Shown here: in pieces, positions 1 through 64,000 of the stretch | Numbering within the stretch: the stretch's first letter is position 1 | Layout: each line of letters starts with the position of its first letter | Program-made: the position numbers and the translations under genes | The notes under the pieces: model-generated | Databases searched by the model: none | What the model was told of the DNA's origin: nothing | The model's input: only the letters and a program-made list of their open reading frames with translations | Origin: Pseudomonadales bacterium | GTDB lineage: Bacteria > Pseudomonadota > Gammaproteobacteria > Pseudomonadales > Azotimanducaceae | Assembly (NCBI GenBank): GCA_022822135.1 | Contig: JAJECH010000052.1 | Span: 1 to 64,000 of the forward strand | DNA: 64,000 nt | Direction of reading: 5' to 3'

Positions 1-140
1 GCGATGGTATCGGGTGGTTTCAAGGTCGTCATATCCAAACTCCGTGATGGTGACAAACAGCGGCGCAACCGCTTACGATCGCGCCTGAATCACCGGCAGT
101 TTCGATGTCGTTTTTCCGGCAGTTTGCATGTCGCCTAACA
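1..140. mobile_element. End of an insertion sequence (probable IS21-type), partial
   Basis: This stretch does not belong to the permease that follows it. The permease frame is broken by a TAA at 136-138, and recognisable permease sequence begins just after about 140. The segment carries two imperfect direct repeats near its right end (93-110 and 116-133) and appears to finish with CA at 139-140. Multiple short terminal repeats and a CA end are known for IS21-like and related transposons with DDE transposases. The element's own genes lie outside the window to the left. Only short open stretches are seen here, so the family assignment is an inference from the repeat architecture. Confidence 0.5.
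93..133. repeat. Two imperfect 18-nt direct repeats at the IS end
   Basis: CCGGCAGTTTCGATGTCG (93-110) and CCGGCAGTTTGCATGTCG (116-133) match at 16 of 18 positions with a 23-nt period. This is the arrangement expected of transposase binding sites inside a transposon terminus. Confidence 0.75.
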
Positions 141-870
141 CGGGGGATTTCTAATCATCGCGACCCAGACAGCGATCGTCGCCAGTGGCGCGGTCGCGCT
201 CAGTCGAATACCTCAACAAAGTGATCCGAGCGTCCGACTTACGACAGAACCCTGGTTTCCCGCGTTAGCAAGGTCAATCAAGAACGGATTCACGACGGTC
301 TGGTCGAATCACTCGATGCGAATGGTCGTCGTTCAAAACGTTGCGATGGGCGTTTGTTTTATGGGTTCTTATGTCGTTACGATCCCGTTACTGATTCGTG
401 AGCGTTATGACGGCTCATCAGATGATCTCGCATTTGTAAACCTAGTTAATTCCGCCGGTTTGGTCGTAACGATTCTTGCGCAACTGATTTTGCGTGAAAT
501 CCGCCACAAAGGGAATGCGTTATTACTCGCTCACGGGATTGGTGCACTAATCCTCTCAATGGCGTCGTTGGGGTTTGATTTTCCATATTTCTTGACGTTG
601 ATGTTCTTTTGGGGAGCATGTGGTGGTGTCGCGATGAGTATGTCACGCACGATCATGCAGGAGGAAGCACCCAATGACCAACGTGGAAGCGTGATGTCGT
701 TCTTCTCATTTTCGTTTATGGGAGCAGGACCGATCGGCGCGCTCTTATGGGGTTTTATCGCTGAATACTTCGGCCCACATACCGCGCTTTTTGTCGCATG
801 CACATTGATGTTCGCGATCGTTGCGTGCCTTACGTTCTATGCAAAGCGACGCGGTGTCAAGTTCAACTAA
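141..870 (+). pseudogene. MFS permease, 5' part lost at an IS junction
   Basis: The open frame runs without a stop from 139 to 870 and encodes a membrane protein of the major facilitator superfamily. The first residues after the junction (GGFLIIATQTAIVASGAVAL) look like the end of an internal transmembrane helix, so roughly the N-terminal half is missing. The remainder holds several hydrophobic helices and ends FYAKRRGVKFN. An internal ATG at 316 could begin a 184-residue product, but this would start in the middle of the permease fold. Substrate is unknown. The gene is most simply a pseudogene disrupted by the adjacent transposon end. The missing half may lie on the far side of the element, outside the window. 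Confidence 0.7.
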
Positions 871-1061
871 ATATGTGTTAAATCAACTAGTTACTGCGTA
901 ATCATCCTTCTGTACACTTCATTTCGCATAATGTATATTATGTTAAATATAATATTTTCTAGGAAATTCGACTGTCTCGGCCATTAGTTTGAACCCATTC
1001 CACTATTAGACGTGAACATTCATGGAATCTGGAAAACTAACCTTCCCCTATGCTGACCCTT

Positions 1062-2360
1062 CTAATCAGATTCAGGAACGACCTTCACTAATGCGAATTT
1101 ATTAGGATCGTAATAGTTCCGAGCAAACGAATTGATTTCGTTCAGAGACATCTGCGACGCACGATTCAAAGTCATTTCCCTAAAGTTTGAAGGTAAATCT
1201 GCGACTCTATTGATCGCAGCGAGATTCACGATCTGATCAGGTGTTTCGTTGGAGAAAACCAAACGACCCCTAAGGTAAGCCAAAGCGCGTTCTACTTCCG
1301 TTTTAGATACGCCGTGCACATGCAGTTCTTCTAATACCGATCGAAGCCGACTCTGCGTATCCAGCTGGTTGTCAACGCGCGTATACGTCTGAAGTCTCAG
1401 CATCCCTGGACGCGTCGCAGTAGTAAACAACGCGCTTAGAGTCGCACTATATGTGTCCCCCGTTTCATGACGCAGTTTCTGGTATAGTCGAGAATTAAAA
1501 GTTCCGCCTAGTATTTGATTTACTACTAAATAGGCAGGATAGTCTTCATGGACCATCGGTAAACTGTCCCTAATCAATGCCATATAGACCTGAGTCAAGT
1601 TGGTTACGCTCTTGACCATAGGTTCAGCTTTAGAAAATTCTTGTGGCTGTCTTGTTGTATCACTATACCGATTCGCTTCCTTGACTTCAGGAAGGAGATT
1701 CTTCACCAGCCCTTGAAGTTCTGTTTTATTTATTGAACCTGATACGGCTATGTTGCGAGCGGGTGTGGCGAGTACCGTATCTCGTATCGCAGCGAGTTTT
1801 TCGGCGGACAACTCAATCGAATCGGGTCGATCATATAGCGCGTTTCTTGGGTCATCTTCGAATGGATACAACAGTTTGATGGCTGCTTGATTGAGTAGCG
1901 TGCGTGGATTCGTTGTCGTTGACTTCCAACTAACGATACGATCGCGTTGCCATTTTCGTAGTTCTTCTCGACTGTATTCGCGATTTTCGACTGTTTTTTG
2001 GATCAGCTCTATTAACTTTGGAAAATCATCTACCAAGCTCGAGCCACCGATTCGAGCTCTTCCCCATCCCATTGAAGCGGACAAATACACGCCTGAACGC
2101 TCGATTTCACGCTCTATATGACGGTTCGTATCGAACATTTGCCCGACGAACGCAGCTTGAGCGCTGTTCTCGACGCTCCAAGGCATTATTCGATTGATGT
2201 CGAAGTTGATCTCAATGTCGACTAGGGGCGCTCGGTGGTCTTCCAAAAGGAGGACTTCTGTTCCGTCCGACAAATACCAGGTCTGGATTTCGTCTGATCC
2301 ATAAACGGTTGAGACTGCTACGCCGACGGTGAGCACTACCAGAGCCGTGCGAGCTGTCAT
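1062..2360 (-). CDS. M16 peptidase-like protein, non-catalytic subunit
   Basis: An exported protein of the pitrilysin (M16) fold. It has a signal peptide (hydrophobic stretch VVLTVGVAVSTVYG) and the two-lobed M16 architecture, including the C-terminal lobe with LGGTFNSRLYQKLRHETG. The zinc motif HxxEH of active members is absent, which is usual for the regulatory partner of a heterodimeric M16 enzyme. The active partner is encoded immediately upstream. The ATG at 2358-2360 is chosen because GAGGG lies about 7 nt before it and it clears the preceding stop. An alternative ATG at 2379-2381 overlaps the upstream TGA as ATGA and would suit translational coupling. Likely a periplasmic or outer-membrane-associated peptidase complex of unknown substrate. 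Confidence 0.8.
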   Translation of the reverse strand: MTARTALVVLTVGVAVSTVYGSDEIQTWYLSDGTEVLLLEDHRAPLVDIEINFDINRIMPWSVENSAQAAFVGQMFDTNRHIEREIERSGVYLSASMGWGRARIGGSSLVDDFPKLIELIQKTVENREYSREELRKWQRDRIVSWKSTTTNPRTLLNQAAIKLLYPFEDDPRNALYDRPDSIELSAEKLAAIRDTVLATPARNIAVSGSINKTELQGLVKNLLPEVKEANRYSDTTRQPQEFSKAEPMVKSVTNLTQVYMALIRDSLPMVHEDYPAYLVVNQILGGTFNSRLYQKLRHETGDTYSATLSALFTTATRPGMLRLQTYTRVDNQLDTQSRLRSVLEELHVHGVSKTEVERALAYLRGRLVFSNETPDQIVNLAAINRVADLPSNFREMTLNRASQMSLNEINSFARNYYDPNKFALVKVVPESD

Positions 2361-2377
2361 TACCCTACCCTCGGGTC

Positions 2378-3844
2378 TCATAGCACAAACCGCGTCAATC
2401 CGATCCGATCGGCAAATGGATACAGCCATCCAAAGGCAGATACATACCATGGCACACTTGCGGGTTCAACATAGATTCTGATTGGATCTGCGTTAACCAC
2501 GTACTGCTCGTACGCTCTCTTTATGTCGTCAATCGTTATAGCCGCAATTCGATCCTCTCTATCAAATGCCTTCCAAACGTCGTTCTGCCAACCGTGTGCG
2601 AACTCGATTCGGTTCGCCATTGAGGATGAGCGATACCGGCCTTGGTATTCGGATTGAAGATATCGTCGTTTTGCGGCGAGAAGTGACTGTTCGTCTAACC
2701 ACTCATACCGAGCCAGCGTATCGAGAGTCTGATTCAAATACGAAAATGCAGTTGCCTTTCGACGATACGGCAAAGAGATCGAACCGAAAGCCAGTACCCG
2801 TCCGGCTTTCGTAGGTAGGTCGAATGTCTGTGCGTATAGAGCGCGTCGCCGTTTGCGTATCAAATCATCTTCAAATCCGTCTATTCCGGAAATGAGTGAA
2901 ATCATTAAATTAATCGCATCGTGATCATCCGCCGCCGCGGTTGGCAATTCGAAAAGAAGCGCACTAGCTTCGACAGGCGGGATCTCATCACGTAGCGTAA
3001 GTTCCTGTGGAAAATCCCATTCTGCAAGCGACGGAACCGCACGCGGAGGTTCTACTAGCTTCTCGATGCTACCAAACAAACTCTCGATGAGTTCGAGAGT
3101 CTCTTCGGTGCCAACAGATCCGGTGATCGATAAATGAGCATTGCGTGGTCCGTAATATCGTTGATAAAACTCAATACAACTGGCTACGGTGGCATTGCTG
3201 ACATCCTCTTCCGTTCCCAATGGCGAAATCGCGTACGGGTGATTCTCAAATCCTCTTCTCAATGCTTCAAAACCTAGGCGATTAATCGGATCGTTTTGTG
3301 CATTAACGCGTAGCTCTTCTAAAACGATCTTCTTGTCCCTTTCAAGATCTCGTTCAGTTACTATGAGATTCACCATACGATCCGCGTATATCTTTAGTAC
3401 GCCCACGTGTGGACCTGGTGGAATTGAGGCGAAGTAACGAGTTTCATCAAAGCTAGTCGTTGCATTGGTCGAACCGCCATGCAGTTCAACGAGCTTGAAG
3501 ACAGCTCTTTCTGGGTAGTTTTTCGTCGCACTAAACATTAGGTGCTCGAATAAATGAGCTAGGCCCCGAGAGTCCTCGTCCTCGTGAGAACTCCCTATGT
3601 AATACACCAATTGGACCGTGACTATCGGCATCCGCTGATCTTCAAAAATTGATACCTGAAGACCGTTGACTAATTGAATGGATGAGAACCGCGCGCTTCC
3701 GGAAAAGACACTGGCTTCACTCGCACTACTCAGTAATCCAAAACCAAGAAGGAAGAGAGCTATACCAAATCTGAGATCGTACCAGTTCAAATCAAAATCC
3801 CAATTCTTGGCAGCCTTGCGTAGCTTCCAAGGGATGTGCGTCAT
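2378..3844 (-). CDS. M16 zinc peptidase (pitrilysin family), catalytic subunit
   Basis: The protein carries the inverted zinc motif HxxEH (HLFEH, about residue 100) in the context GLAHLFEHLMF, followed about 75 residues later by the glutamate-rich stretch VLEELR that supplies the third zinc ligand. A hydrophobic segment near residues 25-45 (GIALFLLGFGLLSSASEA) is a signal peptide or anchor, so the enzyme acts outside the cytoplasm. Start chosen at ATG 3844 (MTHIPWKL); a second in-frame ATG lies at 3859. It is the first gene of a two-gene operon with the HxxEH-less M16 protein. Known families of this type degrade or process peptides. The target here cannot be told. Confidence 0.88.
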   Translation of the reverse strand: MTHIPWKLRKAAKNWDFDLNWYDLRFGIALFLLGFGLLSSASEASVFSGSARFSSIQLVNGLQVSIFEDQRMPIVTVQLVYYIGSSHEDEDSRGLAHLFEHLMFSATKNYPERAVFKLVELHGGSTNATTSFDETRYFASIPPGPHVGVLKIYADRMVNLIVTERDLERDKKIVLEELRVNAQNDPINRLGFEALRRGFENHPYAISPLGTEEDVSNATVASCIEFYQRYYGPRNAHLSITGSVGTEETLELIESLFGSIEKLVEPPRAVPSLAEWDFPQELTLRDEIPPVEASALLFELPTAAADDHDAINLMISLISGIDGFEDDLIRKRRRALYAQTFDLPTKAGRVLAFGSISLPYRRKATAFSYLNQTLDTLARYEWLDEQSLLAAKRRYLQSEYQGRYRSSSMANRIEFAHGWQNDVWKAFDREDRIAAITIDDIKRAYEQYVVNADPIRIYVEPASVPWYVSAFGWLYPFADRIGLTRFVL

Positions 3845-3930
3845 GTATAAGCGTACCATGAGCCACGGTATCAGGCGACGATGCGGGACTCCATCGTTTA
3901 AGCGGAATTCATTGGAATGACCAAGGATCC

Positions 3931-4962
3931 TTGCAACCCGGCATTCGTTATCATCACATTTCGTTTCCTATATTTGCGAGTGCTCTTATATTTCTACGGC
4001 CTATCGAAGAGAACCGCGCTTCTCTCAAGCGACACTATTCACGCAGCGTGTTTGCTGTATATGATCTTGCAATTGTGTTCCTCATGGCCTTCGCTGCCCC
4101 GGTCTGTAACGCTGATATGGTCAAAGTAATCATTGAAACGGATATGACGCTGGACGTTGACGACGTCGGTGCACTTGCTGTGATACATGCGCTCGCGAAC
4201 CGAAAAGAAGCCGAGTTGCTTGGAGTCAGCTTCAATGAAGTACATCCAGATGGAATAAGAGGGATCGCCGCCATCAATGCTTGGTACGACCGAGCCAATA
4301 CACCAATAGGCCGGTTTGAAGGGACGCTCGAAGAACCGGATGAGTCGCGTTACCTAAATTACCTCGCAAAGATGCTTAGCGAGTCAATCCACGTGCAAGC
4401 TCACAATGCGTTGGACTTTTATGAAGAGATTCTTAAATCACAACGGGATCAAAGTGTCACGATTGTTTCGCTCGGATTCTTGAACAACCTTGCTGATCTA
4501 CTCCGCACTCATCCAGACTTAGTTCAAAGAAAGGTGCTTCGTCTCGTAGCCATGGGAGGTCGACGGAATGACAACTTTAATTTCGTTAGGCACGGACTCG
4601 TCAACGAAAGCCAGTTCGTGATCGAACACTGGCCAACACCGTTCGTAGTTACAGACTTCGGCGGCAGTCTACACACTGGAGCCTCCCTTTCGTCAATGTC
4701 GTCAGACAATCCAGTTCGAGAGGCATACTTCAGATGGTTCGATGGCGCATTCAAGGGTCGATCAAGCTGGGATCAGATTGCGGTATTGGTAGGTGTGCGC
4801 GGCGAATCGGGAGGTTTTAGATTCGAAGGAAACATGACCGGTCGCTTGCGGAATGGATTCACTTGGGCTATCGATGGGGAACATCGCTCGTACGCTCGAC
4901 CCACTGAATCCAACGATTTCTATCTAGCTGAAATTGAGAGTCTCATGACACTTAAACCATAG
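3931..4962 (+). CDS. Nucleoside hydrolase-like protein (IunH family), exported
   Basis: Resembles inosine-uridine-preferring N-ribohydrolases, which cleave the N-glycosidic bond of ribonucleosides. The N-terminal calcium-binding motif, normally DTDxxxDD, reads ETDMTLDVDDVGAL, and the later block IVSLGFLNNLADLL matches the family. The usual first Asp is Glu, a conservative change. A hydrophobic stretch ending FAAPVCNA just before the domain suggests export. The start is uncertain: ATG 3931 gives a long pre-sequence, while a GTG near 4048 or ATG 4084 gives a shorter leader. Divergent from the M16 operon and convergent with the SMP-30 gene. Nucleoside salvage or scavenging of extracellular nucleosides is an inference. 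Confidence 0.75.
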   Translation: MQPGIRYHHISFPIFASALIFLRPIEENRASLKRHYSRSVFAVYDLAIVFLMAFAAPVCNADMVKVIIETDMTLDVDDVGALAVIHALANRKEAELLGVSFNEVHPDGIRGIAAINAWYDRANTPIGRFEGTLEEPDESRYLNYLAKMLSESIHVQAHNALDFYEEILKSQRDQSVTIVSLGFLNNLADLLRTHPDLVQRKVLRLVAMGGRRNDNFNFVRHGLVNESQFVIEHWPTPFVVTDFGGSLHTGASLSSMSSDNPVREAYFRWFDGAFKGRSSWDQIAVLVGVRGESGGFRFEGNMTGRLRNGFTWAIDGEHRSYARPTESNDFYLAEIESLMTLKP

Positions 4963-5018
4963 TCCCGTTTAGAACCATTCAACCCGCAAATCGGGAGGCA
5001 GTTCCAACTAAAAAAGAT

Positions 5019-5936
5019 TTAGTTCAGATTCAAATAGTTAAGAGGAAGTCCTGGCACGTCCCAATCCATCGCAACAAGCTGTCCAGTGGACGAGAGCGTA
5101 ACGTATGCAGTCTTCAAATCTTCTCCACCGAAACAGATGTTCGTCGTCAAACGATCAGGCATCGGAACGAACTTTGGTTCACGCCCATCTGGATAGAGGG
5201 TTGTAATTCCTCCATCAATGAGCGTTGCAACGCATACACCACCGTCGCTGTCAACCGCCAATGAGTCGAACATGAAATATGCGTTTCTCCCCTTCACTAC
5301 TCTTCCACCATCTGGGCGGTCTAATCGCTCACCGGTCAGTTGCCCCGGTCCTTTTAAGGGATATGCCCACAACCGACCGGTCGGCGTTTCAGCAATATAG
5401 AGTTCGTCGTTTCCGGCGGATAAACCGATGCCGTTCGGTGCCTCCAAAGGAAAAATCACCTCTTCAATATGTGAGCCGTCTGCTTTCGCATAGAAAACGC
5501 CGGTCCGGTCTCGCTCGCGTGGTCGATTCTTGCCATGGTCGGTAAACCAAAACCCGCCAGTATCGTCGAACACGAGGTCATTGGGACCGCAGAGTCGAAC
5601 ACCATCAACCGCTTCATACAGGATTTCTGATCGACCAGATTGCATGTCGACGCGTTCAATTCGACCTCCAGAGTAGTCGTCTGCTTGATCGCCCGGAAAA
5701 GTCCTCCCAGGTCGTCTTATCCAGTTAAAACCACCGTTATTGCAAATAAAGCAATCGCCATTTGGACCGATTGCGGCGCCGTTAGGACCTCCTCCAACAT
5801 CTGACACGACGTCAATGGAACCATCTCGGTCAACTCGTGAGAGCGTACCTCGGGCTATTTCAACTACGATTACCGAACCGTCTGGCATCGCAATCGGCCC
5901 TTCCGGAAACTGTAATTGATCAGTGACAACTTGCAT
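5019..5936 (-). CDS. SMP-30/gluconolactonase family protein
   Basis: A 305-residue six-bladed beta-propeller of the SMP-30/gluconolactonase/LRE family, metal-dependent lactonases. Diagnostic pieces are the N-terminal FPEGPIAMPDG, GGPNGAAIGPNGDCFICNN, the central CGPNDLVFDDTGGFWFTD and LEAPNGIGLSAGNDELYIAE. They supply the Glu, Asn and Asp metal ligands expected of the fold. No signal peptide is seen, so it is probably cytoplasmic. Members hydrolyse aldonolactones or other lactones in sugar and aromatic breakdown; the substrate here is not determinable. The gene is divergent from the RND operon across a 131-nt gap that contains a palindrome. Confidence 0.85.
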   Translation of the reverse strand: MQVVTDQLQFPEGPIAMPDGSVIVVEIARGTLSRVDRDGSIDVVSDVGGGPNGAAIGPNGDCFICNNGGFNWIRRPGRTFPGDQADDYSGGRIERVDMQSGRSEILYEAVDGVRLCGPNDLVFDDTGGFWFTDHGKNRPRERDRTGVFYAKADGSHIEEVIFPLEAPNGIGLSAGNDELYIAETPTGRLWAYPLKGPGQLTGERLDRPDGGRVVKGRNAYFMFDSLAVDSDGGVCVATLIDGGITTLYPDGREPKFVPMPDRLTTNICFGGEDLKTAYVTLSSTGQLVAMDWDVPGLPLNYLNLN

Positions 5937-5972
5937 AACGGGTTTGACCTTTTATTCCGTATAAATACTAGT

Positions 5973-5987
5973 GCCACGTTTCGTGGC
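5973..5987. promoter_or_regulatory. Perfect palindrome between divergent genes, candidate operator
   Basis: GCCACG-TTT-CGTGGC is a perfect 6-bp inverted repeat with a 3-nt loop, in the gap between the SMP-30 gene (minus) and the RND operon (plus). TTGACC at 5944-5949 is a possible -35 box for the plus strand, which would put the palindrome close to the start point. Because both flanking genes are transcribed away from it, an operator is more likely than a terminator, although a short T-run follows on the plus strand. Confidence 0.35.
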
Positions 5988-6067
5988 TTTCTGGAATGAC
6001 GCCTAGACGTTTGGTACGTGTCCGTATCCCCGTCCGTCATAACTTACTGTAGAGATTTAACGCACTA

Positions 6068-7198
6068 ATGAAACGCGTCTTTGGCGTAGCTCAAGTACTC
6101 ATCGTACTTGCCCTCGTCGCTCTAGCATCGCTGATCGCATGTCGCTCGACCACATCGTCAGACTCCCCTCCATCCTTCCCAATGGGTCCACCCAGTGCAA
6201 TGCAGGCACCGCAGATAACGGTAGCGGTAGTACGACCTGACATCATCAGTGCAACGGTGGAAGTAGATGCAACCGGTTCGATAGTGTTCAGAACGGCTGT
6301 TTCCATCGTTCCACAAGTAGGTGGACGTGTCATTTGGGTATCGCCCAAGCTGCGGAACGGTGGAGAGTTCAATGCTGGCGAAACCGTGTTTAAGTTGGAC
6401 CCAATCGATGCTGAACTGAGTGTGCGCCAAGCAAAGGCTGACCTTGCTGTTGCGCTAGCTGAAATGAACTTAGCGAACGCTCAAAAAGATGCTGCCACGG
6501 AAAACTATCGACTCCTAAATCCCGGGGCAGAGGTCCCTCCTCTCGTAGCACAAGAACCTCAGATCGAACGGAGTCAGGCGGCGATAGATCGAGCTAAAGC
6601 TCGTCTGCTTGCGGCCGAGTTAGCACTTAATCGAACTGAGTTTAGTTTTCCCTTCTCCGGTCGCGTACTAACTACGAATGTCGGCGTAGGGCAGCTACTT
6701 TCAATGAATCAATCAGTCGGACAGGTTTATGACGTGAACGAACTCGAAGCGGTTATTCCCGTCTCAACGATGGATCTCGATGCACTAGAACCCATCCAGG
6801 GGCGTCGCGCGCTTCTCGAAACGGACGATGGTTTTGTTGAAGCTTCAGTCGAACGCGAAAGTGCATCACTAGATGAGCGCACCCGTGTCGCAGCACTCTA
6901 TGCAAAAGTTCAATCTTCGGAACATAAACTCACGCCGGGCAGTTTCATTAGAGCAAAGATCTTTGGAAGGCAGATCGATCAAGCATTCGTTTTGCCTGAA
7001 GAAACCGAGCAGGCAAAGAGCACTGTGTGGGTCGTCAAGGACGGTCTCCTAATTCGACAGACGATTCAAATTCATGACCGCCGTGAGGATGGTTTGCTCG
7101 TAAGTAGCTTCCCGTACTACGAAGGGATCGTGACAGGTTCCATGCCAAATGTTGACGAAGGCGACTCAGTGCGCATCGCGGGAATGCCGCAAACATGA
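6068..7198 (+). CDS. RND efflux periplasmic adaptor (MFP), lipoprotein
   Basis: A membrane-fusion protein of the HlyD/AcrA type that bridges an inner-membrane RND pump and an outer-membrane channel. The N-terminus MKRVFGVAQVLIVLALVALA followed by SLIAC is a lipoprotein signal peptide with a lipobox cysteine near residue 25. Next come the barrel-sandwich half-motif (VDATGSIVFRTAVSIVPQVG), a helical hairpin (residues about 120-185), the second lipoyl half (FPFSGRVLTTNVGVGQLL) and a beta-barrel region. Its TGA overlaps the start of the pump gene as ATGA, so the two are translationally coupled. No outer-membrane channel gene is nearby, so a TolC encoded elsewhere is presumed. Confidence 0.9.
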   Translation: MKRVFGVAQVLIVLALVALASLIACRSTTSSDSPPSFPMGPPSAMQAPQITVAVVRPDIISATVEVDATGSIVFRTAVSIVPQVGGRVIWVSPKLRNGGEFNAGETVFKLDPIDAELSVRQAKADLAVALAEMNLANAQKDAATENYRLLNPGAEVPPLVAQEPQIERSQAAIDRAKARLLAAELALNRTEFSFPFSGRVLTTNVGVGQLLSMNQSVGQVYDVNELEAVIPVSTMDLDALEPIQGRRALLETDDGFVEASVERESASLDERTRVAALYAKVQSSEHKLTPGSFIRAKIFGRQIDQAFVLPEETEQAKSTVWVVKDGLLIRQTIQIHDRREDGLLVSSFPYYEGIVTGSMPNVDEGDSVRIAGMPQT

Positions 7199-10100
7199 CG
7201 CCACTTGCCAACCAGATCAGAGAGCAATCCATTGATCATGGCCCGATGGGGTTTTTCGCTCGAAATGCCGTCGCGGCAAACTTGCTCATGTCGGTATTTC
7301 TGCTCGGCGGTTTGTGGATGGCAACCAACCTCAATTCAGCCGTATTCCCAACCATCAAACCAGGCATTGTTGCAGTCAACGTGCCTTATCCCGGCGCAAC
7401 GCCCTCAGAAGTAGAAGAAGGGATCACGCGGCGCGTTGAAGAGGCCGTGGCGGGAATCCAAGGGGTCTACAGAGTACAGTCAGTCGCATCGGAAGGACGC
7501 GGCTCAATCAATGTTGAGCTGACAGATTTCGCCGATGAGGACGAGGTCTACGAAGACGTCAAATCCGCTGTTGATCGGTTGGTAGATTTTCCGCCACAAC
7601 GTGCGGAGGAAGCGGAGGTCACGATAGCAGAAGCCGTAAGTAGCGTGATGCAGCTAGTTGTCTCCGGACCTGTTCCCGAGACGGAGTTAAGAAGCGCAGC
7701 GGAGTTTTTGCAGGATGCCTTACTTGATCTTGACGGTGTATCGCTTGTCACACTCGACGGCGCCCGAGCGTATGAGATTTCCATCGAAATAAGCGAACGC
7801 ACGTTAAGGCAATACGGACTCACTCTCGAGCAAGTCGCTAATCGCATAAGACAGTATTCGGTAAACCTATCAGCCGGCGAGATCAAATCAAACGCAGGTG
7901 ATCTTCTAATCAGAACGAATAAGAAGCTGATGACCGGCGCCGAATTCGAATCAATTCCAATCCAAGCACTCCCTAACGGAACGACTCTACTCTTGCGAGA
8001 TATCGCAATCGTTCGCGACGCGTTCGTTGACGACCAGCTAAGAAATGAATTCAACGGCAAACCGGCGATCTTCGTTCAGGTAAGTCGCTCTGACAGCGAA
8101 GACGTTCTTGAAATAGCCGAGATCGTAAAGTCGAATTTAGATGGTATTGCGATTCCCTACGACGTTGATATTGAGATTTTCCAAGATCAAGCCGTAGTCT
8201 TGGAGCAGCGAATAGATCTTCTGGTACGTAATGGCATTCTTGGTTTTACGCTTGTTGTTACCTTCCTGGTACTCATGCTTGATCTGAAGCTTGCGATCTG
8301 GGTAGCGATGGGTGTTCCAATTTCATTCCTCGGAGCCATGATCTTTTTCGCACCTCTTGGCATCGAGATCACGATGGTCTCGTTATTCGGCTTGATCATG
8401 GTTTTAGGCGTCGTTGTCGACGATGCGATCGTCGTTGGCGAGAACATCGGCGCTGTACATGAAACCGGTTTACGCGGTGTCGGTGCGTCGATCGCCGGGG
8501 CTAAAGGCGTCTTTTCGCCTGTGAGCATCGGGGTTTTAACCTCAATGGCCGCGTTCGCCCCATTGCTATTTGCGACGGGAACGTTCGGACAAATACTTGG
8601 TGCGGTACCGCTCGTTGTGATCACCGTGCTGGTCATTTCGATGATCGAGGTCTTCCTGATTCTTCCGGCTCACCTATCCCACGAAAGTTACTGGAGCCGA
8701 TGGCCTCTGAGTGTTTTGCAATCCTTAATCGCATCAGGCGTACAGAGATTCCGCGATCGGATACTCGTTCCCGCGGCCGGCTGGGCCATTAAGCGACGGT
8801 ATTTAACGTTGCTGTTAGCGCTGGGATTCCTAGTCGCGTGCGGGTCGCTTCTCTATACCAACTCAGTTCGGTTTCTGTTCTTCCCCGACATCGAGTCAGA
8901 TTCGGTCTCTGCAAACCTGATCTATCCTGTCGGCACACCTTATAACGCCACCGAGGAAGGCGCAGTACTACTAAGGAACGCAATCCTCCGTGTCAATGAG
9001 GCAGCAGGTGGTACGGAAATTGAATCGCTCAGCATGGTGGTTGGAGGCGGTCTCCAACTAGCGGGTGGCCCGGGAGGACCAGGTGGGGTCTCGCAAAATA
9101 GCAATCGAGCTCAGGTCATCTTAGAGCTTGCGGACGAGAGTATCCGACAGAACAGTTCGGCGCAAATCGAACGACTCTGGCGAAGCGAGGTAGGCAACAT
9201 TCCCGGTGCGGACGCACTGCAGTTCACTTCGTCGTTCATCGGTGGCTCCAACATGGCTTACCAGCTTAGCCATCGTGACAGTGATGTCCTATTACGTGCA
9301 GTAGATATCCTGAAAACTCGTTTAGCAGAGGTCGATGCACTAGTTCAGATTACCGACGATTTCGATCTCGGGAAACGTCAATTCGATATCGAGCTGACTC
9401 CCGCAGGCGAAGCTGCAGGGCTCACGAACCTTGACGTATCTCGCCAGTTACGTCAGAGCTATTTCGGCGAGGAAATCCAGCGGATTCAACGAAACCGCAA
9501 CGAAGTAAAAGTGATGGTTCGCTTCCCTACCGATGAACGTAGCAGTACACGCGATTTTGCGAATTCACGTATTCGATTAAACGACGGCACGGAAGTCCCG
9601 CTCTTTACGGTAGCGCGTATCGAAGAAAACCGAAGTTTTTCATCCATTACTCGCATTGATGGTCGACGTGTCGTCGAAGTGAGTGCCCGAATCGATAGTG
9701 CTCTTCGTACGCCGAATCAGGTCATAGCTGAAGTAAACGAAACCGTATTACCGGCGTTAACGGCGGAATTCCCGCGGTTGCTCGTGAGAGAGGCAGGATT
9801 CGCACAAGAACAAGCAGAAGACTTCGCTCAATTAGGGTTGCTAGCAGCATCCTCTATCTTATTGATGTACATACTTTTAGCGAGCCAGCTTCGCAACTAT
9901 TCCATGCCATTTACCGTGTTATCCGCGATTCCATTCGGCGCAGGCGGTGCAATTGTGGGACATTGGTTACTCGGCTTCGATCTTTCATTCGTCTCGATAT
10001 TTGGCATCATCGCATTAAGCGGTATCGTCGTAAATAACTCCCTAGTACTGACCGATTTGTTCCTACGACTGCGTGCGGCAGGTATCGGATTCGAAGAAGC

Positions 10101-10488
10101 AATCAGAGAAGCCGTACGTGGTCGCTTCCGAGCAGTGTTCCTCACAACCGCAACAACGGCACTCGGTCTTACTCCCATGTTGTTTGAAACGAGCATGCAA
10201 GCACAATTCCTCATTCCGATGGCTGTAAGTCTTGCTACAGGCACCGTTTTTGCCGCCGTTACTACGCTCTTCATCGTGCCGAGTCTGATCCAAATCAGGA
10301 AGGACATCAAGTCTTTATTCGGCATGCACGAAGATACCGCCGAACTCAAAAAGGCATTCAAACCTGCGGAAGAACGAGAGATTGCGTTCGGTGCGGAACC
10401 CAAGGACGATTTGACATCGTCTCCTACCGGCGGTGGATTCACAAATGATCTCGCAACTGGACCGGCGGAAGACCGCATTCGAAGCTAA
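7195..10488 (+). CDS. RND multidrug-type efflux permease (HAE1/AcrB family)
   Basis: A 1097-residue inner-membrane proton antiporter with the duplicated RND topology: one N-terminal helix, a large periplasmic loop, a six-helix bundle, and the same again. The TM4 signature VVVDDAIVVGENI near residue 408 contains the two Asp residues of the proton relay. A glycine-proline-rich insert (GGPGGPGG) lies in the second periplasmic loop near residue 625. The C-terminal tail of about 60 residues is charged and probably cytoplasmic. The substrate is unknown; it could be drugs, bile-like amphiphiles or lipid products. It forms a pump with the adaptor encoded directly upstream. Confidence 0.92.
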   Translation: MTPLANQIREQSIDHGPMGFFARNAVAANLLMSVFLLGGLWMATNLNSAVFPTIKPGIVAVNVPYPGATPSEVEEGITRRVEEAVAGIQGVYRVQSVASEGRGSINVELTDFADEDEVYEDVKSAVDRLVDFPPQRAEEAEVTIAEAVSSVMQLVVSGPVPETELRSAAEFLQDALLDLDGVSLVTLDGARAYEISIEISERTLRQYGLTLEQVANRIRQYSVNLSAGEIKSNAGDLLIRTNKKLMTGAEFESIPIQALPNGTTLLLRDIAIVRDAFVDDQLRNEFNGKPAIFVQVSRSDSEDVLEIAEIVKSNLDGIAIPYDVDIEIFQDQAVVLEQRIDLLVRNGILGFTLVVTFLVLMLDLKLAIWVAMGVPISFLGAMIFFAPLGIEITMVSLFGLIMVLGVVVDDAIVVGENIGAVHETGLRGVGASIAGAKGVFSPVSIGVLTSMAAFAPLLFATGTFGQILGAVPLVVITVLVISMIEVFLILPAHLSHESYWSRWPLSVLQSLIASGVQRFRDRILVPAAGWAIKRRYLTLLLALGFLVACGSLLYTNSVRFLFFPDIESDSVSANLIYPVGTPYNATEEGAVLLRNAILRVNEAAGGTEIESLSMVVGGGLQLAGGPGGPGGVSQNSNRAQVILELADESIRQNSSAQIERLWRSEVGNIPGADALQFTSSFIGGSNMAYQLSHRDSDVLLRAVDILKTRLAEVDALVQITDDFDLGKRQFDIELTPAGEAAGLTNLDVSRQLRQSYFGEEIQRIQRNRNEVKVMVRFPTDERSSTRDFANSRIRLNDGTEVPLFTVARIEENRSFSSITRIDGRRVVEVSARIDSALRTPNQVIAEVNETVLPALTAEFPRLLVREAGFAQEQAEDFAQLGLLAASSILLMYILLASQLRNYSMPFTVLSAIPFGAGGAIVGHWLLGFDLSFVSIFGIIALSGIVVNNSLVLTDLFLRLRAAGIGFEEAIREAVRGRFRAVFLTTATTALGLTPMLFETSMQAQFLIPMAVSLATGTVFAAVTTLFIVPSLIQIRKDIKSLFGMHEDTAELKKAFKPAEEREIAFGAEPKDDLTSSPTGGGFTNDLATGPAEDRIRS

Positions 10489-10503
10489 CGTCGGGCGTTA
10501 GCT
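10483..10503. repeat. Inverted repeat at the 3' end of the RND operon
   Basis: AGCTAACG (10483-10490) and CGTTAGCT (10496-10503) form a perfect 8-bp stem with a TCGGG loop. The stem includes the TAA stop of the permease. No T-run follows on either strand, so it is not a standard intrinsic terminator. It may stabilise the mRNA 3' end. Confidence 0.5.
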
Positions 10504-10624
10504 CGTAGAGCAACCGATTCGACCGAGTTGTCCGATGAAATCAAATCTGTTTGCGGAAATTGATCATTGAGTCTGAAAGGTAGAATCCAATCCCAAGTTA
10601 TCCTTTGAAATCAGAACCAAATCT

Positions 10625-11872
10625 ATGAGCGATATGCGATTCGGCGCGTTTCTCGCGCCTCACCACCCTATTGGTGAACATCCGACCTTACAGTTGCAAA
10701 GCGACCTTGAGCTCGTCGCTCACATGGATCGCCTCGGGTTTGATGAGTTTTGGTGCGGAGAACACCATTCGACTGGTTGGGAGGTCATTGCCTCGCCCGA
10801 ACTGTTCCTAGCTGCCGCCGCAGAACGGACTCATCGTATTCGTCTTGGTACGGGCGTCGTGTCTTTACCCTACCACCACCCGTTTATGGTGGCTCAAAGG
10901 ATGGCACAGCTAGACCATCAATCCCGTGGTCGGGTGATTTTTGGCTCTGGACCAGGAGCGCTACCGAGTGATGCGCACACACTCGGCGTCGACCCAATGG
11001 TGTTGCGCGATCGTCAAGACGAAGCCATTGGCGTCATACGCCAGTTGTTCGACGCGAACGAACGATTTACCGTAGAGTCCGAGTGGTTTACGTTAAGAGA
11101 CGCGAAACTGCAGCTGAAACCCTTGCAAAAGAACATGGAGTTTGCGGTGGCGTCTTTGGTCAGCCCTTCAGGCATGACACTGGCAGGCAAACACGGTATT
11201 GGCGTTTTGTCGATCGGTTCGACTTCGCAAGCGGGTATTCAGGCACTTCCATTGCAATGGAGTTTTGCTGAAGAAGCCGCTGAGAAGCACGGTAATTCGG
11301 TCGACCGAAGCGCTTGGCGTCTTGTACTGAACTGGCATATTGCCGAAACTCGCGATAAGGCTCGCGAGCAAGCACGTGAAGGGTTATTCCGTCATAACAA
11401 TGAATACACGGTTGGTACCCTAGCGGCGGGTCAAGGACAGATATTTAAGACTCCGGATGAAGCTGTGGATGTCATGGCATTTAGTGAAGGAAGCGTCAGC
11501 GTGATTGGTACACCTGATGATCTCGTGGCAAAGATCTACGAGATGCAGGAGCTATCTGGCGGTTTCGGATGCGTCATCGGCTTCGCGCATGATTGGGCAA
11601 ATCGTGCTGATACGCTGAATAGTTGGGATTTAGTTGCACGATATGTCATTCCCGAAGTCAACGGTCTGTTACATGACTACCGTGAGTCGAATCAATATGT
11701 GATCGAGAACCGGGAAACCTGGATGCGCGCTGGAATGGCGATCAATGCAAAGATACAGGAGAATGAACGTGCCGCGGAGGCAATGAAAGCCGCACAAAAC
11801 GCGAGAGCTGCCTCAGCACTTCAAGCTCACGCTTCGACCGAGATCGAGAAAGCTGCCTCTGATTCGGACTGA
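10625..11872 (+). CDS. Luciferase-like (LLM class) flavin-dependent monooxygenase
   Basis: A 415-residue TIM-barrel flavin enzyme of the bacterial luciferase superfamily. Recognisable blocks are FDEFWCGEHHSTGWE (strand 2 with the EHH motif), RIRLGTGVVSLPYHHPFMVA and LDHQSRGRVIFGSGPGALPSD. Length and the PYHHP and GPGALPSDA blocks resemble limonene monooxygenase-like members, which use reduced FMN and oxygen. The last 40 residues are alanine-rich and helical, outside the core fold. It stands alone in orientation and is convergent with the next gene. The substrate cannot be deduced. Confidence 0.85.
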   Translation: MSDMRFGAFLAPHHPIGEHPTLQLQSDLELVAHMDRLGFDEFWCGEHHSTGWEVIASPELFLAAAAERTHRIRLGTGVVSLPYHHPFMVAQRMAQLDHQSRGRVIFGSGPGALPSDAHTLGVDPMVLRDRQDEAIGVIRQLFDANERFTVESEWFTLRDAKLQLKPLQKNMEFAVASLVSPSGMTLAGKHGIGVLSIGSTSQAGIQALPLQWSFAEEAAEKHGNSVDRSAWRLVLNWHIAETRDKAREQAREGLFRHNNEYTVGTLAAGQGQIFKTPDEAVDVMAFSEGSVSVIGTPDDLVAKIYEMQELSGGFGCVIGFAHDWANRADTLNSWDLVARYVIPEVNGLLHDYRESNQYVIENRETWMRAGMAINAKIQENERAAEAMKAAQNARAASALQAHASTEIEKAASDSD

Positions 11873-11912
11873 GTGAATTAGGACTCGTTACTGAGGAAAC
11901 GGTTGGCAGGAA

Positions 11913-13064
11913 CTAATACACTCCGCCTTCGGGATTTTCACCGAGCAGATGTGCGCCAACCGTCTGATAGTGAGATTCTCGTCCCTGAACTTGCTGCGTA
12001 ATGACGTGAATGTCCTGAAACTTACGCTGAATAACAGTAGATTCGAATATCGCGTTCGAACCCGTTAAGTTGTACACAATATCGACTACTTGTGCAGACT
12101 GTCTAATGGCGTGCGTTCCCGCCAAGCGCAACCGTAACCGCTCGTCAAGCGAGATTTCGCCTTTACTCTGAACGTTCTGCCAAACTTCACGTACTGTCGA
12201 GTACAGAAAAGCTTTCGCACCACCAAACAGACCTTCAGCAAGTCCGATTTTGCTCTGAACGACAGGATCCTGTGCGAGCGTTAATTTGCCAAACTGAGGC
12301 TTTTTCGTATGACTCAGTTCAATCACACTATCCAAGCCTGATCTAGCCACGCCAAGTGCGACGCATCCAAAACCACACGCGAACATCAAAGATATCGGGA
12401 TCTTGTATATCGGACCCTGTTCAATGTAAGGTACATCCATCCGCATAACCCGATCTTCGGGTACAAAGTAGTCCTCACACGTGAAACCAAAGCTACCGGT
12501 TCCTCGGAGTCCTTGAACTTGCCAGTTATCGATTAACTCGATTTCGTCCTTGGGTAAGAAATGCAATCTAGGTGGATGACTCGAACTCGTCACGAGCGCA
12601 GCTAACCAATTTGCGTGTCTACACCCACTAGAGAATATCCACTTCCCACTCAGCGAATAGCCACCTGTCACGGATTTCGATGTCGCATTAATCGGCGGAC
12701 CATTGCCACAACTACCCTCGGGTACACCCCAGATCTCGCGTGCAAGTGCTTCGGGTTCTCTCGCCGAGTTTGTTGCGAAAACATTCCCTTGATTGATACA
12801 CCAACCAACACTTCCATCGGCTTGCGCAATCTCATAGATGACGTCAAGGTACTCGTACCAATCCATCTCGTCCCCGCCAAGCCGCTTCGGTACGAGTAGG
12901 CGCAGCAGATTCGCAGACTTTAGTTTTTTTACAAGGTCAAATGGAATTTCTCGTTCTGCGTCGATCGTAGCTCCAGCTGCAACGATGTCTTCATAGAAGA
13001 TCTTCACACGATCGACGGGCGCTACTTGTCGATGAAGTTGGTTCAATTGAACGGGACGAGCCAT
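11913..13064 (-). CDS. Acyl-CoA-dehydrogenase-fold flavin monooxygenase (HpaH/HsaA-like)
   Basis: This 383-residue protein has the acyl-CoA dehydrogenase fold but shows the pattern of two-component flavin hydroxylases such as HsaA and related group D enzymes. These include LLRLLVPKRLGGDEMDWYEYL, AQADGSVGWCINQGN, YSLSGKWIFSSGCRHANW and a C-terminal helix ending in HxxTQQVQGRESHY. Such enzymes hydroxylate aromatic or polyketide substrates with reduced flavin from a separate reductase; none is encoded next to it. A paralogue lies at 33369-34526. A true acyl-CoA dehydrogenase is less likely because the catalytic-base region is not recognisable. Confidence 0.72.
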   Translation of the reverse strand: MARPVQLNQLHRQVAPVDRVKIFYEDIVAAGATIDAEREIPFDLVKKLKSANLLRLLVPKRLGGDEMDWYEYLDVIYEIAQADGSVGWCINQGNVFATNSAREPEALAREIWGVPEGSCGNGPPINATSKSVTGGYSLSGKWIFSSGCRHANWLAALVTSSSHPPRLHFLPKDEIELIDNWQVQGLRGTGSFGFTCEDYFVPEDRVMRMDVPYIEQGPIYKIPISLMFACGFGCVALGVARSGLDSVIELSHTKKPQFGKLTLAQDPVVQSKIGLAEGLFGGAKAFLYSTVREVWQNVQSKGEISLDERLRLRLAGTHAIRQSAQVVDIVYNLTGSNAIFESTVIQRKFQDIHVITQQVQGRESHYQTVGAHLLGENPEGGVY

Positions 13065-13482
13065 AGATACGTTAGTCCAGCCGCTTAACTATTGAGCCCG
13101 CACTCGGTTGCGTTCAAACAAATAGTCAATAGCATGCAAATATTCGACTTTAATCGCGTGAATTTTCGCATAGTCAGTTCGAACGCGGAAATGAAGACAA
13201 AGTGCTGTTCATCCTCGGTGTACGCGTATAGCTGATTCAACGCTTACATCGTACCTCCCGCTCGTATTGAGTTTGGAGACATTGGGCATGTCGTATCTAT
13301 CATGCCGAAGGCAAGAAATTCTCGTACGACACTCGAAAAGGTTAATTCACTATGCAAGTGAATGGAGATCAAAGTGACAAAAAAAGCGAAGCGCGAACCT
13401 CATTTCGAGATTCGCACTCCGCTTAATCGATAGTCGATCTACCTCAAAGGGTAGGAATCAACCTATATTCGTCGGATGGTTT
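13065..13482. other. Intergenic region between monooxygenase and TonB receptor genes
   Basis: A 418-nt gap. The left part is upstream DNA of the minus-strand monooxygenase; no clear promoter could be fixed by eye. The right part contains the intrinsic terminator of the TonB receptor gene at 13379-13424. No other gene is seen. Confidence 0.6.
13379..13424 (-). terminator. Intrinsic terminator of the TonB-dependent receptor gene
   Basis: Read on the minus strand, AAGCG..TGCGAA-T-CTC folds back on GAG-G-TTCGCG..CGCTT around a short GAAAT loop, followed by a run of seven T (plus coordinates 13379-13385). Located about 60 nt after the receptor stop codon. A classic rho-independent terminator. Confidence 0.85.
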
Positions 13483-16467
13483 TTAGAAGTTCACCTCAAG
13501 ATTGACATGTACGTAGCGCCCTAGTGCATCGAAGAATGCCGGGAACGTATTGCCATTACCGGGAGCCGTACCTGCATCAGAACTGACTTGCGGGTCCTTG
13601 TCGAGCAGGTTGCTGATGCCAGCAGTGAGGATGTACTCTTCCGACGCATTCCACTCGACGGTGAGATCAAAGTAGATCTCGCGGTCGAAGTCGATCGCGT
13701 TGGCACCGAGATCTTCGGTTTCGCCTAAATAACGCATCCCGAGTGAAACTCTAGTGTCGTACTCTGTGTCCAACGACAGTTTGTAATTTCCGCTCCAATC
13801 CGGTTGCGGGTTCTTCCCACACGGGGTACCCCAATAACCAACACACTCGGTGACCGGTTCGCCAGGTAGTTCGATAAAGCTAGATTCAAGCAGTCGAGTG
13901 GTCACACCTTCAAGACCCATGGGGCCAAGTGGCGAATCGAAGTCGTAGTCAAAGATGATGTCAATGCCTTTTACCGACTCCTCAGTGATATTCGTGGTCT
14001 GAGTATCGATGTAGCCACCTGTAAGCCATAGAGACCCGGTGACCGGATGTCGATGAATGTTGTCGCAGAATGCGTCGATTCCAGTTTCAAGACACTTGTT
14101 TAGCGAGGTAGCCGCAGGTACGGTTCCGACACCGTCTTCCAAGCTAATGTCAAAGTAGTCTACTGTAACCGTCACGCCACCAAAGAAGTCTGGGGTTAGA
14201 ACCACGCCCGCAGTAATCGATTCCGCTTCCTCCGGTCTTGTGTTTGGATTCCCGCCGTAACGAATGTTGTATTGGTCGGCAGGTGACTTCAGATCGGTAC
14301 CGTAGAAAGCAGCCGGAAGTCCAGTATTCGCGCATTGGGCTTGCGTTGCGGTCATGTTCAATCCGCACGGATCATCAGGTAGGTCCGTCAGACTGTCACC
14401 CATGGCGGTGTACAGTTCAGCCAGATTGGCGTGACGGATGGCTGATTGGAACGATCCGCGGATCGCTATCACATCATTCGCTTGGAAAAACGCGCCAAAC
14501 TTATACGTATCGGTCGTTTGACCGGTGGAATAGTCCGCATAGCGATAGCCGAAGTCCGCACTGAGGTTGTCCATGATTGGAATACCGAGCTCCAGGAAGA
14601 ACTCGTCAACATCGTATGCACCTGCCAACGGAACGGCAGCACCGCCCGACCCCGAACGATCACCACCAATACTCGGAGCGTCTGGACGATAGTCTGTTCT
14701 TAGTTCCTTGGTCTCGTAACCAAGCGCCGCCGATATCGCACCCGGCGCACCAGGAAAGGTGACCGGCGTTTCACCGGACAGAACACCTTGTAAGATGCGT
14801 TGCGAACCCGAGCCAAGTATGAATGTGGACCGTGCGATGTAGTTCTGAAGATCGAGACCGCCGTCGTGGATGGCCTGGATGCCGCCATCGCCGGGTAGTC
14901 CGCCACTAAACAAGTTATATGGGATGCAATTAGCATCGGTACCGTCGAGGACAGATACACAGGTCGGTACACCGTTGATGTTAACGACGTTGACCGCGCG
15001 GTTGATATTCTCAACTGAGAGGTCGTTGCGATATTCTTCGGCGAAGTCGACCTCGGACAATTGATAGCTAACGTCGTAGGACCACGTGTCGCTGATATCG
15101 CCACGCATTCCGAACGTCTGGGTGATGTTATCGTAGGTCCTGATGCTTTGACGCGGCAAACCTTCCACATTGCGCTTCAGCGAATACAACGGTGCTTTGT
15201 AGCCGACAATCTCCCCGTCTGCCACGGCTTGATCCAATCCAGCAATGTAATTCAAGGCTTCTCTAGCACTCGCGAAATCTGGTGCGTGATCCCCGCCCAT
15301 ACCGATCCAATCGGAACAAGCGACCCGGTGCTGCTGGGCAGACAACTGTGCGTTGTAACACGGTAATTGGTTGATGTTGCCGAACGTCCCCGAGTAGGCG
15401 ATCTGCGCGTTCGAAGCAGACCTCATTGATCGTACACTCGCATAGATTTCGGACACGTCAGTTAATTCGAATTTACCGAACAATCCGGAATTCACGCGAT
15501 CATCGGGACGTTGGAAAAAGTTGGTCGGGTTGTAGTTAAACGTTTGACCGGCGCGCGGTACAAACTCGTCGCCTTGTACTTTTACGTCAAGACGCGTAAC
15601 GTTAGGATCAACATTGGTAAAACCTAGCGCGCCATACAGACCGAAATCTGCCCAGCGACCCGGCGGAATCGTTGAGGAGCCGCCACAAGCACTCTTGCCT
15701 CTAGTTAACGCACACGCCGACGTGTCGTAGTCGCCTTGCAGTATCGGACGGGTGTCGGTCTTTTCAATGAAAGCGGTGACGTGACCGCGGCCATCGAAAA
15801 CCGACCCGCCGAATGCGATCGCCAGTTTACTGGTTTCTCCGGTGGTAATGTTCTCAGGCGCAACTTCGTAATCGAATGACTCCACCAATTCACGCAGTGA
15901 GCTGTTGTCGTTATTGTGCTGATAGAAACTGTGCGTCACGTTGGCTTTGAAGCCTTCGAACTCATCATCGAGAATGAAATTGACGACACCAGCTACCGCA
16001 TCAGAACCGTAAACGGACGACGCACCGCCAGTCAACACTTCCACTCGCTCAAGGAGCAAGGAAGGAATGCTGTTCAGATCAGCGCAATTACCACCGCCTG
16101 TGGTACCGGGGGCTAACCGCTGGCCGTTGAGCAACACCAAGGTGCGCGAACAACCGAGGTTGCGTAGATTTACGGTCGCAGTGCCCGAAGCACCGTTCGA
16201 TGCCGTAATCGCTTGTCCAGGCGAGATTTGCGGCAAGTCGTTCAGATAGTCTTCGACCCGCGTGATTCCGCGATCTGAGATGTCTTCGACTTGAATCGTC
16301 GTGATTTGTGAAGAACTGACCACGTTAGCATCGCGAATGCGCGTGCCTGTAACGACCACCTCTTCGATTTGGACTTCTTCGTCCTGAGCAAATGTTGTCT
16401 GTATTACGCCGTGACCAGATAGTATGACACCGCATAAAAGCAACATAAGAAGCTTGTTGGTTCGCAT
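13483..16467 (-). CDS. TonB-dependent outer-membrane receptor
   Basis: A receptor of about 994 residues. It has a signal peptide (MRTNKLLMLLLCGVILSGHG, cleaved before the DEEVQIEE region), then the TonB-box-like start EEVVVTGTRIRD. The plug domain follows (NDLPQISPG, NLRNLGCSRTLVLLNGQRL, VEVLTGGASSVYGSDAVAG), then a long 22-strand barrel ending with the outer-membrane C-terminal pattern YVHVNLEVNF. ATG 16467 is chosen because GGAG lies 9 nt upstream; an ATG 15 nt earlier lacks this. The family imports siderophores, cobalamin, carbohydrates or other large molecules. Several paired cysteines sit in extracellular loops. No transport or degradation gene specific to a ligand is adjacent, so the cargo is unknown. 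An intrinsic terminator follows. Confidence 0.93.
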   Translation of the reverse strand: MRTNKLLMLLLCGVILSGHGVIQTTFAQDEEVQIEEVVVTGTRIRDANVVSSSQITTIQVEDISDRGITRVEDYLNDLPQISPGQAITASNGASGTATVNLRNLGCSRTLVLLNGQRLAPGTTGGGNCADLNSIPSLLLERVEVLTGGASSVYGSDAVAGVVNFILDDEFEGFKANVTHSFYQHNNDNSSLRELVESFDYEVAPENITTGETSKLAIAFGGSVFDGRGHVTAFIEKTDTRPILQGDYDTSACALTRGKSACGGSSTIPPGRWADFGLYGALGFTNVDPNVTRLDVKVQGDEFVPRAGQTFNYNPTNFFQRPDDRVNSGLFGKFELTDVSEIYASVRSMRSASNAQIAYSGTFGNINQLPCYNAQLSAQQHRVACSDWIGMGGDHAPDFASAREALNYIAGLDQAVADGEIVGYKAPLYSLKRNVEGLPRQSIRTYDNITQTFGMRGDISDTWSYDVSYQLSEVDFAEEYRNDLSVENINRAVNVVNINGVPTCVSVLDGTDANCIPYNLFSGGLPGDGGIQAIHDGGLDLQNYIARSTFILGSGSQRILQGVLSGETPVTFPGAPGAISAALGYETKELRTDYRPDAPSIGGDRSGSGGAAVPLAGAYDVDEFFLELGIPIMDNLSADFGYRYADYSTGQTTDTYKFGAFFQANDVIAIRGSFQSAIRHANLAELYTAMGDSLTDLPDDPCGLNMTATQAQCANTGLPAAFYGTDLKSPADQYNIRYGGNPNTRPEEAESITAGVVLTPDFFGGVTVTVDYFDISLEDGVGTVPAATSLNKCLETGIDAFCDNIHRHPVTGSLWLTGGYIDTQTTNITEESVKGIDIIFDYDFDSPLGPMGLEGVTTRLLESSFIELPGEPVTECVGYWGTPCGKNPQPDWSGNYKLSLDTEYDTRVSLGMRYLGETEDLGANAIDFDREIYFDLTVEWNASEEYILTAGISNLLDKDPQVSSDAGTAPGNGNTFPAFFDALGRYVHVNLEVNF

Positions 16468-16869
16468 TGTTAACAACTCCAACGTTTGAACTGTGAATTA
16501 TGGACTTTCTTAGAGAAAATTCATACTCTTGAGGACAATGAATTTCACGATTTTCTCGAGGCTTTTTCGGGCCTGTTTTACACTGAACTCTGATGAAGCG
16601 AAAGCGTTCCGCGATAAAACGACTATCCCGCAAGCAAAAACGTTACGGTAGGGCGCTTCCGATATAGGATCGTTCATCCGGTACTCAGAGGTTATACCCC
16701 ATGAAATGCGGTGTTAATGCCTGGTTTCAATCAGTCTCGAAACACAGCGATGCGCTCGTAAAAACAAGATGCGTAACGGTCCGCTTATTCCGTGTGACAC
16801 ACTAAAACAAGCTGGGCCGATAAATCGAGGCGTATTTCATCGAAATAGGAAGTCTCCAACGTTCTGCTC
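16468..16869. other. Intergenic region upstream of the TonB receptor gene
   Basis: About 400 nt holding the 5' leader of the receptor gene (minus strand) and the downstream side of the cupin gene. No convincing gene, repeat or RNA element is visible. A promoter must lie here for the receptor, but none could be placed confidently. Confidence 0.5.
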
Positions 16870-17364
16870 TCAGAATGCGTCATCCGGTTCTCCATCCCAG
16901 TAGTCTAGAGGATCGTTCGCACGGCCAATGTAGCGGAATCGATTGGATTCATCATCGGTACGTGTACCTACCCCGAACTTGCCACTATCAGGATATTCAC
17001 ATACATCTGTTCCGGCCTTCGTGGAGATCGCGATATATCTGAGTGTCGTATCGCCAATATTGGTGAGCTTGTGGGCAAATTCAGGACCACCACAAGGAGC
17101 GCCTAAAACATCGCCCGTCTCGACGTCATACACGGTGGAACCGAACCGATAACGTCCCTTCCCTTCGAGTATGACAAACATCTCTTCTTCTACATGATGC
17201 ACATGGAACGGACAAGAGGTTTTTCCGGGTGGTACTTCAATATATGTCGCGCCGAGTTTTTGAAGACCGATGGATTGAGCAACTTGTGCGTCCGCACTCG
17301 CGTACGCGTGACCTCGCTTAAATGGCGTCAGTGAAAGTTCCGCAAGTTTTGCGACTGGATTCAT
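16870..17364 (-). CDS. Cupin-domain protein
   Basis: A 164-residue single-domain cupin. The two conserved motifs are visible: HVHHVEEEMFVILEGKGRYR (motif 1, with His, His and Glu metal ligands) and APCGGPEFAHKLTNIGDTTL (motif 2, with the last His). The C-terminal part (YIGRANDPLDYWDGEPDDAF) is typical of small cupins fused to a short tail. It probably binds a metal or a small carboxylate or sugar ligand. The function is not specified by context: a TonB receptor gene lies downstream and tRNA genes upstream. Confidence 0.8.
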   Translation of the reverse strand: MNPVAKLAELSLTPFKRGHAYASADAQVAQSIGLQKLGATYIEVPPGKTSCPFHVHHVEEEMFVILEGKGRYRFGSTVYDVETGDVLGAPCGGPEFAHKLTNIGDTTLRYIAISTKAGTDVCEYPDSGKFGVGTRTDDESNRFRYIGRANDPLDYWDGEPDDAF

Positions 17365-17518
17365 GGTATTACAGATTTTGAGAATGATGGTAGTTTATGG
17401 ATTCGGCACACCGTAGAAAACGATCGAGCGACAGTTCCTCTCCCAACCGACTCTACCTAAACGTAATTGTCAAATCGACTAAAAATTAGTTAAATAAATC
17501 AATTGGTTAACGTATAAA

Positions 17519-17595
17519 TGGCGGAGCGGACGGGACTCGAACCCGCGACCACTGGCGTGACAGGCCAGTATTCTAACCAGCTGAACTACCGCTCC
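17519..17595 (-). tRNA. tRNA-Asp (GUC)
   Basis: The minus strand folds into a full cloverleaf: acceptor GGAGCGG/CCGCTCC with discriminator G and encoded CCA, D-arm AGTTCAGCTGGTTAGAAT, anticodon arm CTGGC-CTGTCAC-GCCAG with anticodon GTC, and T-arm GCGGGTTCGAGTCCCGT. Length is 77 nt including CCA. It follows tRNA-Val on the same strand with a 39-nt spacer, so the two are probably co-transcribed. Confidence 0.96.
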
Positions 17596-17634
17596 GAAAG
17601 GACAAATCGCTGCCAAAATCGCAGTGATTTTGCA

Positions 17635-17710
17635 TGGTGGGTGTTGCAGGGGTCGAACCTGCGACCTGTGGCTTGTAAGGCCACCGCTCTCCCAGCTGAG
17701 CTAAACACCC
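17635..17710 (-). tRNA. tRNA-Val (UAC)
   Basis: The minus strand gives a full cloverleaf: acceptor GGGTGTT with encoded CCA, D-arm AGCTCAGCTGGGAGAGC, anticodon arm GTGGC-CTTACAA-GCCAC with anticodon TAC, and T-arm GCAGGTTCGACCCCTGC. Length is 76 nt with CCA. First gene of a tRNA-Val/tRNA-Asp unit, an arrangement common in Gammaproteobacteria. Confidence 0.96.
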
Positions 17711-17860
17711 ACTCGATAGCGGACGCAATTTTACTAACGCATAGGTCAAGATGATCTTCCGGATAGCATCACAAGAATTGCGATGTGTCACCAGTACACA
17801 ACCTGCAATCGCTAACATAATGGCACCCTCTTACGATATTAATGAAGGAACAAACTACCA

Positions 17861-18565
17861 ATGTCGACCGTCACTGACGATCTAATCGAGCAACTAAAAG
17901 AACTGGATACTCCAACCGTATGTAATGCGTTAGAGTCGGTGGTGCCGCAACGTCGTGGCTACGGTTACACCACGGATCCACTTATATGCACCCGTCCTGA
18001 GCTCGGAAGCATGGTTGGCTACGCACGTACGGCATGTATCCGTGCCATGCATCCATCAGACGTTCGCGGTGAAGCCGCTCGCGATTTGCAACATGGTTAC
18101 TACCAGTACATTGATGACGGTCCGAAACCCGCCATCATCGTGATCCAAGACTTAGATGGCGAGTCACGTGGCTACGGCTCATACTGGGGCGAAGTGAATA
18201 GCAACATCCATTGCGGATTGGGTTGCGTAGGCTTAGTCACCGACGGTAGCGTTCGCGATATACCCGATATTGCGCCTGGTTTCCAAATGCTCGCCGATCG
18301 AATCGGTCCCTCACACGCGTTCGTTCATCCAGTTGCTTACGGAGGCGACATAAACGTTGCCGGGATGCGTGTATCCAGTGGTGACCTTATCCACGCGGAT
18401 CAACACGGTGCCGTAGTAATTCCCAACGACAAAGCACACGAAGTACCTGATGCGGCGGCCGCGATCGCTCGCCGAGAACGTGTCATCATCAATGCGGCAC
18501 AGGAAGACGGATTCGATTTCGATCGATTGAAGAAAGCTTGGGGAGACGCAGCTGAAGTTCACTAG
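17861..18565 (+). CDS. RraA-like / HMG aldolase family protein
   Basis: A 234-residue member of the RraA-like fold shared by 4-hydroxy-4-methyl-2-oxoglutarate/4-carboxy-4-hydroxy-2-oxoadipate aldolases and the RNase E inhibitor RraA. Visible landmarks are the N-terminal LDTPTVCNALE, the active-site block GCVGLVTDGSVRDI (Gly, Arg and Asp of metal and pyruvate binding) and GDLIHADQHGAVVIP near the C-terminus. The aldolase class cleaves oxo-acids to pyruvate using a divalent metal. It is the first gene of an operon with the thioredoxin-fused protein 9 nt downstream and the UGSC selenoprotein after it. That context suggests small-molecule metabolism rather than RNase control. Exact substrate unknown. 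Confidence 0.85.
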   Translation: MSTVTDDLIEQLKELDTPTVCNALESVVPQRRGYGYTTDPLICTRPELGSMVGYARTACIRAMHPSDVRGEAARDLQHGYYQYIDDGPKPAIIVIQDLDGESRGYGSYWGEVNSNIHCGLGCVGLVTDGSVRDIPDIAPGFQMLADRIGPSHAFVHPVAYGGDINVAGMRVSSGDLIHADQHGAVVIPNDKAHEVPDAAAAIARRERVIINAAQEDGFDFDRLKKAWGDAAEVH

Positions 18566-18574
18566 GTCATCAGC

Positions 18575-20131
18575 ATGACAGCAGTTCAACCGTTCACCTT
18601 AACGGATCTAAACGGTACCGACCACAGTGTACCAACGGGTACGAAAACACTGTTGTGTTTCGTGAAAGAAGACTGCCCGACCTGTAATCTTGTAGCGCCG
18701 TTATTGGAAGCCGCACACCAGGAAGGCGATGCGGACGTGATACTCGTTGGTCAAACATCTGACGGTAACGAGCTGCTTGCAAAGACCCACAACCTTTCAG
18801 TTCCTGTACTAGACGACTCAACTTTGATTGTGTCATTCGCCTACGAACTCGATACCGTACCTCATGCAATACTCCTTGATGATGTCGGCGAACCGATCAA
18901 AGAAGTCATTGGATTCGACAAGTCTGAATGGCACGAGCTGCTCTGTGACGACATTAGTGATGTTGAGATCAATTGGACCGAACTTCCAGATTGGCGGCCT
19001 GGCTGTGGATCGTTAACGCAAGATCCCATCATCGCCGAAAGGCTTCGAGCCGAAGCAGAAAACAGCCCGCTGCGTGCCCGTCGCATAGAGATCGCGTCAC
19101 ACGACGATGTTCACGAGTTTTTATTCGATCAGGGATTTACGGATGGTCTCCCAGTCGTACCACCTACACCGGAACGCGTCATTCGCATGCTTGGCGGTAT
19201 TGATCGTGACCCGCAGGATGTCGTCTCAACAATCCCTCCGAATCTCGCACCCGCGACGGTCGAAAAGATTGCGATCAACGCGGTGCTAGCCGGTTGCAAA
19301 CCTGAGTATCTGCCTGTCGTTATCGCTACGATCGAAGCGATGTGCACCGACGAGTTCAACTGCCACGGTGTATTCGCGACGACCATGGGCGGAACCCCCG
19401 TCATGATTCTGAACGGTCCAGTACGACATGCACTGGACATGAATATGAAGTTGTCTGCGTTAGGTCAAGGAACTCGAGCTAATGCCGCGATTGGCCGCGC
19501 AATTCGTCTCGCCGTACGAAATATCGGCGGCGCTAAACCTGGTGGCACAGAACGCTCGACGCTCGGTAATCCCATGAAGTTCACTATGTGCTTTCCCGAG
19601 TGGGAAGAACGGAGCCCATGGGAACCTCTGCACGTCGAGCGCGGTTTTGAGCCAGAGGACTCTGTTGTATCGATCTTCGCAATGTCGAGCGGACCGGCGC
19701 AAGTCGTCGATCAGACGTCGCGGTCTGCTGAAGCCCTGGTTGGAAGTTTCGCGCTGTCCATGCGAGCGGTTCACGCTGTCAAAGCGCATCGAGCTGGGGA
19801 CACCATCTTGGTCATCAGTCCCGAGCACGTGGACACAATTCAACGTGATGGGTGGTCCAAGGCAGACATACGCGCACGAATTCAGGAAGTATCTAGCGTA
19901 CCATTCCGCGATCTTATTGCAGATTCAACGAGTGGTGTTGGCATACCAGCACAGGCGGCAGCCAACATGACAGAAGAGCAATTAGATCGTCCAATACCTA
20001 AGTTCGCTTCGGAAGATCGCATCCACATCGTGGTTGCAGGATCTGAAGCGGGTAAATTCTCTGCCGTGTTTCACGGCTGGGCAAGTGGCAGTATGGGGTC
20101 TATCCCCGTGTCACGCAAAATCACCATGTGA
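18575..20131 (+). CDS. Thioredoxin-like domain fused to a UGSC-associated domain
   Basis: A 518-residue two-domain protein. Residues about 1-135 form a thioredoxin-like domain with the redox motif CPTC at C34/C37 (KEDCPTCNL) and a cis-Pro motif TVPHAI. Residues about 155-518 form a conserved domain of unknown function, starting FTDGLPVVPPTPERV and including VEKIAINAVLAGCKPEYLPV, NCHGVFATTMGG and SPWEPLHVERGFEPE. From memory of family patterns, proteins with this second domain are commonly encoded beside UGSC proteins; a search should confirm it. No signal peptide is present, so it acts in the cytoplasm. The selenoprotein gene starts 18 nt downstream. A reductase or enzyme partner for the Sec protein is the simplest inference. 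Confidence 0.72.
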   Translation: MTAVQPFTLTDLNGTDHSVPTGTKTLLCFVKEDCPTCNLVAPLLEAAHQEGDADVILVGQTSDGNELLAKTHNLSVPVLDDSTLIVSFAYELDTVPHAILLDDVGEPIKEVIGFDKSEWHELLCDDISDVEINWTELPDWRPGCGSLTQDPIIAERLRAEAENSPLRARRIEIASHDDVHEFLFDQGFTDGLPVVPPTPERVIRMLGGIDRDPQDVVSTIPPNLAPATVEKIAINAVLAGCKPEYLPVVIATIEAMCTDEFNCHGVFATTMGGTPVMILNGPVRHALDMNMKLSALGQGTRANAAIGRAIRLAVRNIGGAKPGGTERSTLGNPMKFTMCFPEWEERSPWEPLHVERGFEPEDSVVSIFAMSSGPAQVVDQTSRSAEALVGSFALSMRAVHAVKAHRAGDTILVISPEHVDTIQRDGWSKADIRARIQEVSSVPFRDLIADSTSGVGIPAQAAANMTEEQLDRPIPKFASEDRIHIVVAGSEAGKFSAVFHGWASGSMGSIPVSRKITM

Positions 20132-20149
20132 ACTTCAAGGAGGTTATGC

Positions 20150-20668
20150 ATGAACACCATTCTTGATCCGACCGACGAGCGTAAGCCAGTTGTACGTTCG
20201 ATCACGACGCGAGCGGAGCGTCTCGAAGGTCGGCTCGCGTTGTTAGACATTCGCAAACCGCGTGGCAACATCCTGTTGGATCGCTTGGAAGAACTGTTGG
20301 CCGAACGCTATCCCAAGCTTGAGGTTAAGCGTTTCGAAAAACCAACCTTTACGAAACCTGCGCCTACGGATGTTCGTCAGAATATCAAAGCGAACGCGGA
20401 TCTAGTCGTTGAAGGATTAGCGGACTGAGGATCCTGTACCACGTGCAGTTTGCATGACACGGTCTGGTTTGAAATCCAGGGGATTCCAGCAGTAAGTATC
20501 GCTTCAACGGAATTCGTTGACGCAGCAGAAACACAGGCGCAAGCTCTAGGGATGGACGACGCGAAGTGCGTCTTCGTCCCACATCCTATTCAGGATGCAA
20601 CAGATGAAGAGATGCGACTGAAGGCAGAAGCGTGTGTCGATGAGATCGTCGCGGCCTTAACCCAATAA
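20150..20668 (+). CDS. UGSC-family selenoprotein (in-frame TGA read as selenocysteine)
   Basis: The frame opened by ATG 20150 (good RBS AAGGAGG just upstream) reaches TGA at 20426-20428. It continues in the same frame to a TAA at 20666-20668, giving 172 residues with position 93 as the TGA codon. Around the TGA the protein reads GLAD-U-GSCTTCSLHDTV, exactly the UGSC motif of the selenoprotein family found earlier in marine metagenomes. Both halves are conserved-looking protein: KPRGNILLDRLEELLAERYP before, DTVWFEIQGIPAVSIAST after. Sec93 with Cys96 and Cys99 would form a redox site. A hairpin suited to SECIS lies just after the TGA. No selA/B/C/D genes are in the window. If Sec is not inserted, only a 92-residue fragment is made. 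The molecular function of the family is not established. Confidence 0.88.
20429..20463 (+). promoter_or_regulatory. Bacterial SECIS-like hairpin after the UGA codon
   Basis: Immediately 3' of the TGA, CGTGCA (20442-20447) pairs with TGCATG (20451-20456) around a GTT loop. The outer ACC (20438-20440) and GGT (20461-20463) extend the helix past small bulges. The loop starts with G, 19 nt after the TGA, within the spacing reported for bacterial SECIS elements recognised by SelB. Seen by eye only; no folding energy was computed. Confidence 0.7.
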
Positions 20669-20673
20669 AAATC

Positions 20674-21858
20674 TCAGCCGATCGTACCGGCGTCGTAGAG
20701 CGCGTCGATGCGATCGGTTTCTATATCAAACTCCATCAACAATTCGCGCGTGTGTTCGCCTGGATTTGGTGCGGCACGCTCGAACGTCTCTGCATGCGGA
20801 TGCGCAGACATGTTGATCGGGGAACGGATGAGACTGACGTCTCCAAGTTCTTTATGTGGCGCATTTCGCGCCATTTTTAGATGTCTCGCTTGAGGATTTG
20901 TAAATCCTTCGCCAACATCAAGAACAGGTCCGCACGGAACGCCGTTTGCATTCAGTTTTTCAATAAGCTCATCAACTGAGAAACTCACTAGCGCTTCGTT
21001 GATAGCTTCTTCAAGCACATCGCGATGCTTGTTTCGGTCTCGTGGGGTAAGGAAGCGTTGATCCACTCGCAACACCGTATCCTCTATGGCGTCTAAGAAA
21101 CTACCCCACATACGCTCCGTCGGTGCTGCAATGTTCACATATCCGTCCTGACACTGAAATGTCCCCATTGGGAAGTTTGTCGGGTGGTTGTTACCTTGTT
21201 GCTTTGGCACATCTCCTAGCATCGTAAATCGGGCACCCTGAAAGTCGAGTTTGCAGAGCATGCCTTCAAGCAAAGAGGTGTGAACCCACTGCCCTTCGCC
21301 CGTTTTCTCCCGGTGAATCAGCGCGAGCAAGATACCCTGACCTAGGAACATTCCCGCAGTTGTATCGCTAATTGCGATGCCAGCTCTTACCGGGCCTCCG
21401 CCAGGATGACCCGTAATCGACATTAGTCCTGACATGCCTTGCACTATTTGGTCTACGCCTGGTCGATCGCTATATGGACCATCCTGACCAAAACCGGAGA
21501 TACTTGCATAGATCAACCGTTTGTTGTGTTGTGCGAGCGTGTCGTAGTCGACCTTGAGCTTGTGTTTCACAGGTGCGCGGAAGTTCTCAACCACGATATC
21601 TGCACGTTTAACCATCTCGATGAACAGGGCATGGCCCTCGTCATGCTTCAAGTTGATACACAAACCGCGTTTGTTGCGATGAAGGTTCTGTTCATCGGGG
21701 CCATGTCGACCTCCCGTTATGGAGCCGGATTTGACGGGTGGCGGTTCAATCTTGATGACATTTGCACCCCAATCAGCAAGTAATCGAACGGCGGTAGGAC
21801 CTGCGCGCGCGATCGTTAGGTCAAGTACCGTAATGTCCGCGAGTGGCAGTGAGCTCAT
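20674..21858 (-). CDS. CaiB/BaiF family (class III) CoA-transferase
   Basis: Moves CoA between carboxylic acids through an enzyme-bound aspartyl-CoA anhydride. The N-terminal pattern ITVLDLTIARAGPTAVRLLA followed by DWGANVIKIEPP is diagnostic. The catalytic Asp sits in GIAISDTTAGMFLG near residue 170, and LNLKHDEG/VVENFRAP match the family. Start at ATG 21858 (MSSLPLADI); an ATG four codons earlier is also possible. It ends a run of five same-strand genes (MaoC, amidohydrolase, acyl-CoA dehydrogenase, MFS, this gene), suggesting activation of the acid that the operon degrades. Its stop lies 5 nt from the stop of the convergent UGSC gene. Confidence 0.9.
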   Translation of the reverse strand: MSSLPLADITVLDLTIARAGPTAVRLLADWGANVIKIEPPPVKSGSITGGRHGPDEQNLHRNKRGLCINLKHDEGHALFIEMVKRADIVVENFRAPVKHKLKVDYDTLAQHNKRLIYASISGFGQDGPYSDRPGVDQIVQGMSGLMSITGHPGGGPVRAGIAISDTTAGMFLGQGILLALIHREKTGEGQWVHTSLLEGMLCKLDFQGARFTMLGDVPKQQGNNHPTNFPMGTFQCQDGYVNIAAPTERMWGSFLDAIEDTVLRVDQRFLTPRDRNKHRDVLEEAINEALVSFSVDELIEKLNANGVPCGPVLDVGEGFTNPQARHLKMARNAPHKELGDVSLIRSPINMSAHPHAETFERAAPNPGEHTRELLMEFDIETDRIDALYDAGTIG

Positions 21859-21879
21859 GGTGTCTAGCATGATTCGAAA

Positions 21880-23094
21880 TTAAGGATTAGTCCGAGTCTG
21901 TAGGAAAGCAGGTGCGATCTGGACTTCATTGCCTTGTGAAGGTGAATTGGGGATATTCTGCGATAGGACAAGCGAACAAATCGCAAATGCCGTGCCAATC
22001 AGAAAAACTGCCGCATGTGATTCCAACCAAATGCTGCCAAGGATGACAGGAATGATGACTGCGGCAATGTGATTAATCGTAAACGACACGCCTGCAGTCG
22101 ATGCTATATCCGCCGGCTCAGCAATCTTCTGGAAGTACGTCTTGATCGCGATACCCATCGCAAAGAAAAAGTGATCCAGTACATAGAGCAAGCCTGCTAA
22201 CCACGCAGATTCGACGAATGCGTAACAGCTGAAAATGACCGCAAGACCAACATACTCAACTGTGAGTGCGCGTCGCTCGCCAATTCTTCCTATCCATGCA
22301 CCAATCCGCTCGGCCGCAAGCGCATTCACAAGGTGGTTCACGAGCAGTAACGCGGTCATATTGGCAACAGAAAAGCCGAAGCGTTGAACTAGCAAGAACC
22401 CGGCGAATGCCACAAAAATCTGTCGACGTGCGCCGCTCAAAAACGTTAAGCCATAGTAGAGCCAATACTTACTCCGTAGCACGATATGCTTACGTTGCTC
22501 AACTCGTGACCTAAACCGGGGCGCCGCGACAGCAAGGAATATTGCTAACGTTAGCACGATACCACCCGCGATTGCGTAGATGGTTGAGTAGTCAAAGTCC
22601 AACCACTTTACGAGCGCGAACACGGTCAAAAACGTACAGAACGCGGTGATTGAACCCACGGATATGAGCGCGCCTAATAACCTTGGCGCAACTCGTTTAG
22701 GCAACCACTGTAGTGACAGTGACTGACGAACTGTTTCGAAGTAGTGGAACCCAATCGACATCAATACGACAGCGAAATAAAGTCCGTATATCGTTGGTAG
22801 AAATCCTGTTATCGCAATTCCTATACCGAAAACTGCTAACGCAATGACCGCGAAGACCTGCTCTCGGAGGATAAACAGGATGAAAACTGCAGTGAAAGCG
22901 AGAAAGCCAGGCACCTCGCGGATGCTCTGCATGACACCGTTTTCGAAGCCATTGATCCCGATTTGCTCAACCGCGTAGTTATTGAGTAGCGCTTGCCACA
23001 CCGACATACCGATCGGCATTGCAATGCTGGCGATCACGAGAAATGCGAACGGAGATCGAATCCGCCTCTCCATCATCGCGGAAACGCGAGACAT
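21880..23094 (-). CDS. MFS transporter
   Basis: A 404-residue integral membrane protein with twelve hydrophobic segments, assigned to the major facilitator superfamily. The first helix (SPFAFLVIASIAMPIGMSVW), a charged central loop around FRSRVEQRKHIVLRSKYW (between helices 6 and 7) and the second six-helix set are all visible. The substrate is not indicated by sequence. Position between the acyl-CoA dehydrogenase and CaiB genes on the same strand suggests uptake of the organic acid handled by the operon, but export cannot be excluded. Confidence 0.82.
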   Translation of the reverse strand: MSRVSAMMERRIRSPFAFLVIASIAMPIGMSVWQALLNNYAVEQIGINGFENGVMQSIREVPGFLAFTAVFILFILREQVFAVIALAVFGIGIAITGFLPTIYGLYFAVVLMSIGFHYFETVRQSLSLQWLPKRVAPRLLGALISVGSITAFCTFLTVFALVKWLDFDYSTIYAIAGGIVLTLAIFLAVAAPRFRSRVEQRKHIVLRSKYWLYYGLTFLSGARRQIFVAFAGFLLVQRFGFSVANMTALLLVNHLVNALAAERIGAWIGRIGERRALTVEYVGLAVIFSCYAFVESAWLAGLLYVLDHFFFAMGIAIKTYFQKIAEPADIASTAGVSFTINHIAAVIIPVILGSIWLESHAAVFLIGTAFAICSLVLSQNIPNSPSQGNEVQIAPAFLQTRTNP

Positions 23095-23183
23095 CGTTGA
23101 GCTAATCAGCGGACCTACCTAATGTATGAGCATTCATGTTCTACTTCGGGTGACATCCGTATCACCCTTTTTTTGCGATATGT

Positions 23184-24329
23184 TCAGTCAGGTAAACCGA
23201 GGATTCGCTTCGCGATGATGTTCAACTGAACCTCAGACGTTCCGCCCTCAATCGAGTTGGCTTTTGAACGCAACCATTGACGTGTGACGCCAAGGTCTGC
23301 TTGATCGAATTCCTCGCCCGTCCAACCAAGACCATTCACACCCATCATCTCGACGAGTAAGTCGTATCGGTTCTTATTTTGTTCTGTGCCGTAGTACTTA
23401 AACAGCGACGACATGAACGTTGGAGCGACGCCTGCTCGGGTCTCTTCGCCTGAACGTCGGGTCGTCAATCCAAACGCATGATCATTCATGCGGTGATGGG
23501 AAACTCGATCACGAAGATCTGCTTCTGCGATCTTCCCACTCTCTTCGCCAACGCACTCTTTCGCGATCTCGTCGATGGTCTTAGCGCGCGGGCCACCGCC
23601 ACCGCCACCAATTCCACCGATCGAGGTTCTTTCATACTGAAGCAGACGTTTCGCGACCGTCCATCCCTTATTGACCTCACCGACGATATGACTCTTCGGT
23701 ACTCGTACATCGTCCAGGAACGTCTGGCAAAAAGGCGACGCGCCGCTGATTAGCAGAATCGGCTTCACGCTCACACCCGGTGATTTCATATCGAACAGAA
23801 TGAAACTAATCCCTTCATGTTTTGGCGCATCTGGATCGGTCCGAATCAGGCAAAACATCCAATCTGCATGGTCTGCGCCTGAAGTCCAAATCTTCGACCC
23901 ATTGATGATGTAATCGTCGCCATCAGACACCGCGCGGGTTTGGAGACTAGCTAAATCGGAGCCAGAGCCAGGTTCGCTGTAACCCTGACACCAAACGATT
24001 TCTTGACGAACAATCCTTGGCAAGTGCTGCATGCATTGCTCTTCGGTACCGAATTCAAGCAATGCAGGACCGATCATCGTCAGACCCATACCGCCTACTC
24101 CAACGACTGCATGATTCTTACGCAGCTCATCCTGAAGGATCGCAATTTCCGGCTTCTCCAAACCGGCTCCACCGTATTTAGTTGGCCATGTCGGCGCCGA
24201 CCATCCTCGCTCGAAGTACTTTTGCGACCAGTCTTGCCAATCGTCTCGTGTCGCCTGCTGACCCGGATTGCGAATGCTCTCAGGACAGTTTTCAGCGATG
24301 AATGATTGGATTTCCGCTCTAAATTCCAT
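23184..24329 (-). CDS. Acyl-CoA dehydrogenase
   Basis: A 381-residue FAD enzyme that introduces an alpha-beta double bond into acyl-CoA. Signatures: WCQGYSEPGSGSDLASLQTR (FAD and substrate-binding loop), INGSKIWTSGADHADWMFCL, and the C-terminal EGGTSEVQLNIIAKRILGLP that contacts FAD. A central glycine stretch (GGIGGGGGG, about residue 235) is an unusual low-complexity insert in the loop before the helical C-terminal domain. The gene is 12 nt downstream of the amidohydrolase gene. With the MaoC-like hydratase it forms a partial beta-oxidation-like set. Substrate unknown. Confidence 0.93.
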   Translation of the reverse strand: MEFRAEIQSFIAENCPESIRNPGQQATRDDWQDWSQKYFERGWSAPTWPTKYGGAGLEKPEIAILQDELRKNHAVVGVGGMGLTMIGPALLEFGTEEQCMQHLPRIVRQEIVWCQGYSEPGSGSDLASLQTRAVSDGDDYIINGSKIWTSGADHADWMFCLIRTDPDAPKHEGISFILFDMKSPGVSVKPILLISGASPFCQTFLDDVRVPKSHIVGEVNKGWTVAKRLLQYERTSIGGIGGGGGGPRAKTIDEIAKECVGEESGKIAEADLRDRVSHHRMNDHAFGLTTRRSGEETRAGVAPTFMSSLFKYYGTEQNKNRYDLLVEMMGVNGLGWTGEEFDQADLGVTRQWLRSKANSIEGGTSEVQLNIIAKRILGLPD

Positions 24330-24341
24330 TTTCTGTAACTC

Positions 24342-25508
24342 CTAGCTCTGGATTTCGACCCCACGTGCAACAACACAAACGGGCTTCTGCAGGACGTCTA
24401 AATCCTTCAATGGATCTCCTTCAACAAACACCAAGTCGGCAGCAAGACCGACCTTGATCGCGCCTGTCTCGTTGTGAATGTTAAGTGCACGCGCGGCGTT
24501 GCTAGTTGCGGTTCGCAAAACTTCAACAGGTTGCATATCCGCATACCGCGCAAACACCGGTAATGCTCGAGGCAAGTCATGGTGCCGTACGTTCGGGATA
24601 CCGGCATCCGTTGATGCAATGAACTGCACACCCGCGGCTTTCATTTCTCGAAACTGTTGCCTCACGACCCCAAGATGTGCGGGAGTGAACTGCATGAAAC
24701 GTGACCAGTTCGCATTTACCGTTGGCGAGACCCACGTTTTACGTGCTGCCATTTCGACGACTACATCATGCAGGTAGTCGCCTCGGCGACCATCCTTGTC
24801 CATCCAGGAACAGTGTTCGACGGTATCCACGCCTGCATATACCGCATTCGCGATGCCTTCACTGCCGTGACAGTGCGCCGCGACCGCGAAATCTCTATCG
24901 TGGGCGTAAGAAATGATTTCAGTTAGTTCATCCTGGGTAAATTGCGCACGGCCAGGATGGCTCTTAGCGGTGAACATTCCGCCAGTTGCCATGATTTTGA
25001 TTAGATCGACACCTTTCTCGCTGTTTCGATCGACCACCTGGTGTGCTTTATTTGCGTCAGGTACGTCACCACCCCAAAAATGACAATGACCTTCTATTGA
25101 CGTTATAGGACGGCCAGCGCACAGTAATCGTGGACCTTGAATCTCACCATTGTTGATCTGATCGCGTAATTCCAACTCGAGCCAATTTCCGCCACCAAGG
25201 TCGCGTGCACACGTGATGCCAGCTTTGACCATGTGCTTAGCACGCTCAGGCATCTTCTTCCTAATGTCGTCATCTGACTGAGCAAGTTGCTTTTGGACAT
25301 CGTGGATACTAGGATCTAACACCATGTGCACGTGACTATCAATCAAGCCTGGCAGGACCGTCAAGCCAGCACAATCCTTTGCCTGTGGATGCTCTATCCC
25401 AACACCAGTAATGCGGCCGGATTCGATTGTCAACGAGGTCTCGGGTCGGTACGTACCCCCTTCCCCGTCCCAAATCCGAACGTTCTTATAGGCAACCGTT
25501 GATGTCAT
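24342..25508 (-). CDS. Metal-dependent amidohydrolase
   Basis: A 388-residue TIM-barrel hydrolase of the amidohydrolase superfamily, closest in appearance to imidazolonepropionase/prolidase-like members. The metal motif HxH is in VLPGLIDSHVHMVLD. Further His ligands occur in FAVAAHCHGSEG and DTVEHCSW, and the terminal Asp in FIASTDAGIPNVRHHD. The N- and C-terminal beta-sandwich strands (VLVLP-like start, LAADLVFVEGDPLKDL end) flank the barrel. It hydrolyses amides, lactams or related bonds; the substrate is not determinable. No signal peptide. Within an operon between a MaoC-like protein and an acyl-CoA dehydrogenase, which suggests release of an acid for CoA-linked breakdown. Confidence 0.88.
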   Translation of the reverse strand: MTSTVAYKNVRIWDGEGGTYRPETSLTIESGRITGVGIEHPQAKDCAGLTVLPGLIDSHVHMVLDPSIHDVQKQLAQSDDDIRKKMPERAKHMVKAGITCARDLGGGNWLELELRDQINNGEIQGPRLLCAGRPITSIEGHCHFWGGDVPDANKAHQVVDRNSEKGVDLIKIMATGGMFTAKSHPGRAQFTQDELTEIISYAHDRDFAVAAHCHGSEGIANAVYAGVDTVEHCSWMDKDGRRGDYLHDVVVEMAARKTWVSPTVNANWSRFMQFTPAHLGVVRQQFREMKAAGVQFIASTDAGIPNVRHHDLPRALPVFARYADMQPVEVLRTATSNAARALNIHNETGAIKVGLAADLVFVEGDPLKDLDVLQKPVCVVARGVEIQS

Positions 25509-25574
25509 ATGAATCGACTGACGGCTTCTTAGATGTAACGAGTCGTTTTTATGAGATTGTCTAAGTATGACAAT

Positions 25575-26045
25575 CTAGAAAACCAATCGCCCCAAGCTCT
25601 CCGCAACGCAACAAGGCTTTTCTTGTCCTTCGACTTCGACGACAATCTCATTCATCGTTTCAATCATGCCGCCTTTGATCTCGACTCGCTTGAGTGTGCT
25701 TTGTGTCCGGATCTTGGCACCAACCGGTACTGGCGCTGGAAACCGCACCTTATCGAAACCGTAATTGATTGTCAGCTTCTGCCCTTCAAGTCGTGGACCT
25801 GTTTCAACGACCGATCTCGGCAGGTGTCCCATGATCGATAAAGTCAAGTGACCGTGTGCGATGGTGGTGCCAAATGGACCCACTTTCGCGCGTTGCTCAT
25901 CAATGTGAATCCACTGGTGATCCATCGTTACGTTCGCAAAATCGTTTATCCGATCCTGGGTCACTTCAAACCAATCGGTAGGCGCCGAGGACTCACCGAT
26001 TCGCGCTGTAAGGGTGTCATATGCGTTTTGCAAGTTGTCTGACAT
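25575..26045 (-). CDS. MaoC-like (R)-specific enoyl-CoA hydratase family protein
   Basis: A 156-residue hot-dog fold protein. The hydratase pattern is seen as INDFANVTMDHQWIHIDEQR followed by GPFGTTIAHGHLTLS, giving the catalytic Asp and His pair of MaoC hydratases. The remainder (YGFDKVRFPAPVPVGAKIR) matches the MaoC C-terminal part. The enzyme probably adds water to an enoyl-CoA. It is the first gene of the minus-strand operon leading to amidohydrolase, acyl-CoA dehydrogenase, MFS and CaiB genes, and is divergent from the ADP-ribosylglycohydrolase gene. Confidence 0.9.
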   Translation of the reverse strand: MSDNLQNAYDTLTARIGESSAPTDWFEVTQDRINDFANVTMDHQWIHIDEQRAKVGPFGTTIAHGHLTLSIMGHLPRSVVETGPRLEGQKLTINYGFDKVRFPAPVPVGAKIRTQSTLKRVEIKGGMIETMNEIVVEVEGQEKPCCVAESLGRLVF

Positions 26046-26117
26046 AACAGAAGCTCCTGCTGATAATTCGAGGGATAAACCTTCTATCTTATTCGCGCAA
26101 CTTATACAGGAGAACTC

Positions 26118-28196
26118 ATGTTACCCGCCGACTACTCAGAACGTGTTTATGCCGGTGTAGTGGGAAAGATCATCGGTGTATACCTTGGTCGCCCATTCGA
26201 AGGATGGACAAATGAACGTATCGAAGAGCAGCTCGGTGAAATCGACTACTACGTGCACGACAAAGTCGGCGTACCGTTGATCGTTACGGACGACGATATC
26301 TCGGGCACGTTTACCTTCATTCGTGCTCTTGAGGATTACGGCTACGATCCACAGCTAACCCCCAAGCAGATTGGTCAGACATGGCTGAACTATCTCATAG
26401 AAGGACGTTCAGTTTTGTGGTGGGGCGGTTTAGGTAACTCAACGGAACACACTGCCTATCTTCGGCTACGCGATGGGATCGACGCACCTCAGAGTGGCGC
26501 GATCGAAACCAACGGTAAGGTCGTGGCTGAGCAGATCGGCGCTCAGATTTTCATCGACGGGTGGGCGATGGTGTGTCCTGGTGACCCGGAACGAGCCGCT
26601 GATTTCGCGCGTCGTGCAGGATCGGTTTCGCACGATGGCGAAGCGGTCTATGGAGCACAGGTTCTGGCGGCCATGGAAGCGCAAGCGTTCGTCGAAAAAG
26701 ACATTGACAAACTGATCGATGTTGGCTTGGATCAGGTCCCGGCAGATTGCACACTCGCGAAGATGATTCACGACATCCGTCTTTGGCATTCTGAGAACCC
26801 AGACGACTGGCGGTCGACATTTAGGAAGATCCAGGAGAACTACGGCTACGATAAATACGGTGGTAACTGCCACATCATGCCCAATCACGGATTGATCATC
26901 ATGTCGTTACTGCATAGTGATGGTGATTTCAGCGAAGCGCTCAAGATCGTGAATACTGCGGGTTGGGACACTGACTGCAATTCCGGCAATCTAGGTTGCT
27001 TGATGGGGATCCGTAACGGACTTGAAGGTATTGATGCAAATACAGATTGGCGCACTCCTTTCGCCGACATCTGTTATCTGCCAACTGCCGATGCCAGCGG
27101 AGGGGTGTCGGACGCGGTTGCACAGGCACAACGAATCGTGCAGATTGGAAGTGAGCTAAACGGCGCAACATTTACCGAGCCTAAAAACGGTGCAAGATAC
27201 CACTTCTCGTTTTCAGGATCTGTACAAGGTTTCCGCGGAACCCAGTGTGAAGTAGAGAACCAACAGAAAAGCGACGGTTCTCGAACCCTTGCTATCCATT
27301 TGGACCCGCTAAAACCCGGCGACAAGGCATTCGCACTCACGAACACATTCATTGAATCGCTCGATACCGCGAAATACTTCGAACGACGTGGGTATGGCTT
27401 GATGACGAGTCCCAATCTGAACCCAGGTCAATTACTCAAAACGCAACTGACGCTTGCGAAGGAAGCGTCATCAAGTGCCGAAGTCTCACTTTGCGTTGGC
27501 GTATTCAATGAAGAGGACCAAACGGTTGTCTTACACGGACCTTCTATCGAGATCGCTCCGGGCGAGACGCAGGTACTTTCATGGCAGGTGCCTTCTACGG
27601 ACGGCTATCCGATATCGAGCACAGGCATTGAGATCAGTAGCGCATCATCCGACTCAACCATTCTGATGGATTATTTCGATTGGGAAGGTACGCCGGAACT
27701 CGAACTGGGTCGTCGAAAAGGTACGATGTGGGGTCGTGCTTGGGTGAATGCAGTGGATACCTATCAACCGTTTTATCCAGAGAGCTTTAGGCTTATCCAG
27801 AACAAGGGTACCGGATTGCTCCTATACGGCAGCAGGGATTGGACTGACTACGTGGTTGAAGCAGACGTGACACCTCACCTTGTCAAGCGTTCTGGTATCG
27901 CCGCGCGTACACAAGGACTACGGCGCTATTACGGTTTGGTCGTAACCGAGAAAAACCAGGTTCAGCTAGTCAAGGAATTGGATGGCACTCGGATTCTCGA
28001 TGAAGCGGCGCTTGATGTGAAATTTGGGACAACGTACCAGTTAAAACTCACGGTCGATGGCGAGCGCATCGAAGGTTACGTGAACGGGGAGAAATTGGTC
28101 ACCGCAAATGATGCTTCGCTAGCGCAAGGTAGCGTTGCGTTGGTGATCGACGAAGGTAGAACGGCAACACAAAAGGTTTCTATTTCAAAGGCTTAG
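26118..28196 (+). CDS. ADP-ribosylglycohydrolase-family protein with C-terminal beta-sandwich domains
   Basis: A 692-residue multidomain protein. Residues about 10-330 match the ADP-ribosylglycohydrolase (DraG-like) fold: VVGKIIGVYLGRPFEGW, the metal motif VTDDDISGTF and the second motif NTAGWDTDCNSGNLG with its paired Asp. Residues about 350-480 look like a beta-rich domain. Residues about 500-692 look like a concanavalin/DUF1080-like sandwich (GIAARTQGLRRYYGLVVTEK, ERIEGYVNGEKLVTA). Such fusions are known in proteins acting on sugars rather than on ADP-ribosylated nitrogenase, and a glycoside-related role is inferred. No signal peptide is seen. RBS AGGAG precedes the ATG. Divergent from the MaoC-like gene. 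Confidence 0.8.
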   Translation: MLPADYSERVYAGVVGKIIGVYLGRPFEGWTNERIEEQLGEIDYYVHDKVGVPLIVTDDDISGTFTFIRALEDYGYDPQLTPKQIGQTWLNYLIEGRSVLWWGGLGNSTEHTAYLRLRDGIDAPQSGAIETNGKVVAEQIGAQIFIDGWAMVCPGDPERAADFARRAGSVSHDGEAVYGAQVLAAMEAQAFVEKDIDKLIDVGLDQVPADCTLAKMIHDIRLWHSENPDDWRSTFRKIQENYGYDKYGGNCHIMPNHGLIIMSLLHSDGDFSEALKIVNTAGWDTDCNSGNLGCLMGIRNGLEGIDANTDWRTPFADICYLPTADASGGVSDAVAQAQRIVQIGSELNGATFTEPKNGARYHFSFSGSVQGFRGTQCEVENQQKSDGSRTLAIHLDPLKPGDKAFALTNTFIESLDTAKYFERRGYGLMTSPNLNPGQLLKTQLTLAKEASSSAEVSLCVGVFNEEDQTVVLHGPSIEIAPGETQVLSWQVPSTDGYPISSTGIEISSASSDSTILMDYFDWEGTPELELGRRKGTMWGRAWVNAVDTYQPFYPESFRLIQNKGTGLLLYGSRDWTDYVVEADVTPHLVKRSGIAARTQGLRRYYGLVVTEKNQVQLVKELDGTRILDEAALDVKFGTTYQLKLTVDGERIEGYVNGEKLVTANDASLAQGSVALVIDEGRTATQKVSISKA

Positions 28197-28205
28197 ACTT
28201 AATCC

Positions 28206-29606
28206 TTAAGAAATCCCGCACTCCTTTTTCATCGCCTCGCAGAAGGCAGTGGTCGCTTCTCGTAGGTCTCGTCGACGATCCTCACCGGCACTCTCTGTGA
28301 AGCAAAAAGAGAGACGCAATTGATCGAAGCCAGCATTCGGCGAACGCTGTAGGAAGTCATTTGGATAGAAGCCATACATAGGTACAACAACAACGCCGTA
28401 TTTTTCTACCAAGCCGTTAGTGAACGTATCGTCTACACGAACGACTGGGTTTCTAATCGTGAACGCACTGAAGAAACCTGCTTCTGGTTCGGTCCAGTCA
28501 AAGTGATCTCGATGACCGCCTAAACCCTCCGTTAATCCACCGAGCACGATTTCACGATTCTCTCGATACACTTGAAGTTTCTCTTCGGCGAGAGGCCACA
28601 GCGACTCTCTCACTGTTCCATCGTCGTTTCGCAACAACGCTTCAAAAGTCAGCAGCGACAGTGGGTTGTGAAACAGGATCGCGCCACTAGACTCCGAAAG
28701 GAGGAGCTCCGTCAAGGAGATGTCCGCTCCGTTTTCAACACTCACGGTAGCTTCTGAGTAAACGAAACCGACACGAGGTCCCGGTAGGCCGATCTTCGAA
28801 CCGGTGAAAAGATGAACCGTACGCTCGGGATCGAGCGCAATGAACGGGCGATTGGCTTTACGATCGCTGTTGTAGTTAATGTATAGATATGGTGCGTCTT
28901 CCGCAATCAGGATGTTCTCTTCTTCGGCAACTCGGAGCAATTCTTGCTTTCGAGTCATACTGAACGAAAAACCTGCCGGGTTATGTCCATCTGGAACCGT
29001 GTAGTAGAACGGCACGAGTTTACCTTCTGCACGCGCGTTGCGGATTTGAGTTCGAAGCGCATCGGGGTCCGCGCCTTCTCTGTCCATAGGTATGCTGTAA
29101 ATGGTGGCTTGTTGATTCAGCGTTGCTCGTGCAAGGAAACCTGCGTAAGTCGGTGCGTCAGTGATGTAAGCGACATCTGCTCCAATGCGTTCAAATACTG
29201 AACACAAGAGTGCGATACCACCAGTTGCGCCGATCGTCGGTATGAGTTTACCAGCATCAATCTGGAGACCCCAATCGCTGCCGTATACGTTCGCAAAACT
29301 CTCGCGGGGTCCTACTGGTCCCATCGTGTCCGTGTATGCGTAGGCATCCCGTAAGAACGTAGGTAATTCCTTCGGATCGTTAAGACCTTCCTGTCTCGTA
29401 AGATGCTCGAACCAACTCTCGGTACGTTCAATAAACGACCGTGGATTGGTAACTTCAGGATGTGGGTATCCTGCTCCTAGGTGATGGATCTTCAGTCCAT
29501 TGCGCGCAGCAATTTCGCGCAGTCCGGGAAGTGCAGCAGCCATCTTCCGTGTGACGGAAGTTGGCTGTGTTCGTATACCTGGGAGATTTAACGTCGTACT
29601 ACTCAT
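28206..29606 (-). CDS. PLP-dependent aminotransferase, class I/II
   Basis: A 466-residue fold-type I PLP enzyme. The cofactor-binding block is recognisable: VPDGHNPAGFSFSMTRK, then IAEDAPYLYINY with the Asp that contacts the pyridine nitrogen, then LFTGSKIGLPGPRVGFV with the Schiff-base lysine of the GSK motif. The C-terminal part (NPVVRVDDTFTNGLVEKYGV) matches aminotransferases of the aspartate/2-aminoadipate type. No N-terminal HTH domain is present, so it is not a MocR-type regulator. Amino donor and acceptor are unknown. It lies 9 nt from the convergent gene to its left and is divergent from the gene at 29753. Confidence 0.88.
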   Translation of the reverse strand: MSSTTLNLPGIRTQPTSVTRKMAAALPGLREIAARNGLKIHHLGAGYPHPEVTNPRSFIERTESWFEHLTRQEGLNDPKELPTFLRDAYAYTDTMGPVGPRESFANVYGSDWGLQIDAGKLIPTIGATGGIALLCSVFERIGADVAYITDAPTYAGFLARATLNQQATIYSIPMDREGADPDALRTQIRNARAEGKLVPFYYTVPDGHNPAGFSFSMTRKQELLRVAEEENILIAEDAPYLYINYNSDRKANRPFIALDPERTVHLFTGSKIGLPGPRVGFVYSEATVSVENGADISLTELLLSESSGAILFHNPLSLLTFEALLRNDDGTVRESLWPLAEEKLQVYRENREIVLGGLTEGLGGHRDHFDWTEPEAGFFSAFTIRNPVVRVDDTFTNGLVEKYGVVVVPMYGFYPNDFLQRSPNAGFDQLRLSFCFTESAGEDRRRDLREATTAFCEAMKKECGIS

Positions 29607-29752
29607 GCTATTTCTTCCTAGTTATGGCGTATCGCAAATCAAAACAGCTATCACCAAAATCGTATCGGAGTATTTACCCTGAATTAAGACAGCAAGTCGG
29701 TTCGCACGTTCGCTCCGCATAATCCATATTCGGAGTTGATCGGAGTACTTTC

Positions 29753-30832
29753 ATGGTAGCAGCAATCACGACCTTGGATGAATTCGAAGAGGAATACAAC
29801 GCAGGTACCGGTGTGACACTACCTTCGCGTGGTTTTCGTGAAGCGAGTTTAGACAACATACGGCGATTTGGCGATGGTGTAGGAGACTATAACCCTCTTT
29901 GGCGCGACGAGGAATATGCAAACCAAAGTCGATTCAGTGGTGTTACCGCGCCACCTATGTTCATCTATGGCGCAAGTCTAGGCATCGCGGCTGCGATTAA
30001 CGGAGCGATTGACGGTCGACGTTTGTCCTCAGCTAATTTCCCGATGAACTATGCGGGTGGCGAAATCACGTTCCATAAAACAATCTGGCGTGGGGACAAG
30101 ATACGAGCTCAGGAGAGCATCCTCGGATCCACGAGAAAACACTCTGACCGGATCGGTGATTTTCTTATCTGTACCGCAATGGTTGAGTACTTCAATCAGC
30201 GACAGGAGCTCGTCGCGACCAAGAAGACAAATATGGCGCGATATAAGAACCTCGGATCTGGGCGAACGATCCAATACGACCGCGAAGTCAAAACAAATGT
30301 CACGGAAACGGCGCCCGATCCTCTCGTACATGAACGCGTCCGACGCGGCAATCGGTTACGCACCTGGCGCGATGTTGTCGAAGGCGAAGCAATTGAGACA
30401 CTTCAAAAAGGTACGTATACCGTTACCGAGTTGTTCCTCTTCACGCATGGTGTAGTAGGAACCGGACGGTCGCCGCGAGCCGCGCTAGAAGCTGAGGAGT
30501 CAGAAGACTTGGGCGGCGGTGGTCGTTACGATGAAAAACATGCGAAAGAACGACGCAACATGCCCGGTCAATTTGACTGGGGTCCGCAACGTGTCTGTTG
30601 GTTGTGTCAGATCGCTACAGACTGGGGCGGAGACGATGCGATCGTCAAGAGCATGGACACGCGCGTACGCCATCCCAATATTGTCGGTGACACCAATACG
30701 GTATACGGCAATGTCAAACGTCGATATCAAGAAAATGATGAAGATCTAGTTGATTTGAACGTATGGAATGAGAACCAATCAGGACTTCACACGGCGGAAG
30801 GAACCATTACAGTTTCACTGTCAGGTTTCTGA
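29753..30832 (+). CDS. FAS1-like/MaoC double hot-dog dehydratase family protein
   Basis: A 359-residue protein with two hot-dog-like halves. The first contains IRRFGDGVGDYNPLWRDEEY and SGVTAPPMFIYGASLG, the FAS1-like dehydratase pattern. It is followed by ITFHKTIWRGDKIRAQESIL, resembling N-terminal MaoC dehydratase domains. The second half (VEGEAIETLQKGTYTVTELF and VWNENQSGLHTAEGTITVSL) completes the pair. Enzymes of this type hydrate enoyl-CoA or mesaconyl-like thioesters. Start chosen with GGAG 7 nt before ATG. The orphan small transcription unit follows downstream, then a luciferase-like oxidoreductase gene. Confidence 0.8.
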   Translation: MVAAITTLDEFEEEYNAGTGVTLPSRGFREASLDNIRRFGDGVGDYNPLWRDEEYANQSRFSGVTAPPMFIYGASLGIAAAINGAIDGRRLSSANFPMNYAGGEITFHKTIWRGDKIRAQESILGSTRKHSDRIGDFLICTAMVEYFNQRQELVATKKTNMARYKNLGSGRTIQYDREVKTNVTETAPDPLVHERVRRGNRLRTWRDVVEGEAIETLQKGTYTVTELFLFTHGVVGTGRSPRAALEAEESEDLGGGGRYDEKHAKERRNMPGQFDWGPQRVCWLCQIATDWGGDDAIVKSMDTRVRHPNIVGDTNTVYGNVKRRYQENDEDLVDLNVWNENQSGLHTAEGTITVSLSGF

Positions 30833-30937
30833 GTTTACCGAAACGCCGACTGATCAATCTCGTCTGAAGTCGCATGACAGGTCGACACGAACGCTGTTCA
30901 TTTCAAGCTAACAACATATAAACTCCGAGGGCTCTCC

Positions 30938-30966
30938 TTGATTACGGAAACTAAATCTGTTAAAGT
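30938..30966 (+). promoter_or_regulatory. Candidate sigma70 promoter of the orphan small transcript
   Basis: TTGATT (30938-30943) and TAAAGT (30961-30966) are separated by 17 nt, fitting -35 and -10 boxes. Transcription would begin near 30973. The same TTG could instead be a start codon of a 27-codon frame ending at 31021, so both readings are recorded. Confidence 0.5.
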
Positions 30967-30972
30967 TCCAGC

Positions 30973-31095
30973 AACTTTATCAGTATTAAAAGGAGGTGAT
31001 CGTGGAAATATCAATGGCTGAGGGCAGAACCGCTTAGGACTGTCACTCATGCATTGAAGGAGGCAGAGGCTTATCCCCTCTGCCTCTTCTTTTTT
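30973..31095 (+). ncRNA. Candidate small RNA or leader-peptide transcript
   Basis: The gap between two catabolic genes contains an apparently complete small transcription unit: the promoter at 30938-30966, a body of about 120 nt and a strong intrinsic terminator at 31059-31095. The body includes AAGGAGGTGATC (30990-31001), a full complement of the 16S rRNA anti-Shine-Dalgarno end. It is placed correctly for a GTG at 31002 that opens an 11-codon frame (MEISMAEGRTA, stop TAG 31035-31037). It also carries repeated GGA motifs, one in a TGAT/ATCA hairpin loop, the kind of site bound by CsrA/RsmA. Three readings remain open: CsrA-sponge sRNA, leader peptide, or other regulatory RNA. No known RNA family was recognised. 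Confidence 0.5.
31059..31095 (+). terminator. Strong intrinsic terminator
   Basis: GAGGCAGAGG (31060-31069) pairs perfectly over 10 bp with CCTCTGCCTC (31077-31086) around a 7-nt loop, followed by TTCTTTTTT. It ends the orphan small transcript and separates it from the downstream oxidoreductase gene. Confidence 0.93.
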
Positions 31096-31145
31096 GAGAA
31101 AAGGAGGCGTCTAAAATCGGACGCGTCCAGAATACCAAGGTCAGC

Positions 31146-32048
31146 ATGAAACTTTGCGTGGAATTCCCAAGCGTAAGTTATCGCGAAGGTCCGGAAAACG
31201 TTATTCGTCTAGCCAAGGCGATCGAGGACATCGGTTACGACCGGCTAGAGATTTTCGATCATGTAATCATGGGATATCCGACCGAGTCACGGGAACCACC
31301 GATGTACCCGTCCAAGATGCCGATCATGGAAGCGTTGACGACGCTCGCCTTTATTGCCGGAAATACCGAGCGTATCGGACTAGGAACTGAAGTACTCGTA
31401 CTTCCACAACGACAGCCAGTGCTTGTTGCCAAGCAAGTTCAGACGATCGATACGTTGTCTGGTGGCAGAATGAGACTTGGTATCGGTGTTGGTTGGCAAG
31501 AGTCCGAATACGAGATGCTAGAGGAGTCATTCTCCAACCGCGGTCGACGTATGGACGATGCAATCGAAGTCCTGCGCACGTGTTGGCGCGACGAGTTGAT
31601 CTCCTATGAGTTCAATCACTATTCCGCTGAAAGTATGGCGATGGAACCCAAATCACCTCAAGGAGCTGACCTGCCTTTGTGGGTCGGCGGCATGAGCGAT
31701 GCTGCGCTTGCACGCGCTGGTCGACTCGGAGACGGGTGGCTTGCAAACGCCATCGAAGACGAGGAGGACGCACTGCGCTCAAAGACTCTAGTTTTGGCGC
31801 ACGCAGAGAGTGCAGGCAAGGACCCGGACGAATTCGGGTTGCAGATGATGTTAGACGTACCTCCTCGAGATGACGCCGGACGCATGTTCTACAAGGATTT
31901 AGATCGCGTTAAAGCGCGCGCGGAACAAGTAGCAAATTGGGGTTTTGAATACGGGTCAATTAATGCCACCGCGATTTTTCAGTCCGGTGCACGATCTGTT
32001 GATGCGATCATTGATGTACTAGCTAACGTACATCGAGCCTTGAAGTAA
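31146..32048 (+). CDS. LLM-class flavin/F420-dependent oxidoreductase
   Basis: A 300-residue TIM-barrel enzyme of the luciferase-like superfamily, close to the group often annotated as F420-dependent (TIGR03619-like). Landmarks: EDIGYDRLEIFDHVIMGYP, ERIGLGTEVLVLPQRQPVLV, LSGGRMRLGIGVGWQESEYE and PLWVGGMSDAALARAGRLGD. These give the flavin/deazaflavin-binding barrel. F420 use cannot be concluded in this lineage; FMN is just as likely. AAGG lies 5 nt before the ATG. Its stop is 4 nt from that of the convergent DUF3667 gene. Confidence 0.85.
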   Translation: MKLCVEFPSVSYREGPENVIRLAKAIEDIGYDRLEIFDHVIMGYPTESREPPMYPSKMPIMEALTTLAFIAGNTERIGLGTEVLVLPQRQPVLVAKQVQTIDTLSGGRMRLGIGVGWQESEYEMLEESFSNRGRRMDDAIEVLRTCWRDELISYEFNHYSAESMAMEPKSPQGADLPLWVGGMSDAALARAGRLGDGWLANAIEDEEDALRSKTLVLAHAESAGKDPDEFGLQMMLDVPPRDDAGRMFYKDLDRVKARAEQVANWGFEYGSINATAIFQSGARSVDAIIDVLANVHRALK

Positions 32049-32052
32049 CGAA

Positions 32053-33108
32053 CTAAAGATAGTCTGTCAACACAAGAACCAACACAAGCGAGAAGGCCGG
32101 AAACAAACCCCATAGGTAAAAGAAGGCAAGACTAAAGCCTTTGATCAGCGTTCGAAAATGACCTTGACCATAGAATCGACGAAAAGCGAAGTACGTATGG
32201 ACGATCAGGGATATGAATAAAAGACCGTCGAATATCTCCCAAGGTTGCGACCAGAAAGACTGATCTTCCGGAAAGCGAGCTGCGGGTGTCAAGAGCGTGA
32301 TCGTTAACACGATGAAACTGAACGAGTGCACGTGAATGGCGAAGACGAGATGATGAATGAACCGCTTACCTTTCCTTCCGAAGAAGATCGTTAAGAGAAT
32401 CGCGTACCAAGGTAAGAGAACAACCATCACCAATGGCAGGTTGTCGATAAATTCATTAGCCAATAACTGCGGCGAGTGAACGACATCAACTACGACGTTA
32501 GCTAGAACTCGGCGCAACCACTCAGGCAATCCGAGTTGTGCGTTAAAGAGTTGTGCAATACCCCTAATCGGTGCGAGGCGTCGTGTTTTCTCATCAACCG
32601 CGAGCATGTCATCGAGTTTTCGCGCCCGGTCACCCTGAAGATGACCACGCAAAATCTCCATTCCTGCCGCAATATCAGCTTCTGATTGGCGAAGTTCTTC
32701 AGGGTCTATGTCCACAGCCAACCGTAACCTATTAGGTCTTTCCGGCGCGGTTCCTTCAGATTCATCCTCAACTACACGCGAACTTTCTCTCAACGGTCGG
32801 TCGTCCGGTGTAGGCAATGTGATTCCAAATATGAAGAACCAAAGGATTGTTGTGAACATAAACAATCGAAACGGATTGACGAAATCCGCTCGCCGGTTCT
32901 CTTCAAATGCCACTGAGAGCTGCCCTGGGTATCGCACGATGTTCTTCATCGATCGAATGACCCGTCCGTCGAGCTCGAACATCTCCCCTATCGCATCTTT
33001 TAGGACGGACCAAAGGGAAGCGTTGTAGTCGCGGTTGTTTTGACCACAGTAACCGCAGAAAGCGTTAGGGCGTACAGCGCCGCAGTTCGGACAGGATGTT
33101 TCGCTCAT
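32053..33108 (-). CDS. DUF3667-type membrane protein with zinc ribbon
   Basis: A protein of about 351 residues. It begins with a zinc ribbon CPNCGAVRPNAFCGYCGQ (two CxxC pairs). A segment typical of DUF3667 proteins follows (LDGRVIRSMKNIVRYPGQLS, then NPFRLFMFTTILWFFIF). A soluble charged middle region and four to five C-terminal transmembrane helices complete it. ATG 33108 is chosen (MSETSCPNCG), with a further ATG four codons upstream. The function of the family is unknown. It stands between two unrelated genes. Confidence 0.82.
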   Translation of the reverse strand: MSETSCPNCGAVRPNAFCGYCGQNNRDYNASLWSVLKDAIGEMFELDGRVIRSMKNIVRYPGQLSVAFEENRRADFVNPFRLFMFTTILWFFIFGITLPTPDDRPLRESSRVVEDESEGTAPERPNRLRLAVDIDPEELRQSEADIAAGMEILRGHLQGDRARKLDDMLAVDEKTRRLAPIRGIAQLFNAQLGLPEWLRRVLANVVVDVVHSPQLLANEFIDNLPLVMVVLLPWYAILLTIFFGRKGKRFIHHLVFAIHVHSFSFIVLTITLLTPAARFPEDQSFWSQPWEIFDGLLFISLIVHTYFAFRRFYGQGHFRTLIKGFSLAFFYLWGLFPAFSLVLVLVLTDYL

Positions 33109-33368
33109 ATCACCATGCAAGTTTGGGCGTACGGTCTAATTACAAGGTTAACACGCATGGTACATCCCCCGTTCTTGAGCTCCAGAGTAGTTCCTCACAA
33201 TTTATGCTTGTCCCCTGTCATACTTATTAGTCGACGGATCGACATTCGTTAAGAGACAAAAACAAACCAAGTGTGTATAGCTGTCGATCGAAGTCAACAC
33301 TTTGAAATGCAAGAATGTAGTCAATCGCCAGAAATGCTCTACTCCTAATGGCATGAGAACGTAGCGCT

Positions 33369-34526
33369 TTGCCAAGACCACAAAGTTCCGAAATCGATTG
33401 GATCGCTCGAGCCAAATCGCTCGAGGAATTGATTCGCGCGCATTCTGCTGAAGCGGACCGTATTCGGCACCTGCCGAATAAAGTGGCTTCTGCGTTCGCC
33501 GCTAATCAGCTGTACCGATTAGGTGCTCCGAGAGGGATCGGCGGGACCGATGAGGAACCAATCACCCAAATGCGGGTTATCGAGGAAGTATCCAGATCAG
33601 ACGGAAGTGCTGGGTGGAACTTAATGATCGGAATCGAAACATTTGCATTAGTTGGACCATCAATGGCGACTTGTACGGAGGCCGTCGCTGACCCAAGCGT
33701 CATCATGGCGAGTTCTACAGCCGCAGTGGGAGAAGCTCTCCACTGTGAAGGCGGTTGGCTCATCAACGGACAATGGCAGTTTGTGAGCGGTGTTCACAAT
33801 GCCCACGTCTTCGGTGCGACCGTACGAAAAATCAATAAACAAGGTGAATCTGACGACGTCCGCTACTATGCGATCCTACCCAAGGGTCGATTCGAAATTG
33901 TTGACACGTGGCACGTCTCAGGCTTGCGTGGATCGGGTTCGCACGACGTACGTATCGTGAACCAAACTGTCGCTGACACACATGTTGTCGCGACACTCGG
34001 TCACGGCGACATGCCTTCAAACCAATTGTCGATCCCGCTAAACGTACGTCTCACCTTCAACAAGATTGCGGTCGCCTTGGGCATCGCTCGAGCCGCAATT
34101 GATGCCTTCATCGAACTGGCGCACGGAAAAACACCAAGATTCGCAAACCGCAAACTCAAGGATCGACCTTTTGCACAGCGTCAGCTAGCGAAAGCAGAAG
34201 CACGTTTACGTGGGCATAGAGCCGCAGTCTACGAGCATACTAAGCGGGTCACACAGGTGTGTTACGGTGGCGATCGTCTAAGCGACGAAGATATCGCGAT
34301 CGCACACCTACTTGCAAGCGAAGCGACGACTGGTTGCGTATATGTGGTGGAATCGCTTCTAGAAGCGGCAGGAACGTCTGCTAACTATATCGGTCATCCA
34401 CTCGAGAAACTTGCAAGGGACATACGCGTCATACGGCAACATACCACGGTGTCTCCTCAACACATTGACCACATCGGTCAAGCCCTAATTGGCAATGGAT
34501 TGAATGGCTTCCTACGCGGAGTGTGA
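33369..34526 (+). CDS. Acyl-CoA-dehydrogenase-fold flavin monooxygenase (HpaH/HsaA-like), TTG start
   Basis: A 385-residue paralogue of the protein at 11913-13064, sharing NQLYRLGAPRGIGGTDE, EVSRSDGSAGWNLMIG, LINGQWQFVSGVHNAHVF and VSGLRGSGSHDVRI. It belongs to the acyl-CoA dehydrogenase fold and is probably a reduced-flavin hydroxylase needing a separate reductase. The frame opens at TTG 33369 with PRP after it, like the paralogue's MARP, so TTG is the likely start. No partner reductase gene is adjacent. The stop lies 8 nt from the stop of a convergent PhyH gene. Confidence 0.72.
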   Translation: MPRPQSSEIDWIARAKSLEELIRAHSAEADRIRHLPNKVASAFAANQLYRLGAPRGIGGTDEEPITQMRVIEEVSRSDGSAGWNLMIGIETFALVGPSMATCTEAVADPSVIMASSTAAVGEALHCEGGWLINGQWQFVSGVHNAHVFGATVRKINKQGESDDVRYYAILPKGRFEIVDTWHVSGLRGSGSHDVRIVNQTVADTHVVATLGHGDMPSNQLSIPLNVRLTFNKIAVALGIARAAIDAFIELAHGKTPRFANRKLKDRPFAQRQLAKAEARLRGHRAAVYEHTKRVTQVCYGGDRLSDEDIAIAHLLASEATTGCVYVVESLLEAAGTSANYIGHPLEKLARDIRVIRQHTTVSPQHIDHIGQALIGNGLNGFLRGV

Positions 34527-34534
34527 TCTCTAGA

Positions 34535-35401
34535 TCAGGGAATAACAGCGTTCTTCCCTAAATTCTCCTCGATCCACATTTTCAGTGGTACGTCATCGTT
34601 GGTTGGCGATGTAAATCCAAAACCGCCATTTGGACTCGCACCTAAAAGCTGTCGCCTGACCGGGTCGGCGTCTTCCATATAGTGTGAGACGGTCATATTG
34701 TCACGAGGCTTCAGCCAGCGATAGCTATAGCCGTAGAACAGTGCTTTACGAGTATGGACAGAAGTATTACGCCCCGCAGCGTGCCATAAACGCCGATCAA
34801 AGAACACCGCATCACCAGGTTGCGTACATATTGGAACAGCGTTTGGCGGATCTGCTTCGGGGTCGTCTGGCATATCAAGCGCGTTGTGCAAATGGCTACC
34901 TGGTACGACATGGAAGTTGCCACGGTCGGTCTCTCTTGTATCTGTGATAAAGAAACCCACTTTTAAAGAAATCCGTGGACGAGGATTAGACTCAATATCG
35001 ATGTTAATTCGACCACTATCTTGGTGCCATCCCAGTCTTCGCGTTTGGTTCCAGACCGCTTGCGGTAACGGTGGCGTCACAATGATGTGGGAGTGGTACA
35101 GCTGAATGTGCCAACCCAGAATATCGACGACTTTCATAAACGTCTTGGGCCAGTCTATGAGCGGTAGAAAGCGCTCATCCTTACCCATGAAATCGAGGAC
35201 GTTTAGAGATTGGTGCGGCTTTAATCCCCTTGCTTCGTATTCCGGCCGATAGATGCGTTCGAGTTCGTCCGTCGCCGTAATTAACGACTCTACTGTCAAT
35301 TTATCCAAAGCGTTGGGTACAACAAAATAACCGTTCGCCTCGAATGATTCACGTTCTTCACTCGTGAGCCGGTGATCTAAATGCGACTGATCCATTAGCA
35401 C
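34535..35401 (-). CDS. Phytanoyl-CoA dioxygenase (PhyH) family protein
   Basis: A 288-residue Fe(II)/2-oxoglutarate-dependent oxygenase. The metal facial triad is visible as His-x-Asp in LGWHQDSGRIN and the distal His in DRRLWHAAGRN. The 2-oxoglutarate-binding Arg is probably in NTSVHTRKALF. The N-terminal EERESFEANGYFVVPNALDK matches the family. PhyH proteins hydroxylate diverse small molecules, not only phytanoyl-CoA. It lies 17 nt downstream of the ThuA-like gene on the same strand, so the two may be co-transcribed. Confidence 0.9.
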   Translation of the reverse strand: MLMDQSHLDHRLTSEERESFEANGYFVVPNALDKLTVESLITATDELERIYRPEYEARGLKPHQSLNVLDFMGKDERFLPLIDWPKTFMKVVDILGWHIQLYHSHIIVTPPLPQAVWNQTRRLGWHQDSGRINIDIESNPRPRISLKVGFFITDTRETDRGNFHVVPGSHLHNALDMPDDPEADPPNAVPICTQPGDAVFFDRRLWHAAGRNTSVHTRKALFYGYSYRWLKPRDNMTVSHYMEDADPVRRQLLGASPNGGFGFTSPTNDDVPLKMWIEENLGKNAVIP

Positions 35402-35418
35402 TGGGTATCCAATTTACC

Positions 35419-36225
35419 CTAAGCGGCCATTGCCCACGAAACCGCGTTGGCGACTATTCGGTTGAAGTGCTCGTCTTCCCACACGCCACGGAATGATTTC
35501 GGAGTGCTTCCGTCCTGAGTAACTGATTCATCAACAAATGGTTGACTGTTATTCTCTGGAGCGTGCGTATGGCCTAATGCTATGTAAATAACAGATCCCT
35601 TACCTACCTTACGCTCGGTTCCGAGTATGCGGGTCTTCCCGTCAGCTTGAATAGACGTATCGTTCGCGTAGACAAATCCAAAGCCAGGTGGCGATGGATC
35701 TTTTGGTAGCTCCGTGGTCAGCAGCGGATTACTATCGGCCATAGGTTCAATCAAATAGAGTTCGTCGGCGACCTCAAACTCAGCCGGTAAACCCTCGAAA
35801 ATCGGATGGTCTTCTGTTTGTACTCGAACATTGAATCGACGTATCGGCGGGTGATTCAAGAAAAACGCACCAAGCAGGTCGTGGTGAGGCAATCTCACCA
35901 TCTCTCGACGTCTCCCGTCCGGTTCAACACGAGCGGCTTTGCCGCCGCTCGTACCGTGCAACGCGAACCAACGACCGCCTTCGCGCAACCAATCGTCGAC
36001 CACGCGACATTGATCTGGATCCGGAAACGGACCTGCAACATAACTAACTAGGAGATCAGCGTTATTTAGTTGGTCGTCAATGTCATTGAAACTGTTGGAT
36101 ACCGAAGTTTGACATCCAGCTTCGTAGAGCACGTCAAGCAATCGCAATCGAACAAAATCCATATCGTGACCAGCGTTGGTCCCGAGTGGAAAACCACCCG
36201 TGATTAAGTGAGCCCGTTTTGCCAT
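35419..36225 (-). CDS. ThuA-like domain protein
   Basis: A 268-residue protein with the ThuA (trehalose utilisation) class I glutamine amidotransferase-like fold. Visible features are the start LITGGFPLGTNAGHDMDFVR, LREGGRWFALHGTSGGKA, FFLNHPPIRRFNVRVQTEDHP followed by FEGLPAEFEVADELYLIEP, and VIYIALGHTHAPENN. The family often works with sugar dehydrogenases or in carbohydrate uptake loci, but its biochemical role is poorly defined. No signal peptide. Likely in an operon with the PhyH gene 17 nt downstream. Confidence 0.85.
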   Translation of the reverse strand: MAKRAHLITGGFPLGTNAGHDMDFVRLRLLDVLYEAGCQTSVSNSFNDIDDQLNNADLLVSYVAGPFPDPDQCRVVDDWLREGGRWFALHGTSGGKAARVEPDGRRREMVRLPHHDLLGAFFLNHPPIRRFNVRVQTEDHPIFEGLPAEFEVADELYLIEPMADSNPLLTTELPKDPSPPGFGFVYANDTSIQADGKTRILGTERKVGKGSVIYIALGHTHAPENNSQPFVDESVTQDGSTPKSFRGVWEDEHFNRIVANAVSWAMAA

Positions 36226-36339
36226 GGCGTACCGCCTCTTAGATTGTGATTCATACGTACTTTTATACGCAATCGGTTGTGTGAGTACTCCGCGCCAAAG
36301 AACTGATTCCCTGATTCCGCAGGTTGCATAATCCGACGT

Positions 36340-37173
36340 ATGAGCTCAAATTCACGTGTACTGGTTACAAACGACGATGGTATCGATCATCCCGGACTTC
36401 ATGCACTTGCGATTCAAATTGAACAATCTGGTCGTGATGTTACCGTCGTTGCCCCTGACTTTAATGCATCTGGACTCGGAGCAGCACTTGGTTCGATCAC
36501 CGCAGGTCTACCGATCGCGTTAAAACGATACAAGATCGAGGGATTCAAAGGAACCGCATATGGGTTAAACGCCCCTCCTGCCACTTGCGTATTAATTGCC
36601 CAGCTCGGTGCATTTGGCTCGGCGTTCAACGTCGTCGTATCAGGCATAAACGACGGATTTAACACCGGTCGTTCAATATTGCACAGTGGCACGGTCGGGG
36701 CAGCGGTCGCGGCGCAGAATTTTGGATTACGTGGACTAGCGGTCAGTACGTCGCCGAAAACTCCGATCCATTGGCAAACAGCAGCTCACTTCGCGGTCGT
36801 TGTACTTACTCCACTTGAGCGCGCGTCACCTCGATGTGCCGTTAACTTAAATGTACCAAACCTGCCTATCGACGAGATCAAAGGTGTGCGATGGGGAGGT
36901 CTAGCGCCTTTCAACAACATCCGTAGTTCCATAGGCGAACAGACAGATGAGCATGTCATCTTGAAGATGGTACCGCCACCCGATCCTCCCGCAGCGGACA
37001 CGGATTTGGGTTTGGCACTTGAAGGATACGCAGCAATCACGTCAATCCACGCAGGTAGCGAAGTGTGGTCTGAGAAAGTACGACCGAATGATGAATTCGA
37101 TGCAACTCTGTCGATTCCGGCAGTTACTGCGGGTGATGAGTTACGACCCGCAAGGACATATCTAGATGGGTGA
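36340..37173 (+). CDS. surE: SurE-like 5'/3'-nucleotidase
   Basis: A 277-residue acid phosphatase of the SurE family that dephosphorylates nucleoside monophosphates. The four metal-ligand blocks are seen: LVTNDDGIDHPGL (Asp-Asp), APDFNASGLG (Ser), VSGINDGFNTGRSI (Asn) and LHSGTVGAA. The usual residue after AP is replaced within PDFNASG, a mild variant. Unlike the classic arrangement with pcm, nlpD and rpoS, it stands alone here, so a role in secondary metabolite or nucleotide salvage cannot be excluded. The symbol is given for family recognition only. Confidence 0.82.
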   Translation: MSSNSRVLVTNDDGIDHPGLHALAIQIEQSGRDVTVVAPDFNASGLGAALGSITAGLPIALKRYKIEGFKGTAYGLNAPPATCVLIAQLGAFGSAFNVVVSGINDGFNTGRSILHSGTVGAAVAAQNFGLRGLAVSTSPKTPIHWQTAAHFAVVVLTPLERASPRCAVNLNVPNLPIDEIKGVRWGGLAPFNNIRSSIGEQTDEHVILKMVPPPDPPAADTDLGLALEGYAAITSIHAGSEVWSEKVRPNDEFDATLSIPAVTAGDELRPARTYLDG

Positions 37174-37225
37174 AAGGACGCCTAAGCTTTCTTACTGATT
37201 GCTCATCAAACACAAATTCAGACTA

Positions 37226-37621
37226 TCAAGCTAAATTAGAGGCAATCTCTCTAAGTTCCTTCCTAACTACGTCCAGTTCTTTCACGATGACTTTCACCCG
37301 CTCTGGCGTCAGTATCGCCTGTCCTGTCGCAGCGGGAACTTCAGCAGTGGGCGAAGTGAGTTTCTGCCCCGAAGCTACCGTCTCAGATTCCGCTATCTGG
37401 ACATCTTTAACAGAACGTTTTTCGTTAATTTTCTCGATATTCGCAATGTCCGCCGCAGTATAGTGACGTCGATTGTTTATACGACGAACGTTACGAAGTT
37501 CGTCGTATTGCTCTTCCCAATTACGCAGGGTCGACTCATTAACCCCTGTCAGCTGAGCGACTTCAGAGATTTGATAGTAGACCTTCCCGGCACGAGGTCT
37601 ACGATTCGCTTTCTCGACCAC
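37226..37621 (-). CDS. MerR-family transcriptional regulator downstream of ihfA
   Basis: A 131-residue DNA-binding protein. The MerR winged helix spans residues about 15-80: YYQISEVAQLTGVNESTLRNWEEQYDEL followed in sequence by NNRRHYTAADIANIEKINEK. The C-terminal half is a probable coiled-coil dimerisation region without ligand cysteines, so the effector is unknown. Its 5' end overlaps the 3' end of ihfA by 23 nt. A small MerR gene in this place after ihfA is widespread in Gammaproteobacteria. Confidence 0.88.
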   Translation of the reverse strand: MVEKANRRPRAGKVYYQISEVAQLTGVNESTLRNWEEQYDELRNVRRINNRRHYTAADIANIEKINEKRSVKDVQIAESETVASGQKLTSPTAEVPAATGQAILTPERVKVIVKELDVVRKELREIASNLA

Positions 37622-38000
37622 GCGAATCTACAAGATTCCGTAACTTTCTGCTAGGCCTGAATGTAACAACACGCCGGGCCGAAACCTCAACCTCTTCTCC
37701 AGTTTTTGGATTTCGACCCGGACGTGCCTTTTTCGAGCGCAGATTAAACGTTGCGAACTTCTGAATTTTGACGGTGTCACCAGCTATGAGCGACTGCTTA
37801 ATAGTATCAAAAAAACTCACCACTAAGTCATTGCATAGGCTATTACTGAGACCTATCCGTTCACCAATAACCTCGGCTAGCGTCGCTCGAGTCACTTTGC
37901 TTTGCGAAGGTGCAAGCGGTTCTTCACTCGCACCATAGTCAGTACGTATGCTATCGTCAGCAGCGTTAGCGTCCTCGTTGATGTGGTCTGAGTCTGCCAC
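37599..38000 (-). CDS. ihfA: Integration host factor alpha subunit, with acidic N-terminal extension
   Basis: IHF-alpha, half of the sequence-specific DNA-bending heterodimer. The canonical core begins at VTRATLAEVIGERIG and includes GDTVKIQKFATFNLRSKKAR, the beta-arm RPGRNPKTGEEVEVSARR and VVTFRPSRKLRNLV. Before it lies an extra run of about 35 acidic residues (SDHINEDANAADDS...). The frame starts at GTG 38000 with GAAG 7 nt upstream. A second GTG at 37895 would give a protein of normal length, so the extension is not certain. Directly after pheT, as in most Gammaproteobacteria. Confidence 0.92.
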   Translation of the reverse strand: MADSDHINEDANAADDSIRTDYGASEEPLAPSQSKVTRATLAEVIGERIGLSNSLCNDLVVSFFDTIKQSLIAGDTVKIQKFATFNLRSKKARPGRNPKTGEEVEVSARRVVTFRPSRKLRNLVDSRGRESES

Positions 38001-38056
38001 AATGCTGCTTCAACTCATTGAATTGTTTAGATTTTATAGTAAATTCGATGGACGTG

Positions 38057-40429
38057 TCAACGTTGCGTAACATTAAATTCAGATGTTAACCTGGAGAGAA
38101 GTGATTCCATCCGTGTAGCGACGGTTTCATCCGTCAATGTCGTCCTCTTATCCTGTAAGAGCAAACCTAACCCAATACTTTTTTTATGCGCATCGACGTT
38201 TTCACCTTGATACACGTCGAAGACAGTTAGATCAGCGAGTAGATCGCTCAATTCTTCACGAATCACGGAACAGAGATTTTGTACTGGAATCTCATCATCG
38301 ACAAGGAGTGCGAGATCACGACGAACGTACGGAAACGGCGCAACATGCTCCGCGATCCGAGCTGCTATTTTTGCGAAGGGTTCTGCATAAAGTTCGAAAA
38401 CATACGTTTGTTCTGGCAACTCCATCGCCATGGTTATTTCTGGATGAAGTTTGCCGAAATCTCCTATCGTGCCGAGTTCTGTTGAGATACAAGCCGCTTG
38501 ACCCGGATGTAAGAACGCCTTCTTCGATCGCTGGTAGGTTAGGTCCATGCTTAGTAAAGCTGTGATTCGTTCTAAGTCGCCCTTCATGTCGTAGAAATCA
38601 ACACCGCGGTGCACTTCGGCCCAACCTTCAGGACGACTCGCACCGAACGCGATACCTGCTAATCGATCTTCTTGGAGCGTATCGCCGCCCGCGATAGCAA
38701 AACACTTTCCGTGTTCAAAAAGACGGACTGTCTCTTGCTGGCGGGATAAATTGTGGCGAGCGCTCGCGATCAAACCCGGTATCAGCGATTTTCGCATTGA
38801 CGCATATTGCGACGCGATCGGGTTCTCTACTTGCGGGGCTTGAAATCCAGGAACAAATCGATCATTGAGATCCCGCTCAATGAAGCTGTAATTAATGACC
38901 TCAAAATAACCCAATTCTGCGATTCGACTTCGTACTGATAACGACTCGGAAACTCTGTCCAGATCAACATCAAACGGCAATGACGCGATTGGATGCGATG
39001 CGCCGATTTGGTTGTATCCGTGAACACGACAAACTTCTTCTACTAGATCCTCTTCAATCGACAAATCAAACCTATATGACGGAATACCTACGCGCCAGCT
39101 ATGTTCGTCTGACTCAATAATGAAGCCTAAACGAGTAAAGATGTCTTCGACTTCAGCATCACCGATTCTCTCCCCGATCAACATCTCTAATCGATCCTTT
39201 CGTAAAACGATTTCACGTTCATCAGGGAGATCGGCTGAAGATTCCGCGACGGTGACCGGACCCGGTTCACCACCCACGACTTCGCAAAGTAAGTATGTCG
39301 CGCGTTCAATTGCTCGCAACTGCAGGTCGGGGTCCACTCCTCGTTCGTATCGCATGGACGCATCCGTCTGAAGTCCATATTGACGCGGTATACCGACGAT
39401 TGTGTCTGGAGAGAAATAAGCACATTCGAGAAACACATCCTTTGTGTCTTCTTGAATGCCACTACGTTCGCCGCCCATAACTCCAGCGATAGCAAGTGGC
39501 GTATCGCCGTCGGTGATCAGTAGCGTCCCTGCGTCGAACTTTATTTCAGTGCCATCAAGCAGTTTTAGCTTCTCACCCGCTCGAGCGTCCCGTACGACGA
39601 TACCGCTTCTGATATTGGCGAGATCGAAAGCATGTAACGGTTGACCAAGCTCAAGCATCACGTAGTTCGTCACGTCAACAACAGGATCGATCGGTCGTAA
39701 TCCGCAACCTACAAGCCTTTGTACCATCCAATCAGGAGTTGACGCACTCGAATTGATATTTGTAACAACGCGACCTAGATAGCGCGGACAACCGATCGTA
39801 TTGGCAAGTTTGATAGGAAGTTCTTGTGCATTGCGCGGCGGAACCTTCTCAATTACCTCCTCGTTAACTGACAGTCGATTGACCACGCCGATCTCCCGAG
39901 CAATGCCACGTACCGAGAGACAATCACCCCGATTCGGCGTGAGATCGATATCGATCATGACATCGTTAAGACCTAAGGCATCTTTGACATCACGACCAAG
40001 CGCAAGGTCGTCTGCAAGTTCCAGTATGCCGCTTGCATCGGAACTAATCCCCAATTCCGCGCCACTACAAAGCATCCCATCCGACTCTTCACCGTAGACT
40101 CGGACCTTCTCTACGCGATCTCTTTCATTCAAGCTTGCACCGGCTTTCGCGTACGCTGATTTCATACCAACGCGTACGTTTGGCGCACCACAAACTACCT
40201 GAACTCGGTCTGTACCGGTGTCCACAGTGCAAGTCGTTATGAATTTGCCGTCCGTGTCATCGAGCGTTTCGACCGACTTGATCTCAGCGACGCTTACACC
40301 AGAAAGATGCTCGTAGGATGACACACAACCGTCGACCTCCAACCCAAGATTCGTTAACTGGTCGCAAAGCTGTTCGGTATTTACAGCCGGGTCCGCCCAA
40401 CTGCGTAACCATTTTTCACTGATTTTCAT
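38057..40429 (-). CDS. pheT: Phenylalanine--tRNA ligase beta subunit
   Basis: A 790-residue beta chain of the alpha2-beta2 phenylalanyl-tRNA synthetase. It starts MKISEKWLRSWADPAV, carries the OB/EMAP-type RNA-binding domain (VVCGAPNVRVGMKSAYAKAG), the B3/B4 editing domain (LTPNRGDCLSVRGIAREIG), B5 and the catalytic-like core. It ends with the anticodon-binding FDX-ACB domain (APFPYVRRDLALLVDDEIP). Size is normal for Proteobacteria. The pheS gene ends 6 nt before its start, so they are co-transcribed. Confidence 0.97.
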   Translation of the reverse strand: MKISEKWLRSWADPAVNTEQLCDQLTNLGLEVDGCVSSYEHLSGVSVAEIKSVETLDDTDGKFITTCTVDTGTDRVQVVCGAPNVRVGMKSAYAKAGASLNERDRVEKVRVYGEESDGMLCSGAELGISSDASGILELADDLALGRDVKDALGLNDVMIDIDLTPNRGDCLSVRGIAREIGVVNRLSVNEEVIEKVPPRNAQELPIKLANTIGCPRYLGRVVTNINSSASTPDWMVQRLVGCGLRPIDPVVDVTNYVMLELGQPLHAFDLANIRSGIVVRDARAGEKLKLLDGTEIKFDAGTLLITDGDTPLAIAGVMGGERSGIQEDTKDVFLECAYFSPDTIVGIPRQYGLQTDASMRYERGVDPDLQLRAIERATYLLCEVVGGEPGPVTVAESSADLPDEREIVLRKDRLEMLIGERIGDAEVEDIFTRLGFIIESDEHSWRVGIPSYRFDLSIEEDLVEEVCRVHGYNQIGASHPIASLPFDVDLDRVSESLSVRSRIAELGYFEVINYSFIERDLNDRFVPGFQAPQVENPIASQYASMRKSLIPGLIASARHNLSRQQETVRLFEHGKCFAIAGGDTLQEDRLAGIAFGASRPEGWAEVHRGVDFYDMKGDLERITALLSMDLTYQRSKKAFLHPGQAACISTELGTIGDFGKLHPEITMAMELPEQTYVFELYAEPFAKIAARIAEHVAPFPYVRRDLALLVDDEIPVQNLCSVIREELSDLLADLTVFDVYQGENVDAHKKSIGLGLLLQDKRTTLTDETVATRMESLLSRLTSEFNVTQR

Positions 40430-40435
40430 CGCTCG

Positions 40436-41416
40436 TTACGCTAGCTGTTGGAGGAAACGAACGTCATTCTCAAACAACATGCGGAGATCATCGATACCGT
40501 ATTTGAGCATCGTCATTCGATCCGCGCCGAACCCGAATGCGAAGCCTGAGTATGTCTCTGTATCAATACCACATTCACTAAGTACGTTGGGGTGCACCAT
40601 ACCGCAACCCATGATCTCGGTCCACCCCTTGGCTCCCATGATGTCGACTTCAGCGGACGGTTCAGTAAAAGGAAAGTACGAAGGTCGGAAGCGAACTTCA
40701 ACCTCACGCTCAAAATACTCGTTCAAGAACCCGAGTACGGTACCTTTCAAGTCCGCAAATGAAATACCCTTGTCGATGACCAGTCCTTCGACTTGGTGGA
40801 ACATCGGCGTGTGAGTGCGATCAAGATCCTTGCGGTAGACTCGACCTGGGCAAATGATCCGAATGGGTGGCGGCATCTTCTTCATGACCCGCACCTGAAC
40901 TGGGGATGTATGCGTTCTTAATAGTGATCCATCAGTGAGATAGAACGTGTCGTGCATAGCACGCGCAGGATGATTTGCCGGAATATTCAGTGCTTCAAAA
41001 TTGTGATAGTCATCTTCGATTTCAGGTCCAACAGCGATTCGATAGCCTGCAGCAACGAAAATCGATTCGATCCTCGTAATAGTTTGATTGACAGGATGGT
41101 GACCGCCACCGAATCGTTGACGACCGGGCAGCGTAACGTCGATTGCTTCCGTTAGATTACTGGACCTAGCCTTACGTATAAGCGTTTCGTTTTGCTCTTC
41201 GAGTGCAGTTTCAATCGCCGTTTTGACAGCGTTAATTGCTGCTCCGGCACTTGGACGATCTTCCTTCGGCAGCGTCCTGATCGCCTTAAGTCGTTGAGTG
41301 ATCTGGCCATTTCTACCAAGATACCCGACGCGTAGCTCTTCGAGCATACGGTCGGTATCCGCTTCGGCAATGCGCGCTAGCGCATCGGTTCGAAGCGTAT
41401 CAAGCTCAGTTGCCAA
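40436..41416 (-). CDS. pheS: Phenylalanine--tRNA ligase alpha subunit
   Basis: A 326-residue catalytic chain that charges tRNA-Phe. An N-terminal coiled coil (residues 1-90) precedes the class II core with motif 2 ([24 protein letters not shown]) split around the His of HTPMFHQ, and motif 3 [19 protein letters not shown]. The block [12 protein letters not shown] is the Phe-binding region. Length and order match E. coli-like PheS. It follows rplT by 66 nt on the same strand. Confidence 0.97.
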
Positions 41417-41481
41417 AATGTACTCGGACGGGATATTTGCTAAGAGCCGCGAATCGCTCTGACGCGATCGCGATCCGGGTT

Positions 41482-41838
41482 TTAAGCGACTGCCTGTTTG
41501 GCGCGATCGACTACAGCTGCGAACGTGTCCGTTTCGTGAACCGCAAGATGGGCGAGGACTTTCCGGTCAAGTTGGATCGACGCCTTCTTGAGTCCATTCA
41601 TAAACTGACTGTACGACATTCCGTGTTCGCGCGCAGCCGCATTAATTCGAACGATCCACAGTGACCTGAACTGACGTTTCTTTTGTCGCCGATCTCGGTA
41701 GGCATATTGCCCGGCTTTGATAACCGCCTGTTTAGCGACTTTGAACGTACGACTTCGAGCCCCGTAGTAACCCTTTGCCTGCTTAAGGATTTTCTTTCGT
41801 CGAGCGCGGGACGCGACGCTCTTACTTACGCGTGCCAT
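41482..41838 (-). CDS. rplT: 50S ribosomal protein L20
   Basis: A 118-residue r-protein. The start [36 protein letters not shown] and [20 protein letters not shown] are unmistakable. An in-frame ATG 63 nt further upstream is rejected because it would overlap rpmI and add non-conserved sequence. In E. coli L20 represses the rpmI-rplT mRNA; that control is known for the family but was not verified in this sequence. Confidence 0.98.
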
Positions 41839-41845
41839 AGGTACT

Positions 41846-42043
41846 TCATTTATCGAGTGGCAATAGTCGTTCCAGCTTTGGCGCATCGGCAGCTGAAACA
41901 TCCTTGAAACCGCGCAATGCGCGTCGGCGGCGGTTCGATTTCTTCATGTTCATGTGGTTCTTGCCCATTCGATGGTGCTTGTAACCACTTGAAGTGCGTT
42001 TAAATCGCTTCGCCGCACCTTTGTGTGTTTTTAGTTTTGGCAT
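41846..42043 (-). CDS. rpmI: 50S ribosomal protein L35
   Basis: A 65-residue, strongly basic r-protein beginning [20 protein letters not shown] and containing [20 protein letters not shown]. Length is standard. It lies between infC and rplT with short gaps (33 and 7 nt), in the usual order. Confidence 0.98.
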
Positions 42044-42076
42044 TTGTGCTTTAAGGTTGTAGAACGAATGGTTCTT

Positions 42077-42622
42077 TTAGCTGACGCCTTTTTGTCGTTT
42101 CTTTGGCGCCAGAATCATTGTGATTTGCTGACCTTCCATTTTGGGAGGGTACTCCACCGTTGCCCAGTCGCTGAGATCCTCCGTCACTCGGCTCATAAGG
42201 TCCATACCAATCTCTGGATGAGTCATTTCTCGACCACGGAAGCGTAAGCTCACTTTGACTTTGTCGCCTTCATCTAGGAAGTGCATTAATCGACCCAACT
42301 TAATGTTGTAGTCACCCGTGTCTGTATTTGGACGGAATTTCTGCTCTTTGATCTGAGTGCGTTTTTGTCGTTTCCGCTGTGCAGCTTTGTTTTTCTTTTG
42401 GTCGAATACGTGCTTTCCGTAATCGAGGATCTTACAAACGGGAGGGTGAGAATCAGGTGCGATTAACACCAAATCAAGACCTTCGTTGCGAGCTTCGGCT
42501 AAAGCCTTACTTCGCGGCACGATTCCAATTTGTTTTCCGTCAGACCCTACCAGGCGAACCTGCAGTGCTTTGATGTCCTCGTTTAGTAGCGCACGTGGCG
42601 CTCGTGACGATTGAGTCGCCAC
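42077..42622 (-). CDS. infC: Translation initiation factor IF-3
   Basis: A 181-residue factor that binds the 30S subunit and enforces start-codon choice. The N-domain (RALLNEDIKALQVRLVGSDG, PPVCKILDYGKHVFDQ), lysine-rich linker and C-domain (FRPNTDTGDYNIKLGRLMHF, LRFRGREMTHPEIGMDLMSR) are intact. The frame starts with GTG 42622. The autoregulatory AUU used by many infC genes is not in frame upstream, where codons back to a stop contain no AUU, AUC or AUA. thrS, the usual upstream neighbour, is absent from this place. Confidence 0.95.
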   Translation of the reverse strand: MATQSSRAPRALLNEDIKALQVRLVGSDGKQIGIVPRSKALAEARNEGLDLVLIAPDSHPPVCKILDYGKHVFDQKKNKAAQRKRQKRTQIKEQKFRPNTDTGDYNIKLGRLMHFLDEGDKVKVSLRFRGREMTHPEIGMDLMSRVTEDLSDWATVEYPPKMEGQQITMILAPKKRQKGVS

Positions 42623-42686
42623 GTTAAGAGCGAACCTCGGATCTCTTGTTAATCAGCAATACCTCAATGACTTAACGTTGAAAAGC

Positions 42687-42721
42687 GCATCGACTACTAC
42701 GATGCACTGAAAAACACAGTG
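42687..42721 (-). promoter_or_regulatory. Two adjacent hairpins in the infC leader
   Basis: On the infC transcript (minus strand), CACTG/CAGTG (plus coordinates 42705-42721) and GCATCG/CGATGC (42687-42705) form two stacked short hairpins. The second is followed by GCTTTTC. The layout could act as an attenuator or a binding site for r-protein autoregulation. No known motif was recognised. Confidence 0.35.
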
Positions 42722-42796
42722 TGATTTTTCAAGGAGCGAAATTTTACAGATGATTAGCGATATCGTTAACTCAAATTAACAAAGCGCTAACAGTGT

Positions 42797-42824
42797 TTGG
42801 GTAGAGCACCGTGTTGGTCATAAT
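42797..42824 (+). promoter_or_regulatory. Candidate promoter of tRNA-Val (GAC)
   Basis: TTGGGT (42797-42802) and CATAAT (42819-42824) with 16 nt between them, ending 9 nt before the tRNA. A plausible sigma70 promoter, judged by eye. Confidence 0.45.
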
Positions 42825-42833
42825 TTCGACTGT

Positions 42834-42908
42834 GGGCGTATAGCTCAGCGGTAGAGCGCTACGTTGACATCGTAGAGGTCCCTAGTTCGATCCTTGGTAC
42901 GCCCACCA
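42834..42908 (+). tRNA. tRNA-Val (GAC)
   Basis: Full cloverleaf: acceptor GGGCGTA/TACGCCC with encoded CCA, D-arm AGCTCAGCGGTAGAGC, anticodon arm CTACG-TTGACAT-CGTAG with anticodon GAC, and T-arm CTAGTTCGATCCTTG. Length is 75 nt including CCA. The gene is convergent with uvrB, whose stop codon begins 2 nt after the CCA. Confidence 0.93.
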
Positions 42909-42909
42909 T

Positions 42910-44997
42910 TCACCTCCCGTCGACGAATGCTTCGTCCTTGAGTTCCTGAATCTCGTCACGCAGTGCGGCAGCTTCCTCAAACTCCAACTGCGCGGCATGT
43001 TCGAGCATTTCTTTTTCCAGCTTTTCGAGCATCCTGCCTAGCTCCGCTGCGGAAGTTACTTTGGTGCGAGGTCCTTTTTGATCGACACGTTCTTGACGCT
43101 TACGGCGCGCTTCGCCAGGCTTACTCGCATGCCCTGCTTCGAGGATGTCAGCCACATCTTTCTCAACAGACTTTGGTGTGATGCCATGTTCTTCGTTGAA
43201 ATGGACTTGCTTTGTTCGGCGTCGATTGGTTTCATCAATGGCGCGTCGCATCGAACCAGTTATTTCATCGCCGTAGAGGACGGCCGTACCGCGCACATTT
43301 CGTGCGGCTCGACCAATGGTTTGAATTAACGAGCGGTCACTGCGAAGGAATCCTTCTTTGTCTGCGTCGAGAACTGCCACCAATGACACCTCTGGCATGT
43401 CCAATCCTTCACGCAGTAGGTTGATGCCGACAAGGACGTCGAATTCACCCAATCTGAGATCCCTGATGATCTCCATTCGCTCCACGGTATTGATGTCGGA
43501 ATGTAAATAGCGGACCTTGATGCCGTTTTCATTCAAATAGTCAGTTAGATCCTCGGCCATCGCTTTCGTCAACGTCGTAACGAGTACACGTTCGTTATTC
43601 GTTACCGTTTCATGAATGGCTTCAAGCAAGTCATCGACCTGCGTGATCGCGGGTCTTACATCAACGCTCGGATCGACCAGCCCCGTTGGACGAACGACTT
43701 GCTCTACTGTTTGCGTCGAATGGATGGCTTCGTAATCACTCGGTGTTGCTGATACGAAGACCATCTGAGGTGCCAGATCCTCCCACTCTTCAAAACGGAG
43801 AGGTCGGTTGTCGAGTGCAGATGGAAGACGGAATCCATATTCCACCAAGGTCTCCTTGCGTGATCGATCACCCTTATACATCGCACCAATCTGAGGTACC
43901 GACACATGCGACTCATCAATGAACAACATCGCATCACTCGGCAAGTACTCGAACAATGTCGGCGGCGGTTCACCTTCCTTGCGACCGGAGAGATATCGGG
44001 AGTAATTTTCAATCCCGTTGCAATAGCCAAGTTCTCGAATCATTTCCAAATCGAAGCGAGTTCGCTGCTCAATCCGCTGCGCTTCGATTAAGAGTTCGTT
44101 CTCGCGGAAGTAATCTCGTCGTTGAAGCATCTCCTCTTCGATATCGCCCACTACGTTTTCGATCGTTTCCGCAGGTGTAACGTAATGTGTCTTCGGAAAT
44201 ACCGTGAACCTCGCGACGTTTTCACTTACATGACCCGAAAGCGGATCGAACACTTTGATGGATTCGATGACGTCATCAAACAACTCGATTCGAATGGCAT
44301 CACGTTCCGACTCGGCGGGGAATACATCAATGACGTCACCTAACACGCGATACGTACCGCGACTGAATACCGCTTGATTTCGAGAGTACTGAAGTTCGGC
44401 AAGCCGCTCGATAATGACGCGCTGATCAATGCGATCACCTCGATCTAGATGCAAGATCATCTCGTGGTACGACGTCGGGTCGCCCAATCCATAAATCGCG
44501 GAGACCGATGCGACGATCACAGTGTCTTTTCTCTGTAGGAGTGCTTTTGTCGCCGAAAGCCTCATTTGCTCAATATGAGCGTTGACCGTAGCTTCTTTCT
44601 CAATGTACGTATCCGAAACCGGAACGTATGCCTCGGGTTGATAGTAGTCGTAATACGAAACGAAATACTCAACTGCGTTCTTCGGGAAGAATTCCTTGAA
44701 CTCGCCATAGAGTTGTGCAGCAAGGGTTTTATTCGGAGCCATCACAATCGTTGGGCGTTGCAGGTGCTGAATGACATTTGCCATCGTAAACGTCTTGCCC
44801 GAACCAGTAACGCCGAGTAGCGTCTGATGGTTCATCCCTGCGTTGATGCCGTTGACTAACTCGTTGATCGCCTGCGGCTGGTCCCCCGCGGGCGCGAAGC
44901 TAGTCGTGAGTTCGAATGTGAACTCACTCCTGCTAGGGCGCGGCGTGCACTGCGCGCTAGATGATTCTTGTATCGTGTCTTCCCCAGTATCGGTCAC
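42910..44997 (-). CDS. uvrB: UvrABC system protein B (excinuclease subunit)
   Basis: A 695-residue DNA-damage-verifying helicase-like subunit. The Walker [18 protein letters not shown], beta-hairpin region [20 protein letters not shown], helicase motifs ([40 protein letters not shown]) and the C-terminal UVR coiled coil ([20 protein letters not shown]) are all present. The start chosen is GTG 44997. An ATG 16 codons upstream would add sequence that overlaps the ligase gene and is not conserved. At either start it overlaps the preceding acyl-CoA ligase gene (41 nt with GTG), so the two are likely co-transcribed. Confidence 0.95.
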
Positions 44998-46507
44998 GTA
45001 ACAACCGTTTGTAGAGTTTTCCAGTCGGTAGGCGCGGCATCTCATCAATGAAATCGATGGACCGCGGAACCATGTAGTGAGCAAGTTTCTCGCGAGCAAA
45101 TTCGATGAGTTGATCCTTCAACTCGTCACTCTCACTAATGCCGTCTGCAACTTGAACCACAGCTTTGACTTCTTCACCGAAATCCTCATTTGGGACGCCA
45201 AACACAGCAATGTCCAATACGTCTGGGTGAAGTATGAGTGCGTTCTCGATTTCTTGCGGGTAGATGTTTACGCCACCAGACACAATCATGAAAGATTTTC
45301 GGTCGGTTAGGTAGAGATATCCATCTTCATCGAGATAACCCACATCGCCTAATGCGCTCCAATTGGGATGCGTTGGGTGACGTGCTTCTCGCGTTTTTTC
45401 TGGTGCATTGTGGTACGCGTACATCATGCGCTCCTGTTCAAAGTAGACGATACCGGCTTCGCGAGTAGGTAGTTCAATACCCTCCTCGTCACAAATATGG
45501 ATTTGCCCTGATGCAGCTTTTCCTACCGAACCCGGATGTTCGAGCCATTCAAGACTGCCGATTCGAGTCGATCCATTACCTTCCGTTCCTGCGTAATACT
45601 CCTCGATGATCGGACCCCACCATTCAATCATCCGGCGCTTGACATCGACCGGGCACGGGGCGGCGGCATGAATCGCGACTTCGTGCGAAGATAGGTCATG
45701 CTGCACGCGCTCTTCCTCAGTTAGTTTGAGCATGCGCACGAACATCGTCGGCACCCATTGACTATGTGTCACATCGAACGCTTCGATACATCGCAGCGCA
45801 TCGAGTGCATCAAACCGCGGCATCACAACGACGGTACCGCCTTGACGCTGAATATTGGTTGTAAAAGCAAATGGTGCGGAGTGATATAGTGGAGCCGGCG
45901 AAAGGTAAATCGTATCTTGATCAAACCCATATGGACCAGATGGTGACTTGTCAGGCTCTGGCAACTGAGTTAGTTGTAATTCTGGCAATGGTCGGATGAT
46001 GCCTTTCGGTCGGCCGGTCGTCCCGGAGCTATAGAGCATCGCACCACCAATCCACTGCTCTTCGAGCGGTGTCTCCGGCATAGCGTCGATCGCGGTTTCG
46101 TAGTTTTCCCACCCATTAACTTCGCCATCCACCATCAATCGATGCGTGCAATCAGGGATTAGCGGTGCCAACGATTCCGCAACTTCACTCATCTGTTTCG
46201 TCGTCACAACGGATCTTGATGAACTGTCTTCGACGATGTACGCCACCTCTTCTGCGGTGAGATATCGATTAATCGTCGTCACATAAAGACCAGAGCGAAG
46301 CGCGGCCCAAACAACCTCGAAAAATCTGAGATCGTTTTCCATAAACACGGCGATATGGTCTCCGCGTCTTAAACCGTTCTCATATAGAAAGTGTGAGTAT
46401 TGATTCGAACGTGCGTCAAGCTGAGCGTAAGTAATAGCTTCTTGCGTCGAAGTTAGTATCGCTGCGTTTTTATCAGGGCAACTAGCTGCCCAATAGCCAG
46501 GGTACAT
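44957..46507 (-). CDS. Acyl-CoA ligase (AMP-binding)
   Basis: A 516-residue ANL-superfamily enzyme that activates a carboxylic acid to its adenylate and then to acyl-CoA. Motifs: the P-loop [34 protein letters not shown] (A5), [20 protein letters not shown] (A7) and the C-domain [16 protein letters not shown] with [16 protein letters not shown] carrying the catalytic Lys. Fatty or aromatic acids are possible substrates. It overlaps uvrB downstream and is divergent from the CaiB-led operon at 46638, which may use the same acid. Confidence 0.93.
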
Positions 46508-46637
46508 CCATATTCCCTAGTTGCCTTGAATGCGGATAGCATAAGCAGAGCCTTGCGACGAAAATTGCACACCTGAGTGGGACCGTATACGACACGTTGC
46601 ATGAGCTGCAACATAAACGATCGCTTTCTCAAGGCAT

Positions 46638-47876
46638 GTGAGGATTGGAGACCAAGTTATCGAGCATTTATTTGAAGATTTGCTAGTAATCGACGCCGCA
46701 ACTTTTCTTGCGGGTCCTGGAGCTGCAACCGTGTTGGGTGATTTCGGCGCGACCGTCATCAAGATTGAACCGCCTGAAGGCGATCGTTATCGCACGTTGA
46801 AAGGTTCGTATGAGATAGATTACAACTGGCTACTCACGTCGCGTAACAAGAAGAGCATCGCGATCGACCTGAAACGTAACGAAGGTGTTCAGCTCGTGCA
46901 CGAACTGGTTCGAAACGCGGATGTATTCGTAACCAATTTCATCGGCGACCACATCAAGCGCTATCAGTACGAGTACGAACGTCTCGCAGAAATTAATCCG
47001 CGCCTGATTTATGCACACGTGACTGGTTTCGGAACCAAGGGACCTGACGTCGAACGAAGATCATTCGACGCAACTGCGTGGTGGGCAAGCTCGGGACTCA
47101 TGGAATTTGTCCGCGATAAAGACGTAAAACCGGTAACTTCTGCACCTGGAATGGGTGACCACGCCACATCAATGTCTCTCTTCAGTGCAATCGCTTGCGC
47201 GCTTTACAAGCGTGAACGAACCGGGAGAGGATCGTACGTGTCCACGTCGCTCTTGGCGAACGGGATTTGGTCGAACGGCATGGCGTTGCAAGGTGTAATC
47301 GCTGGGATGGATATCGGCGCAAGGAAACAGGCCACCGGTCTGCGTAATCCGTTTAGTTCAGTTTACGAAACCCGGGACGGTGCTTTCGTGTTGTTCTCTA
47401 TCGTGAACGCTGCAAGAGAGTGGCCGTTAGTTGCTCGAGCCTTGGATCGCGAAGAGTGGCTCAAGGATTCTAGATTCGGCTCGCTTAGCAAGATTATTGA
47501 GCATCGTTACGAATTGATCGACATGACGCAAGCACGCATACGAGAACTGACGCTTCATGAGCTTCTACCGAAACTCGTTGAACACGAGATCACACACAGT
47601 CACGTTAAGCCGATGGCGGAAGTCGTTCACGACGAACAAGCTCTGGCGAATGAAATGGTGGTGAACGCAGAACCGGAGAGCGAAGACTACGAGCGTACGG
47701 TTATGTCACCGATCTCGATAGGCGGTGAGGTGAAAGTTGATCCACGAAGAGCGCCTGATGTCGGTGCCGACAGTGCTGAAGTGCTGTCACAGCATCTAAA
47801 ACTGACGCCACAGCAGATCGACGCGCTGATTGCAAACGGTGTCGTCTACTCCGAACAAAAGCCACTAACTAGGTAA
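46638..47876 (+). CDS. CaiB/BaiF family (class III) CoA-transferase
   Basis: A 412-residue class III CoA-transferase. The N-terminus has LVIDAATFLAGPGAATVLGD then FGATVIKIEPPEGDRYRTL. The catalytic Asp is in SAPGMGDHATSMSLFSA. FVTNFIGDHIKRYQY and AHVTGFGTKGPDVERR match the family. The frame starts with GTG 46638. It heads a tight plus-strand operon: 13 nt to the luciferase-like gene, then PhyH, then FAD monooxygenase. Likely first moves CoA onto the operon's substrate; the acid is unknown. Confidence 0.88.
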   Translation: MRIGDQVIEHLFEDLLVIDAATFLAGPGAATVLGDFGATVIKIEPPEGDRYRTLKGSYEIDYNWLLTSRNKKSIAIDLKRNEGVQLVHELVRNADVFVTNFIGDHIKRYQYEYERLAEINPRLIYAHVTGFGTKGPDVERRSFDATAWWASSGLMEFVRDKDVKPVTSAPGMGDHATSMSLFSAIACALYKRERTGRGSYVSTSLLANGIWSNGMALQGVIAGMDIGARKQATGLRNPFSSVYETRDGAFVLFSIVNAAREWPLVARALDREEWLKDSRFGSLSKIIEHRYELIDMTQARIRELTLHELLPKLVEHEITHSHVKPMAEVVHDEQALANEMVVNAEPESEDYERTVMSPISIGGEVKVDPRRAPDVGADSAEVLSQHLKLTPQQIDALIANGVVYSEQKPLTR

Positions 47877-47889
47877 GTCTCTATCGATC

Positions 47890-48867
47890 ATGCAATTCGG
47901 CGTACTACAGTTCTTTTCTTGGCCAAATCGACGAGGGGATTTATCCACCGTTTACGAGCGAGCACTTGATCGTGTCAAAGTCATGGATCAAACCGGATTC
48001 GACGCAGTCTGGCTCGCAGAACATCACTTCTCTACCTATAGCGTGTGTCCGTCTGTTCACGTCATGGCAGCGCACGTCGCGGGAATTACGAAGAACCTAC
48101 GAATCGGTACCGCCGTTAGCTTGGCGGCCTTCTACCACCCACTCCGTTTGGCTGAGGAAGTTGCTCTTCTTGACCACCTCACGCAAGGTCGAATCAATTG
48201 GGGGGCGGGGCGCGGATTCGATCGGAAAGAAATGGAAATTTTCGGCGTAGATATTGAAGAATCAGCGGAGAAATTTCATGAGCATGTTGAGATCGTACTT
48301 CAAGCGTGGCAAAGCGATAAGTTCAGTTTCGAAGGACGATTCAACCAGTTTCACGATGTCGAGGTACTTCCTAAACCACTCCAAGATCCTATGCCGTTTT
48401 GGATTGCCACCTCGTCCCGAGACGCGATTAAGTGGGCTGGCGAGAAAGGCCATGCCATCCTGATGGATCCACATGCATCTTGTGAAGAACTTGGAAGTAA
48501 GTACCAGCTGTACCTCGACACGTTGGCAGCTCATAGGCATAGTTCGAACAGAATCACACCTATGGCACGCCTATTGGCTATCGCAGATCACGAGGAACAA
48601 GCAGAGCAAATCGCTCGCAATGGTTCTCAATGGATGTTTGGCAGCTACTTCAATCAAGGCGGATCAAACTCAAACGAGTCACGTTCGCCCGAGCAACGTC
48701 TCAATGAATACGTCGCAAATACGGTGATCTGGGGTACACCTGAGCGCGTTGCCGACCGGCTGATCGAACTTGAGGAGACTATTTCGCTAGACTATCTGCT
48801 CGCCGCGCCGATGAGTCATGCAACGTTCGTGAAATTTGTTGACGAAGTCATGCCGCGAGTGGCGTAA
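47890..48867 (+). CDS. LLM-class flavin-dependent monooxygenase
   Basis: A 325-residue luciferase-superfamily protein. It starts MQFGVLQFFSWPNRRGD and contains FDAVWLAEHHFSTYSVCPSV, LRIGTAVSLAAFYHPLRLAE, LTQGRINWGAGRGFDRKEME and a C-terminal TPERVADRLIELEE. Of the four LLM proteins in the window this one most resembles the alkane/limonene monooxygenase-like branch with the EHH motif. Second gene of the four-gene operon at 46638-50890, so probably oxidises a CoA-linked or free intermediate. Reductase partner unknown. Confidence 0.87.
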   Translation: MQFGVLQFFSWPNRRGDLSTVYERALDRVKVMDQTGFDAVWLAEHHFSTYSVCPSVHVMAAHVAGITKNLRIGTAVSLAAFYHPLRLAEEVALLDHLTQGRINWGAGRGFDRKEMEIFGVDIEESAEKFHEHVEIVLQAWQSDKFSFEGRFNQFHDVEVLPKPLQDPMPFWIATSSRDAIKWAGEKGHAILMDPHASCEELGSKYQLYLDTLAAHRHSSNRITPMARLLAIADHEEQAEQIARNGSQWMFGSYFNQGGSNSNESRSPEQRLNEYVANTVIWGTPERVADRLIELEETISLDYLLAAPMSHATFVKFVDEVMPRVA

Positions 48868-48891
48868 CGAGAAGCTAGATTAGGGTTGTTC

Positions 48892-49713
48892 ATGTCTACG
48901 AGTCCAGAGAAACACATCGAAGAAATTAACGAGAAGGGCTATAGCGTCGCCGAAGGAATCATCGATCAAGACTTCTGCGATGAGATAAAAACTGAAATTA
49001 GCCGCTTGGAGCGAATCGGTCCGCCTTCTATCGCTCAAAACGAATTTACCGGATATAAGACGCTTCGTTACTTCGATCTTCTAAATCAAGGTAAAGTCTG
49101 GGAACGAGTTGCAGTCTATCCAAAAGTTACAGATGTCATACGTGGCATATTGGGCAACGACTTTCTGCTATCGACGATGGGAACTGCCGTGATCGATCCA
49201 GATGAGACAACTCAGCGAATCCACTGTGATGACGGTCTCTATGGAATAAAACGACCGCATAAACACCTTGTCTGTAACACGATGTGGGCGCTATCTGATT
49301 TCACGAAGGAGAACGGTGCAACAAGGTTAGTGCCTTACAGTCATAAACTCGCACACTATCCAGATGACCAACTCGGCCGTGATGCTGCGCGGAAGATCGA
49401 TCCGACGGGTGCGGATCAGAACTACGAGTGCATCCAGGCGGAAATGCCTGCCGGTAGCGTTTGCTTTGTCGTCGGTACGTGCTATCACGGCGGTGGCGCA
49501 AATATGAGCGACGAACGACGATGGGCTTTAACGATTAACTATTGCGCAGGTTCACAACGTCAACAAGAGAACCTGATGTTAGCCCACACGCGTTCCAAAT
49601 TAGCATCGTTCTCACCTGAGTTACAGGCAATCGTCGGCTTAAAGACCAGCAATTTCGGCGTCGGTCATATCAACGCTGGCGATCCAAAAGCAATACTGAA
49701 CCAATGTGAGTGA
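48892..49713 (+). CDS. Phytanoyl-CoA dioxygenase (PhyH) family protein
   Basis: A 273-residue Fe(II)/2-oxoglutarate oxygenase. The metal pair His-x-Asp is in TQRIHCDDGLYG and the distal His in VGTCYHGGGANMS. The probable 2-oxoglutarate Arg follows in DERRWALTINY. ATG 48892 is preferred over an in-frame TTG six nt earlier. Third gene of the CaiB-led operon. Its last codons overlap the start of the FAD monooxygenase gene by 8 nt, showing coupling. Confidence 0.9.
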   Translation: MSTSPEKHIEEINEKGYSVAEGIIDQDFCDEIKTEISRLERIGPPSIAQNEFTGYKTLRYFDLLNQGKVWERVAVYPKVTDVIRGILGNDFLLSTMGTAVIDPDETTQRIHCDDGLYGIKRPHKHLVCNTMWALSDFTKENGATRLVPYSHKLAHYPDDQLGRDAARKIDPTGADQNYECIQAEMPAGSVCFVVGTCYHGGGANMSDERRWALTINYCAGSQRQQENLMLAHTRSKLASFSPELQAIVGLKTSNFGVGHINAGDPKAILNQCE

Positions 49714-50890
49714 CAACCCCAAAACTGTCGCCATCGTCGGCGGCGGTATCGGCGGTTTAACGAGTGCGCTTGCACTTGCGCATGTAGGGTTTCACTCGAT
49801 CGTCTTCGAACGATATCGAGACGGCAAAGACGTTGGTGCCGGAATTCAGTTATCTCCTAACGCAACCCGAGTGTTGTTTCAACTCGGTCTTGAGAAAGAA
49901 CTCGCCGCGATCGGTCGAACATCTGAGACGATGAATTGGATCGACGGTGAAACTGACAAGCAGCTCGTTCAATTTCCTATTCGCGAGTACGTCAATGAGA
50001 CATATGACACACCGTACCTACAAATCTATCGACCGGACCTGATTCGTGTTTTAGAGTCGAAGTGCGATAACGATTCACGAATCGAATTTCGTAAAGGTGT
50101 CTTCGTCGAGAAACTCAATCTGGGTTTCAATGAAGTCACCGTTCAGACTCCGTCAGGCGACGTATCTGCAACCCTTTGTATCGGCTCTGACGGCACCAAT
50201 TCCACCATTCGAACGTACGCCAACGACGTTTTTACAAACCGCATATTTGCTGGATATGCATACCGCGCAACCATTCCGCTGACTAATCTCAACGAACACT
50301 TCTCACGAGATTCGACCAACCTGTGGTTAAACGCCTCTTATCACGCGGTAACTTACATCGTCGGTGAAAACCCTGTTCTAAACTGTGTATTCGTCGTTGA
50401 ATCCGATGACCCGGGTACATCAACTGATATCCATCGGCAGAAATCCACTCTAAATGATCTTGTACAAGCTTTACCCGAACCCAGTCCGCTCTTGAGAGGT
50501 TTACTCGATCAAATACCAGAAGATGCGCTCTATCGGTGGCCCATCTATCAATTTCCACCCGTCACTGTTCGCGTTTCCTCAGAACATCCTCTTGCTCTTA
50601 TCGGCGATGCTTGGCACACCACTCTACCGTTTGCTGGTCAAGGCGCAGCGCTCGCAATCGAAGATGCTCTTGCACTGGCTACTTGCTTATCTAATGAAAA
50701 CTCAAACTCATTAAGCGAGAGTCTCACACGCTTCGAAGAACGGAGAATACCAAGGATACGGCAAGTTCAGGCGATATCAGCGCGAAACAGGATCGTTTAC
50801 CACCTTCAGAACCCAGTTCTCAAATTACTCCGCTCCTGGTTTGCACGACCTGCCTATTGGAGGACGACGAAGCAGCTCTTCGGTTATTAA
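49706..50890 (+). CDS. FAD-dependent monooxygenase (salicylate hydroxylase-like)
   Basis: A 394-residue single-component flavoprotein hydroxylase. The Rossmann fingerprint is IVGGGIGGLTSALALAHVGF. The DG-type motif is LCIGSDGTNSTIRTYA, and the second FAD motif is LALIGDAWHTTLPFAGQGAA. NADPH-dependent hydroxylation of an aromatic or other ring is the usual reaction. The frame opens at GTG 49706 and overlaps the PhyH gene by 8 nt. Last gene of the four-gene operon. Other group A flavoproteins such as kynurenine- or zeaxanthin-type enzymes cannot be excluded. Confidence 0.9.
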   Translation: MSDNPKTVAIVGGGIGGLTSALALAHVGFHSIVFERYRDGKDVGAGIQLSPNATRVLFQLGLEKELAAIGRTSETMNWIDGETDKQLVQFPIREYVNETYDTPYLQIYRPDLIRVLESKCDNDSRIEFRKGVFVEKLNLGFNEVTVQTPSGDVSATLCIGSDGTNSTIRTYANDVFTNRIFAGYAYRATIPLTNLNEHFSRDSTNLWLNASYHAVTYIVGENPVLNCVFVVESDDPGTSTDIHRQKSTLNDLVQALPEPSPLLRGLLDQIPEDALYRWPIYQFPPVTVRVSSEHPLALIGDAWHTTLPFAGQGAALAIEDALALATCLSNENSNSLSESLTRFEERRIPRIRQVQAISARNRIVYHLQNPVLKLLRSWFARPAYWRTTKQLFGY

Positions 50891-51039
50891 GGATTAGTCC
50901 TAACTAATTGAACTAATTGAATATTAGAGTGTTCTTTGATTGGATGATCGAATTCGGATTAGACGTGAAGAGTTCATTGATTTCATTGAGTTTAATCGTA
51001 GGATTTGCACTGTTTCGGGTTTCACATTAATCTCTTCCA

Positions 51040-51348
51040 ATGAATGTTCACGTAGATTTGTGCGTCGTTCCGATGGGCGTCGGTGTTTCTGTCTCACGCT
51101 ATATCGTTGCCTGTCAAGATATCCTTGATGACTTCGAAGTTACGCACACACTTCACGCCTACGGAACAAACATTGAAGGTGACTATGACACCGTGTTCAA
51201 AGCGATTAAGGCTTGCCATGAGAAAATCCATGCGATGGGAGCACCACGAATAACTACCTCAATAAAGCTGGGGACACGTGTTGACAGGAACCAAACGCTT
51301 GCCGACAAGGTCGAAAGCGTGGAAACGAAACGCAAGAACCTACTATGA
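51040..51348 (+). CDS. Thiamine-binding-like protein (DUF77/MTH1187 family)
   Basis: A 102-residue ferredoxin-like fold protein with MNVHVDLCVVPMGVGVSVSR and FEVTHTLHAYGTNIEGDYDT, matching the MTH1187/YkoF thiamine-binding family. These small proteins bind thiamine or related pyrimidines. No TPP riboswitch is recognisable in front of the gene. Codirectional with the HtrA gene 72 nt downstream. Confidence 0.82.
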   Translation: MNVHVDLCVVPMGVGVSVSRYIVACQDILDDFEVTHTLHAYGTNIEGDYDTVFKAIKACHEKIHAMGAPRITTSIKLGTRVDRNQTLADKVESVETKRKNLL

Positions 51349-51420
51349 ACTTAAACTTCTGAGAATCATCTAACACCGTGTCGAAAATCAACACGTCAAC
51401 GAAATTGAAAAACGAAGAGA

Positions 51421-52767
51421 ATGCTTAAAGGACTTTTGAAGCTGAGTCGAACGAACTATAGATTAATCCGTGCGATCGTCGTTGGTGTCTCTCTGCTGAC
51501 ATCAACGATTTCGTTTGCCCACATACCCGTATTCATGGAAGGTGAACGTCCGTCCCTCGCTCCAATCTTGGAAGGGATGAAAGACGCAGTCGTCAACATC
51601 AGCGTGACCACTCGTCAAGGTTACAGCATCAGCTGGTTTGATGATTTAGGAGAGTTAAACCCGCGCCGGAGATACCGCGAAGTTCAAAACGCGGGATCAG
51701 GCGTGATCATTGACGCAAATCGCGGGTTGGTTGTCACCAATCACCATGTCATCGCTCAAGCGCAACGTGTCGTGATAACGCTCCAAGATCGTAGAACTTT
51801 CGACGCAGAGTTTCTTGGAAGCGACCCGACAACGGATATAGCAATATTGAGGATCGATGCGACCGATCTAACGGAACTTAGCTTAGGGGACTCTGACGAA
51901 CTACGAGTCGGAGACTTTGTTATCGCGATAGGTAATCCTTTTGGATTAGGTCAATCCGTTACGTCTGGAATCGTCAGTGCTCTGGGACGAAATGAGATCG
52001 GCATCGCTGGTGCAGAGGATTTCATTCAGACCGATGCGTCAATAAATCCCGGCAACTCTGGAGGCGCTTTGATTGATATCGAAGGAAACTTGATTGGTAT
52101 CAATACGGCAATCATTAGTCGTTCGGCTTCGAGTAGCGGAGTAGGTCTAGCGATTCCATCCAATATGGTGAAAACCATTAGCGAGCAACTCCTCGAATAT
52201 GGTGACATTAGTCGCGGTATGTTCGGTATTGCGTTTGACCCAGTAACGAATGAACTGAAGCAAGTGCTTGGGTTGCCGGATATCAGCGGTGTCGTTGTAA
52301 CAAAAGTGATCGCCGGTTCTGGTGCTGACGTAGCAGGGATGCGCATTGACGACGTTATCACGGAAGTCGATGGTAGGAAGATCGCAAATTCTCAAGATCT
52401 AATGACAAAAATTGCGTTGCTTCGCGTTGGCCAAGAGTTCGATCTCACGGTATTCCGCAACGGTGAGGAAATCGAAGTCCAAGGAACTGTTCAGGAATTC
52501 AAAATCGGAAACGAGTTGGTCCCGGGGGTGTATGTAGACGATATACCTGCGAGTCACCCCTACTACGGCCGAATTCGTGGCGTTGTAGTATCCACTGTAG
52601 ATAGTCGACGTAGCGAGGCACAACTATTGGTCGGCGACATCATTCTTGAGATCAACACCACGAGAATCAGCCGCCCAGCTGACATTCAGGCACTTGACAT
52701 GGAACGTAGACCATTGATCCTGCTTGTTCTACGCGGGACGCAACAATTCCGACTGATCCTTCGCTAG
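51421..52767 (+). CDS. HtrA/DegP-type serine protease with PDZ domains
   Basis: A 448-residue exported chaperone-protease. A signal peptide (AIVVGVSLLTSTISFA) is followed by the trypsin-like domain with catalytic His109 (VTNHHVIAQ), Asp139 (TTDIAILRI) and Ser213 (NPGNSGGALID). Two PDZ domains follow (VTKVIAGSGADVAGMRIDDV and VSTVDSRRSEAQLLVGDII). It degrades or refolds misfolded envelope proteins. The linker region (SISWFDDLGELNPRRRY) is shorter than the LA loop of E. coli DegP and closer to DegQ/DegS length. No mucD- or algU-type neighbours are seen. Confidence 0.92.
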   Translation: MLKGLLKLSRTNYRLIRAIVVGVSLLTSTISFAHIPVFMEGERPSLAPILEGMKDAVVNISVTTRQGYSISWFDDLGELNPRRRYREVQNAGSGVIIDANRGLVVTNHHVIAQAQRVVITLQDRRTFDAEFLGSDPTTDIAILRIDATDLTELSLGDSDELRVGDFVIAIGNPFGLGQSVTSGIVSALGRNEIGIAGAEDFIQTDASINPGNSGGALIDIEGNLIGINTAIISRSASSSGVGLAIPSNMVKTISEQLLEYGDISRGMFGIAFDPVTNELKQVLGLPDISGVVVTKVIAGSGADVAGMRIDDVITEVDGRKIANSQDLMTKIALLRVGQEFDLTVFRNGEEIEVQGTVQEFKIGNELVPGVYVDDIPASHPYYGRIRGVVVSTVDSRRSEAQLLVGDIILEINTTRISRPADIQALDMERRPLILLVLRGTQQFRLILR

Positions 52768-52788
52768 TAATTGTTAGTTCGCATTCCT

Positions 52789-53490
52789 ATGACCTCAGAA
52801 ATCCAATCACAACGGCATGAGCTAAAAAGACAGATCGCACTCGGGTACCAGCTCTTTGCTGAACTTGGATGGGGCGATCTAGGCGACGGACACATTAGCG
52901 GACGCGACCCCGCCGATCCGAATACGCTGTGGTTACTTGATGCCAACACACCATTCAAACATGCCAGCGAATCAAAACTCGTTCGTCTGAATTCAGATGG
53001 CGAGGTTGTCGAAGGAGAAGGTGCAACGAATTGGCCAGCGTTCTACATTCACTACCCGATTCTCGTTCGAAGGTCGGACATCAATAGTGTCGCGCACACT
53101 CACACACCCTTTGGAACACCGTTTGCGGCTGAGGCTCGCAAATTCGACGCCATCACCCAAGAGTCCTGCATATTTATTGATGATCACGAAGTTTTCGATG
53201 ACGAGGAAGTCCAGGTTCAAGATACGGATTGCGGCTTTCGTATTGCTGATTCGCTTGACCGCAATCGCGGTTTAATCCTGCGCAACCATGGTTTACTATC
53301 GGTTGGCAAGTCTCCGAAAGAATCTGTCGTTTGGTTCATCATGATGGAGCGTGTCGCCGAAGCCCATCTCAGAGCACGAAAACCGCAACCGATTTCACAC
53401 AACGCCGCCTTATACGCTAAGGCAGATCTCGCGACCGACGGGCAAGTTGAACACGCATTTACGAATTTGGTCGCGCATCATTTGAGCTAA
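52789..53490 (+). CDS. Class II aldolase/adducin family protein
   Basis: A 233-residue zinc-dependent enzyme of the class II aldolase fold. The N-terminal GYQLFAELGWGDLGDGHISG is the substrate-binding region. The zinc-binding His pair is in VAHTHTPFGTPFAA, with a further His in LILRNHGLLSVG. Such proteins are sugar-phosphate aldolases, epimerases or decarboxylases. ATG 52789 is chosen; a TTG six codons earlier is weaker. Lies 21 nt after the HtrA gene, followed by an SGNH hydrolase gene. The substrate is not determinable. Confidence 0.88.
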   Translation: MTSEIQSQRHELKRQIALGYQLFAELGWGDLGDGHISGRDPADPNTLWLLDANTPFKHASESKLVRLNSDGEVVEGEGATNWPAFYIHYPILVRRSDINSVAHTHTPFGTPFAAEARKFDAITQESCIFIDDHEVFDDEEVQVQDTDCGFRIADSLDRNRGLILRNHGLLSVGKSPKESVVWFIMMERVAEAHLRARKPQPISHNAALYAKADLATDGQVEHAFTNLVAHHLS

Positions 53491-53555
53491 TCCGCCGAAT
53501 TACCCCATCCCAGTCGGTCGGTTAAATACTCGATAACTTGAGTGAATGGCCGCCA

Positions 53556-54695
53556 ATGGATTCGTTTAACTTCACTGCGATGGATCCTTCGCGTATACAC
53601 GTCCACGGTTCACTAGATTTCGACAAGCGTCCAGACGGACTTGGCGTTCGCCGACTTCCTCATTGGACACGCGCGCAAGTGCCGCAAGGCTTAGACGTAA
53701 TGGCACGCATGCCTTCAGGTGTTCGAATTCGATTCTTCACCGATGCGACCGAGATCTCCTTACAAGCACTCACGACAACATTTCGATTTGAAGACGGTAA
53801 ACCCGCCCGTGTCCCATTTCAACTGCAAGTAGGTGAATCTCTCTTTACCGAGTTTATGACACGCGGACACCACATTAAGCCTGAACCATCGTCTCCGAAC
53901 GGGTTTGAGCTCGTTCGCGGCGAACCTGACACTGTAACGTTTATCGAACTACCACGAGGCGAGAAGCACTGCGAGATTTGGTTGCCTCACAATGCTTACG
54001 TCATGCTTCAACAACTGGCAATTAACGAAGGTGCTACCCTCTTGCCGTTGCCAACCGATACAAGAAAACGGTGGGTCCACTACGGTAGCTCCATCAGTCA
54101 TTGCATGGAAGCTAAAGTTCCTAGCGAAATTTGGCCTGCTGTAGCCGCTCGTCGTGCAGGACTTTGTCTGACGAATTTCGGTGTGGGTGGTCAATGCCAT
54201 CTTGATCAGTTTATGGCGCGAACCATTCGTGATCAGGACTGTGATTTCATCAGCATGAAGATTGGAATCAACATCATCAACCTAGATTCGATGAAAGAGC
54301 GCGTGTTTACGCCTGCGATGCACGGATTCCTAGATACGATCAGAGAAAAGAAACCACTCACTCCAATTCTCTTGATTTCTCCGATTTACTGTCCCAGCGC
54401 AGAAACACACCCTGGTCCGACGATTCCCGATGGAAGCGGTAAATTTCGGACTAATGAAGCCAATCTAAATACAGGTTCCATGACGTTAACCCGCGTCCGA
54501 GAAATCCTTCAAGATGTAGTTGAGCGAAGAACCGCGTCCGGAGACGAGAATCTCGGTTATTTCGACGGACTTGAGCTATTCAATGAGGCAGACCGTGACG
54601 ACTTACCCGACGATCTCCATCCAAACCCAGAAGGCTATATTCGAATGGGGAACCGCTTCTTCGAAAAGTACTTGAAGGAGCACGCGCCTAAATAA
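53556..54695 (+). CDS. SGNH/GDSL-type hydrolase
   Basis: A hydrolase of about 379 residues. An N-terminal beta-rich carbohydrate-binding-like domain (residues about 1-160) precedes the SGNH domain. That domain shows block I VHYGSSISHC with the nucleophile Ser, the Gly block NFGVGGQCH, the Asn block MKIGINIINLDS and the catalytic Asp-His DDLHPNPEGY. It cleaves esters of carbohydrates or lipids. The frame could begin at TTG 53538; ATG 53556 is used here, and neither has a strong RBS. No signal peptide is clear, so the enzyme may be cytoplasmic. Confidence 0.85.
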   Translation: MDSFNFTAMDPSRIHVHGSLDFDKRPDGLGVRRLPHWTRAQVPQGLDVMARMPSGVRIRFFTDATEISLQALTTTFRFEDGKPARVPFQLQVGESLFTEFMTRGHHIKPEPSSPNGFELVRGEPDTVTFIELPRGEKHCEIWLPHNAYVMLQQLAINEGATLLPLPTDTRKRWVHYGSSISHCMEAKVPSEIWPAVAARRAGLCLTNFGVGGQCHLDQFMARTIRDQDCDFISMKIGINIINLDSMKERVFTPAMHGFLDTIREKKPLTPILLISPIYCPSAETHPGPTIPDGSGKFRTNEANLNTGSMTLTRVREILQDVVERRTASGDENLGYFDGLELFNEADRDDLPDDLHPNPEGYIRMGNRFFEKYLKEHAPK

Positions 54696-54787
54696 CAGAG
54701 CTCGTGCCAATCGCTAAATCCAGCACATATGTGCGACACCATCTACGGGTCCTTCGTTATCGATCCAGCAGGTCGATAAAACGAAGA

Positions 54788-55258
54788 CTAATCTGAACGT
54801 AACCAGCGAGCTAACGCTTTATTTGGGTCGGCGATTTCTTCGATTGATGTGTAGTAGTAGTCATTCCAATTTTCCTCTGGGAAGGCCGTAAACAACATCA
54901 GATTGAGTGGATAGTCTTCGCTATCGGTGCTTCTTCGAAAATCATCTCGGAAGAGAAACACTGCCTTTTTCAGCGCGATTGCCATACCTAGTTCAATCAT
55001 GACACCTTCGTCAGGCGGGCAACCGTTCACGATCGCGAATGTACCATCCGAATTTCTTACGTCTGCGTAATCCGCTTGTCCAACTCGCCAAGCCCAACCT
55101 TTCTTGGAGAAATCAATCTGGTTATTCCGCTCAAACGGCTCCCAGACCTCCGCGCCTAACTGCGTCAATTCTTCAACCATTCGTGGAAGTGGTCCGAATT
55201 TCCCTAATTTGCTGAAGCCGTAGTCGTTAGCTAGGTACAGCGTTTTTCGAGTACTCAT
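54788..55258 (-). CDS. Nucleoside 2-deoxyribosyltransferase-like protein
   Basis: A 156-residue protein with the nucleoside 2-deoxyribosyltransferase fold. The start LYLANDYGFSKLGKFGPLPR and the block containing DADYADVRN-like segments (QADYADVRNSDGTFAIVNG) lead to the catalytic Glu in PPDEGVMIELGMAIALKKAV. The family transfers 2-deoxyribose between bases or hydrolyses dNMPs. The gene is isolated, divergent from an LLM gene. Nucleotide salvage is the plausible context. Confidence 0.82.
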   Translation of the reverse strand: MSTRKTLYLANDYGFSKLGKFGPLPRMVEELTQLGAEVWEPFERNNQIDFSKKGWAWRVGQADYADVRNSDGTFAIVNGCPPDEGVMIELGMAIALKKAVFLFRDDFRRSTDSEDYPLNLMLFTAFPEENWNDYYYTSIEEIADPNKALARWLRSD

Positions 55259-55335
55259 GCTCTTCTTTGAAGCTCGTTTCGCGCACTAACGCATATTGTC
55301 TAATTCCGCGCCTCTAAATGTGAAGAAACGCAGCA

Positions 55336-56244
55336 ATGAAATTTGGCGCACAGCTAGTCAATTACTTTACGACTTGGGAGGCTACGCTACCCACCATTAG
55401 GACGGTTGAAGCCGGCCGTTTCAATAGTTTATGGTGGTCCGATCACTTCCTACCTCCTGTCGGAGGCAATATGGAACATGGTGGCGCTCTCGAAGGATGG
55501 TCTCTCATTACTGCATCGGCGGCGATAACGTCCCGTGTAGAACTCGGGTTACTAGTGAGCGGTAATACGTATCGGAATCCTGGTTTGCTCGCGAAGATGG
55601 CGACGACCGTGGACGAGATTTCCGGTGGCCGATATATTCTCGGATTTGGCGCTGCGTGGTTCAAACGCGAACACGAGGCGTACGGCTGGGTTTTTCCTGG
55701 ATTGAAAGAACGGTGCGACCGTCTTGAAGAAGCAGCCGAACTCATACGCTTACTGTTCACATCATCGGAACCGGTTTCGTATCACGGGAAGTACTACTCG
55801 CTCGACAACGCCCCTCTATCGCCTGCTTGCACGACGCAGCCACACACTCCGATTCTGATTGGTGGAAATGGCGAAAAACGCACGCTATTAACGTGCGCCA
55901 AGTACGCCGATGTCTGTAATATCGACTTCAACAATCCCGGTTCTCCTGAAGTCTTCAAGCACAAGATTCAAGTACTCGAACGACATTGCGAATCGATCGG
56001 GCGTGACCCAGCCGAAATCCGTAAAACCGTACTGATTCCTATGCGGATCGAAGATGACGAGGCACGAGGCGAGGAACTTCGACGTCCACGTCCGTGGACG
56101 CTTACGGGTACGACATCGTATATCGCAGACTTGATTCAGCAGTACATCGATGCTGGCGCGGAGGAAGTCATGTTCGCTGGCGTTCCAACTCGTGCAGAGT
56201 ATTTTGAACGAATCGACAAAGAAATTCTCGCTCAGTTTGACTGA
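55336..56244 (+). CDS. LLM-class flavin-dependent oxidoreductase
   Basis: A 302-residue luciferase-superfamily protein starting MKFGAQLVNYFTTWEATLPT. It contains FNSLWWSDHFLPPVGG, RVELGLLVSGNTYRNPGLLA, ISGGRYILGFGAAWFKREHE and PILIGGNGEKRTLLTCAKYA. The pattern resembles F420-dependent oxidoreductases as well as FMN enzymes. The cofactor cannot be decided. Divergent from a nucleoside deoxyribosyltransferase-like gene and convergent with a tandem CaiB pair. Confidence 0.85.
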   Translation: MKFGAQLVNYFTTWEATLPTIRTVEAGRFNSLWWSDHFLPPVGGNMEHGGALEGWSLITASAAITSRVELGLLVSGNTYRNPGLLAKMATTVDEISGGRYILGFGAAWFKREHEAYGWVFPGLKERCDRLEEAAELIRLLFTSSEPVSYHGKYYSLDNAPLSPACTTQPHTPILIGGNGEKRTLLTCAKYADVCNIDFNNPGSPEVFKHKIQVLERHCESIGRDPAEIRKTVLIPMRIEDDEARGEELRRPRPWTLTGTTSYIADLIQQYIDAGAEEVMFAGVPTRAEYFERIDKEILAQFD

Positions 56245-56259
56245 TCGCAGTCGGACTGC

Positions 56260-57468
56260 TTAAGTTAAAAACCCCGCCTCTTCGCCTGCACGTACATCGT
56301 CTTCGGACATTCCTAGCCAATCGGCGAGGACACTGACGTTGTCCTCGCCAAGTAATCGCGACCGTTCATAAATCTCACAGGGTGTTCTCTCGAAGTAAAT
56401 AGGGAGTCGGTCCGCAAACGTCTCACCTAGACGTGGATGTGGTTCGTCCATAAAGCGAATGAACTCGTGCGCTTGAAGTTGCGGATCAGATTCTGCCAAG
56501 TCAATTCCAGTCTGAACGACACCCGCTGGTACACCCGCGCTTTGTAAGGTGTACATGAGTTCGTTCGCGTCCTGGTCTCGTGTCCACGCGTTCATGTGAC
56601 GATCCAGCTCTTCAGCGTTCTCGCACCTAGCCTCGGCAGAACAGAATGCTTCTTCTCGACACCAATCGGGAGCTCCCATCACCGAGCAGAGCGCTTGCCA
56701 TTCGTCGTCATCACGGCAAACGATCGCTAGCCAGCGTTCGTCCAGAATGTCGCCACCATAGGAGCGACATTGGAAGCAGCCATGCGGAGCAAACTTGTCG
56801 TATGGCAATCGATTTCCACAAGGTTTCGCTTCTCTTCCGTTAACGAAATAGTCAAGCAAACTGACCCCTATCATCGCCGCGCCTACCTCGAATTGAGCTA
56901 GATCAATACGTTGTCCTTTGCCTGTCTGTCGACGTGCCTCGATTGCCGATAGGATTGCGACGGCACCGTGTAATCCCGCTTGGTGGTCGTTGTAAGAAAA
57001 GCCCAATCCGATCGGTCCACCGTCAGGTACACCAGTTGTATACGTGAGACCTGCCAACGCATGAATGGTGGGTGCATACGTCACGAAATCGCTCCATGGA
57101 CCACCGCTTCCCATGCCTGACATCTGAACGTAGATGACCTGATCATTGGAAGTACTGACATCGTCAAATCCGATCCCCCAGCGATCCAATACTCCGAGCG
57201 AAAAGTTGTCGATGACGACGTCTGCTTGACTAACCAAGGATTTCGCAACCCCCTTAGCGTCATCCTGACTCATATCCAGCGCAAGTGCGCGTTTATTTCT
57301 GTTCCATATCGCATAGTACGGCGAGCTTGGCGCGTTGTTTGCTGCCGCGCGCTTGGTTGAGTTCACTTTTACAACATCCGCACCCATATCTGCGAGCAGC
57401 CGCGTGCAGAACGGTCCCGCTAGGACATGTGTAAAGTCCAGAATCCGAATACCTTCTAATGGGCGCAT
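56260..57468 (-). CDS. CaiB/BaiF CoA-transferase, catalytic-type member of a tandem pair
   Basis: A 402-residue class III CoA-transferase. Features: IRILDFTHVLAGPFCTRLLA then MGADVVKVNSTKR, DVVIDNFSLGVLDRWGIGFD, and the catalytic Asp in GFSYNDHQAGLHGAVAI (Asp, four residues before the Gly of AG). The upstream gene on the same strand is a second CaiB-like protein separated by a single nucleotide, pointing to a heteromeric enzyme as in BbsEF or SmtAB. The CoA acceptor acid is not known. Confidence 0.9.
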   Translation of the reverse strand: MRPLEGIRILDFTHVLAGPFCTRLLADMGADVVKVNSTKRAAANNAPSSPYYAIWNRNKRALALDMSQDDAKGVAKSLVSQADVVIDNFSLGVLDRWGIGFDDVSTSNDQVIYVQMSGMGSGGPWSDFVTYAPTIHALAGLTYTTGVPDGGPIGLGFSYNDHQAGLHGAVAILSAIEARRQTGKGQRIDLAQFEVGAAMIGVSLLDYFVNGREAKPCGNRLPYDKFAPHGCFQCRSYGGDILDERWLAIVCRDDDEWQALCSVMGAPDWCREEAFCSAEARCENAEELDRHMNAWTRDQDANELMYTLQSAGVPAGVVQTGIDLAESDPQLQAHEFIRFMDEPHPRLGETFADRLPIYFERTPCEIYERSRLLGEDNVSVLADWLGMSEDDVRAGEEAGFLT

Positions 57469-57469
57469 A

Positions 57470-58636
57470 TCAGTCCTCCCACCCTACCGCATCAAGAACG
57501 TTTGAGGCATTGGTTTCCAACCAACCAGACTCGGACACTTGACCCGGTGTCCCTAAGAACTGGAAAGGGATTCCAGGACTCGGAACCCTTCGCTCGCCGA
57601 CTCTTGTCTTCTGCCACCACGATCTAGCTTCGAGTTGTGGGTTATTCGCTACTTGAGGCACGGTCTGCACCCAACCATAGGGGGCATGCCTCTCTTGTGC
57701 TTTAAAGAAAAGATCCTCCGTGTCTTCCGCGGCCACCCACTCACGAATGACCTCCATCAACCTTTGAGAGTAACGGCGACGGTTTTCCGGTTCTTCGTAC
57801 TTTGGATCGAGTAAATCTTGAAATGAACCTTCTTCAACTAACCACGCGAGCTGTGCCTCGAGATTTGGTGTTGGCGTCACCATCATCGCGCCGTCTTTCG
57901 TAGGCATCACGACGTATAGATTCGTCCAATGCAAACTCCCACGACGTTCGAGAGCTTTTGCGCGTGCGTTCGGAAAGTGCTCGTGGTAGTAGTACCACAT
58001 AAATACATGCTCTAAGGAAGACGCGATACACTCATGGACGGGTACTTCGATGCTCTGACCTTCGCCCGTCTCCTGAGCGTGATATAGACCCGCGAGCGCA
58101 GCTGTCGCCGCATATGATCCTGAAATCGTGAAATTCAGTTCGCCAAATAGCTTCAGAGGAGGCGTGTAGTCGTCCCCCGTTATCCCTGATGATCCACCTA
58201 ACGCACTAGCGACAAGGTCCGGCGCTTTGAAGTCACTCCATGGTCCAGTGTTTCCAAATGGCGAGACATCGACGACTACGAGCTTCGGATTTCTAGTTCG
58301 CGCGGCTTCTACATTAACTCTGTCAGCTAAGGAGTTTTCTCTACCGAGGAAACACAGATCGGCAGAACTCAATAGTGCATTGAGTTCGTAGAGCGACGCC
58401 GATGACGTTTCGTCAACTTTAAAGTGACGTCGACTCGAAGCGAAAAACGTGTACCACAGCGAATCACCACTTTCCTCATCGAACGGACCTCGATGCCGAA
58501 GAGGGTCACCGGACGAAGGCTCGGGACGCACGACGTCGGCACCCAAATCAGCGAGTAACTTGACACCATAGATGGCTTTGTCGTCCGAAAGGTCAACAAT
58601 GCGAGTTTGTTGCAGTGCTTCACCACGGTTTGACAT
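57470..58636 (-). CDS. CaiB/BaiF-like protein apparently lacking the catalytic Asp
   Basis: A 388-residue member of the same family. TRIVDLSDDKAIYGVKLLAD then LGADVVRPEPSSGDPLRH match the family N-terminus. Where the catalytic Asp is expected the sequence reads FGELNFTISGSYAATAALAG, with no Asp at the aligned position. It probably serves as a non-catalytic partner of the CaiB protein encoded 1 nt downstream. ATG 58636 (MSNRGEALQQ) is chosen; earlier in-frame ATGs would extend 43 codons into the upstream divergent gene region. By-eye alignment only. Confidence 0.82.
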   Translation of the reverse strand: MSNRGEALQQTRIVDLSDDKAIYGVKLLADLGADVVRPEPSSGDPLRHRGPFDEESGDSLWYTFFASSRRHFKVDETSSASLYELNALLSSADLCFLGRENSLADRVNVEAARTRNPKLVVVDVSPFGNTGPWSDFKAPDLVASALGGSSGITGDDYTPPLKLFGELNFTISGSYAATAALAGLYHAQETGEGQSIEVPVHECIASSLEHVFMWYYYHEHFPNARAKALERRGSLHWTNLYVVMPTKDGAMMVTPTPNLEAQLAWLVEEGSFQDLLDPKYEEPENRRRYSQRLMEVIREWVAAEDTEDLFFKAQERHAPYGWVQTVPQVANNPQLEARSWWQKTRVGERRVPSPGIPFQFLGTPGQVSESGWLETNASNVLDAVGWED

Positions 58637-58697
58637 GTTCTGCTCAATTGATCGATTGATACTATTTTGCGGATTCTTTTTAAGGAAGCAGTTCCTC

Positions 58698-59729
58698 ATG
58701 CTCAAAGCAGTACCTCTTGGACAACGATCTGGACTGAAGGTCTCGGAGTTGTGCTTAGGCACCATGAATTTCGGTCAGCCAGGACGTGGTCATCAAGGTG
58801 ACTGGACGTTAGGGATCGATGAAGCACGACCGATCTTTGAGAAAGCCCTTGCGAGTGGCTTGTTTTATTTCGACTGCGCGGATGTGTATGGGCAAGGCGC
58901 ATGCGAGGAGGTCGTAGGCGCACTGCTCAAAGAGCTCGCAAGGCGTGAAGAGTACGTGCTTGCGACGAAGGTCGCGATGCCGATGGGACGAGGTGCGAAT
59001 TTCAGTGGTTTGTCGCGTAAGCACATACTTGAAGGCGTCGATGCAAGTTTGAAAAGACTAGGTCACGACTACGTAGATCATTTGGTGATCCACCGACATC
59101 CGCACGGTGTTGCAGTCAATCCGGATGTTCCTATCGAGGAAACGATGGAAGCGTTGAACGACGTGGTCAAAGCCGGTAAAGTTCTGTATCTCGGCGCTTC
59201 ATCCATGTGGGCATGGCAGTTCGCAGAGTTACAGCATGTAGCGGCACAGAATGGATGGGTGCAGTTCGTATCTATGCAAAACCACTACAACCTCATTTAC
59301 CGTGAAGAAGAACGGGAGATGAACCCATATTGCGCGAGTTCAGGCGTCGCACTTACGCCATGGTCACCTCTCGCCCGAGGTATCCTCGCGGGTAGCTATC
59401 AAGGTAGCTTTGAAAAAGGTTCTACCGCACGCTCATCCGGTCGAGATAGAGTAAGAACCGAAAGTTTGTATCGTGGTGAAGCTGATTTCGCGATTGCTGA
59501 TCGTGTCGTCGAGCTAGCTCGTCGACTTGAGAAAAAACCTGCACAAATTGCAATCGCTTGGCTCATGAATAAGTCAGAGATCACTTCACCTATCGTCGGC
59601 GTGTCGCGAGAGGAGCAACTTGATGAATTGATTGACGCTGCGTCAATCGATCTGAGTGCCGAAGATAACGCGTTTCTTGAAGAACTCTATCGTCCAGTCG
59701 AAAACCTGTTGTCGTTCGGTACGTCCTAG
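58698..59729 (+). CDS. Aldo/keto reductase
   Basis: A 343-residue NADPH-dependent TIM-barrel reductase. Starts MLKAVPLGQRSGLKVSELCL. The catalytic tetrad is visible: Asp and Tyr in FYFDCADVYGQG, Lys in YVLATKVAMP and His in DHLVIHRHPHG. The C-terminal ITSPIVGVSREEQLDELIDA binds the cofactor. ATG 58698 is chosen, with AAGGA about 11 nt before it; longer versions from earlier ATGs overlap the divergent CaiB gene. It reduces an aldehyde or ketone; substrate unknown. Confidence 0.9.
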   Translation: MLKAVPLGQRSGLKVSELCLGTMNFGQPGRGHQGDWTLGIDEARPIFEKALASGLFYFDCADVYGQGACEEVVGALLKELARREEYVLATKVAMPMGRGANFSGLSRKHILEGVDASLKRLGHDYVDHLVIHRHPHGVAVNPDVPIEETMEALNDVVKAGKVLYLGASSMWAWQFAELQHVAAQNGWVQFVSMQNHYNLIYREEEREMNPYCASSGVALTPWSPLARGILAGSYQGSFEKGSTARSSGRDRVRTESLYRGEADFAIADRVVELARRLEKKPAQIAIAWLMNKSEITSPIVGVSREEQLDELIDAASIDLSAEDNAFLEELYRPVENLLSFGTS

Positions 59730-59832
59730 TTGAATCGATTGAAAGCGAATGCGAACCATCAATCAGACTTCGAAAATATGCTCGAAGACTGGATAGATCA
59801 GTGAATGTATGAACGACGACGAATTAGTGTCG

Positions 59833-61227
59833 TTACGCTACACCGCGCTCCGAGGAGATTTCGTTTGCGATGCGCTTGAATTCGGCGCGCATAAAGTACT
59901 TTTCTTGTTCACCGAGATTCCGACCAAGTTCTTGGCGGCACATCGCCATGACGCCTTTGTCGAACATTGACGGAACACCGTATTGACCTTCTTGCCAATA
60001 CGCTAAGCAAGAGCTCAACTCGTCATCATTCAGTTCCGCAACAAATATCTCAACGTATTCGGTAATCTCGGTCTGCGCGACTTCGTCGACCTCATTCGGT
60101 GTTGCTTCGCCGAAGCCGCCGCCGAATCGTTGACCGAATTGCCCTTCACCTTGATTTGCTCCTGACTGAAAGCGCGAAGGCGTAAACGACTGCCGAAAGT
60201 TAGGTTTCGTCGTCGCCGCTTCAAGACCGCGCTCAACGAACTGCTGGTTGACGATTCGCATGAACTCATCGCGCATCACTTTACGCTCGTCCGGCGTCAG
60301 ATTCCGTTGAATTCCCTCCCGACACGCCGCCAGTACGCTCTTATCGTGTGTAGTCGGAACATCTCGCCGACCGACACTCCAATACTGCACGCACGCACGG
60401 ATCTGAGGATCCAACATCTTTTCAATGTAGTCTCGAACGAATGGCGAAATGACTTCGCTATCTACTGAGACTGTCGAAAATTCGCCGTCTTCGACTTCAT
60501 AGTCGTCAAATCCTTCGTCTTCGGCCCAATCATTAACGGTCTCAGACTCGAGGGAAGATTGAGCCTCCTCTGTGACCATCTCACCTTCTTGCCCGACTTC
60601 ATTTGACGACGATTCGGGAAGGTCATATTCCTGAGGATCAAGAATCCGATCTTGATCTTCGCGAATTCGTCCGACATTTGGGAGCAGGAAGTTACGCAAG
60701 CTATCTGTAGTCCACGGAGAAAACGTGTCGACTTTAGCTCGTAAGTCGAGCGTGAGATAGAGTTCACGCCGTTGAATCTCAACGAAATGGACATGAATCC
60801 CTTTCGCTTGTACGTCGTCGATCAAGTCCTCAAAATCAAAACTTTCGCTGACGATCAAAGCGTCACTTATCGCCTTGTTATTGGTAAGGTTCTGGATGTC
60901 ATCACTAATTCGATCCCGCGTCGCGATTGCGAGAGAGCTTTCGTCTGTTTCGTACGAAAACGTTCGTAGTTTCACGCCGTTCTTAGCCAGAATGACACGA
61001 CGTCGGTATTCGACGTGTTCTGCTTCTGCTTCACACTCATACCAGTAGATTCGAAGAATGCGCGATCCTGGAACGAGCCGCTCGACCAACGTCATTACGG
61101 CGTTCTTAAAGGCTAGTACATTGAATCGGTGCGGGGCAACCTTCGGTACCCCTTCTTTTAGAAGCGTCTTAACACCAGACCGTAGTAAGTAGCGACCGTC
61201 TATGAAAACGCCAACATGATCACTCAC
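59833..61227 (-). CDS. NYN-domain protein with duplicated C-terminal module
   Basis: A 464-residue protein. Residues 1-165 form a NYN (PIN-like nuclease) domain with Asp10 (GVFIDGRYLLRSG) and the strand SDALIVSESFDFEDLI, where most homologues have GDSDF. Then comes an acidic linker (about 186-260). Two copies of an unrecognised helical module (264-335 and 391-462) follow, separated by a GQF-rich stretch (FGQRFGGGFGEA). The copies agree at about 28 of 72 positions by eye, including YW, VP, DK, CR and ERG. The NYN domain is expected to cut RNA or bind metal. The module's function is unknown. Isolated gene. Confidence 0.8.
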   Translation of the reverse strand: MSDHVGVFIDGRYLLRSGVKTLLKEGVPKVAPHRFNVLAFKNAVMTLVERLVPGSRILRIYWYECEAEAEHVEYRRRVILAKNGVKLRTFSYETDESSLAIATRDRISDDIQNLTNNKAISDALIVSESFDFEDLIDDVQAKGIHVHFVEIQRRELYLTLDLRAKVDTFSPWTTDSLRNFLLPNVGRIREDQDRILDPQEYDLPESSSNEVGQEGEMVTEEAQSSLESETVNDWAEDEGFDDYEVEDGEFSTVSVDSEVISPFVRDYIEKMLDPQIRACVQYWSVGRRDVPTTHDKSVLAACREGIQRNLTPDERKVMRDEFMRIVNQQFVERGLEAATTKPNFRQSFTPSRFQSGANQGEGQFGQRFGGGFGEATPNEVDEVAQTEITEYVEIFVAELNDDELSSCLAYWQEGQYGVPSMFDKGVMAMCRQELGRNLGEQEKYFMRAEFKRIANEISSERGVA

Positions 61228-61502
61228 GATAAAAACCCTCGTGAAACGTAATTGATATAAGTGCTGGCTTTACATAAACCAGACGAAGTTATCGTGTAAA
61301 TATCTGCGAAACTCATTATAGAAAGATTTTGAGTCAGGAGTGGCAACCTTTCAATTGCGCTAGATCCAATTCAACCGCGAAGATGCTCAGTCGCAACGAA
61401 CTGAATTCAAACCAACCGTCGTTTCTATCACGTTCGTTCGAACATTGCTTCTGCCTATATTGAAAATGCACGAGTGAACAGCAAACCCAGACGAGCAAAT
61501 CA

Positions 61503-62309
61503 ATGCTGAGATTCGCAGCGAATCTGACGACCATGTTCAATGAAGATGACGAATTCGATCGACTTGACCATATAGCGCGACTTGGTTTTCAACACTTGGA
61601 ATGGCTCTTTCCTTACAACCGCGATAGACACGAAATCGCTTCCAGAGTCAACGACTTGAATTTAGAACTCGTACTCATAAACACCGCATTAGGACTGGCC
61701 GACAAGGGCGATCGGGGGATTGGCGCTCTCCCTGGAAGAGAAGACGAGTTCAAAATCGCTATGACACAAGCGCTCGAATATGCAGATGTTTTGAACATAC
61801 CCATGATTCACGTCATGGCGGGAGTGTGCGCTGATCTCGACAATCGCAGCGAATATCTGGAAACGTTTGCTAGAAATCTGACGTGGGCGACGCAGCAGCT
61901 AAACGGTTCGTCGACGCAGCTGCTGGTCGAACCTTTGAACAAAGTCGATAACCCGAATTACTTGATCAGCACGTCAGCAGACGCACTTGAACTCATTGGT
62001 ATGGTCAACGCAAACATTGGGTTACAGTTCGACTTTTATCACCTACAAATCATGGAAGGCAACTTAGGTCCTTCGTTGAAGACTCACTTTGATCAAATCG
62101 CGCACGTCCAATTCTCAAGCTTGCCGGGACGCCATGAACCACAATACGGTGAGGTAAATTGCCACTACTTGTTTGAATTGCTTGAATCTCTTTCATTTGA
62201 CGGATTCATTGGTTGTGAATACAGACCAAAATCAACCGTGGAAGAAGGGCTTTCGTGGGCAGCACCATATGGAATCGGTGCGCAGGTTTCTGATTCGGCA
62301 GGGAATTAG
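61503..62309 (+). CDS. hyi: Hydroxypyruvate isomerase-like TIM-barrel protein
   Basis: A 268-residue sugar isomerase/epimerase of the xylose-isomerase-like TIM barrel. The start MLRFAANLTTMFNEDDEFDR and GFQHLEWLFPYNRDRHEIA are hallmarks of hydroxypyruvate isomerase. Metal ligands are provided by Glu in LLVEPLNKVDNPNYL, Asp/His in QFDFYHLQIMEG and Glu in IGCEYRPKSTV. It interconverts hydroxypyruvate and tartronate semialdehyde or acts on another sugar. Its TAG stop overlaps the TAA of the convergent PhyH gene. Other isomerases of the fold cannot be excluded. Confidence 0.85.
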   Translation: MLRFAANLTTMFNEDDEFDRLDHIARLGFQHLEWLFPYNRDRHEIASRVNDLNLELVLINTALGLADKGDRGIGALPGREDEFKIAMTQALEYADVLNIPMIHVMAGVCADLDNRSEYLETFARNLTWATQQLNGSSTQLLVEPLNKVDNPNYLISTSADALELIGMVNANIGLQFDFYHLQIMEGNLGPSLKTHFDQIAHVQFSSLPGRHEPQYGEVNCHYLFELLESLSFDGFIGCEYRPKSTVEEGLSWAAPYGIGAQVSDSAGN

Positions 62310-63070
62310 ATTCGCGCCAGGGAACGAACTCGGAAATCGTTTTCGCCGGATACGTCCGCGCCACGCATCAAGAATAAGGATCGCTGCTGCGCTAACGCAC
62401 TGCCACCCATTTTCATTTCAATGTCACGGCGATAGATCGAGGTCGTCGGCATAAAACGTAGCGTCATCCCTCGCCTCGGATAGTCTGATTGATTCGGATC
62501 CGATGCATGCATCAAATATACATCGTGCAATGAAATCTGTCCTTGCTCAAGCTCGATGTTGACGGAATCACTCTCATTGAATGCATCGTCGTCCAGCTCG
62601 AGAGGTAACGCTAACCCATCGGCTTTATTGACATGGTGTCCTTTTAGTTCACGCCGTCGATGGGAACCAGGGATTACCTGCAGACATCCGTTCTCAATAT
62701 TCGAGTCGTCAACCGCAATCCAAACAGAGCATGTTGCGAGCGGTCGTATAGGCCAGTATTCTCCGTCTTGATGCCAAGGTGTACGGCTACCAACCTTTGC
62801 GGGTTTCGCAAAGAAGCTTGAGTTCCACAACGCGATGTTGGGTCCAATAATCTGCTCCACCATATCCAGTATGCCGTCATCGCGCGCGAAATCGAGAAAA
62901 CCGACGTCGTAACTCAGCAATGTGGGACAGTAGTCCGAAAACTCTGGATAGTGATCGATCAGTCTCTCATGACTAGCCCGAATCGCTTCGATCGTTGAGT
63001 TCGATAAGCGGAAGTCCGGTACGACAAAACCATCATCATGGTAGCTACGTAGTTCTGATTCACTAAGCAT
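62306..63070 (-). CDS. Phytanoyl-CoA dioxygenase (PhyH) family protein
   Basis: A 254-residue Fe(II)/2-oxoglutarate oxygenase. The His-x-Asp pair is in TPWHQDGEYWPI and the distal His in LHDVYLMHASDPN. The 2-oxoglutarate Arg is probably in DYPRRGMTLRF. LQVIPGSHRRRELKGH is a typical PhyH loop. It is the third PhyH gene of the window and stands after a NUDIX gene (15 nt) on the same strand. The substrate is unknown. Confidence 0.9.
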   Translation of the reverse strand: MLSESELRSYHDDGFVVPDFRLSNSTIEAIRASHERLIDHYPEFSDYCPTLLSYDVGFLDFARDDGILDMVEQIIGPNIALWNSSFFAKPAKVGSRTPWHQDGEYWPIRPLATCSVWIAVDDSNIENGCLQVIPGSHRRRELKGHHVNKADGLALPLELDDDAFNESDSVNIELEQGQISLHDVYLMHASDPNQSDYPRRGMTLRFMPTTSIYRRDIEMKMGGSALAQQRSLFLMRGADVSGENDFRVRSLARI

Positions 63071-63085
63071 GGTTAACCGCGTGAT

Positions 63086-63823
63086 CTAGTACTGGGCGGC
63101 GGAATGGAGAAATTTGAAGCCACTTGGATTCATGACAAGTCGATGGGTCGCGCCTTCAGCATCAGCGTCGTAATCTTCATAACCTGCATCACCGTCCCAC
63201 ATGGCAATTCGAGTACCCGTGCTGTTCTTTGCCAGGTGCGTTTCGTAGTACCTCGGTGCTAATTGACTGAAGTGCTCAATTGCTTCAGAACTCTGGGTGT
63301 ATTTCGATAAATGGTAAAGCGTTACCCAAGTTGGTGGCGCTAAATCTATTTCTTCGCGCGCGTGACGCCGTAGTGCTTCACCAGGAGTGATCCACGCGTG
63401 CTCCTTAATCTCTCCTCCATCTACCTTCACGTCATCGCTAGCACTCGGCGCTCGAGCAAGAAAAAACCAAGTCGCAAATCGAACGGGAGTACTCGCTGGC
63501 GGTGTCCAGTGAGCGAACCAGTGGAATGCGTTGCCTTCAAGCGTCATGTTGGCTTCTTCAATCGTTTCGCGTACCGCCGCATTTCGCGCGGCTTGCTCTA
63601 GGTCATCTGGCGCATCAAAGTCTTCGTCGTCAATACGACCGCCTGGGAATACCCAGAGACCACCGAACGCAATCTTTGAGTTCTTCTTCAACATCAGAAC
63701 TTCAGCAACACCCTCACGATCGCGCAAGAGAGCAACAGTCGCCGCCGGTACAGCAGGAGTGCTAGTTTCACGCTTCTCGATATCACCGTAAATGTCGTTG
63801 CGATGTTTCGATGGTTCTGTCAC
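63086..63823 (-). CDS. NUDIX hydrolase (NUDT19-like)
   Basis: A 245-residue pyrophosphohydrolase. The Nudix box is seen in FPGGRIDDEDF... with REtiEEAN (RETIEEANMTLEG) after an insertion of about 15 residues between the G and E parts. That spacing is typical of NUDT19/RP2p-like acyl-CoA diphosphatases. VALLRDREGVAEVLMLKKN is the N-terminal strand pair. It hydrolyses nucleoside diphosphate-X compounds, possibly CoA or acyl-CoA. Upstream of the PhyH gene on the same strand, so possibly in an operon. Confidence 0.85.
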   Translation of the reverse strand: MTEPSKHRNDIYGDIEKRETSTPAVPAATVALLRDREGVAEVLMLKKNSKIAFGGLWVFPGGRIDDEDFDAPDDLEQAARNAAVRETIEEANMTLEGNAFHWFAHWTPPASTPVRFATWFFLARAPSASDDVKVDGGEIKEHAWITPGEALRRHAREEIDLAPPTWVTLYHLSKYTQSSEAIEHFSQLAPRYYETHLAKNSTGTRIAMWDGDAGYEDYDADAEGATHRLVMNPSGFKFLHSAAQY

Positions 63824-63855
63824 ACTCTCATCCTGTCCGCTACCTCACTCGACCG

Positions 63856-64000
63856 TCAGGCATTGTAGAGATCGATGTGTATTTCTTCATTCAGAACGAG
63901 TGCCACAAGTGCGTTGGCATAATTTTGATATGCGTCTCGGAGAAGCTCAATGAAATCCAGAGCCTGCGAATTACTCGGTATTGAATTCCCACTCTTTGCG
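63856..64000 (-). CDS. 3' end of an unrecognised gene, cut by the window edge
   Basis: On the minus strand a frame enters from beyond 64000 and ends with TGA at 63856-63858, encoding a tail that includes ALDFIELLRDAYQNYANALV and ends LNEEIHIDLYNA. The tail looks like a helical C-terminus. The family was not recognised. It would be upstream of the NUDIX and PhyH genes on the same strand. Confidence 0.45.
   Translation of the reverse strand, partial: AKSGNSIPSNSQALDFIELLRDAYQNYANALVALVLNEEIHIDLYNA

Follow-up and report, generated by a model that had tools for sequence, protein, structure and literature searches.

A UGSC-family selenoprotein gene in a Pseudomonadales bacterium, its constant partner protein and a proposed thioredoxin-driven reductase

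A reading frame in the window (the whole 64,000-nucleotide stretch of a Pseudomonadales contig analyzed here) continues through a TGA codon, and the residues at and after this codon would spell Sec-Gly-Ser-Cys. This raises the question of whether the TGA is decoded as selenocysteine (Sec) and, if so, what the resulting protein does. The 2008 GOS paper places the UGSC family in marine metagenomes (PMC2398784), and UGSC proteins are described as being among the most abundant selenoproteins of marine and freshwater metagenomes (PMC2398784, PMC9312934). A 2026 review still lists them as uncharacterised (PMC13188914). The sequence-only reading of this locus had likewise assigned it to a family known from marine metagenomic selenoproteome work with undescribed chemistry. 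Both statements agree with the literature found, and the gene neighbourhood now adds a strong lead on the chemistry.

Decoding of the in-frame TGA

The features of the gene are as follows.
20138..20144, plus strand: AAGGAGG ribosome-binding site of the UGSC gene, read from the sequence
20150..20668, plus strand: UGSC-family selenoprotein gene, 172 aa, Sec at residue 93, matching PF24696 and NF041046 over its full length
20426..20428, plus strand: in-frame TGA decoded as selenocysteine (Sec93); Cys at 13 homologous loci, TGA in nearly all relatives
20435..20437, plus strand: Cys96 codon, the conserved second residue of U-x-x-C
20442..20456, plus strand: bacterial SECIS-like hairpin CGUGCA-GUU-UGCAUG, identified by a synonymous-site freeze with a Cys-homologue control and by covariation

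The frame starts with ATG at 20150, passes the Sec TGA at 20426-20428 and stops with TAA at 20666-20668, so that it is open through the TGA and contains U93-G-S-C96, as had been read from the letters alone. When the 172-residue translation was searched, hmmscan matched it to PF24696 (UGSC family) with 168.4 bits against a cut-off of 25, covering profile positions 1-172 of 172, and NF041046 (UGSC family (seleno)protein) matched over its full length with 172.5 bits against a cut-off of 125. Scored alone, the part before the TGA reached 57 bits for PF24696 and 55 bits for NF041046, the part after it reached 90 and 96 bits, respectively, and the two parts mapped to consecutive stretches of both profiles. 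Each half therefore matches separately, which bears out the claim that both sides belong to one conserved protein. Relatives having Cys in place of Sec read across the site uninterrupted, so the second half is joined to the first in these homologues. The gene upstream ends with TGA (20129-20131) as a normal stop, indicating that the genetic code is not reassigned.

The genome of the window (3.75 Mb, 97.6% complete) was found to contain the complete Sec-insertion machinery, whose absence would have spoken against the selenoprotein reading. The tRNA-Sec scored 71.1 bits, with ARAGORN in agreement, selB scored 411.6 bits, and the adjoining selA scored 544.8 bits. The selD match (256.7 bits) lies inside a 739-residue open frame (L055, G000:C26:161753-162655), probably the known Ndh-SelD fusion. 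Among 38 related genomes, UGSC was found in 18, all of which (18/18) have selA; 11 of the 38 have no selA, and UGSC was found in none of these.

A hairpin with a G-starting loop had been proposed 19 nt after the TGA, and it was found at this distance, with the loop G at 20448. In folding energy, the 50 nt following the TGA proved ordinary and no different from shuffled sequences (z 0.05), so that energy was not used as evidence; the hairpin is instead backed by synonymous-site conservation and covariation. In 15 Sec-encoding relatives, the mean pairwise synonymous difference was 0.17 in codons +1 to +11 after the TGA compared with 0.59 over the remaining codons, a value as low was reached by 0 of 100000 randomly drawn codon sets, and codons +5 to +8 (ACG TGC AGT TTG) showed zero synonymous changes. 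In contrast, nine Alcaligenaceae Cys homologues used as a control gave 0.54 for the same codons and 0.50 elsewhere (p = 0.70). Across 18 divergent Sec loci, standard pairs occupied 86% of cells and both-side changes occurred at three pairs. The covariation score was 0.202, compared with 0.116 ± 0.027 after shuffling (0/500 shuffles as high) and with at most 0.103 for slid versions of the hairpin. Rfam returned no family at E <= 1 over 17800-22000. Because synonymous sites are nearly frozen in Sec relatives but not in Cys homologues, the hairpin is under strong selection as RNA.

The reading of the TGA as a true stop in a decayed or split gene has next to no chance of being correct, even though standard gene callers would split the locus and a gene annotated on an Acidovorax plasmid seems to finish at the corresponding TGA, since 34 of 55 non-redundant members keep the frame across the TGA and another 18 have Cys, the Sec machinery is complete, the hairpin is conserved, and the UGSC profiles match on both sides. 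Sequence comparison confirmed that the window locus is a genuine selenoprotein gene and a member of the known UGSC family. It resembles that family in its full-length match, its UGSC motif, the use of Sec with rarer Cys forms and its link to a second domain; the window protein itself shows no difference.

A Sec gene on a mobile plasmid is functional only in Sec-decoding hosts. Sec-type copies were observed on plasmids. Plasmid p2-T1 of Acidovorax sp. T1 (L074, NZ_CP021650.1), a conjugative IncP plasmid, carries a UGSC gene with an in-frame TGA at ~7830-8340, where the short deposited gene appears to end at the Sec codon. Plasmid pTAV4 of Paracoccus versutus (L080, NZ_CP035287.1) carries an unannotated Sec-type UGSC gene adjoining a partner gene.

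Active-site residues, predicted fold and remote relatives

The sequence-only reading had proposed a redox centre of Sec93, Cys96 and Cys99. Position 93 was Sec or Cys in 51/53 non-redundant relatives, and position 96 was Cys in 51/53. The window protein does have UxxCxxC, but its last Cys (Cys99) is shared by 20/53 relatives, with mostly G, W, A or T elsewhere. Since Cys99 is poorly conserved and thus not a family feature, the conserved centre reduces to Sec93 and Cys96.

The 55 non-redundant members comprised 34 Sec forms, 18 Cys forms, two forms with Met-Gly-Thr-Ser and one without an assignable site, and in several fused paralogues the motif was broadened to U-[GS]-x-C. The tree of these members requires nine changes of the Sec label (8-10 across bootstrap trees), although well-supported branches alone force only two. 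Judged from these sequences, Sec and Cys swap repeatedly across the family. A pattern scan of contigs found 13 Cys homologues in Bordetella, Advenella, Parapusillimonas, other Burkholderiales and Actinomycetota; the patterns contained Cys only, so only Cys homologues were found by it. In the fused homologues of Sporomusa termitida (L075:6329-8053) and Vibrio europaeus (L076:6419-8104), Met-Gly-Thr-Ser replaces U-G-S-C, and the genes adjoin those for aconitase X and DUF126. In these proteins, a UGSC-like domain is joined to the partner domain described below, but the active-site position holds neither Sec nor Cys. They would represent a redox-dead or differently working branch, suggesting that the scaffold can act without Sec or Cys.

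Further variants were observed. Two actinobacterial Cys-type proteins (L043:7899-8726 and L044:8001-8771) have an extra C-terminal stretch bearing C-x-x-C. A single genome (G369) holds nine Sec-type loci (L059, L063-L070; L136-L143) with the motif broadened to U-[GS]-x-C, and selA is located between two of them (L140:8593-9999). Several of the nine copies are probably exported, as judged from their apparent N-terminal signal peptides.

The AlphaFold2 model of the UGSC protein, built with 14 sequences, was confident (pLDDT 90.7, pTM 0.85) and contained five strands alternating with five helices, with Sec93 placed between strand 85-91 and helix 94-109. The best fold matches among those listed were flavodoxin-like folds and alpha/beta layers akin to them (FMN reductase, flavodiiron protein, lumazine synthase and receivers), with VIA Z scores up to 11.0 over 125 residues at 2.9 Å, and none of the 50 Foldseek or VIA matches listed was a thioredoxin-fold chain. 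The fold is thus predicted to be flavodoxin/Rossmann-like and is probably not thioredoxin-like. The likely Trx-like fold mentioned in the GOS paper (PMC2398784) was not supported by the model and the matches listed.

We then compared UGSC with GrdB and PrdB, the Sec-bearing proteins of glycine and D-proline reductase. The PDB sequence search gave no relative of UGSC or PrdB-like proteins, PF07355 did not match the window protein (hmmscan against Pfam returned PF24696 only), and a shallow profile comparison of UGSC with GrdB/PrdB was not significant. A deep comparison of 53 UGSC with 14 PF07355-type proteins, however, gave an hhalign score of 43.7 and a probability of 83%, with the Sec residues aligned to each other and the GIPxV and HP/YPLG strands downstream of them also in register. 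Column-shuffled targets scored at most 21.4, and 18 unrelated families at most 26.4. Masking the motif left scores of 35.0-38.4 with the register kept, and masking the GIPAV strand left 27.3. Homology of UGSC to the Sec-bearing part of GrdB/PrdB is therefore likely on profile evidence but not proven.

PrdB-like (PF07355) selenoproteins of the same bacterial family (L047-L054) were observed in 6/38 relatives and not in the window genome, and Cys forms of ~320 aa (L107-L113) occur elsewhere in the same phylum. Like UGSC, they have Sec or Cys-x-x-Cys at the equivalent strand-helix position; they differ in their length of ~260-410 aa and in matching PF07355 above its cut-off.

The partner protein, its thioredoxins and the gene neighbourhood

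Upstream of the UGSC gene lie two genes of an apparent operon, and downstream lie genes on the opposite strand.
17861..18565, plus strand: RraA-like aldolase-family protein; its gene opens the apparent RraA-partner-UGSC operon, which has gaps of 9 and 18 nt
18575..20131, plus strand: partner protein, 518 aa, with an N-terminal thioredoxin-like domain (Cys34-Pro-Thr-Cys37) and a partner domain of ~345 residues
19085..20122, plus strand: partner domain, residues 171-516, without a Pfam or NCBIfam name, linked or fused to UGSC in all intact loci
19295..19297, plus strand: partner Cys241 codon (motif AGC), invariant in alignment A4 and Ala in some fused paralogues (L066, L069)
20674..21870, minus strand: class III (CaiB-type) CoA-transferase, a recurrent neighbour
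21880..25508, minus strand: MFS transporter, acyl-CoA dehydrogenase-like and amidohydrolase-like genes, which neighbour UGSC in most loci of the genus; the MFS gene was tested with Pfam and the other two were named by reading the sequence

The partner domain adjoins or is fused with UGSC at every intact locus examined. Its profile matched the same 18/38 genomes as the UGSC profile, each match being beside a UGSC copy, and in L025 and the UGSC loci of G369 the two form a single reading frame. No intact UGSC without a partner was found; the partnerless copies seen (L029, L030/L033) are degenerate, being broken up or having no intact U/C-x-x-C site. Outside the thioredoxin-like domain, the partner had no Pfam or NCBIfam match, and its fold search yielded nothing convincing, with a best Z of 6.2 over 76 residues. 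Searched against PDB sequences, the partner profile gave only 'BURRH' repeats, which were judged spurious since no stretch passed alone. The domain is probably the 'Unknown_1' domain that the GOS paper describes as fused to UGSC (PMC2398784), an identification that we infer. Bordetella-group partners have a tail of the C-S-x-G-T-C type.

The N-terminal domain of the partner matched Redoxin, AhpC-TSA and Thioredoxin_8, all below cut-off, gave weak ResA/TlpA fold matches, and contains CPTC. The model of this domain is of low confidence; the weak but agreeing matches, together with the CPTC motif, suggest that it is thioredoxin-like. Elsewhere, separate thioredoxin genes accompany the pair. The gene order is trxB-trxA-partner-UGSC on an Arthrobacter plasmid and in the Nocardioidaceae locus L043, where TrxB scores 335 bits (just short of the 343-bit cut-off) and TrxA contains WAPWCTRC; in Nonomuraea (L044), the order is trxA-partner-UGSC. 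In Roseovarius, trxB comes after UGSC, and in Variovorax it lies upstream. In Bordetella and Advenella, it comes after genes for a CoA-transferase and TctC (TRX_reduct at 383 and 382 bits, respectively, cut-off 343). In Haloterrigena, a gene for a related pyridine-nucleotide oxidoreductase adjoins the partner. In the window, the thioredoxin-like domain is fused into the partner. A separate trxA beside the partner in one lineage and a thioredoxin-partner fusion in another are a classic sign of a functional link.

The trio of RraA-like, partner and UGSC genes is nearly constant in the genus of the window, with RraA ~1.4 kb further off in L116, and it also occurs in G023, which belongs to another genus. 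Same-genus trios mostly lie beside the CaiB-type CoA-transferase, MFS transporter, acyl-CoA dehydrogenase-like and amidohydrolase-like genes. In other lineages, the recurrent neighbours are CoA-transferases, LysR regulators, TctC, TRAP or ABC transporters and PEP-mutase-family enzymes. Because the operons hold CoA-transferase, acyl-CoA dehydrogenase-like, RraA-like aldolase, transporter and LysR regulator genes, their content points to the catabolism of an organic acid, or a small molecule related to one, that the cell imports. Annotated phosphosulfolactate synthase genes near UGSC in Arthrobacter (L071:5561-6349) and Natrinema (L072:5293-5760) are a possible hint of a substrate. Just upstream of the window operon, tRNA-Asp and tRNA-Val genes occupy 17519-17710 on the minus strand; a 78-aa plus-strand ORF at these positions (GLEPATTGVTGQYSNQLNYR) was rejected as a spurious translation of them.

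A proposed two-part selenoenzyme and its alternatives

The UGSC pair has Sec with a second Cys, a dedicated partner, a dedicated thioredoxin supply and, in some genomes, several copies, and we therefore propose a two-part, thioredoxin-driven selenoenzyme. We consider it fairly probable that UGSC and the upstream partner domain are its two halves and that it works like glycine or proline reductase. Glycine reductase draws on NADPH by way of thioredoxin reductase and thioredoxin, and GrdB-type subunits carry UxxCxxC (PMC13188914, PMC6778437, PMC3091704). Published grd clusters also contain trxA and trxB (PMC6778437), and it has been proposed that PrdB uses its Sec to attack the substrate carbon, after which a Cys resolves the selenoether (PMC3091704).

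By analogy, NADPH would supply electrons, which thioredoxin reductase and then thioredoxin (here, the fused CPTC domain) would hand on to a Sec93-Cys96 selenosulfide. This selenosulfide would lie where the helix that follows the third strand of the predicted flavodoxin/Rossmann-like fold begins. The partner would hold the substrate for attack by the selenolate, leading to cleavage or reduction of a bond, in line with proposals for GrdB/GrdE and PrdB/PrdA. Cys96 would then free the product, and thioredoxin would reset the enzyme. Electron supply by thioredoxin is supported by gene linkage, whereas substrate binding by the partner, attack by Sec and bond cleavage are suggested by the analogy.

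The comparison with GrdB/F/H of glycine, sarcosine and betaine reductase and PrdB of D-proline reductase (PF07355, TIGR04483) has two sides. In both groups, a core strand leads into U-x-x-C, and a helix, a GIPxV strand and an HP/YPLG-type strand come next; both have operons that include genes for thioredoxin and its reductase, both have several paralogues per genome in some hosts, and a two-subunit enzyme is predicted for UGSC as well. However, the window protein has 172 aa, compared with 242 (PrdB) to 436 (GrdB) in C. sticklandii (PMC3091704). There is no direct PF07355 match, the third residue of UxxCxxC is not conserved in UGSC, and its partner is not recognisable as GrdE/PrdA. A partner of the GrdE/PrdA type would be expected to have a Cys-derived pyruvoyl group; Cys241 of the UGSC partner is invariant in alignment A4 but replaced by Ala in some fused paralogues. 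The hosts also differ, and UGSC stands in a CoA-transferase context.

Two other readings were weighed. A non-redox enzyme (isomerase, lyase or hydratase-like), in which Sec or Cys serves as nucleophile or ligand and thioredoxin merely keeps the enzyme reduced, would accommodate the MGTS forms beside aconitase X/DUF126 in Vibrio europaeus and Sporomusa termitida, as well as the RraA-like aldolase and CoA-transferase genes that adjoin the pair. We regard it as unlikely, since near-invariance of Sec/Cys at position 93 and of Cys at position 96 fits a two-residue redox cycle, and dedicated trxB as well as trxA is repeatedly associated with the pair. Somewhat less likely again is a general thiol-disulfide oxidoreductase or peroxidase of thioredoxin-like fold that serves redox homeostasis instead of catabolism. 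UxxC is a thioredoxin-type motif, trx genes lie near the pair, and the GOS paper states such a fold as likely (PMC2398784). Nevertheless, strands and helices alternate five times in the confident model, whose best listed matches are flavodoxin-like, lumazine-synthase and receiver folds; the operons contain CoA-transferases, transporters and LysR regulators, not stress genes; and a dedicated 345-residue partner domain is unusual for a thioredoxin-type reductant.

Returning to the Grd/Prd-like reductase, it is a tentative suggestion, held at a little less than even chances, that UGSC and its partner form a second, largely unrecognised class of such Se-dependent substrate reductases across Proteobacteria, Actinomycetota and haloarchaea, with substrate-specific paralogues. 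The members seen here in Actinomycetota and haloarchaea were Cys forms. The features that appear to be new are how constantly the partner occurs, the coupling to thioredoxin, the fold predicted here and the broader U-[GS]-x-C motif of fused paralogues; in the open-licence literature, we found no description of the partner constancy, thioredoxin link, fold or relation to GrdB/PrdB.

The constant partner, the thioredoxin supply and the probable link to GrdB/PrdB turn an 'unknown selenoprotein' into a testable enzyme. Operons with CoA-transferase, transporter and LysR genes offer clues for guessing substrates, and the Cys forms in culturable Advenella, Arthrobacter and Roseovarius allow tests without Sec insertion. 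If the proposal is true, thioredoxin-driven reductive bond cleavage would not be limited to anaerobic amino-acid fermenters.
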